From Shewanella sp. 10N.286.48.A6 (GTDB lineage Bacteria > Pseudomonadota > Gammaproteobacteria > Enterobacterales > Shewanellaceae), in NCBI RefSeq assembly GCF_002873135.1, contig NZ_MCVI01000010.1, positions 85,964-119,975 on the forward strand: 34,012 bases of DNA. The letters run 5' to 3'. The position numbers and the translations under genes are program-made. The notes under the pieces are model-generated. The model saw only the letters and a program-made list of their open reading frames with translations, ran no database searches and had not been told where the DNA came from. The stretch's first letter is position 1; each line of letters opens with the position of its first letter. Shown here one piece after another: positions 1 through 34,012 of the stretch.

Positions 1-123
1 ATGAAAAAAGCCAAAGAAGGAAAATGTGGCGAAGGTAAGTGCGGCGGCGAGATGAAAAAAGCGGCTGAAGGTAAAGCCAAAGAAGGCAAATGTGGTGAAG
101 GTAAGTGTGGTGGTGCTAAATAA
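1..123 (+). CDS. hvfA: HvfA/bufferin-like copper RiPP precursor, C-terminal part
   Basis: The frame is open from the left edge and ends at TAA 121-123. The 40 visible residues are Lys/Gly/Cys-rich, with two copies of EGKCGEGKCGG joined by a Lys/Ala/Glu linker, giving four cysteines, each in an EGKCG context. Repeated EGKCG is the hallmark of HvfA-type precursors. In that family a DUF692 iron enzyme with a DUF2063 partner converts the cysteines into copper-binding groups, and both partners follow here at 279-1861. Family members are about 90-110 residues with an N-terminal signal peptide. The ATG at position 1 is therefore probably an internal Met and the start lies outside the window. Identity is strong from motif plus context. 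The modification and copper binding are family knowledge, not visible here. Confidence 0.85.
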   Translation: MKKAKEGKCGEGKCGGEMKKAAEGKAKEGKCGEGKCGGAK

Positions 124-202
124 TCAATCTGATGATTAGCAGGCTGATTTAGCAGCAGAAATCGATTTATAGCTTTCATGCCGATTAAATCTACGCCAAT
201 AT

Positions 203-226
203 AAGGCCTGTTATACAGGCCTTTTT
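203..226 (+). terminator. Intrinsic terminator between hvfA and hvfB
   Basis: AAGGCCTG (203-210) and CAGGCCTT (216-223) form an 8-bp stem with loop TTATA, followed by T residues. It lies after the precursor gene and before the enzyme genes. Partial read-through would keep the peptide mRNA more abundant than the enzyme mRNA. Confidence 0.85.
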
Positions 227-278
227 AGTTGGTAACTTTCATTAATTTAACTGATTAATTGTGTGTTTGAGGTGATAA

Positions 279-1112
279 ATGGCAAAACAAGCAACAGTGG
301 GACTGGGTTTGCGCCGAGAAATGCTTGATGAGTTTTGTCAGCATGTGCCTGATGAAATAAACTTTTTCGAAGTGGCGCCTGAAAACTGGATGACCCTAGG
401 CGGTAAGTTTGGTAAGCAGTTTAGGCAACTTACAGAGCAACATGAATTTTTTTGCCATGGTTTATCTTTATCTATCGGCAGCCCACATGCGTTAGATACT
501 GAGTTTGTTAAGCAAATAAAACGCTTTTTAGATAGCCATCAAATCAATATCTACTCTGAGCACTTAAGTTATTGCTCTGGTAGCGGCCACATGTATGACT
601 TAATGCCGATCCCCTTTACCGAAGAAGCGGTAACTTATGTTGCAAAGCGTATTAAGCAAGTTGAAGATATTTTAGAGCGGCCGTTTATTTTAGAAAATGT
701 GTCTTTCTACGCTGCGCCCGGCGCGAAAATGACTGAGCAGCAATTTGTTAATGCTGTGCTGGATGAGGCAGATTGTAAGCTGCTGCTTGATGTTAATAAT
801 ATTTATGTAAACTCAATAAACCATCAATATGATGCCGCTGAATTTCTCAGCTCAATGCCGACCAAGCGGATTGAATATATGCATATCGCGGGTCATTATG
901 AAGAATCATCCCAGTTAATGGTCGATACCCACGGCGCTGATGTGATTGATCCTGTTTGGCAATTATTGCAACAGAGTTATCAGCAACATGGGGTGTTTCC
1001 GACATTATTAGAGCGTGACTTTAATATCCCCAAAACCGCTGAATTACTGCAAGAGATCAATCAAATTCATCGCTATCAACAAGCCGCAAAAGCGATCAAA
1101 AGGAGTGCTTAA
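279..1112 (+). CDS. hvfB: DUF692 multinuclear non-heme iron oxidase (HvfB/BufB-like)
   Basis: The 277-residue protein belongs to the DUF692/MNIO family, TIM-barrel enzymes related to MbnB of methanobactin synthesis that use two or three iron ions and O2 to remodel cysteines of a precursor peptide. Visible family blocks are GLGLR near the N-terminus, HGLSLSIGSPHALD, SEHLSY, ENVSFY, LLLDVNNIYVNSINH, HIAGH, DTHGADV and LLERDFNIP. These supply the His, Glu, Asp and Asn residues expected as iron ligands. Length is normal for the family. ATG 279 is preceded by GAGG (269-272) at good spacing. The gene overlaps the next by one base (TAATG), so they are translationally coupled. The likely substrate is the EGKCG peptide just upstream. 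Confidence 0.9.
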   Translation: MAKQATVGLGLRREMLDEFCQHVPDEINFFEVAPENWMTLGGKFGKQFRQLTEQHEFFCHGLSLSIGSPHALDTEFVKQIKRFLDSHQINIYSEHLSYCSGSGHMYDLMPIPFTEEAVTYVAKRIKQVEDILERPFILENVSFYAAPGAKMTEQQFVNAVLDEADCKLLLDVNNIYVNSINHQYDAAEFLSSMPTKRIEYMHIAGHYEESSQLMVDTHGADVIDPVWQLLQQSYQQHGVFPTLLERDFNIPKTAELLQEINQIHRYQQAAKAIKRSA

Positions 1113-1861
1113 TGGATTTTATTAACACTCAACAAGCCTTTATGGATTATATTCGCGATCCCAGCAAGCCACTGCCACAAGGCATGACATTTGAGCGAAT
1201 GAATGTTTACCGTGAGCTATTTTTCAATAACATCAATGGCTTTGTGTCAGGCGCGTTTCCGGTACTGAAAAGTCTTTATACTGATGATGCATGGACCAAA
1301 CTCATTCAACAGTTTTTTGTAAGTTTTGACTGTAAAACCCCCATATTTATTGAAATATCCCAAGAGTTTATCTGTTTTTTGCAAACTCAATATCAGCCTG
1401 CGGATTACGACCCTGCCTTTATGTTGGAGCTAGCACATTACGAATGGCTAGAGTTATATATTGCCACTGTTTTCGATGATGTTAATGAGCAGCCAATTGC
1501 CAAAGACTTGATTACCGAGCTACCGCTAAAGCTGTCAGTGACCGCCACTGTGGCGCAATATCAATATGATGTGCAGCACATCAGTGTCGATTACCAACCC
1601 ACAGAGCCCAGTGAGCAGGGGCAAAGCTTTTGTGTTTATCGCGATGAACATGATGAAGTTAACTTTTTAAAGTTAAACCCATTAACAGCCCAAGTGTTAG
1701 CCTATATTGCTCAAGCCGAGCAATGTTACTTTAATGATGTATTGACATGGCTTAGCGAGACCTACCCACAGATGACGCCGGAAACCTTATCTAATGGCTG
1801 CTTGCAAATGTTGCAACAATTGGCCGACAAAAGGGTTATCTGTTCGTTAACACAGGCTTAA
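1112..1861 (+). CDS. hvfC: DUF2063 recognition partner of the MNIO enzyme (HvfC-like)
   Basis: A 249-residue protein with the DUF2063 N-terminal block: FMDYIRDP, then ERMNVYRELFFNNINGFVSGAFPVL, then a helical region with MLELAHYEWLEL. In HvfABC and bufferin systems this protein binds the precursor peptide and delivers it to the DUF692 enzyme; it has no known catalytic centre. The start codon shares one base with the hvfB stop, so the two form a tight operon. The middle part (about residues 130-200) is variable and the C-terminal third looks like a winged-helix-type fold. No DoxX-like membrane gene, often present in such clusters, follows. The next gene downstream is unrelated. Confidence 0.87.
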   Translation: MDFINTQQAFMDYIRDPSKPLPQGMTFERMNVYRELFFNNINGFVSGAFPVLKSLYTDDAWTKLIQQFFVSFDCKTPIFIEISQEFICFLQTQYQPADYDPAFMLELAHYEWLELYIATVFDDVNEQPIAKDLITELPLKLSVTATVAQYQYDVQHISVDYQPTEPSEQGQSFCVYRDEHDEVNFLKLNPLTAQVLAYIAQAEQCYFNDVLTWLSETYPQMTPETLSNGCLQMLQQLADKRVICSLTQA

Positions 1862-1932
1862 ACAGTGGATAAAACTCCTACTTAATTTGTGGTTTATATT
1901 AAAAGTCTTTTTACATACAATAGCGCGAATTT

Positions 1933-1948
1933 TGTGATCCAGTTCACG
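1933..1948 (+). promoter_or_regulatory. CRP-like binding site
   Basis: TGTGA-N6-TCACG (1933-1937, 1944-1948) differs from the consensus TGTGA-N6-TCACA in one position. It lies 43 nt before the ATG of the 39-residue small gene. A TTTACA box at 1910-1915 would place the -10 on top of the site, in which case CRP would repress. A TSS near 1982 would instead allow class II activation. The sequence alone does not decide. Confidence 0.6.
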
Positions 1949-1990
1949 CTGCTGTAAGGCGGCCAACATTACTGTTAGGAAGTAAAAACT

Positions 1991-2110
1991 ATGAGTCAGC
2001 CGTTTAAAGACCCATTTAACATTATGTATTTTATTGGTTTTATTCTTGTTTTATTGTTACCAACGCTACCAGCGTCTCTATCTGCCTTGCGACTTGCAGG
2101 CTTAATTTAA
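1991..2110 (+). CDS. Small single-span membrane protein, 39 aa, function unknown
   Basis: The ORF starts at ATG 1991, preceded by AGGA (1977-1980), and ends at TAA 2108-2110. The product has a short polar N-terminus (MSQPFKDPFN), one strongly hydrophobic stretch from about residue 12 to 28 with a Leu-Pro kink, and a short C-terminus, which is typical of a small inner-membrane protein. Support for it being real: it is preceded by a ribosome-binding site and a CRP-like site, and followed by a clear intrinsic terminator at 2163-2190. It therefore appears to be its own transcription unit between hvfC and ybaN. I do not recognise the family. Small proteins of this kind are often accessory subunits of membrane complexes, but nothing here shows a partner. 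Confidence 0.6.
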   Translation: MSQPFKDPFNIMYFIGFILVLLLPTLPASLSALRLAGLI

Positions 2111-2162
2111 CTGCCAATCTCAGTTATTATACCGCTCAGTTAAGTCATAGAGTCGGTTATCC

Positions 2163-2190
2163 AAAAACCATTCTATTGAATGGTTTTTTT
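2163..2190 (+). terminator. Intrinsic terminator after the small membrane-protein gene
   Basis: AAAAACCATTC (2163-2173), loop TATT, GAATGGTTTTT (2178-2188) form an 11-bp stem ending in a T-run. It sits only 20 nt before the ybaN start, so ybaN may depend on read-through or on a promoter hidden here. Confidence 0.8.
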
Positions 2191-2210
2191 TGATTTGGGC
2201 TTGGAGTCAT

Positions 2211-2576
2211 ATGGCGTTAAAACGAGGCTTGTTCCTCATTACTGGTTTAACGAGCTTAACGCTTGGCACCATTGGTATTGTGGTGCCCTTATTACCAACA
2301 GTGCCTTTTATCTTGCTGGCTGCTTATTGTTTTGCCCGCTCAAGTACGCGGATGCATCACTGGTTGATGACTCATCCTTGGTTTGCTCAAGGGTTAAATG
2401 ATTGGCAAGATAAACGAGCAATCAACAAACGGTTGAAGAAAAAAGCCATGATAATGACCACCTTAAGCTTTGTTGTGAGCATTTTAATTGTGCCATTAGT
2501 TTGGGTGAAAGTGATGCTCGCTTGCATGTTATGTTGCCTACTGGTTTATCTGTGGCAGATCCCAGAGTTAGATTAA
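2211..2576 (+). CDS. ybaN: YbaN-family (DUF454) inner-membrane protein
   Basis: A 121-residue membrane protein of the DUF454/YbaN family. The signature GxIGIVVPLLPTVPFILLAAYCFARSS appears near the N-terminus, between a first hydrophobic segment and a basic, tryptophan-containing loop (HPWF, NDWQDKRAI). A hydrophobic C-terminal half follows, giving about three membrane spans. The biochemical function of the family is unknown. I chose ATG 2211 because GGAG (2203-2206) lies just before it. The in-frame TTG at 2190 lies inside the preceding terminator. ybaN also lies upstream of apt in Escherichia coli, so the neighbourhood is conserved. Confidence 0.82.
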   Translation: MALKRGLFLITGLTSLTLGTIGIVVPLLPTVPFILLAAYCFARSSTRMHHWLMTHPWFAQGLNDWQDKRAINKRLKKKAMIMTTLSFVVSILIVPLVWVKVMLACMLCCLLVYLWQIPELD

Positions 2577-2627
2577 AAGTTACCTTTAATTTGCTCGTTA
2601 GTTGCAACTATCTTAAAACATGCTTAG

Positions 2628-2648
2628 TATCACTGCCATTGAGTGATA
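2628..2648. repeat. Inverted repeat upstream of apt (TATCACT/AGTGATA)
   Basis: Perfect 7-bp arms at 2628-2634 and 2642-2648 are separated by 7 nt. There is no T-run, so it is not an obvious terminator. It is a possible operator or leader structure. Confidence 0.5.
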
Positions 2649-2661
2649 TGCCAGAAACTAT

Positions 2662-2693
2662 ATTTTCAATTTCAAGCTAATGATATTGAAAAT
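2662..2693. repeat. Inverted repeat upstream of apt (ATTTTCAAT/ATTGAAAAT)
   Basis: Perfect 9-bp arms at 2662-2670 and 2685-2693 are separated by 14 nt, about 40 nt before the apt start. This is the right place for an operator near the apt promoter. A TACAAT box lies downstream at 2717-2722. Confidence 0.5.
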
Positions 2694-2734
2694 GATGGCT
2701 ATTAAAACATTCCTTTTACAATAGATTATCTAAT

Positions 2735-3286
2735 ATGACTATGAACTCAGAACGTTTAGCGCTTATCAAAAACAGTATTAAAGCTATTCCTGATTACCCA
2801 ATCCCAGGCATTATGTTTCGCGATGTCACCAGCCTTTTAGAAGACTCTGAAGCTTATAAAGCCACTATCGCTTTATTTGTAGAGCATTATAAAGATCAAG
2901 GTTTCACTAAAGTTGTCGGTACTGAAGCGCGTGGATTTTTATTCGGTGCGCCATTAGCATTAGAGCTTGGTATTGGTTTTGTACCCGTACGTAAGCCGGG
3001 AAAATTGCCGAGAAAGACGATTGCGCAAACATACGATCTTGAATACGGTAAAGACACCTTAGAAATTCACGTAGATGCGATCACCCCTGAAGATAAAGTA
3101 TTGGTCGTTGATGACTTACTTGCTACAGGCGGCACCATTGAAGCAACGGTAAAATTAATCCGTGAATTAGGCGGCGAAGTTAAGCACGCTGCATTTGTTA
3201 TTTCTCTGCCAGATATCGGCGGCGAAAAACGTCTTGAAGGTTTAGGGGTTGAGTTATTGACCTTATGTGAGTTTGAAGGCGAATAG
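2735..3286 (+). CDS. apt: Adenine phosphoribosyltransferase
   Basis: A 183-residue enzyme of purine salvage: adenine + PRPP gives AMP + PPi, in the cytosol. The type I phosphoribosyltransferase PRPP-binding motif [13 protein letters not shown] is complete in the C-terminal half. The adenine-specific blocks [27 protein letters not shown] and RKPGKLPR are also present. Length and alignment match the E. coli enzyme from the first Met, supporting ATG 2735 even though no strong ribosome-binding site precedes it. The gene lies between ybaN and dnaX as in enterobacteria, but a strong terminator follows (3310-3346), so dnaX needs its own promoter here. Confidence 0.96.
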
Positions 3287-3309
3287 CCAAGCACGCATAA
3301 TATGTTAGC

Positions 3310-3346
3310 GGCTTTGTTGAGCTTAACTCAATAAAGCCTGATTTTT
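3310..3346 (+). terminator. Intrinsic terminator after apt
   Basis: A 12-bp stem pairs 3310-3321 with 3327-3338 (GGCTTTGTTGAG/CTCAATAAAGCC, one G-T pair), with a 5-nt loop and a TGATTTTTG tail. Confidence 0.82.
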
Positions 3347-3505
3347 GCTCTGCATCGATTGAATCTTCAGCAAATTATCCAGCCTTTTAGAGTAGCAATA
3401 GCCTGTGATTGATGAGCATGCTATTGTTATTTTTATTTTCGGGTACAATTAATTACCATTGGTATTATTTAGATCATCCCGTTTCATTAAAGCTTGGGGA
3501 ATTCC

Positions 3506-6217
3506 ATGTCTTATCAGGTGTTAGCCCGTAAATGGCGCCCTGCCAAATTTGAAGAAATGGTAGGGCAGTCACATGTTCTACTGGCACTTACAAATGCACT
3601 CACACAGCAACGATTACATCATGCGTATTTATTTACTGGCACTCGAGGTGTGGGTAAAACCAGTTTAGCGCGCCTATTTGCTAAGGGGCTTAACTGTGTG
3701 CAAGGGGTCACTTCGACACCTTGTGGCGTGTGTTCAAGTTGTGTTGAAATTGCCCAAGGCAGGTTTGTTGATCTTATTGAAGTGGATGCGGCCTCAAGAA
3801 CTAAGGTCGATGATACCCGTGAGCTACTTGATAACGTGCAATATAAGCCTTCAAGAGGCCGTTACAAAGTCTACTTAATCGATGAAGTACATATGCTGTC
3901 TCGAAGTAGTTTTAATGCCTTACTGAAAACCCTTGAAGAGCCGCCTGAGCATGTGAAATTTCTACTGGCCACCACAGATCCGCAAAAATTGCCGGTGACT
4001 GTGTTGTCTCGCTGTTTACAATTTAATTTAAAAAGTCTGTCTCAAGATGAAATTACTAAGCAGCTAGATTTTATCTTAACTCAAGAGCAATTAACCTTTG
4101 AGCCCCAAGCATTAACGCTATTGGCGAAAGCGGCTAACGGCAGTATGCGTGATGCCCTGAGCTTAACCGATCAAGCGATTGCCTTTGGTAGCGGCCAAGT
4201 GATGCACCAGCAGGTGCAAACCATGCTTGGCAGTATTGATGCCCAGCAAGTCTTAGTGCTGCTAAAAGCCTTATGTGATGCCGATATTGCTAACTTAATG
4301 CAAACTATTCAGCAAGTGCTGAGTTTTGGCGCAGATGCCGATGAGGTGCTGCGCAGTTTATTGGAATTACTCCACCAAATTACCTTAACGCAGTTTGCGC
4401 CAGCCGCGGCGCAGCAGTCGTTATACAGCGAACAAATTTTAGCCTTTGCTCAGCAATTAACCCTTGAGCAAGTGCAGCTTTACTATCAGTTATTGTTAAC
4501 GGGTCGCAAAGAATTAGGCTTTGCTCCTGATCCTAAATCAGGTCTTGAAATGGCGTTACTTAGAGCCGTGGCATTTGTACCTGAAAAGCCCGTTAAACGT
4601 TGGCACACCGATGAGCCAGTAACGATTTCATTGACGCCAGACCCCGTGACCCCAGAAACGGTTAAATCGGCGCCGGTTAGCTCGAAGGCTGACACTGCTA
4701 CAAATAATGCAGGCGCTTCAGTTGCAGACAATGAAGCAATAACGGCTACTAAGCCAGCCCAAGTAAGCAATACTGCAGTTGATAGCAGTTCTGTGTCTGC
4801 GGCAATAACGCTGCCACAAACTGCAAGTATCGCAGCTGAGGACGATAATCTAAATGCTGCTCCCGAGATAGCCGCAGAGCAAGCTATTATCCTTAGTCAA
4901 GCTGACAGTTTAGGTTTCAATCAGCAAGCAGCGACTGAAACGCAAGCAGTTGACTCAGGCGTTATTGCAGCGCCAGCAGTTAAAGCCGCTGCAGTAGAAA
5001 CACCTAGAGTAGAAACGCCAGCAATTGAAACTCAGCCTGCCACATCAACATCGTCAAATGAGATGCCCATTGATGCCTACGAGCAGTTTGCTCAGGCAAG
5101 TGACGAATCTTATGCTGAATTTGATAACGACGATCACAATCAATATCAGCAGGCAGAAGCAAGTACTCCGCAAGCTAATGTTCAGCAAACTAGTGCCGCG
5201 CAAGCTAAGCTTGAGCAAACAACCGTTGATACTACAGAAGCTGACTTAAGCGACATGGATGCTTTACTTGATGCTGTGCTCGCTACCAATGATTCATTAA
5301 AGGCGGAATTAAATTCGCTAGCCGAAGAAGGTGAACAAGCAAAAAAGCAACAGGCGGTAGCCAATCCAAGTATTAAAATTCCTGCACCCAAAGCGAAAAT
5401 GCAGTCGATTGAAAATACCGCCACAGTTGATGCTACTATTGATGTAACCACGCAAGTAAACACAAGTGCAGCAAATGATGCAGCAGATAGACCGCCATGG
5501 GAAAAGCCCACTGAATTACCTGCAGCTTCAGTTTTAACTGCAATAGCAACAACTGAGCCTGAGGTGAGCCATAGTGCAGCAACTAACATGGCAGTTGACA
5601 ATGCACAAACTACTATCGCCGCCGTTGAAGTGCCAACAAGCGCTGTTAATGAGGAGCCGGGAAGTCGTCAGCATGCACACACTGCCATAGCGTCAGCTGA
5701 GAATAATGCCCCAGTGGCTGAGACAGCAGTCGCTCACGTATCGACTGAAGTGGCATTAAACGGTCACCATGAAATCTCAGGTGATAGCCTAGATTTGCAC
5801 TGGTACAAAATTATGTCGCAGTTAAGCATAGGCGGCAGGGTAAGACAGCTCGCCGTTAACTCGGTATGCCAACGACTGGACAATCCGATCCCGTTATTAC
5901 TTAAACCGGATCAAAAACATTTATCCGCCGAAGTGGCGATTGAGCAATTACAAATTGCCTTATCGGAGCTTTTGGGCGAAGACACAAAGGTGCAAATTCA
6001 GGTTGGGCTTGATCCACAACATGAAACCCCACTTGAATTGCGTAAAAGATTTCATCGAGAGTTATTAGCTAATGCAAATTACGCTTTAATTAACGATGAC
6101 AAAGTACAATGGATGTTTACTCGTTTAGCGGCTCAGCTAAATCCAGATACTTTAGTGTATCCGGTTGAAAAGCTACAGGCGATAGGGCAACAAATTCCAG
6201 CATTGACTGTTCAATAA
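3506..6217 (+). CDS. dnaX: DNA polymerase III subunit tau (and probably gamma)
   Basis: A 903-residue clamp-loader subunit: an ATPase that opens the beta clamp and, as tau, tethers the polymerase core and the helicase. ATG 3506 gives MSYQVLARKWRP, the canonical DnaX N-terminus, with GGGGA just before it; a TTG 12 nt upstream is less likely. Walker A GTRGVGKT is at residues 45-52, a four-cysteine zinc module follows (LNC...CGVCSSC), and Walker B is YLIDEVHML. Domain III ends near residue 370. A very long Ala/Glu/Thr-rich linker (about 370-760) then leads to the tau C-terminal domain. The protein is much longer than E. coli tau (643 aa), all from this linker. An in-frame slippery heptamer at 5341-5347 could produce a shorter gamma-like form. 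Confidence 0.96.
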   Translation: MSYQVLARKWRPAKFEEMVGQSHVLLALTNALTQQRLHHAYLFTGTRGVGKTSLARLFAKGLNCVQGVTSTPCGVCSSCVEIAQGRFVDLIEVDAASRTKVDDTRELLDNVQYKPSRGRYKVYLIDEVHMLSRSSFNALLKTLEEPPEHVKFLLATTDPQKLPVTVLSRCLQFNLKSLSQDEITKQLDFILTQEQLTFEPQALTLLAKAANGSMRDALSLTDQAIAFGSGQVMHQQVQTMLGSIDAQQVLVLLKALCDADIANLMQTIQQVLSFGADADEVLRSLLELLHQITLTQFAPAAAQQSLYSEQILAFAQQLTLEQVQLYYQLLLTGRKELGFAPDPKSGLEMALLRAVAFVPEKPVKRWHTDEPVTISLTPDPVTPETVKSAPVSSKADTATNNAGASVADNEAITATKPAQVSNTAVDSSSVSAAITLPQTASIAAEDDNLNAAPEIAAEQAIILSQADSLGFNQQAATETQAVDSGVIAAPAVKAAAVETPRVETPAIETQPATSTSSNEMPIDAYEQFAQASDESYAEFDNDDHNQYQQAEASTPQANVQQTSAAQAKLEQTTVDTTEADLSDMDALLDAVLATNDSLKAELNSLAEEGEQAKKQQAVANPSIKIPAPKAKMQSIENTATVDATIDVTTQVNTSAANDAADRPPWEKPTELPAASVLTAIATTEPEVSHSAATNMAVDNAQTTIAAVEVPTSAVNEEPGSRQHAHTAIASAENNAPVAETAVAHVSTEVALNGHHEISGDSLDLHWYKIMSQLSIGGRVRQLAVNSVCQRLDNPIPLLLKPDQKHLSAEVAIEQLQIALSELLGEDTKVQIQVGLDPQHETPLELRKRFHRELLANANYALINDDKVQWMFTRLAAQLNPDTLVYPVEKLQAIGQQIPALTVQ
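5328..5376 (+). other. Probable programmed -1 frameshift signal in dnaX
   Basis: AAAAAAG (5341-5347) is read as GCA AAA AAG (codons 612-614), so the heptamer A AAA AAG is in the exact phase needed for tandem -1 slippage. This is the same heptamer used in E. coli dnaX. A Shine-Dalgarno-like AAGGTG (5328-5333) lies 7 nt upstream, as in the known stimulator. The -1 frame reads nine further codons and stops at TAA 5374-5376, giving a product of about 623 aa that lacks the tau C-terminus. The downstream hairpin (GGC-GGTA-GCC, 5353-5362) is short, so a structural stimulator is weak or absent. Confidence 0.6.
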
Positions 6218-6347
6218 AACAGCTAAAGCGTTATAGGCGTCAAAACTTTGATAGCAATAGCCGCGGATTTATTGCCAATTTATTTTTTTTCAGTAAGATT
6301 AGCCCCACTTTGGCTGCTTGCTAATAACCTAATTAAGAGAAAAGACT

Positions 6348-6677
6348 ATGTTTGGAAAAGGCGGTATGGGCAACTTAATGAAACAAGCCCAAATGATGCA
6401 AGACAAAATGGCTAAAATGCAGGAAGAAATCGCACGCACTGAAATGACCGGTGAAGCGGGTGCAGGTTTAGTTAAAGTGACCATGACGGGTTCACACAAC
6501 ATTCGTAAAGTTGACATCGACCCTAGTTTGATGGAAGACGACAAAGAAATGTTGGAAGATCTTATTGCTGCAGCATTCAATGACGCAGCACGTCGCATCG
6601 AAGAAAACCAAAAGACTAAGATGGCTGAAGTCACTGGCGGTATGCAATTACCTCCAGGAATGAAAATGCCATTCTAA
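6348..6677 (+). CDS. ybaB: YbaB/EbfC nucleoid-associated protein
   Basis: A 109-residue protein with the YbaB/EbfC profile: a Met/Gln/Lys-rich first helix ([17 protein letters not shown]), the [16 protein letters not shown] strand region, a [25 protein letters not shown] helix block and a Met/Pro-rich tail. It forms dimers that bind DNA without strong sequence specificity, and family members affect nucleoid organisation and gene expression. The position after dnaX is conserved. In E. coli recR follows directly, whereas here a terminator (6699-6727) and three other genes intervene. Confidence 0.94.
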
Positions 6678-6698
6678 ATCTTAAAGGTTTTAAGATTC

Positions 6699-6727
6699 AA
6701 AAGCCCAAGTTTATCTTGGGCTTTTTT
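6699..6727 (+). terminator. Intrinsic terminator after ybaB
   Basis: AAAAGCCCAAG (6699-6709), loop TTTAT, CTTGGGCTTTT (6715-6725), then more T: an 11-bp stem with a U-tract. Confidence 0.9.
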
Positions 6728-6798
6728 GATCGCGTTTCGTTCAGATTAAATTTTCTGCTAAATTGTACCGCCATGTCAGAGTCTTATAAGGATATATT

Positions 6799-7194
6799 AT
6801 GCTAACCAAGGTCGGTGAAACCGTTATAAAGTCGAAACACTTAGCCAGTTGTCATTGCGGCGCGGTTGTATTATCACTTTCATTACCCAATGGCATTGAA
6901 AAGCCAAGACGCTGTGATTGCTCAATTTGTCGCAGAAAAGGCGCCATTGTGGGCTCGGTAGAATTAGCTGGCATTCAAATCGTAAAAGGCGCGGATGCTC
7001 TCAAGTTATATCAATTTAATACCCACACTGCTAAGCACTACTTTTGTCGCCATTGCGGTATTTATACCCACCATCAACGTCGCTCTAATCCTACAGAATA
7101 TGGCTATAACATTGGCTGCTTAGAAGGTGTTAATCCTTTTGATATTGATGATGTTGTGCTTAACGATGGTATAAATCACCCCGCAGACAGCTAA
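6799..7194 (+). CDS. GFA/CENP-V-fold zinc protein
   Basis: A 131-residue protein of the GFA family (glutathione-dependent formaldehyde-activating-enzyme-like). The zinc-binding cysteines are in the usual order: C18-x-C20 (ASCHCGAV), C39-x-C41-x2-C44 (RRCDCSICRRKG) and C83-x2-C86 (FCRHCGIYTHH), which bind two structural zinc ions. Most members have no proven reaction and the formaldehyde role is doubtful outside a few enzymes, so no substrate is assigned. ATG 6799 is preceded by AAGGA (6788-6792). The gene lies alone between the ybaB terminator and the promoter of the next pair, in a stretch that separates ybaB from recR. Confidence 0.85.
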   Translation: MLTKVGETVIKSKHLASCHCGAVVLSLSLPNGIEKPRRCDCSICRRKGAIVGSVELAGIQIVKGADALKLYQFNTHTAKHYFCRHCGIYTHHQRRSNPTEYGYNIGCLEGVNPFDIDDVVLNDGINHPADS

Positions 7195-7214
7195 GCGATA
7201 AAAGCATTAATTTG

Positions 7215-7229
7215 TTAACCCAAGGTTAA
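7215..7229. promoter_or_regulatory. Palindrome TTAACC-CAA-GGTTAA, possible operator
   Basis: Perfect 6-bp arms (7215-7220, 7224-7229) lie 6 nt before the -35 box of the promoter for the membrane protein/XRE pair. This is a typical place for an autoregulatory site, but it could be chance. Confidence 0.4.
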
Positions 7230-7235
7230 AAATAT

Positions 7236-7263
7236 TTGACATGGTTGATTGTTAGCCTAAACT
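7236..7263 (+). promoter_or_regulatory. Sigma-70-type promoter for the membrane protein/XRE pair
   Basis: TTGACA (7236-7241) is a perfect -35. TAAACT (7258-7263) is a plausible -10 at 16-nt spacing. The start codon is 45 nt downstream. Confidence 0.5.
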
Positions 7264-7308
7264 AAAAGCGTATCAAAAATAGTTAACACCAAGTGAGGTT
7301 TAATTAAC

Positions 7309-7806
7309 ATGAGTAATGCAAATAAATTACTGCAATGGCTGCAAGAAACGAGCTTTCGAGAAGTCACTTTATCCGTTGATTTACTGGTAACGGGCTATAT
7401 TTTCTATTTTTATGGTAGCAGCTTATTTCATGCTAGCCCTGAAGAATTAGCTTCAATACAGTGGGTTTCAGGTATCTTTTTAGAAATTATAATTTATTCA
7501 GTAGTGCTAATGGTGGTGAGCTACATTGCTCTGGCATTAATCACAGACGATGAACTGTCGCAACCTATGGATGTACGCGAAAAACAAATTAATCTCATTG
7601 GCTATAAGTATTCAGCGATTATTTTGAATGTAGGCGTGATACTGGCCATAGTGCAATACAGTGTTGAAGCCAATGACCTTGGTCTATCACAATTGGGCTT
7701 TGCTCATGCGCCGCTGCATATTTTAGTGGTGTCTTTTTTGTGTGCTGAGCTGGCATTTTATGGGGTGCAGCTATACAAGGGGCGTACAGGTGATATTTAT
7801 GAGTAA
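7309..7806 (+). CDS. Four-span inner-membrane protein paired with an XRE regulator
   Basis: A 165-residue protein with four hydrophobic segments, at about residues 21-40, 54-80, 102-122 and 132-152. A short acidic loop (TDDELSQPMDVREKQ) separates spans 2 and 3. GAGG (7294-7297) precedes ATG 7309. The stop overlaps the start of the next gene by 8 nt, so expression with the small XRE regulator is coupled. Membrane protein plus a 70-80 residue XRE regulator is a widespread arrangement (the DUF2178-type pairs are one example), but I cannot place this protein in a named family. A regulatory link, in which the membrane protein controls or is controlled by the partner, is inference. Confidence 0.75.
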   Translation: MSNANKLLQWLQETSFREVTLSVDLLVTGYIFYFYGSSLFHASPEELASIQWVSGIFLEIIIYSVVLMVVSYIALALITDDELSQPMDVREKQINLIGYKYSAIILNVGVILAIVQYSVEANDLGLSQLGFAHAPLHILVVSFLCAELAFYGVQLYKGRTGDIYE

Positions 7807-8029
7807 ACCGGCGATTTCTAACGCTATCCGCACCTTGCGTTTTTTAAATGGTGAAATGACACAAAAGCAGCTTGCTGAATTAATAGGTGTCACTAGGCAA
7901 ACCGTGATGGCCATTGAGTCTAATAAGTATTCACCCACTCTTGAAGTGGCTTTTAAAATTGCTGAAGTGTTTGAACTGCCGCTAGATCAGGTATTCAGTT
8001 ATCACCCCGAAAGTGATACTAAGACCTAG
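7799..8029 (+). CDS. Small XRE-family transcriptional regulator
   Basis: A 76-residue protein that is almost only a helix-turn-helix: LRFLNGEMTQKQLAELIGVTRQT is followed by VMAIESNKYSPTLEVAFKIAEVFELPLDQVF, the standard HTH_3 fold. ATG 7799 is preceded by AGGTGA (7788-7793) inside the upstream gene and overlaps it by 8 nt. Small regulators of this type usually repress their own operon. The palindrome at 7215-7229 is the best visible operator candidate. No toxin-like partner is present, so a toxin-antitoxin reading is not supported. Confidence 0.88.
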   Translation: MSKPAISNAIRTLRFLNGEMTQKQLAELIGVTRQTVMAIESNKYSPTLEVAFKIAEVFELPLDQVFSYHPESDTKT

Positions 8030-8248
8030 CACTAATAGTTAGAAAGCTAGCTAGCCTTGGTAACAGTTAATACTGACAAAGAAACGCTAACCGAACTGAC
8101 GAGTTCTGTGTTGTGAGTAGCATTAGCAATAACATCATTCTTTTGTCGCAATCATAATTACAGTACCATACGCACATTGATGCTGATTGAATGGTTTATT
8201 AACTTAAATCAGCACGCTTAATTAATAAAATAAGGCAATGAAGTATTT

Positions 8249-8848
8249 ATGAAATTTAGTCCACTGGTTGATGAGCTTATCGAATCTTTGCGCTGCTTAC
8301 CGGGTGTCGGACCAAAATCAGCCCAACGCATGGCGTTTCAATTATTAGAGCGTAACCGCAAACAGGGCCATAAATTAGCCAGTGCGTTAGAACGTTCAAT
8401 GAGTGAAGTGGGGCATTGCCAAGCCTGCCGTACCTTTACAGAAGAGCAGCTATGTCCGATCTGTAGTAGCCCTAAACGGGGTAATTCAGAAGTAATTTGT
8501 GTGGTTGAAACCCCAGCTGATGTGTTAGCCATTGAAGCGGGTGGCCATTTTAGCGGCCGCTATTTTGTGTTACTTGGGCATTTATCACCCCTTGATGGTG
8601 TGGGCCCTGAAGAGCTTGGCTTAGCGTTATTAGAGCAACACCTTGCATCAGATGATGTCACAGAGTTGATTTTAGCAACCAACCCCACAGTAGAAGGTGA
8701 TGCCACGGCGCATTTTATTGCTGATATGGCCCGTAGACATAATGTAGTGATCAGCCGAATCGCCCACGGAGTCCCTGTTGGTGGTGAGCTTGAGTATGTT
8801 GATAGCACCACGTTAGCGTTGTCATTCAATGGTCGTATTCCGCTGTAG
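8249..8848 (+). CDS. recR: Recombination mediator RecR
   Basis: A 199-residue RecR, which acts with RecF and RecO to load RecA on SSB-coated gaps. In order it shows the N-terminal helix-hairpin-helix ([20 protein letters not shown]), the four-cysteine zinc finger C57-x2-C60 ... C69-x2-C72, the Toprim domain ([15 protein letters not shown] ... [10 protein letters not shown]) and the C-terminal [16 protein letters not shown] block. Length is normal. It is displaced from ybaB by about 1.6 kb of other genes, so it must have its own promoter in 8030-8248, where I found no convincing box. Confidence 0.96.
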
Positions 8849-8921
8849 TTGCGAACTGTAGTTATAAATGATAGTTACGAACTGTAGTTATAAATGATAG
8901 TTGCGAACTATAGTTGTGAAT
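8848..8921. repeat. 26-bp tandem repeat after recR, about 2.8 copies
   Basis: Units start at 8848, 8874 and 8900. The first two differ at one position (GTTGCGAACTG versus GTTACGAACTG) and the third degenerates after about 22 nt. The array begins in the recR stop codon and ends just before the terminator. The unit length is not a multiple of 3 and no ORF spans it. Confidence 0.85.
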
Positions 8922-8935
8922 TTGTGTCTTATTTT

Positions 8936-8971
8936 AAAGCCCAGCTTATGAGTGAGTAAGCAGGGCTTTTT
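8936..8971 (+). terminator. Intrinsic terminator after recR
   Basis: AAAGCCC (8936-8942) pairs with GGGCTTT (8963-8969), and GCTTA (8944-8948) with TAAGC (8957-8961), around one A-A mismatch. A T-run follows. Confidence 0.88.
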
Positions 8972-9066
8972 GTTTCCAATATTAGCCGTTATTAGCTCAA
9001 ATCGATTGCTAATCGCCAGTTATTTCGCCAGTTCATGGTTTTTTTTCAGCAATAAAATAATTTCCC

Positions 9067-9094
9067 CTTGAATTCTATTTATCGCGCCCCATTT
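9067..9094 (+). promoter_or_regulatory. Sigma-32 heat-shock promoter of htpG
   Basis: CTTGAA (9067-9072), 14 nt, CCCCATTT (9087-9094). This matches the sigma-32 consensus CTTGAAA-N11-16-CCCCATNT almost perfectly, about 75 nt upstream of a heat-shock chaperone gene. Confidence 0.88.
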
Positions 9095-9169
9095 CCTAGG
9101 TAACAAAGATTTTTATACCGTGTTGGATACAACATGGTTGATGTATTAACGTAAACAAGGGAAATTTTC

Positions 9170-11083
9170 ATGTCTCAACAAGAAACGCATGGCTTTCAAA
9201 CCGAAGTAAAACAGCTTCTACATCTGATGATCCATTCTTTATATTCAAATAAAGAAATTTTCTTACGTGAACTGGTCTCAAATGCTGCGGATGCGGCAGA
9301 TAAGCTACGTTACTTAGCATTAACTGATAACGCATTATATGAAAGCGATACTGAACTGCGTGTTCGTATTAGTACCGATCAAGAAAAAGGCACTGTTACT
9401 ATTGAAGATAACGGTATCGGTATGACACGTGATGGTGTGATTGAACATTTAGGTACGATTGCAAAATCAGGTACTGCAGACTTCTTTAAAAACTTATCAG
9501 GTGAAGAGTCAAAAGATTCGCAGCTTATCGGTCAATTTGGTGTAGGTTTTTATTCTGCCTTTATCGTTGCTGATAAAGTCACTGTACGTACCCGCGCAGC
9601 AGGTGCAGCAGTTGATCAAGCGGTTCTGTGGGAGTCAGCAGGTGAAGGTGACTTTACCGTTGATACCATCACTAAAAATAGCCGCGGTACTGAAATTACC
9701 CTTCATTTACGTGATGAAGAAAAAGAATTCGCTGATGATACTCGTTTGCGCTCAATCATTACTAAGTACTCTGATCATATCTCAGTACCTGTAGAAATGT
9801 TTGAAGCTGGCCTACCAGAAACAGATGGCGAAGATGGCGAGAAAATCCCTGCTACTGAAGGCGAGTGGAAGCCAATGAACAAAGCCACTGCGCTTTGGAC
9901 TCGTAGCAAATCAGATATATCAGATGAAGAATATCAAGAGTTCTACAAGCATATTTCTCACGACTATGCTGATGCAGCAACGTGGTCTCACAACCGTGTT
10001 GAAGGTAAGCAAGAATATACCAGCTTATTGTATATCCCAACCAAAGCCCCTTGGGATATGTTTAACCGCGACGTTAAGCATGGTCTAAAACTATTCGTTC
10101 AACGTGTATTTGTACTAGATGATGCTGAACAGTTTATGCCAACTTATTTACGTTTTGTTAAAGGCTTAATCGATTCAAATGATTTGCCACTCAACGTATC
10201 GCGTGAAATCTTACAAGATAACAGCGTAACTAAAGCATTGCGCACTGGTGTGACTAAGCGCGTTCTTGGCATGCTAGAAAAAATGGCTAAAAACGATGCT
10301 GAAAAGTATCAAGCTTTCTGGGCTGAATTTGGTCAAGTATTAAAAGAAGGCCCAGCTGAAGATTTCGCTAACCGTGAGCGTATTTCTGGTTTACTGCGTT
10401 TTGCTTCAACCCATAACAATTCACCAGTGACAGATGTGTCATTAGATGATTACATCAGTCGCATGAAAGAAGGCCAAGATAAGATTTACTATATCGTGGC
10501 TGATAGCTATGAAGCGGCAGCTAACAGCCCGCATTTAGAGCTACTGCGCAAGAAAGACATTGAAGTTCTATTAATGTCAGAGCGCATCGATGAATGGCTA
10601 ATTAACCACTTAACTGAATTTAAAGACAAGAAACTGCACTCAGTAACGCGTGGTGATTTAGAGCTAGGTGAACTTGAAGATGCTGCTGAAAAAGAAGCTC
10701 AAGAAAAGTTAGCTGGCGAAGCTGAATCATTAGTATCACGTATTAAAACAGCGCTAGAAGGTAAAGTATCAGATGTTAAAGTGACTTCTCGCTTAACGGA
10801 TACCCCTGCATGTGTGGTTGCCGGTGAAGGTGAAATGTCATCGCAAATGATTAAGCTTATGCAATCAGCAGGTCAGCCTGTACCTGAGTCTAAGCCGACA
10901 TTTGAAATTAACCCACAGCATCCGCTGGTTGAGCGTCTAAATGACGAGCAAGATGAGCTAGCATTTGCTAACTGGGCAGATTTGTTATTACAACAAGCTC
11001 AGCTTTCAGAAAAGGGCAGCTTAGCGGATCCATCGGCATTCATTAAGTTAACCAACCAAATGCTAGTGGCGAGCTTAAAATAG
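9170..11083 (+). CDS. htpG: Hsp90-family chaperone HtpG
   Basis: A 637-residue bacterial Hsp90: an ATP-dependent dimeric chaperone of the cytosol that remodels client proteins, often with DnaK. The N-terminal GHKL ATPase shows [21 protein letters not shown] and [12 protein letters not shown]. The middle domain carries the [11 protein letters not shown] arginine block. The C-terminal dimerisation domain ends at residue 637. Length equals the usual size. Start ATG 9170 follows GGGAAA, giving [13 protein letters not shown], the normal N-terminus. Regulation by heat shock is expected from the sigma-32 promoter at 9067-9094. A terminator at 11101-11123 closes the unit. Confidence 0.97.
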
Positions 11084-11100
11084 TCATTAGTATTGCAATA

Positions 11101-11123
11101 AAGCGGGCTTAGGCCCGCTTTTT
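11101..11123 (+). terminator. Intrinsic terminator after htpG
   Basis: AAGCGGGC (11101-11108), loop TTAG, GCCCGCTT (11113-11120), TTT: a strong GC-rich stem. Confidence 0.9.
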
Positions 11124-11157
11124 GTTAGCTATCACGAAATAGTTAAAAGGAATCAAT

Positions 11158-12030
11158 ATGGAACATATTATTAATTTAACTAAAGAAAATATTCAGCAAA
11201 TTGTTGATGCTTCGATGGATAACTTTGTGGTGATGTCTTTTTGGGCACAACAGCAACCGCAAAGTGTACAAATGCTACAAGTGATGGAACAGATTGCCAA
11301 TGAGCAAGCTGGGCGCTTTATCCTTGCGAAAGTGAATTGTGAAGCTGAGTTAGAAATTGCTAATTACTTCCAAATTCAGAGCTTACCTACCCACCTAGTG
11401 CTGAGTAAAGGTCAGCCGGTTGATGGTTTCGCTGGGGTGCAAAGTGCAGCGCAAGTGAATGAATTACTTGATAAGCATCTTCCTGCGTTATGGGTAACAG
11501 ATTTTAATGCTGCAAAAGCGATTTTGGTTGAAGCAGGCATTGAAAAGCCAAGCGACGAAAAACTTGAACAAGCCTTAGCATTACTGAAAAGTGCCTTTGC
11601 TGAATCTCAGCAACAAGCAGAAGTGGCCTTAGTGCTTATCGATGTTTATTTACAATTGGGCATACTGGCTGAAGCTAAGACCTTATTAGATACGATAGGG
11701 CTTGCAGATCAAGACAGTTACTATCAGAACTTAAAAGCCAAGTTAGCCCTAGCAGAAGACGCTGCAGATACCCCTGAAATTCGTCAGTTACAACAATCAT
11801 TACAACAGCAGCCTGGTAATATTGAACTGACTATCGATTTGGCCAAAGCATTGAATCAAGCTAATCGTGGCGAAGAGGCACTTGAGTGTTTATTTGCCAT
11901 TTTAGAGAAAGATTTATCCGCTGCGGATGGAAAAGTTAAACAAGTGTTTATGGAAATATTGACAGCACTAGGGCAAGGCAACGCCATAGCCAGTCAGTAT
12001 CGCCGCCGTTTATACAGTTTACTGTATTAA
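11158..12030 (+). CDS. cnoX: CnoX/YbbN-like thioredoxin-fold chaperedoxin with TPR
   Basis: A 290-residue protein. The N-terminal thioredoxin fold (about 1-110) contains SFWAQQQPQS where CxxC would be, then RFILAKVNCEAE, SLPTHLVL and GQPVDGFAG. A TPR-like helical domain follows (about 120-285; EKLEQALALLKSAF, LAEAKTLLDTIGL, IELTIDLAKALNQAN). This matches E. coli YbbN/CnoX, which protects unfolding proteins during bleach stress and hands them to GroEL and DnaK. The cysteine that forms mixed disulfides in E. coli (Cys63) appears conserved as Cys61. The position of the other E. coli cysteine (Cys38) is Ser36 here. The gene sits next to the chaperone gene htpG but has its own unit. Oxidoreductase activity is unlikely. 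Confidence 0.85.
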   Translation: MEHIINLTKENIQQIVDASMDNFVVMSFWAQQQPQSVQMLQVMEQIANEQAGRFILAKVNCEAELEIANYFQIQSLPTHLVLSKGQPVDGFAGVQSAAQVNELLDKHLPALWVTDFNAAKAILVEAGIEKPSDEKLEQALALLKSAFAESQQQAEVALVLIDVYLQLGILAEAKTLLDTIGLADQDSYYQNLKAKLALAEDAADTPEIRQLQQSLQQQPGNIELTIDLAKALNQANRGEEALECLFAILEKDLSAADGKVKQVFMEILTALGQGNAIASQYRRRLYSLLY

Positions 12031-12138
12031 ACACGGAAAATTTTCGTATTAGATATTGGTCTAAATCTTGAGGTTTTACCTTCTAAAGACCGTCTAAATG
12101 TGCGAAAATCGCCGCCTAAAAATATGAAAGCAATATAG

Positions 12139-12795
<657 letters not shown>

Positions 12796-12831
12796 TACCT
12801 ACAAAGTAGTATTTTTATACTGTTGAATTAT

Positions 12832-12858
12832 AAAAAAACCTGCATTGCAGGTTTTTTT
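12832..12858 (+). terminator. Intrinsic terminator after adk
   Basis: Seven A, CCTGC (12839-12843), loop ATT, GCAGG (12847-12851), seven T. The flanking A and T runs also pair, so it could work in either direction. Confidence 0.9.
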
Positions 12859-12898
12859 ATGTCATAAATAAAATCATCGTCACAAAAACTGAGAATGA

Positions 12899-12927
12899 TT
12901 GACATCTATCTTGGTGTTGATTGTATT
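12899..12927 (+). promoter_or_regulatory. Possible sigma-70 promoter for gsk
   Basis: TTGACA (12899-12904) is a perfect -35. TGTATT (12922-12927) at 17-nt spacing is a weak -10. A TAAAAT box (12933-12938) further on could be the real -10 of another promoter. Confidence 0.35.
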
Positions 12928-13043
12928 TGTGTTAAAATTAGCGTTTGGTAATAAGAACGTTTCTATTAAAGCGTTACTGTTTTCAAAAGCTGTGAATAAC
13001 CCATAATCCTTATTGCATGGATGCCTACTCAAGAGAGTTTAAG

Positions 13044-14348
13044 ATGAAGTTCCCTGGTCAACGCAAATCTAAGCACTATTTCCCAGTAAACAACCGAGAC
13101 CCATTATTGGCTCAGTTAACCCAGCAAGAGCAGTCTGTATCTACCTATATTTGCGGTATTGACCAAACTCTTGTGGATATTGAAGCAAAAGTCGAAGATG
13201 AGCTACTGGGCCGTTACGGGCTTCCAAAAGGCAACTCAACTCTTATTGATGATCAGCAAGCTCACGAACTTTATAATGAACTAAAAAACAATGAGATGAT
13301 CAGCGATGAATTTGCTGGTGGCACCATTGGTAATACCGTTCATAACTACTCAATTTTAGCTGATGACCGTTCGGTATTATTTGGCGTTATGAGCCAGAAT
13401 ATCATGGTCGGTAGTTATGCCTATCGCTACCTTTGTAATACCTCCTCTAAAGTGGACTTAAACTACCTGCAGCCAGTAGATGGCCCTATCGGTCGTTGTT
13501 TTACTTTGATCTCTGCTGAAGGTGAACGTACCTTTGCGATTAGCAAAGGTGCAATGGATAAGCTAACCCCAGAATATATTAATAAAGACGTGGTTCAAGG
13601 TAGTTCAGCGCTAGTTTTAACTGCGTATTTAATGCGTGCCAGCGAAGGTGATTTAATCACTGAAGCGGCAATGAAAGCGATTGAATATGCTAAAGAAGCC
13701 GATGTGCCAGTGGTATTGACCTTAGGTACCCGCTTCTTAATTCAAGAAGACCCTAAATGGTGGCAAGATTTCATTTGCGATAATGTAACAATTTTGGCGA
13801 TGAATGAAGACGAAGGCGAGGCTTTAACGGGGTTCAGCGATCCGCTATTAGCCAGCGAAGCGGCCTTAGAGTGGTGTGATATGGTGTTGTGTACTGCAGG
13901 ACCGTTAGGTTTATATACAGCAGGCTATACTGAAGACTCTGAAAAAAGAGCCACAGCCCATTTATTGTTACCGGGCGCAATTCCTGAATTTAACCGTTAC
14001 GAATTCTCGCGTCCTAAACGTAAATCAGACTGTACTACACCGATTAAAGTGTATGCTCATATCTCGCCTTATATGGGTGGACCAGATTATATCCGCAATA
14101 CAAACGGTGCCGGAGATGGAGCGTTATCAGCATTACTGCATGACTTAGCAGCTAATACTTTCCATAAAACCAATGTACCGGGTTCAAGTAAGCATCAGCG
14201 TGATGGCCTGTGTTATTCATCTTTCTCGCAAGTGTGTAAATATGCTAACCGCGTCGCTTATGAAGTATTAGCCCAGCATAGCCCAAGATTATCTCGTGGT
14301 TTACCTGAGCGTGAAGATAGTTTAGAAGAGTCATACTGGGAAAGATAA
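13044..14348 (+). CDS. gsk: Inosine-guanosine kinase
   Basis: A 434-residue PfkB/ribokinase-family kinase that phosphorylates inosine and guanosine to IMP and GMP in purine salvage. ATG 13044 gives MKFPGQRKSKHYFPVN, which aligns with the E. coli Gsk N-terminus and equals its length. It is preceded by AGAGAG (13032-13037). The in-frame ATG at 13017 would add nine residues and has no ribosome-binding site. The GAGD anion-hole motif of the family is present as NTNGAGDGALSALL in the C-terminal third, and the N-terminal substrate region has EFAGGTIGNTVHN. With apt and adk it gives the window three purine-nucleotide salvage or balance enzymes. Confidence 0.95.
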   Translation: MKFPGQRKSKHYFPVNNRDPLLAQLTQQEQSVSTYICGIDQTLVDIEAKVEDELLGRYGLPKGNSTLIDDQQAHELYNELKNNEMISDEFAGGTIGNTVHNYSILADDRSVLFGVMSQNIMVGSYAYRYLCNTSSKVDLNYLQPVDGPIGRCFTLISAEGERTFAISKGAMDKLTPEYINKDVVQGSSALVLTAYLMRASEGDLITEAAMKAIEYAKEADVPVVLTLGTRFLIQEDPKWWQDFICDNVTILAMNEDEGEALTGFSDPLLASEAALEWCDMVLCTAGPLGLYTAGYTEDSEKRATAHLLLPGAIPEFNRYEFSRPKRKSDCTTPIKVYAHISPYMGGPDYIRNTNGAGDGALSALLHDLAANTFHKTNVPGSSKHQRDGLCYSSFSQVCKYANRVAYEVLAQHSPRLSRGLPEREDSLEESYWER

Positions 14349-14387
14349 CCAGACAGGTTTTCCGTTTATATAATCAGTGACTAAATC

Positions 14388-14420
14388 AAGGGCAATCACC
14401 AAGTGGTGATTGCCCTTTTT
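14388..14420 (+). terminator. Intrinsic terminator after gsk
   Basis: AAGGGCAATCACC (14388-14400), loop AAGT, GGTGATTGCCCTT (14405-14417), TTT: a perfect 13-bp stem. Confidence 0.93.
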
Positions 14421-14539
14421 GTTTGCATCAAGATAAACAAGTACTTGGTAGACGCTGAAAAATTCAGTAGGATGTTGAATATGCAGAAACATACCTCATT
14501 TTAAGTAATTCTGGTTTTAAAAATACATTGGAGAGCATT

Positions 14540-15370
14540 GTGAAGGGACAAATCTTAAGAGAAATGAAAGTACTTAAGGCGATTGAACCTGCTTATGAAG
14601 TCGAGCGCCGCGTAGCATTTCTTAAAACCAAATTAATCGAGGCTCACAGCCATTGTTTGGTATTAGGGATTAGTGGTGGCGTTGACTCATCTGTAACCGG
14701 CAGATTATGCCAGTTAGCGGTAGATAGCTTAAATGCTGACAATCCACAGCAGGCTTACCAATTCATTGCGGTGCGTTTACCATATCAAGTACAAAAAGAT
14801 GAAGATGAAGCTCAGCTTGCATGTCAATTTATTCAACCCTCAAAGCAGGTAACAGTGAATATTGCTGATGGGGTTATTGGTGTGCATAACGCAACGGTTT
14901 CAGGACTTGAGGATGCCGGTATTCAAGTCGCTAATAATGATAATGTTGATTTCATTAAAGGTAACGTCAAAGCCCGTATGCGAATGATTGCTCAATATCA
15001 TATTGCAGGCCTAACTGGCGGCTTAGTCATTGGCACCGATCATAGTGCAGAAAATATTACCGGTTTTTATACTAAATTTGGTGACGGCGCCTGTGACTTA
15101 GCACCCTTGTTTGGTCTTAATAAGCGTCAAGTTCGCCAATTAGCCAGTTACCTTGGAGCGCCAGATATATTAGTGACCAAAGCGCCAACGGCAGATTTAG
15201 AAGACGATAAACCGCAATTAGAAGATGAGGTGGCATTAGGGCTAAGCTATGATCAAATCGATGATTTCTTAGAAGGCAAAGAGGTTGATAGCTTTGTTGA
15301 AGATAAACTTATTGCGATTTACCAGCGCACCCAACATAAGCGTCAACCTATCCCGACGATTTATGACTAA
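14540..15370 (+). CDS. nadE: Ammonia-dependent NAD+ synthetase
   Basis: A 276-residue enzyme for the last step of NAD synthesis: nicotinic acid adenine dinucleotide + ATP + NH3 gives NAD+. The PP-loop SGGVDSS (residues 45-51) begins the ATP pyrophosphatase domain. Also visible are [48 protein letters not shown] and KAPTADLED, all typical. It has no glutaminase domain, so it uses free ammonia. I chose GTG 14540 because GGAG (14530-14533) lies 6 nt before it and the length then equals E. coli NadE (275). TTG 14528 and ATG 14564 are alternatives. The upstream region 14421-14539 holds no clear promoter. Confidence 0.95.
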
Positions 15371-15387
15371 TTTAACTTCCCACTAGC

Positions 15388-15987
15388 TTAGAGCAAGGAT
15401 TGTTTAAGTGAGCTTAAATAGCGCCTTAGCTGCTCAATTAACACATTGGGAAACTGGCGGTAATCTAAATATGGCGTGATGAGTATCTGCTCATGCGCCA
15501 TTATTTTTTGGCTTTCATCTATGGCGGTTAACGCAGATATAAACGATTGATCGCTTATATTAGCGAATGCAGCTTGGCCACAAATGATATGAATATGGCT
15601 ATTCACACTAAGCTTAGTAGCATTAATGATAATGTTACATTGACTAAAATTTACCCGCTTTAAATCATCAGCAGCTTGCGGATTAAATAATTGGTTGCGG
15701 CAATCTCGCCATGTATCTGGCGCTTTATCACTAACAGCAATCTTGGCCATGATAGTAAATATTTTTCGCCAATGATTGCCATTATCGTTAATGATTTGCT
15801 CGATAGCATTTGTATTTTGCCAATGCCATGCTTTGGAGACTTTAGGTGGCGTTGGCAAATAGAATGTGATTTCAGCTTTTTCAGAGCCTAATAAAATAGC
15901 TTTTGAGCTAAGCTCGGCGTTTGGCTTAGTCGCGTTATTTGTGATAACAGCAGGCTTTGTATGAATGCTTGGCTGAGTTGATTTCAT
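15388..15987 (-). CDS. Hypothetical protein, about 199 aa
   Basis: I do not recognise this protein. It appears soluble, with no signal peptide or membrane span. A Ser/Thr/Lys/Asn-rich N-terminus (about 30 residues) leads to a more ordered part with YLPTPPKVSKAWHWQNTNAI, NGNHWRKIFTIMAKIA, a central SHIHIICGQAAF strand region and a C-terminal EQILITPYLDYRQFPNVLIEQLRRYL helix. It is convergent with nadE (17-nt gap) and divergent from the hydrolase gene. ATG at 15987 is used; an in-frame TTG at 16005 with a weak AGG upstream would add six residues. Neither has a good ribosome-binding site. The reading frame is long and undisturbed, which supports a real gene. Confidence 0.65.
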   Translation of the reverse strand: MKSTQPSIHTKPAVITNNATKPNAELSSKAILLGSEKAEITFYLPTPPKVSKAWHWQNTNAIEQIINDNGNHWRKIFTIMAKIAVSDKAPDTWRDCRNQLFNPQAADDLKRVNFSQCNIIINATKLSVNSHIHIICGQAAFANISDQSFISALTAIDESQKIMAHEQILITPYLDYRQFPNVLIEQLRRYLSSLKQSLL

Positions 15988-16105
15988 TGTGGGTTTGCTA
16001 CTCAATATTTTCGGCCTGATGGCATATTATTATTTGTAAATTCAGACTCTTTTTAGACTATCATTAAAACTATACGGACAAAAATTAATTCCATAGGACT
16101 GGCGA

Positions 16106-17551
16106 ATGAAAGCAATAGTAATCGGTTCGACTAAACATCTGTTATTTTTTGCTATTTATGGTTTTATTGCCAGTTTACTGCTTTTTATCGCCGCCGTGGT
16201 GTGGTTTTTAACGGCTCGCTCTGAATTAGAGATTTGGCATACAACACGCTTGAAAAGTGAGTATCATCAACAGTCTGGCTTAACAGACTTTTCCCAGTAT
16301 CTTGCTCTTGAAGACAAGCTATTTAATGAGTTAGACCGCAAAATATACCAACAATATACTCCTAAGCTGGCTTCACCTATTAATCGTTACGAAGCCAATA
16401 GCTTATCAGATCCAAATCATTGGGATGTAAACTGGAATCGCTCTTTTGAGTGGTCAAACCCCGATGCCAATTATGGCATTTTATTTCTCCATGGTATGTC
16501 AGACTCCCCTTATGCGATTTCAAACCTAGCGCGACATTTTAGCGCTTCAGCCGATGTTTTAGGGCTACGTTTACCAGGGCACGGCACTATTCCTGCTGGC
16601 TTAGCAGATATCACTTGGCCAGATTTAGCCAGCGCAGTAGCATTAGCGACTCAGCACATGAAGCAAAAATTGGCCGGTAAACCGTTATATGTCGTGGGCT
16701 TTTCTACCGGTGCAGCACTGGCATTAAACCTTCAACTAGAAGCAATTGCTGTTAATAACCCTACAGATTATCAAGCAATGATGTTTCTTTCGCCAGCTAT
16801 AGGGTTAGCGCCCATTGCAGCAGGCGCAAAGTGGCAAGCGAGGTTAGGGCGTTTAATTAATCAAGAAAAACTGTTTTGGAATACCATTGAGGTTGAATAC
16901 GACCCTTTCAAATATATCTCATTTGCAGTGAATGCCGGTGACGTTGTTTATCAACTGGCTGAAAGAAATCAATATTTAATAAAACAATTTGATCAGCAGC
17001 AATTAGCCAATATTCCTCCTATTTTAACCTTCCAGTCAATTGCAGATGATACCGTTTCTACTAACGCGGTGGTCGAGCATTTGTATCAATATTTACCCTC
17101 AGATAAGCATAGCTTAGTGATATTTGATATCAATCGTAACCGTAATAATCATCAATTGATCACTAAAAACTTGTTAAACGAAATGGGGCCACTTTGGCTC
17201 AACATGCCCATGAACTACCGTTTAAGTTTAATTGAAAATAGCCAGCAATCTGAGTATGGCGTGCAAGAGCAAAACTTGGTTGAGAGCGAAGAGGGAGCAG
17301 CAGTAGACTTAGCACTGAAATGGCCAGCTGGGGTGTATTCATTATCGCATGTTGCCTTGCCTTTTCCTGAAAATGACCCCTTATACGGACCACATTATCA
17401 GCCTCAAAGTCAGCATATTCAGATAGGGCAGGCAATCTTTAAAGGTGAGCGGGGATTGTTTGGGATCCCCGCAGCAGAGATGTTAAGACAGAAATGGAAT
17501 CCATTTTATCCGTATATGTTAGATAGATTGGAGCAGTTTATTGAGCCGTGA
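16106..17551 (+). CDS. Membrane-anchored alpha/beta hydrolase (lysophospholipase-like)
   Basis: A 481-residue protein with one N-terminal membrane span (about residues 11-36, uncleaved because no signal-peptidase site is evident). An alpha/beta-hydrolase domain starts near residue 120. Visible catalytic elements are the oxyanion loop LFLHGMSDSPYA, the nucleophile elbow GFSTG (Ser200), a likely acid in FQSIADDTVS (about residue 312) and the His in NNHQLITKNLL (about residue 352). The arrangement fits the serine aminopeptidase S33/monoacylglycerol lipase-like group. The C-terminal extension of about 100 residues (HVALPFPENDPLYGP) is unusual for that group. The substrate is unknown. ATG 16106 begins a well-formed N-terminus. 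The gene is convergent with the cyclase gene. Confidence 0.78.
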   Translation: MKAIVIGSTKHLLFFAIYGFIASLLLFIAAVVWFLTARSELEIWHTTRLKSEYHQQSGLTDFSQYLALEDKLFNELDRKIYQQYTPKLASPINRYEANSLSDPNHWDVNWNRSFEWSNPDANYGILFLHGMSDSPYAISNLARHFSASADVLGLRLPGHGTIPAGLADITWPDLASAVALATQHMKQKLAGKPLYVVGFSTGAALALNLQLEAIAVNNPTDYQAMMFLSPAIGLAPIAAGAKWQARLGRLINQEKLFWNTIEVEYDPFKYISFAVNAGDVVYQLAERNQYLIKQFDQQQLANIPPILTFQSIADDTVSTNAVVEHLYQYLPSDKHSLVIFDINRNRNNHQLITKNLLNEMGPLWLNMPMNYRLSLIENSQQSEYGVQEQNLVESEEGAAVDLALKWPAGVYSLSHVALPFPENDPLYGPHYQPQSQHIQIGQAIFKGERGLFGIPAAEMLRQKWNPFYPYMLDRLEQFIEP

Positions 17552-17616
17552 TTATCGCGGTAGCTAAACTCGTCACTAGCTTAGCGATTATGGTTTTGAT
17601 ATGAAACGTTAGTGGG

Positions 17617-19800
17617 CTACTCTGGGTCACTTGGATCATTAATCACATCAATAATGACTTTATTTCGCCCTTGCTCTTTTGCTTTGTATAGGTTGTCATC
17701 TGCAACTTTTATCCAGTGATCAATGTCTTTAGAAAAGTTGGCGTTAGCCGTTATCGCGCCAATACTGGTGGTGACTGAAAAGTGCTGTTCATCCGTTGGC
17801 GAGTTAATTATTACTTTGGCTAACTGTTCTCTAAAATGATTGAGATGCTGCTCAATTTTAAGGGCATTAGATAAAGGCAATATCAAAATAAACTCTTCAC
17901 CACCATAGCGAGAAACGATATCGGTATCGCGTTTAAATTGCTGTTTTAATAGTTTAGATACGACTCTTAAGCATTCGTCCCCAGCCAAATGACCGTAGCT
18001 ATCATTGACCTGTTTAAAGTAATCTAAGTCAAGGATAGCAATGGTAATGGCATGCTCACCTCGCAGACAAAAATCCAGCAAGCTATCAAATCTATCTTCT
18101 GCATAACGGCGATTATAAAGCCCCGTTAGTGGATCTTTATCCACTAATGCCAATAACTTTTGATTGGCTTTTTCAAGCTCATCGGTGCGAATCGCGACAG
18201 TTTCTTCTAGCTCCAGTTGGTGCTTAAGTAAGTCACGTTTACTGGCGGTGAGGCTCTTGTACAGGTTATATACTTCCTCTGATGTACTTTCATTATCAAT
18301 TTGTTCTTTTAATTCAGTACCACTGATTTGTCCGAATTGATTAGCCACAATTTCTAATGAGTTAGTGAGTAAACGACACACTCTGGAGGAGATTAAAAAG
18401 GTCAAAATGATGGAGATGAATAGCATCAAGTAGGTGCCTAGCATTTGTGTTTCGGCGGTTTTAACTAACGGAGACAGTGGCTGTAATACATACAACTTCC
18501 AACCATTGTTTAGTCGATTACTGATGTACACGTATTCAGGTGATGTGGCGGTTAAGTTGTGAATATTGATCACATTTAAACTGGTGCGGTAATTTCCTTT
18601 TTCATTTGAATAGGTAAATTCTACGTGAGTGCTTAAGTTTAGAGAAGGGGTGGAATAAATGATGTTGTTATTGTTATCAACGATGATAATAAACTCTTTA
18701 TCCCCTGTTCCATTTTGATTATCTATCTTAGAAAAGAACGCTAAATCCAGCGAGCCTTCAATAATTCCACTGACCTTTGATTGATCATTATTGTGATAAA
18801 AAGGCGCACTAATGGCGATAATTGAATCGTCACCAAAACCGCGGCCTTTAAACACAGGCGAAACAAACAAGCGCTGATTATAAAAAGACTCAATAAAGTA
18901 GTCTCTATCTGAAATTGATAAATCCAGTGGTTGCCCTGTTTTATTGAGCATAATACTGCTGGGGCTTGCGGCAATCACTTGAGCATCAGTGTCTGCCAGC
19001 AGCATAGTAATAAAACTAGGATAATGCTGATGCAGTTTGATTAAAACTTGTTGTAATTCACTGTAGGATGACGTCGTTAAGCTGATTAAATCTGCCGCAT
19101 AATCAATGACCATTTTATGTTCATTAAGGTATTGCTCGGTTGCCGTACTAATATGTTCGGTGGTGTCAGTTAAATTTCGCTTCAGTAACTCTTGTTGTTT
19201 TTCAAGAAACAAATAATTAAAAGTCAGTGCTGATAATAACAAGCAAAGGGTGATCATTAACGTCATAAAGTAGGTGACTTGAGCGTTAAAACTACGACGT
19301 TTTTGGTTGGTTTTTGTGTCATTTAACTGCCACGTATTAGGAATAAACAAGATGAACAGTGACGCCAAGCCAGCGTAAATTAAACCGTTGATGCTTTGCT
19401 TGATAATGGCGAATAACATGTGGCTATCTGGAAAATCAGCAAGTGTCACCATGTATATGTAGGTTAATGGCATACCAAGAGCTAACCAATAAATACCACT
19501 GCTATATAAGGGAAACAGGCCTTTTCTGCGAGCAATACCAATGAATATTGCTTCGGTACAAAATAGTAAATATACATGGGGGCTACCCCAAGTGAGCATT
19601 AATCCACTTGCGCTGAGTATGGCGGTGACTAAACCATACCAAGGGCCTAAAAGCACAGCTGAAATAACGGTAAAAGTATTACCTAGCACTAATTGGACAT
19701 TGGCGAATATTGGAATGGGGTAGCAATTAATTACCATTCCTAATAGGCCAAAACAGAGTGCAATCAGGAGGTTTTTTTTATTTATTATAGGAAACTGCAA
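17617..19800 (-). CDS. Membrane diguanylate cyclase with periplasmic sensor (GGEEF)
   Basis: A 727-residue protein predicted to make cyclic di-GMP from two GTP. In order: a multi-span membrane region (about 1-155) resembling integral sensor domains of the MASE type; a second span (about 173-198); a large periplasmic Cache-like region (about 205-440; HKMVIDYAADLIS, SDRDYFIESFYNQRLFVSPVFKG); a span (about 445-467); a short HAMP/coiled-coil stretch; and the GGDEF domain (about 555-720) with DPLTGLYNRRYAE, DLDYFKQVNDSYGH and RYGGEEF near residue 630. RDTD five residues before GGEEF is an intact RxxD inhibitory site, so product inhibition is expected. The only usable long start is TTG at 19800; the first in-frame ATG (residue 22) would cut into the first membrane span. 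Confidence 0.88.
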   Translation of the reverse strand: MQFPIINKKNLLIALCFGLLGMVINCYPIPIFANVQLVLGNTFTVISAVLLGPWYGLVTAILSASGLMLTWGSPHVYLLFCTEAIFIGIARRKGLFPLYSSGIYWLALGMPLTYIYMVTLADFPDSHMLFAIIKQSINGLIYAGLASLFILFIPNTWQLNDTKTNQKRRSFNAQVTYFMTLMITLCLLLSALTFNYLFLEKQQELLKRNLTDTTEHISTATEQYLNEHKMVIDYAADLISLTTSSYSELQQVLIKLHQHYPSFITMLLADTDAQVIAASPSSIMLNKTGQPLDLSISDRDYFIESFYNQRLFVSPVFKGRGFGDDSIIAISAPFYHNNDQSKVSGIIEGSLDLAFFSKIDNQNGTGDKEFIIIVDNNNNIIYSTPSLNLSTHVEFTYSNEKGNYRTSLNVINIHNLTATSPEYVYISNRLNNGWKLYVLQPLSPLVKTAETQMLGTYLMLFISIILTFLISSRVCRLLTNSLEIVANQFGQISGTELKEQIDNESTSEEVYNLYKSLTASKRDLLKHQLELEETVAIRTDELEKANQKLLALVDKDPLTGLYNRRYAEDRFDSLLDFCLRGEHAITIAILDLDYFKQVNDSYGHLAGDECLRVVSKLLKQQFKRDTDIVSRYGGEEFILILPLSNALKIEQHLNHFREQLAKVIINSPTDEQHFSVTTSIGAITANANFSKDIDHWIKVADDNLYKAKEQGRNKVIIDVINDPSDPE

Positions 19801-19988
19801 TCGAATACCATGTGATCGAACTGTTATGTAAAAATTTTATACTCGTCAAGCATTTAACTCAAGTGGAAACGATATTGTGGCCCCCGTAATGTGAAAAATC
19901 TGAATTCTGCTTGTGAGCTCAATACCCATTTGAGGCAATACTTTCCTGCTGCTTATCTTAGTCAATCACTAAATTCAGTTCGACCTTG

Positions 19989-20018
19989 GTCTACATTAGC
20001 TTAATTGGTGATGTAGAC
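19989..20018. repeat. Inverted repeat GTCTACAT/ATGTAGAC
   Basis: Perfect 8-bp arms (19989-19996, 20011-20018) are separated by 14 nt, between the divergent cyclase and symporter genes. No T-run follows. It is a possible regulator site. Confidence 0.45.
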
Positions 20019-20109
20019 ATAACTTCAGCATTTCATAGGTTAAGCTGTTGTTAATAAGTAACTATTTTGTTTTTTCTATAACTGGCCAAACCAAATCTTA
20101 GACTAAGGT

Positions 20110-20125
20110 CGTGATTGTGGTCACA
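20110..20125 (+). promoter_or_regulatory. CRP-like binding site upstream of the symporter operon
   Basis: CGTGA-N6-TCACA (20110-20114, 20121-20125) matches 9 of 10 consensus positions. The centre is about 65 nt before the DUF4212 start and about 40 nt before a TSS predicted from the TAACTA box at 20142-20147. Confidence 0.65.
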
Positions 20126-20182
20126 TTTTGAGTTGTTAGATTAACTATCGACTTAAAAAATAATTAGCACTGGGGAGTCACT

Positions 20183-20449
20183 ATGAGTTTCGAAAATCAA
20201 GATACAGCAAGTGGGTACTGGCGTGAGAATTTACGCTTAGTATTGGGGTTGCTGGCAATTTGGGCTGCAGTATCATTTGGCTGCGGTATTTTACTGGTCG
20301 ATGTTCTTAATGAAGTCCACTTCATGGGCTTTAAATTGGGATTCTGGTTTGCACAACAAGGTGCCATGTATGTGTTTGTTGCACTGATTTTTGTGTATGT
20401 AGCGAAAGCGAATGCTTTAGATAAAAAATATAACGTACACGAAGACTGA
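20183..20449 (+). CDS. DUF4212 small subunit of a sodium:solute symporter
   Basis: An 88-residue membrane protein with two hydrophobic segments (about residues 20-42 and 50-75) and the family pattern YWRENLRLVLGLLAIWA ... GFKLGFWFAQQGAMYVFVALIFVY. Proteins of the DUF4212 family are encoded just before VC_2705-type sodium:solute symporters and are thought to be their accessory subunit. The symporter follows after 10 nt. GGGGAG precedes ATG 20183. The CRP-like site upstream suggests control by carbon state. Confidence 0.9.
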   Translation: MSFENQDTASGYWRENLRLVLGLLAIWAAVSFGCGILLVDVLNEVHFMGFKLGFWFAQQGAMYVFVALIFVYVAKANALDKKYNVHED

Positions 20450-20459
20450 GGAATAAATC

Positions 20460-22178
20460 ATGGATGTTCAAACTTTAACTTATATTATCGTGGGCTTGAC
20501 GTTTGCCCTGTACATCGGTATCGCAATATGGTCTCGTGCTGGCTCAACTAAAGAGTTTTATGTCGCTGGTGGCGGCGTGCCGCCAGTTATGAACGGTATG
20601 GCAACAGCGGCGGATTGGATGTCCGCGGCATCATTTATATCACTTGCCGGTATTGTTTCATTTACTGGTTATGATGGTTCTGTCTATTTAATGGGCTGGA
20701 CCGGTGGTTATGTTCTGCTAGCGCTTTGCATGGCTCCATACTTACGTAAGTTCGGTAAATTTACTGTGCCAGACTTTATTGGTGATCGCTATTACTCACA
20801 AGCTGCGCGAACTGTTGCAGTCGTGTGTGCGATTTTCATCTGTTTCACCTACATCGCCGGTCAAATGCGTGGTGTTGGGGTGGTATTCTCCCGTTTCTTA
20901 GAAGTCGAAGTTGAAACTGGGGTTTATATCGGTATGGCAGTGGTGTTCTTTTATGCTGTTTTAGGCGGTATGAAAGGGATTACTTACACTCAGGTTGCGC
21001 AGTATTGTGTGCTTATTTTTGCCTTTATGGTACCAGCCATTTTCATCTCGGTAATGATGACAGGTCATGTGTTACCGCAAATTGGCTTTGGTGCAGAACT
21101 TGTTGATGCAGCAGGTAATGGAACAGGAGTTTACCTGTTAGATAAGCTTGATGGCTTGTCGGCAGAACTTGGCTTCTCTCAATATACTGAAGGCTCAAAG
21201 AGCATGATTGATGTGTTCTTTATTACTGGTGCCTTGATGTTTGGTACCGCTGGTTTACCCCATGTCATCGTGCGTTTCTTTACAGTGCCTAGAGTAAAAG
21301 ATGCGCGTGTATCAGCAGGTTGGGCATTAGTATTTATTGCTATTATGTATACCACAATTCCAGCATTGGCAGCTTTCTCTCGTGTAAATATGATTGAAAC
21401 CATTAATGGCCCAGAAAAAACCGGTGTTGCTTATGAAACAGCGCCTGAATGGATTAAAAACTGGGAAAAAACTGGCTTAATTACTTGGGATGATAAAAAT
21501 GCTGATGGCAATATCTATTATGCTAAAGGCGATACCAATGAAATGAAAATTGACCGCGATATCATGGTATTAGCAACGCCTGAAATTGCATCTCTGCCAG
21601 CATGGGTCATAGCATTGGTCGCTGCTGGTGGTCTTGCGGCGGCACTGTCTACATCTGCGGGTTTATTATTAGTTATTTCTACCTCGGTATCCCATGATTT
21701 ATTGAAGAAAAACTTCATGCCAGATATCTCAGATAAGAAAGAGCTTTTATTTGCGCGAATTGCCGCGGCGCTAGGTATTGTCATGGCGGGTTACTTTGGT
21801 ATTAACCCACCAGGCTTTGTGGCCGCGGTTGTTGCGATTGCATTTGGTCTAGCTGCCTCGTCATTGTTTCCTGCCATTGTTATGGGGATCTTTTCAAGAA
21901 CCGTTAACAAAGAAGGTGCGATTTCAGGGATGGTTTTAGGTTTACTATTTACTGCAAGCTATATCGTGTACTTTAAGTTTGTTAACCCAAGTGCCAATAG
22001 CAGTGAAAACTGGTTCCTAGGTATTTCGCCTGAAGGTATTGGTATGCTAGGTATGATGATTAACTTTGGTGTTGCATTTGCTGTTAGCAAAGTCACTGCA
22101 GCGGTACCTGCTGACGTGGTTGCTATGGTTGAGTCAATTCGATTCCCGAAAGGCTCAGGTGAAGCGCACGACCATTAA
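20460..22178 (+). CDS. Sodium:solute symporter, VC_2705/ActP-like
   Basis: A 572-residue protein of the SSS (solute:sodium symporter) family with about 13 membrane spans. Typical elements are EFYVAGGGVPPVMNGMATAADWMSAASFI near the N-terminus, GGMKGITYTQVAQYCVLIFAF, GTAGLPHVIVRFFTV, and LAAALSTSAGLLLVISTSVSHDLL in the core. An extra hydrophilic loop (about residues 315-370, ETINGPEKTGVAYETAPEW ... MKIDRDIMVLATPEI) is usual for the VC_2705 subgroup. It is close to the acetate permease ActP, so a short-chain carboxylate such as acetate is a reasonable guess but not shown. It is co-transcribed with the DUF4212 gene and ends at a terminator (22226-22250). Confidence 0.92.
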   Translation: MDVQTLTYIIVGLTFALYIGIAIWSRAGSTKEFYVAGGGVPPVMNGMATAADWMSAASFISLAGIVSFTGYDGSVYLMGWTGGYVLLALCMAPYLRKFGKFTVPDFIGDRYYSQAARTVAVVCAIFICFTYIAGQMRGVGVVFSRFLEVEVETGVYIGMAVVFFYAVLGGMKGITYTQVAQYCVLIFAFMVPAIFISVMMTGHVLPQIGFGAELVDAAGNGTGVYLLDKLDGLSAELGFSQYTEGSKSMIDVFFITGALMFGTAGLPHVIVRFFTVPRVKDARVSAGWALVFIAIMYTTIPALAAFSRVNMIETINGPEKTGVAYETAPEWIKNWEKTGLITWDDKNADGNIYYAKGDTNEMKIDRDIMVLATPEIASLPAWVIALVAAGGLAAALSTSAGLLLVISTSVSHDLLKKNFMPDISDKKELLFARIAAALGIVMAGYFGINPPGFVAAVVAIAFGLAASSLFPAIVMGIFSRTVNKEGAISGMVLGLLFTASYIVYFKFVNPSANSSENWFLGISPEGIGMLGMMINFGVAFAVSKVTAAVPADVVAMVESIRFPKGSGEAHDH

Positions 22179-22225
22179 GATTCATACATTATGAATTTTA
22201 AAATGTGAGTATTTAACTCTCGGAT

Positions 22226-22250
22226 AAAAAAGCGCTTCGGCGCTTTTTTT
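22226..22250 (+). terminator. Intrinsic terminator after the symporter gene
   Basis: Six A, GCGC (22232-22235), loop TTCG, GCGC (22240-22243), seven T. The very stable C(UUCG)G-type tetraloop makes this a strong terminator. Confidence 0.92.
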
Positions 22251-22421
22251 ATTGGTGACAGTGTTCAATTCTTTATGAACAAATGCTGTTAGCAAGTTTC
22301 TAATATTAGTGAGTTAAATATTGCCACTTATGGCCATTGGTCGAATATCAGCCTCAATATAATTTACGTATATTAAATTAATAAGACAGAAAATGATTTG
22401 GCAGTAAGTAAGAGGCCCGCG

Positions 22422-24272
22422 ATGAAAGATGCCAGTGAACTGCAACCCATTGTTCAATTTATTAAAGAGTTAGTGCCATTTGATAGTCTTTCAGAGACAA
22501 ATTTAACGCGCTGCTGCAAGCAAATCACCATTGGTTATTACAGTAAAGCATCGGCTGTAGTGCCCTTAGATGCCAGTCATCCACAACTTTATATTGTTCG
22601 CTCTGGCGCATTTGAAGTAAGAGACAATCAAGGTGAGTTATTAGATAGGTTGGGCGAAGGAGACTACTTTGGTTTTCCGTCTTTGCTATCTGGTGAAAAA
22701 GTCAGTAACCAAGTGCAGATTTTAGAAGACAGTTTGGTGTATCACTTAGATCCCGAAACCTTTGATTTTTTGCGTAGTGAAAGCCGCACTTTCGATCGCT
22801 TTTTTAATCGTGCCTTTGCAAGAAGAATGCGTCATCAAGCTAGATTTAAAGCAAAAGACTTAACCACAACCAATCGTATCAATAGTTTAATGTCTGCCGA
22901 TCCTCTAATTATAAATTGTAATGCCAGTGTCAGTGAAGCGGCGAAAAAAATGCGTTTAGCCAGAGTGTCATCAGTGCTAGTGATGGATAATCAGCAATTG
23001 ATTGGTATTCTTACCGATCGAGATTTACGTAATCGAGTGCTTGCTGAAGGCTTTGATGGCAATTTGCCGGTTCATCAAGCGATGACTCCCAATCCCACCA
23101 AACTTGAAGCTAACGCCTTAGTATTTGAAGCAATGCTGTTGATGAGTGAACATGGCATTCATCACTTACCCATTATGGAACAAGAAAATGTGGTGGGGAT
23201 ATTAACCAGCACTGATATTTTACGCGGCCAGAGTTCACAGCCCTTGCTATTAATCGGCGAAATAGAGCGGCAAACCAATATCGATAGCCTGATTAATGTC
23301 AGTAAACAAATTCCGGTATTACTACAAAACTTAATCAGTGCAGATGCCCGAGCAGAAGAAGTGGGTAGAGTATTAACCTCGGTTACCGATGCATTAACCC
23401 GGCGATTAATTATTTTAAATCAGCAAATTTTAGGTGAAGCGCCAATGGCCTTTTGCTGGTTAGCATTTGGCTCACAAGGCAGGCAAGATCAAGCGGCCTG
23501 TTCAGATCAAGATAACGGTATTTTGCTGGCCCATGAGCCTGATGAACATGCAAAAGGCTATTTTGATGCGTTAACCCATGCGGTTTGTAAAGGGCTGGAT
23601 CAATGCGGCTATATATATTGTCCCGGGGATATTATGGCGCAAAACCCCAAATGGCGTTTGTCACTGTCCCAATGGCAACAACACTTTGAAAAATGGGTGC
23701 TATCACCCGAACCTAAAGCCTTAATGCATGCCAGTATCTTTTTTGATATGCGCTCCGTTTATGGGCCGCAGAATTTATTTGATCAGTTACAACAGCACGT
23801 CTTAAGCAACACCAAAGATAATGATATTTTTCTTGCTGGAATGGCGGGTAACTCACTGGTTGAAACGCCGCCGCTAGGCTTTTTTAGAAAGTTTGTGTTA
23901 GAGCGTGACGGCAGTGAAGTAAAAGGTATGGATTTGAAACATAAAGGCGTAGCGTTAATCAACGATATCGCCAGAGTGTATGCTTTAAGTGCAGGTATTA
24001 CTGAAGTGAATACGCCTAAGCGGATCCGAGCATTGATGGAAGCCAATATCATTAACCGTAAAGATGCCCTTAATCTAGCGGATGCCTTGGAGTTTATTGC
24101 GCATATGCGGTTATCAAATCAAGGTCAGCAGCATACACAACAACAAGAAGTCACCAATTACTTAAAACCGCAGCAAATGTCATCGTTATTGCGACATCAA
24201 CTCAGGGATGCTTTTAAAGTGGTTCATGATGCGCAATCTGGCTTAAGAATGAAGTTTATGCGAAGTTATTAA
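22422..24272 (+). CDS. cNMP-binding/CBS/DUF294 nucleotidyltransferase-like signalling protein
   Basis: A 616-residue multidomain protein. In order: a cyclic-nucleotide-binding-type beta barrel (about 15-135; LYIVRSGAFEVRDNQGELLDRLGEGDYFG), a CBS pair (about 155-280; ILTDRDLRNRVLAEG, GILTSTDILRG), and a DUF294 nucleotidyltransferase domain with GSQGRQDQ starting at Gly350 and an intact SDQDNG acidic pair (D362, D364). The DUF294 C-terminal helical domain follows (about 470-610). The NTase fold is related to the GlnD uridylyltransferase domain; the target is unknown. ATG 22422 is preceded by AGAGG at 6-nt spacing; TTG 22398 is less likely. The neighbourhood with symporter and exonuclease recurs in Vibrio and relatives, which suggests a regulatory role in carboxylate use. 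Confidence 0.88.
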   Translation: MKDASELQPIVQFIKELVPFDSLSETNLTRCCKQITIGYYSKASAVVPLDASHPQLYIVRSGAFEVRDNQGELLDRLGEGDYFGFPSLLSGEKVSNQVQILEDSLVYHLDPETFDFLRSESRTFDRFFNRAFARRMRHQARFKAKDLTTTNRINSLMSADPLIINCNASVSEAAKKMRLARVSSVLVMDNQQLIGILTDRDLRNRVLAEGFDGNLPVHQAMTPNPTKLEANALVFEAMLLMSEHGIHHLPIMEQENVVGILTSTDILRGQSSQPLLLIGEIERQTNIDSLINVSKQIPVLLQNLISADARAEEVGRVLTSVTDALTRRLIILNQQILGEAPMAFCWLAFGSQGRQDQAACSDQDNGILLAHEPDEHAKGYFDALTHAVCKGLDQCGYIYCPGDIMAQNPKWRLSLSQWQQHFEKWVLSPEPKALMHASIFFDMRSVYGPQNLFDQLQQHVLSNTKDNDIFLAGMAGNSLVETPPLGFFRKFVLERDGSEVKGMDLKHKGVALINDIARVYALSAGITEVNTPKRIRALMEANIINRKDALNLADALEFIAHMRLSNQGQQHTQQQEVTNYLKPQQMSSLLRHQLRDAFKVVHDAQSGLRMKFMRSY

Positions 24273-24345
24273 TGGTATTTCTATGTGGGTTGGCCTGTGA
24301 TGTTAATTTAGCTTGTGATGTTAATAGTGTGGAGTAAACAACTTA

Positions 24346-25023
24346 GTGAATGAGTTATGGCTTAAAACGCGCTTACAGTTAGAACTTCTCGGTCAAAAAG
24401 ACGAGCTTGCGGCTTACCAGTCGAGCGTTAAGCCATGCCTTAGTGCTACGATTGCGGATCTACCGATTATGGCAATAGATCTAGAAATGACCGGGTTAGA
24501 TCCTCATAACGACCAAATAATCAGTATTGGTATCGTGCCGATTGAGCATGGCGCCATTCCGTTATCAAAAGCCCTGCAAGTGATGGTGACAATCGATGGA
24601 AGTGTAGGACAGAGCGCAGCTGTGCACGGGATTATCGATAATCATTTAACAGAAGCGTTATCACTAACACAAGCCATGGCCTGGTTGCTTGCACAAACTC
24701 AAGGCTCAATTTTATTAGCTCATCATGCACCAATGGACATTAGTTTTATCCAAAGCCATTTAGAAAAAGTCTATAAAAGAAGCATTAAATTGCCTTTTAT
24801 TGATACCTTAGCGATAGAAAAACAACGACTTTTACGCCAACATGATGTGCTGCAAGAAGGTAGTTTACGACTGGATGCTTGTCGAAAACGATACGGTCTG
24901 CCGACTTATTATGGCCATGATGCCCTCACAGATGCACTAGCGTGCGCCGAATTGTTTGTGGCACAAATAGCCTCTATTGGCGACAGTAAAACCATGAAGG
25001 CGGCGCAATTTATTAGTATATAA
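24346..25023 (+). CDS. DEDDh 3'-5' exonuclease (DnaQ-like)
   Basis: A 225-residue exonuclease of the DnaQ/DEDDh fold. All catalytic motifs are present: Exo I D45-L-E47 (AIDLEMTGLDP), Exo II in LLAHHAPMDISFI, and Exo III in YGHDALTDALACAEL with the His and Asp of the DEDDh type. It lacks the extra domains of PolC or a clamp-binding motif I can see, so it is a stand-alone nuclease rather than the replicative proofreader. It starts at GTG 24346 with GGAG (24331-24334) upstream. It lies 73 nt after the CBS/DUF294 gene and is probably co-transcribed. Whether it acts on DNA or RNA is unknown. Confidence 0.9.
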   Translation: MNELWLKTRLQLELLGQKDELAAYQSSVKPCLSATIADLPIMAIDLEMTGLDPHNDQIISIGIVPIEHGAIPLSKALQVMVTIDGSVGQSAAVHGIIDNHLTEALSLTQAMAWLLAQTQGSILLAHHAPMDISFIQSHLEKVYKRSIKLPFIDTLAIEKQRLLRQHDVLQEGSLRLDACRKRYGLPTYYGHDALTDALACAELFVAQIASIGDSKTMKAAQFISI

Positions 25024-25074
25024 AGGCAGTAGCCTGAATTTAATCAAATCAGTTTAAATCCAGTAAATAGATAT

Positions 25075-25102
25075 AAAAAAACCAGCACAAGGCTGGTTTA
25101 AT
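25075..25102 (-). terminator. Intrinsic terminator between exonuclease and FabH-like genes
   Basis: AAACCAGC (25079-25086), 5-nt loop, GCTGGTTT (25092-25099). The A-run at 25075-25080 becomes the U-tract on the minus strand, so it best serves the FabH-like gene. On the plus strand the tail is weak. Confidence 0.85.
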
Positions 25103-25119
25103 GGTTTAGCAAGCTGAGT

Positions 25120-26193
25120 TTACTTTGATTTGTTCATGAAGAAATCAACAGCTGGCTTGATAAGCTCTAAGGCAGTGACTTCACAAGGTGGAAGCTCGGC
25201 TGTAGGTGGGTTAATCGGTGTAGTACGCTCACCCCATTTAACTAATGCAGCCGCTGAGGTTAAACCCGCGCCAAAGGCACATGATAAAACAGTTTGACCT
25301 GCTTTCAACTTACCTTGTTCAAGAGCATCACAAATCGCAATAGGGATAGTGGCTGCCGAGGTATTGCCATATTTTGCAATATTAACAAAGGCTTTTTCTT
25401 TTGGAATTTTCATGCGGCCGATTAAGGTATCAATAATACGTTCATTGGCTTGATGAGGAATAACAAAATCAACGTCTTCTTTATTGATATTGCACTTTTC
25501 AAGCACTTTAGTGCTTAGACCGCCCATGCCATGAATCGCGCGTTTAAACACTTCTTGGCCATTTAGATGAATGAAGAAATCTAAAGAAGATGAATCAAAG
25601 CGATCCATTTTGGTACCAAAACCAGAGGCTAAAATATCACGCGCAGCAGGGTCATTATTTAACTCGTAACCTAAAACACCGCCTGGTTGGTCGCTTACTT
25701 CTAATACCACCGCGCCGGCGCCATCACCAAATAATACAGCGGTTTCACGGCGAGACCAATCAAGGTAAAAAGACAAACGCTCTGCACCAATAACCAACAC
25801 TTTTTTATTTTGACCACTTTTGATCATTGAACTACCAAGACCAAGACCGTATAAGAAGCCACTACAGGCCGCGTTGATATCAAACGCGCCGCAAGTTGCA
25901 CCAATATTGGCTTGCACCGTTGAAGCAATGTTTGGAATTAAAGTGTCAGGGCTTGCTGTTGCTAAGATTATTAAGTCAATCTCACTGCCATCAATACCTG
26001 CCGCTGATAACGCATTTTGCGCTGCAACGGTTGCAAGTTCTGAGGTATTGACGTGGCTAATACGTCTTTCGCTGATCCCGGTACGAGTTTTAATCCACTC
26101 GTCTGACGTTTCCATAAATGTGGCTAAATCGTCATTGGTCAGAGTTGCTGGTGGGACACATTTTCCCCAGCCGGTAATATGAGCATACTGCAT
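25120..26193 (-). CDS. fabH: Beta-ketoacyl-ACP synthase III (FabH-type)
   Basis: A 357-residue thiolase-fold ketosynthase, which condenses an acyl-CoA with malonyl-ACP. The Cys-His-Asn triad is complete: Cys110 in DINAACSGFLYGL, the His in VIPHQANERI and the Asn in YGNTSAATIP. The phosphate-binding NDDLATFMETSDEWIKTRTGI block is at the N-terminus. It is about 40 residues longer than E. coli FabH, with a tail after VKWGE that ends in AVDFFMNKSK. It is not next to fabD/fabG/acpP, so it may be a second, specialised KAS III with its own acyl-CoA preference. ATG 26193 gives the normal MQYAHITGWG start; a TTG 15 nt upstream is less likely. Confidence 0.88.
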   Translation of the reverse strand: MQYAHITGWGKCVPPATLTNDDLATFMETSDEWIKTRTGISERRISHVNTSELATVAAQNALSAAGIDGSEIDLIILATASPDTLIPNIASTVQANIGATCGAFDINAACSGFLYGLGLGSSMIKSGQNKKVLVIGAERLSFYLDWSRRETAVLFGDGAGAVVLEVSDQPGGVLGYELNNDPAARDILASGFGTKMDRFDSSSLDFFIHLNGQEVFKRAIHGMGGLSTKVLEKCNINKEDVDFVIPHQANERIIDTLIGRMKIPKEKAFVNIAKYGNTSAATIPIAICDALEQGKLKAGQTVLSCAFGAGLTSAAALVKWGERTTPINPPTAELPPCEVTALELIKPAVDFFMNKSK

Positions 26194-26279
26194 GTGGTGA
26201 TCTCTCAAATAAAAATTAAAAAATAATCTGGTAATAAAATGTCTTCATTTAATAGAGGGACTGTTACTCCCCACTAAAC

Positions 26280-26951
26280 CTACTTTAAATGCTGGACCAC
26301 AAGTGCCTTAATGGCTTCTGCTGCATGTAAAATATGTTGTTGTAATAATTTGGTCGCTTTGCCGATATCTTTGCGTTTGCACAATTCGAAGAGTTCGCGA
26401 TGCTCTCGTTCCGCCGTTGGTATTCCACCGGTTAAAAGTAGCTGTAAACGGATATAGCGATCACAGTTATTATTTAAACCATGGACAACTTCGAGAGTAT
26501 GAGGTCGATTAGCGGCTTCATATAAGCACGTATGGAACTGAATATTGAGTTCGCTCCAAGTTGCAACTGAGTCCTCTTGCTTAAAAGCCGACTCGAGTTT
26601 GGCTAGCACCTTGTCAGCCCGCTCAAAATCATCATCTTGTAGATTAGGAATTGCTTTTGCAAGCAAATCACTCTCTATCATAGCGCGTAGCTCAAATAAT
26701 TCTGTGACCTGCTCAACAGAAAGCATTGTCGCAGTGGCACCTTTATGGGCTTCAAACTTGACTAACCCTTCAGCCTCTAACTGTACTAAAGCCTCACGAA
26801 CAGGAATACGACTGACATTAAGTTGCGCAGCAATTGCTGACTGTCTAAGCGGTTCACCCGCTTTGATATAGCCAGAAAGTAATTGTTCTCTCAAAACTTC
26901 TACTACAGCTTGGGTGCGAGTTTTATGAATTATTGGCGTTATTTGACTCAT
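26280..26951 (-). CDS. GntR-family regulator, FCD (FadR-like) subgroup
   Basis: A 223-residue regulator. The N-terminal winged helix (about 8-75) has the GntR pattern LREQLLSGYIKAGEPLRQSAIAAQLNVSRIPVREALVQLEAEGLV. The C-terminal all-helical FCD domain (about 80-215) has LFELRAMIESDLLAKAIPNL, LNIQFHTCLYEAANRPH and the EHRELFELCKRKD helix, including the Asp/His residues that usually bind a metal and a small organic acid. AGAAG precedes the ATG. It is upstream of the FabH-like gene on the same strand (86-nt gap), so the two may be one unit. The effector is unknown; carboxylates or acyl-CoA are typical for the group. Confidence 0.9.
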   Translation of the reverse strand: MSQITPIIHKTRTQAVVEVLREQLLSGYIKAGEPLRQSAIAAQLNVSRIPVREALVQLEAEGLVKFEAHKGATATMLSVEQVTELFELRAMIESDLLAKAIPNLQDDDFERADKVLAKLESAFKQEDSVATWSELNIQFHTCLYEAANRPHTLEVVHGLNNNCDRYIRLQLLLTGGIPTAEREHRELFELCKRKDIGKATKLLQQHILHAAEAIKALVVQHLK

Positions 26952-27107
26952 TACTTCTTATAATTGTCACAAAATATCTACGGAAGGGTAACCTTTACTG
27001 GCGTTATTATAAAGTATCGATGTAAAAAATCTTCCTTTTATAATACATGTGCATATTTAACTAAGTAGTGGGATAATCACTGTAATTGAAATTTTAGGAG
27101 TAGTACC

Positions 27108-27662
27108 GTGAATAAAGCCATTTTTTTAGACCGTGACGGCGTTATCAATATCGATAAAGGCTATGTGCACTTGGTTGATGACTTTGAATACATTGAAGGT
27201 GTGTTTGAAGCATGCTTAGCATTTAAAAAAATGGGCTACATGGTCGTGGTGGTGACAAACCAATCTGGTATTGCTCGCGGTATGTATAGTGAAGATGATT
27301 TTCACCATTTAACTGAATGGATGGATTGGAACTTTGCTGATAAAGGTGTGGAGTTGGACGGTATCTATTATTGCCCCCATCATCCAGAAAAAGGCCTTGG
27401 GGATTACAAACAAGATTGTGATTGCCGCAAACCTAAACCCGGTATGCTTAATAGTGCTGCAGAATTTTTAAAAATTGATATGAGTCAATCTATCATGGTG
27501 GGTGATAAAGCCGATGATATGCGCGCTGCTAAAGCGGCAGGCATCCTAACATCGATTTTAGTTAAAACCGGTAAAGTTGTTGATGAAGCTGGGGTAAGTG
27601 AAGCCACTGCGGTAGTAAATAGTATTGCAGACGTGCCAGCTTATTTAGAGCAAATTTTATAA
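27108..27662 (+). CDS. gmhB: D-glycero-beta-D-manno-heptose-1,7-bisphosphate 7-phosphatase
   Basis: A 184-residue HAD-superfamily phosphatase of ADP-heptose synthesis for the LPS inner core. The catalytic DRDG motif has D8 and D10 (FLDRDGVIN). VVTNQSGIARGMYS is the substrate-loop block. A zinc-binding loop has CPHHP ... CDC, followed by RKPKPGML. The Mg-binding MVGDKADDMRAA is near the C-terminus. It starts at GTG 27108 with AGGAG (27096-27100) at 7 nt. TATAAT at 27039-27044 could be its -10. It is a stand-alone gene divergent from the GntR gene, with a terminator downstream. Confidence 0.94.
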   Translation: MNKAIFLDRDGVINIDKGYVHLVDDFEYIEGVFEACLAFKKMGYMVVVVTNQSGIARGMYSEDDFHHLTEWMDWNFADKGVELDGIYYCPHHPEKGLGDYKQDCDCRKPKPGMLNSAAEFLKIDMSQSIMVGDKADDMRAAKAAGILTSILVKTGKVVDEAGVSEATAVVNSIADVPAYLEQIL

Positions 27663-27695
27663 TAAGCAAATAAATACTTATAAAATGCAACTAAC

Positions 27696-27730
27696 AGGCT
27701 AGATTGCCCATGCTAGCCTTGTTGTTTTCT
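27696..27730 (+). terminator. Probable terminator after gmhB
   Basis: AGGCTAG (27696-27702) pairs with CTAGCCT (27713-27719), followed by the T-rich tail TGTTGTTTTC. The loop is 10 nt, so this is moderate. Confidence 0.6.
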
Positions 27731-27839
27731 CATTGGAACCTTGCCATAGACCTAACGGTTTAGGTAATTAATAAAGCGCGTTAAGTCTGTTTACGCTTTA
27801 ACTAAATTACTTTAATCCCACTGCCTTGCAAACTCATCA

Positions 27840-29940
27840 TTAATTCTTTAACTGAGAGTATAAATCCAATGAATTCTGACATGGCGTTTTTGGCATGTTA
27901 ACCAAATCAGCTTGGTAATGTTCGCAGAGTGCGGTTAACATTTTTTGCCACGGGGCATTGCCTTGATAGTTGGCTAGGTTGTGCCACTGCATAGTGTCAG
28001 TATTGACTAGAATGAGCCGTTCAACCTTAGGCAACATGGCGAGTTGCCACTGATTTTCATATACAGAGCGCTGCTTCAAAGCGATATTTTTTTTATAAAA
28101 CTCGGGTTTCATTACCGCTCGGCCATAGTCTCTTACTTCATATTGTGAAGCGGTTTCTGACATGACTTTATTATCATCGATGAAGCTGGTATTGATAGCG
28201 CGAACAGGCAGTGAAGACTCAACAAAAACAAATCGCGTATCATCTAAATCTGTCTGCATCTGTGGAAGCGCTATACCGTCAAATTGCCAATCATTATTTG
28301 TCGAATCTGATTTTAAACTAGCCACGATAGTTGGTGCTATATCAATAAGAGAGAATAACCCTGGCACCTTACCTGTGTGGTTAATCGGTTCGCTATGGCG
28401 ATATCGCAAACTTGCAAGCAATACTTGTGATTGCTCCTGAGACAAGATATTGGTCCCATGGCCCCATGCGGCTACATTGAGTTTTTCAATTTTATCTCTA
28501 GGGTTGTTATTGTTATTTTGTATTTCCGTTGCCGCAGTCAATCTATCTTGAGCTAATAAAAAACCTTCACCGTGGTCTGATAGTAGATACACTATGGCAT
28601 TCTCTAACATGCCACGTTGGCGTAAGCCGCTCATAAAATTGGCTATCTGTATATCTACTGTTTTAATCAATTCTCGATGCATATAATGATTGTAGTTACC
28701 GTCCCAGCGTGATTTATCCAATTCAATAAAGTCTTTTGAAGTGAACGGCCAATGTAGCTGACAAAAATGCACCGCTAAGAAATTGGGCGTATCGACAGAT
28801 AACGCATTGAGCACTTCTTGATTAAACCGCATAGGATCATAGGCTTTACCATAGGCGCGATTAATATATAAATAGGGAAACATATAGCCAGAAATTGGGG
28901 TGTTGATGGCAAGGTTAATTAGGGGGATATCTGCTACGTTGGCGATTATGGCATCAGCGGCCCCAACTTTGGGACCAATAACACGATCAAAGCCATAATG
29001 CTCATCTATTTGATTAAAGCGGCGCTCATCCATTGCATAGGTTGTTTGATACCCTTTACTTGAAAGTGAGTTTAGGAGCGGCAAATCTTTATTGACTAGC
29101 TCAGGGGGGGGCTAAGTTAAACCTTGCTCCATTATTGACAGGGTATTGTCCCGATAATATCCCCATCCATGCCACATATGTGCGTGCTTGAGGTGTATAA
29201 GCTTTATCGTAGATTAATGATTTTGCTAATAGCTGATTGAGCTTTGGTGCTATTGAATTATCAGCTCCTCTGTGTGCAAGGTGGTCAGGGCGTAGCCCGT
29301 CAATACCGATAACAAAAATATTCGGTAACTCATTTACCGGTTTGCTACTGCTTGAAAGCGTGTTGTTACTAACAAAATAAACAGATCCAATGCTAACAAT
29401 TAATAGGCTAAATAAAATGACGATTTTATTAGTGGAGATGCTGCTGAAAAGGGCATACATAAAGTTGCTCAGGAGTAAAAATAACAGCCCCCAGAGTAGC
29501 CAAGGTTCTACTAATACTGTGCCTCGAAATATCCCCAACAAAGAGGTGGGGTATAAATATGAGTTTGCCGCAATCACAAAAATACAATGGAGTAGTAGGA
29601 TCACAATCCAGATCTGTGTCTTAATATTGTCATTGTTGCAATACTGAAACCAAGGCCGACATGAAAGGGTAATAACTGCAGCCCAACAGGCATGTAGCAA
29701 TATGACCATAGCTGCGAAGAAACTAAGATCGTACAGTAAGCCATTACTTAACAAGTGCTGAGTTTTGATTTGTGTCATCGCATTGGCAATAGAGAAGGGA
29801 GAGTGGTCCTGTATTAACTGTTTATAGTTAAATGCAATCACAATTAGAAAAATTAACACCGCAAGCGTTCTAAAATACGTGCGCATCAAAGAGATTGATG
29901 GGACGCTAAGCTTAGCATTGCTTGTTACGGTTTTAGGCAT
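27840..29940 (-). pseudogene. Membrane sulfatase/phosphoethanolamine-transferase-like gene split by a poly-C frameshift
   Basis: Two adjacent frames (29940-29101 and 29100-27840) form one gene of about 699 residues. The 5' part encodes about five membrane spans and the first half of an alkaline-phosphatase-superfamily domain: GIDGLRPDHL (metal), then YTPQARTYVAWMGILSGQYP with Thr at the usual nucleophile place. It stops right after a run of eight C on the coding strand (G8 at 29104-29111). With seven C the frame continues as LAPPELVNKDLPLLNSL into the 3' part, which holds LLSDHGEGF and WGHGTNIL, the remaining metal ligands. Thr as nucleophile fits lipid-headgroup transferases (LtaS/EptA type) better than true sulfatases. 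The tract could be a sequencing error, decay or an on/off switch. Confidence 0.8.
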
Positions 29941-30048
29941 GGCTTATCTCTTATGTTTAATTCCGAGTCATTTTAATCTAGCGCTTCATTTTTGTTTTGG
30001 TGTAGCCCTTGAACATCATGTTTAGTTTGATGCTGCATTTTTGATTGA

Positions 30049-30726
30049 GCTTGTGGTACTGGTAGTGGTAAAACCACGCTACTGAATATGCTTTCGGGCT
30101 ATATTCCAGCTAATGAACGCATTGTCACCATTGAAGATTCAGCAGAACTTCAACTCCAGCAAGAGCATACTGTCCGTTTAGAAACTCGACCACAAAATAT
30201 CGAAGGTCGTGGCGAAATCACCCAACGTGACTTGGTAAAAAATTGCCTTCGAATGCGCCCTGACAGAATTGTCATTGGTGAGGTGCGTGGTGGAGAAGCA
30301 TTGGATATGCTGACCGCAATGAATACCGGTCACGAAGGTTCACTAACAACATTGCATGCCAACAGCCCACGAGATGCCCTCGGCAGGTTGGAGTATATGG
30401 TTTGTATGGCCGGATTTGATATGCCTGTGAGTAATATCAGGACACAAATAGCATCGGCAATTGACTTGGTTGTACAGCTTGAAAGGCAAGAAGATGGCCG
30501 CAGAAGGGTGATAAGTATCCAAGAAATCAATGGTATGGAAGGCGACATCATAACCATGTCAGAGATATTTCGCTTTTCACGTGAAGGCGTTGATGAACAA
30601 GGTCAAATTATTGGTCATTTTAATGCCACAGGTGTAGTGCCCAACTTCCATTCTAAATTAAAGCAGCATGGTATTGATCTGCCATTTAAGCTATTTAATT
30701 GCGGTGACCCATTCGCTAATTTTTAG
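30049..30726 (+). pseudogene. tadA: TadA/CpaF secretion ATPase, 5'-truncated
   Basis: The C-terminal ATPase half of TadA, the motor of Flp/Tad pilus assembly. It shows Walker A GTGSGKTT (30055-30078), the Asp box [10 protein letters not shown], Walker B region [18 protein letters not shown], the His box [17 protein letters not shown], and a normal C-terminus. An in-frame TGA (30046-30048) lies two codons before Walker A, and no TadA N-terminal domain is encoded upstream. The first ATG (30088) would remove Walker A, so the fragment cannot make an active ATPase. The rest of the frame is clean, which suggests a deletion of the 5' half and all upstream tad genes. AGGAG for tadB overlaps its stop. 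Confidence 0.88.
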
Positions 30727-30735
30727 GAGTCTTTT

Positions 30736-31713
30736 ATGCCTTCCAATGAAATTATTTTCCTAGTTTTAATTTTTATTGCCGTAATTTTCCTTTCTCAGGC
30801 GTTATTTTTACCTGTCTATAGTCCGCAGCGTGCTAATACAGCCCAAGTACGTAAGCGATTACAGCAACTATCCCAAGAGTCTGGTGATGGTATACTTGAG
30901 ACTTCTTTACTGAGAAAAAACCGATTAAGCAAAGTTGGTAAGATTGGTCGAGCTTTAGAAAGCATCGGTTTTATTGAAGACTTAAGTTACCGTCTCGAGT
31001 TGGCTGATTATCGATTTTTAGGGCATCAATTTTTATTTTTAGCTTTATTTGTTGCCACATTAGTGGGGATAGTAAGTTGGTGGTATTTTCGTGTACCACT
31101 GATGGTATTTTTTGCAATGTTTATCGTGTTCTTGTTGTTTTATTTTAAATTAAATCGTGATATTGCAAAAAGAATGGATGCGATAGAGGCAAGTTTTCCT
31201 GATGCGCTTGATGTATTAAGGCGCGCTTTACAAGCGGGTTACTCGTTTTCTGATGCCATAAAACTGGTTACAGAGGAAATGGAAGGTCCATTAGCCAAAG
31301 AGTTTAGCTTGATGTTTGCCAACATCAATTACAGTAAAGATACCAAAAGGGCTATTCTTGGATTTATTGAGCGGGTACCAAGTGTGTCCGCGATGGCATT
31401 TTCAAGTGCGGTGATGGTGCAGAAAGAAACCGGCGGTAATCTAGCTGAAAACATTGATAACTTGGCACAGGTTATTCGTAAACGTTTTATGTTCAGGCGT
31501 CGAGTAAGAACGTTGTCGGCTGAGGGACGTTTATCTGCGTGGATTTTAATCTTATTACCATTTGTATTGTTCGCTGTTATCTATTTACAAACACCTGACT
31601 ATGTGGGAGAGCTGACTGGCACCGAAGATGGCAAGACATTGTTAATGTGGGGCGCAATTGGGATGACGTTAGGTGGCCTTTGGATCAGTAAATTGATTAG
31701 GATTGATATGTGA
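30736..31713 (+). CDS. tadB: TadB inner-membrane platform protein of the Flp pilus
   Basis: A 325-residue protein with an N-terminal span (about 5-27), a cytoplasmic basic region with YSPQRANTAQVRKRLQQL, two central spans (about 97-140), the type II secretion F domain (about 150-275; SFPDALDVLRRALQAGYSFSDAI ... QKETGGNLAENIDNLAQVIRKR) and two C-terminal spans. With TadC it forms the membrane platform on which TadA acts. AGGAG (30725-30729) overlaps the tadA stop, and ATG 30736 follows at 6 nt. The frame is intact, but without a functional TadA, pilin or secretin nearby it is probably orphaned. Confidence 0.9.
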   Translation: MPSNEIIFLVLIFIAVIFLSQALFLPVYSPQRANTAQVRKRLQQLSQESGDGILETSLLRKNRLSKVGKIGRALESIGFIEDLSYRLELADYRFLGHQFLFLALFVATLVGIVSWWYFRVPLMVFFAMFIVFLLFYFKLNRDIAKRMDAIEASFPDALDVLRRALQAGYSFSDAIKLVTEEMEGPLAKEFSLMFANINYSKDTKRAILGFIERVPSVSAMAFSSAVMVQKETGGNLAENIDNLAQVIRKRFMFRRRVRTLSAEGRLSAWILILLPFVLFAVIYLQTPDYVGELTGTEDGKTLLMWGAIGMTLGGLWISKLIRIDM

Positions 31714-31714
31714 T

Positions 31715-32686
31715 ATGGACTATTTACTTGGACTCATTAATCAGACATTCGACAATCCCCAACATGTTGAGTGGGCGATATACATTGTTGCTGCGATAGT
31801 CGGTATTACATTTGCTCTATCAATTTCGTTGTTAGTAAGCGGGGTATACTCGCCTGTGCGTAAACGCTTACAACAAATTTCTGGCGCTAATACTCAAAGC
31901 TCGGCTGTTGAAAATAACGAGGTAAATAAAACCCTGGAGCATGGAATTGGCCAATTAGGCAAAGTGCCATTTTTGAATTTATCAAATAATGAAACAAGGC
32001 GGTTGTTAATTCATGCGGGGCTACATTCCGATAGCGCATTGGCCATCTTTAGCGCGATACGTTTACTACTGTTGCTAATAGGTGGAGTACTTTCTATCGT
32101 GGTTTTAAAAATATTTCCGGATTTATCGACATTGATCAGTATTTATCTAGTGTGTTTGATTATGGGGGTATTTTTTTTGGCGCCTTCTTTAGTTTTAACC
32201 TACTTAGCGAATAAAAGAATGCGATCTTTACGTGTCGGCTTTCCTGATGCACTTGATTTGCTGGTGGTGTGTTGTGAAGCGGGTTTAGGGCTATTAGCAG
32301 CATTGCAACGTGTAGCTCGCGAACTTTCATTAAGCCACCCTAATTTATCCAGCGACTTAGAGTTAGTGTGTAATAAAGTTAGAGCAGGTCTCACTATTAG
32401 GGTGGCTTTAAGTCAATTTACCGAGCGAACGGGCTTAGAAGACATTAAAGGGCTTAACTCTGCAATATCCCAAAGTATGCGTTTAGGAACAGGGATTGCA
32501 GCGACATTAAGGTTTTTTTCAGAAGAATATCGAGACAAAAGACTACAACAGGCAGAAGAACAAGCTGCAAAGATGGCGGTAAAAATGATTTTCCCAATGA
32601 TGTTTTGTATCTGGCCGTCCTTTTTTATTGTCGCAGTAGGTCCTGCTGTACTTAAAGTAATGAAAGTATGGGGGCAAGCCTTTTAA
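31715..32686 (+). CDS. tadC: TadC inner-membrane platform protein of the Flp pilus
   Basis: A 323-residue protein with the second type II secretion F domain (about 170-300; GFPDALDLLVVCCEAGLGLLAALQRVARELS ... SAISQSMRLGTGIAATLRFFSEEYRDKRLQQAEE), one N-terminal span (about 20-45), a central pair of spans (about 105-165) and a C-terminal span. ATG 31715 directly follows the tadB stop, with AGGA (31699-31702) upstream; TTG 31703 would leave no space for a ribosome-binding site. The gene is complete. Its order after tadB is that of a normal tad operon. Confidence 0.9.
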   Translation: MDYLLGLINQTFDNPQHVEWAIYIVAAIVGITFALSISLLVSGVYSPVRKRLQQISGANTQSSAVENNEVNKTLEHGIGQLGKVPFLNLSNNETRRLLIHAGLHSDSALAIFSAIRLLLLLIGGVLSIVVLKIFPDLSTLISIYLVCLIMGVFFLAPSLVLTYLANKRMRSLRVGFPDALDLLVVCCEAGLGLLAALQRVARELSLSHPNLSSDLELVCNKVRAGLTIRVALSQFTERTGLEDIKGLNSAISQSMRLGTGIAATLRFFSEEYRDKRLQQAEEQAAKMAVKMIFPMMFCIWPSFFIVAVGPAVLKVMKVWGQAF

Positions 32687-32737
32687 TATGAATATTCTAT
32701 ATATTAATTTTACTGGATTCAGCAAGAGGCGAGGTAT

Positions 32738-33728
32738 ATGTCAATGATGAAACGTGACCTAAAAATGCTTTTCACGCTGGCAATACTTAGTTTTAGTCTT
32801 TGTGGTTGTGCATCAGTTGATGAGGATCTTGAACTGACAAAAACACCGCAGCGTCAAGATTTGTATCAAGGGAAATCTTAGATTGCAGTCGGGGGATCAC
32901 CTCAATCAGAAATTGAGGCTCTTAATCAAGCTCAAGATGCAGAACGCTCCGGCGATTTAGATAAAGCATTATACGCCTATATACAAGCATTAGACTTTCA
33001 ATCAGCAAAACGCTGACACATTTTATCAAATTGCTCGAATACACGTTGCTAAAGGCAATAAAGACATAGCATTAAAAGCCTATAACGAAGCGCTGACAAT
33101 AAACCCTGATCATAGGTTAGCAAATGCAGAGTTAGGAATTCTTGAAATAGATAGACGGCAATATGTATTGGCAAGAAAGCATCTTGAGAAAACCATCTTT
33201 CTTGATCAACAGCGATTATCGGCAATTAAGAGTAAGGCTGCTGCAGCAGATTATACTTCTTTAGATGAGCTATCACCTTTAAGAGTATATAACGCACTGG
33301 CTATTTTGGAAGATCTGGAAAACAACAATGAAGCAGCAAGAACATATTTTAGACTCATACTAGCATTCCAACCTCAATCAGCAATTATCGCTACCAATTT
33401 AGGTTATTCATTTTATCTTGTGGGAGACTTTGATAATGCAGAGTCATATCTCAAGCAAGCACTAAGAGCTGATCCGAGTTTTACCCGAGCATGGTCGAAT
33501 TTAGGTTTGGTTTATATCCGCCAAGGAAATTATAGAAGGGCACTGGCAAGTTTTGAACAAACCATGACAACAGCGGATGCATTAAATGATCTTGGCTACT
33601 TTTTGATGTTAGAAGGCAAGTACGAACAAGCGATAAGTTTATTTAAGCAAGCAATAGATACTTCACCGACCTATTTTGAACGAGCTCATAAAAATTTGAA
33701 AATTGCTTTAGCATCTAAGATTAATTAA
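32738..33728 (+). pseudogene. tadD: TadD-like TPR lipoprotein, broken by a stop and a frameshift
   Basis: The start at ATG 32738, preceded by GAGG, gives a lipoprotein signal with lipobox LCGC (Cys24). The frame meets TAG at 32879-32881 after 47 residues. It continues as clear TPR-type sequence (EALNQAQDAERSGDLDKALY) to a TGA at 33014-33016, and shifts by +1 near 33005 into a third part that runs to TAA 33728. That part has several TPR helices (ATNLGYSFYLVGDFDNAESYLKQAL, AWSNLGLVYIRQGNYRRALASFE). TadD is the outer-membrane-associated lipoprotein needed for pilus assembly. Two independent lesions argue for decay rather than error. An internal TTG at 33168 could still express a 186-residue TPR fragment. 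Confidence 0.85.
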
Positions 33729-33798
33729 AGCTGTGGCTAGATAGATATAAAGTGACTGAATTGAAACTTTACTGATAATGAGGTGGAGCTAGTAACTA

Positions 33799-34012
33799 TT
33801 AACCTGCATCAAGTTGAAATGTCATTGAGATGACATACTCATCTTCAAGTTTTAGCCGTAAGCGCTAAAATAATGGATTAACCCTGCTTCAAGTTGAATT
33901 GATATTGGGATTACACATTCATCGTCGAGCTCTAGCCGTAAGCGCTAAAGTAATGGTTTAACCCTGCATCAAGTTGAAATGTCATTGAGATTACATACTC
34001 ATCTTCAAGTTT
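33799..34012. repeat. 80-bp tandem repeats, at least 2.7 copies, open at the right edge
   Basis: Units begin at 33799 (79 bp), 33878 (80 bp) and 33958 (cut by the window end). Each reads TTAAC(C)CTGC.TCAAGTTGAA, then a variable middle, then TAGCCGTAAGCGCTAAA.TAATGG. In unit 1 there are two hairpins: ATGTCAT/ATGACAT (33819-33836) and TTTTAGC/GCTAAAA (33850-33870). Units 1 and 3 are closer to each other than to unit 2. The period is not a multiple of 3 and no ORF runs through. Confidence 0.9.

Follow-up and report, generated by a model that had tools for sequence, protein, structure and literature searches.

The left edge of the analysed stretch of Shewanella DNA (34,012 nt, G000:C10:85964-119975, hereafter the window) encodes an HvfA-type copper-peptide system whose hvfX gene lies elsewhere in the genome. 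We consider it likely that hvfA and hvfX are switched together by an ECF-type promoter, with the PRK12517 sigma factor and its DUF3379 partner as the most likely controller. The evidence consists of gene identities at the locus, a two-box element of constant spacing conserved upstream of hvfA and of the unlinked hvfX, and the presence of the same element at the sigma gene. The features of the window to which the analysis refers are the following.

1..123, plus strand: C-terminal 40 codons and stop of hvfA, the oxazolin precursor gene (ORF list, NCBIfam NF050137).
203..226, plus strand: rho-independent-terminator-like hairpin, AAGGCCTGT-TAT-ACAGGCCTT-TTT, between hvfA and hvfB (hairpin scan).
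279..1112, plus strand: hvfB, MNIO (DUF692) enzyme, 277 aa (PF05114, NF003818).
1112..1861, plus strand: hvfC, DUF2063/RRE partner, 249 aa (PF09836, PF22106, NF050145).

The original prediction described an EGKCG-repeat peptide followed by a DUF692/MNIO gene and a DUF2063 gene with coupled stop and start codons, and coordinates, Pfam and NCBIfam all agree with it. Translation of positions 1-123 gives MKKAKEGKCGEGKCGGEMKKAAEGKAKEGKCGEGKCGGAK, with the predicted four Cys within 40 residues in two EGKCGEGKCGG blocks that are identical as peptide; this tail scores 41.2 bits against the HvfA repeat domain NF050137 (cut-off 19.5, NCBIfam) and, as the only query, 30.8 bits against the full-length HvfA equivalog NF050188 (cut-off 95). 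The first base of the window directly follows, within hvfA, a run of 704 N (C10:85260-85963 in the parent contig), and the start codon lies at G000:C10:85012, 952 bases upstream of the window. The ATG at window position 1 was rejected as the start, since the gene opens upstream beyond the N gap. As 704 N break the hvfA frame, the size of the gap is an estimate. Extension to the left, set beforehand as a test that could refute the prediction, did not refute it and revealed besides the start codon the sequence MNSVKQTTVALALGAVVLTAGVSTSVEANPFGFEQ..., followed by two further EGKCG repeat blocks; the N-terminus (MNSVKQTTVALALGAVVLTAGVSTSVEAN) is signal-like when judged by eye, and we read it as a putative signal peptide. 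That hvfA is a broken remnant, as the 40 residues of the ORF visible in the window might suggest, is extremely improbable: the truncation falls exactly at the N run, and the left and right flanks of the gap match both ends of the intact 144-aa HvfA, with 10 EGKCG, of Shewanella sp. UCD-KL21, a close relative whose HvfB is 98% identical. For comparison across species, 80 named loci were retained of 229, from Shewanella, Parashewanella, Algicola, Paraferrimonas, Marinifaba and Pseudoalteromonas. An hvfA ORF was obtained in 79 of these 80 (L282 gave none), and full-length genes encode 3 to 24 EGKCG per HvfA, with a median of 12 and 10 to 14 in 55 of 75.

hvfB ends and hvfC begins within TAATG (1110-1114), the stop and start codons sharing one base. 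HvfB scores 359 bits against PF05114 (cut-off 25) and 448.6 bits against the HvfB equivalog NF003818 (cut-off 360, NCBIfam), and HvfC scores 85 bits against PF09836, 87 bits against PF22106 and 282 bits against the HvfC equivalog NF050145 (cut-off 142, NCBIfam). The BufB equivalog, by comparison, gave 270.9 bits, under its cut-off of 310 (NCBIfam). Since the scores for HvfB and HvfC exceed their equivalog cut-offs and that for BufB does not, we class the three genes as a typical HvfABC (oxazolin) locus, a known kind. Of the predicted label "HvfABC/bufferin-type", the first half thus stands, on the two equivalogs, the HvfA repeat domain and the structural relative 3bww, and the second half is too broad, given the BufB score. 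A bufferin (Buf1/Buf2) cluster would have the enzyme superfamily and a DUF2063 partner in common with this locus; membership was rejected, and we hold it to be highly unlikely, because of the scores just given and because the precursor belongs to the EGKCG-repeat type. No match to DUF2282 (Buf1) was found among the four proteins scanned, of which the precursor was scanned as its tail only. Methanobactin membership was likewise rejected, the MbnB equivalog giving 37.3 bits, under its cut-off of 325 (NCBIfam). The closest solved relative of HvfB is 3bww, which has been called closely related to HvfB (PMC13419390; this and the papers below are cited from partial texts), and HvfC is related to 3dee. 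Aligned to 3bww, HvfB presents the motifs DVNNIYV (171-177) and VDTHG (215-219), in which we would place the residues N175, D242 and H244 that H. influenzae HvfB requires (PMC13419390). The group formed on HvfA, too, is now given as 5-thiooxazole (PMC13419390).

Of the 80 loci scanned (the window locus and 79 of the named ones), 69 have a hairpin followed by a T-run 3' of hvfA, versus 6 of 80 control windows matched in length, and this terminator probably keeps the precursor mRNA in excess over that of hvfBC. Rfam returned nothing at gathering score over the window. At 1991-2110 (plus strand) lies a 39-aa ORF, MSQPFKDPFNIMYFIGFILVLLLPTLPASLSALRLAGLI, just under the 40-aa cut-off of the ORF list; its product is likely small and membrane-bound, and 55 of the 80 named loci have a homologue (E<=1e-5), located downstream of hvfC in the cases inspected. 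An HvfB match is present in 95 of the 97 genomes of the genus. The strain's HvfX (DoxX-like; NF050144, 234.4 bits, cut-off 80) is encoded elsewhere in its genome, unlinked to hvfABC, and around hvfB in the named loci, all 80 of them searched to at most 10 kb per side (less at contig ends), no HvfX-like gene was detected at E<=1e-3. A close PRK12517-like gene was likewise not detected near hvfB in these loci (E<=1e-3, up to 10 kb per side), with weak ECF matches of 25-30% identity in two of them only, L272 and L299. A close hvfX occurs in 54 of 60 genomes (E below 1e-80); three genomes (G006, G012, G040) have hvfB without a close hvfX.

Alignment of 30 hvfA regions identified a conserved upstream block, approximately TGAAAT-N17-GGTCT, followed 3' by a leader hairpin, GCC(A/G)GC...GTTGG, and the form common to hvfA and the unlinked hvfX is TGAAA(T/G)-N17-GGTCTA. 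The exact pattern has five matches in the strain's own genome versus none when read backwards. They precede hvfA, hvfX, a secreted-looking AhpC/TSA protein, a secreted-looking DUF2057 protein and a site, L037, with no convincing gene behind it. Allowing one mismatch in the same genome was rejected as a search: it returned 13 matches versus 9 in the control, and its eight new matches, mostly within genes, are at control level. Across 40 genomes, the exact pattern yielded 51 matches in 26 genomes versus 10 control matches. The genes 3' of these 51 comprise 12 hvfA, 6 hvfX, 4 msrBA, 2 msrP, 3 AhpC/TSA-like, 4 DUF2057, 3 DUF417 and 2 OmpR-type regulators (families checked on one member each), and the remaining 15 matches are singletons or lie inside genes. 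The DUF417 membrane protein follows the element in L062, L320 and L321; that of L062, the one scanned, scores 65 bits against the reactive-chlorine protein RclC, below the cut-off of 275. The OmpR-type response regulator follows it in L056 (the one scanned) and L316. A 5'-UTR hairpin 3' of the element, with a stem of at least 6, is present in 60 of 68 cases versus 457 of 1360 shuffles, moderately above expectation, and in Pseudoalteromonas haloplanktis ATCC 14393 (L309) a hairpin of about 24 pairs (-43 kcal/mol) separates the element from hvfA.

A matrix of the element was trained on 28 hvfA sites only (26 distinct; L016 and L025 of the 30 regions were left out) and applied to other genes. From the 54 close orthologues of hvfX (E below 1e-80) the best-scoring 30 were taken, and all 30 have a site, with scores of 8.5-30.1, the top other score in those loci being 9.4; four additional hvfX genes have sites scoring 7.1-16.1. 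Upstream of msrBA, in a sample of the best-scoring 30 matches, a site of at least 7 was found in 19 of 30, versus none of 30 on the reverse strand of the same regions (highest score 1.0). The msrBA of the strain's own genome has no site (score 2.6). Background, measured outside hvfA in the 80 named loci, amounts to 65 matches of at least 7 in 3.1 Mb of strand, or about 21 per Mb. At hvfA itself a site of at least 7 is present in 70 of the 80 named loci, a count that includes the training species and so is no independent test.

Five of the 14 PF08281 matches in the strain's genome were read as ECF sigma genes (classed by eye), and only one of the five, the PRK12517 ECF sigma (326 bits, cut-off 197), has the element near its start, in the form CGAAA(T/G)-N17-CGGTC within codons 6-15 of the annotated ORF. 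The element scores at least 7 in 17 of 27 PRK12517 genes, three of the 30 sigma genes not having been located for scoring; the codon analysis took all 30. Codons 13 and 14 have an invariant third base in all 30 species compared, though residue 13 may be T, S or A, so that, as read from the aligned codons, the constraint here is on the DNA; only 4 of 89 fourfold-or-more columns of the gene are equally fixed, codons 13 and 14 among them. The true start may be Met18. The sigma gene is followed by one for a 234-aa DUF3379 protein, an anti-sigma candidate. Of 60 genomes, 57 have PRK12517; the three that lack it are G005, G037 and G054, and the last two also have no hvfB. For S. oneidensis, an anti-sigma gene paired with an ECF gene, SO_3550/SO_3551, has been described, with a function that is not clear (PMC8458880).

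These observations point to the PRK12517 sigma as the most likely cognate factor of the element. RpoE, the ChrR-linked ECF, L076 and L081 were rejected as best candidates, all four fitting worse, and that one of the strain's five ECF-type sigmas other than PRK12517 reads the element as an ECF promoter seems to us unlikely. The mere number of ECF genes leaves room for it, but L081 has no match at E<=1e-20 in G018, G026, G056 and G059, where hvfA and hvfX sites score 7.1-23.1, and 15 of 60 genomes, including the site-bearing G003, G010 and G011, lack the ChrR-linked ECF (E<=1e-30). The persistence of RpoE (89% identical) and of an L076 relative (51-54%) in the hvf-less G037 and G054 counts slightly against these two, and the reported S. 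oneidensis promoters of RpoE (GAACTT) and RpoE2-ChrR (TGATCC/CGTATT) differ from the element (PMC4336711). Alternatively, the locus could be a plain HvfABC system that answers to copper alone through a copper regulator, with the shared element as a side feature. Haemophilus HvfA has been shown to bind copper (PMC13419390) and bufferins act under copper stress (PMC12452194), as this explanation would have it; the conserved upstream element that hvfA has in common with hvfX, msrBA and the sigma gene argues against it, and we judge it improbable.

Under joint ECF-type control of hvfA and hvfX, the reading we prefer, HvfA would be synthesised as a precursor of the Sec type whose tandem blocks read EGKCGEGKCGG(D/E)MKKA, HvfB and HvfC would convert its cysteines before export, most likely to 5-thiooxazoles, and the product would, as in Haemophilus HvfABC, bind copper in the envelope. 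Transcription of hvfA and of the unlinked hvfX would be turned on together from TGAAA(T/G)-N17-GGTCTA acting as an ECF-type promoter, presumably read by the PRK12517 sigma. The DUF3379 membrane protein would in turn hold this sigma; the periplasmic domain of DUF3379, as modelled by prediction, resembles RseB. Because the element also occurs, in other Shewanella, before msrBA, msrP and an RclC-like gene, HvfA is probably part of a regulon that defends the envelope against oxidants and copper, and, by analogy, its production is probably triggered by oxidant or copper stress in the envelope. The chances are about even for a bolder proposal: that PRK12517 and DUF3379, as a one-piece RseA-RseB-like anti-sigma, form an undescribed envelope switch of Shewanella and its kin, which directly controls hvfA, hvfX, msrBA, msrP and the RclC-like protein and autoregulates from a promoter inside the annotated coding start of the sigma gene. 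If so, ECF control of hvf arose at least twice, via different sigma families.

Such a regulon would have precedents. In H. influenzae, hypochlorite acts through RpoE2 to induce msrAB and doxX/hvf genes (PMC7907618), and Neisseria sigmaE governs the same set of msr and hvf/doxX genes (PMC2893595); in both RpoE2-HrsE and sigmaE-MseR one ECF sigma thus stands over msrAB and hvf/doxX, as predicted here. Across the genus, the Shewanella element stands at hvfA, hvfX and msrBA, as an RpoE2-type regulon would have it, but the msrBA of the strain's own genome lacks it. The Neisseria -10 box CGTCTAAH resembles GGTCTAAT, whereas its -35 box GTMAGBWTT and 12-13 nt spacer are unlike the Shewanella element (PMC2893595). 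The anti-sigmas also differ: those described are HrsE (67 aa) in H. influenzae and MseR (ZAS family) in Neisseria, and the Shewanella candidate is the 234-aa DUF3379 protein. The comparison suggests that the predicted Shewanella regulon resembles that of Haemophilus RpoE2, with another sigma family and another anti-sigma. RpoE2-ChrR of S. oneidensis is also an oxidative-stress ECF system in Shewanella, but its promoter (TGATCC/CGTATT), anti-sigma and targets are different (PMC4336711). With regard to the peptide system, the hvf/oxazolin genes of nontypeable H. influenzae are alike in EGKCGEGKCG motifs, HvfB, HvfC and HvfX-family proteins, and their HvfA has a secretion signal, of which the Shewanella counterpart is putative. 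The Haemophilus operon includes HvfX, and its HvfA has three motif pairs (PMC13419390), whereas here hvfX is unlinked, EGKCG number 10 to 14 in most full-length hvfA of the named loci and a terminator lies 3' of hvfA. The core of the Buf_EGKCG/oxazolin precursor group, first type, comprises precursor, MNIO, DUF2063 and DoxX genes (PMC12452194). That source, in whose main text Shewanella, ECF and terminator do not occur, lists PF00174 and ferric reductase among rare extra cluster genes, which in our view would fit MsrP/MsrQ.

The split hvfABC/hvfX arrangement of Shewanella, probably joined by one ECF-type stress element, seems new; neither such an arrangement with a common ECF-type element nor the PRK12517-DUF3379 assignment was found in the open-licence PMC literature, nor was any paper placing DUF3379 with a sigma factor. 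HvfA-type peptides may serve as copper buffer, virulence factor or oxidant defence, and the element, which also stands before genes for methionine-sulfoxide repair and before an RclC-like gene, yields a direct prediction of when the peptide is made. Shewanella ECF sigma factors were largely unknown as of 2015 (PMC4336711), and the present analysis proposes a regulon for one of them and a function for DUF3379.

Two genomes carry divergent hvfABC with hvfX linked, a different precursor and no element: G005 (L182, G005:C1:386000-398000) and G072 (L190, G072:C4:48000-58000). The G005 cluster is adjoined by a TIGR02943-type ECF, the type to which we take Haemophilus RpoE2 to belong. The genes flanking both L182 and L190 are unlike those of the genus-typical hvf locus. 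In G035 (L191, G035:C1:2993800-2997000), hvfB comes in two pieces that overlap, one of them containing a stop; the hvfA beside it is open and carries the element.
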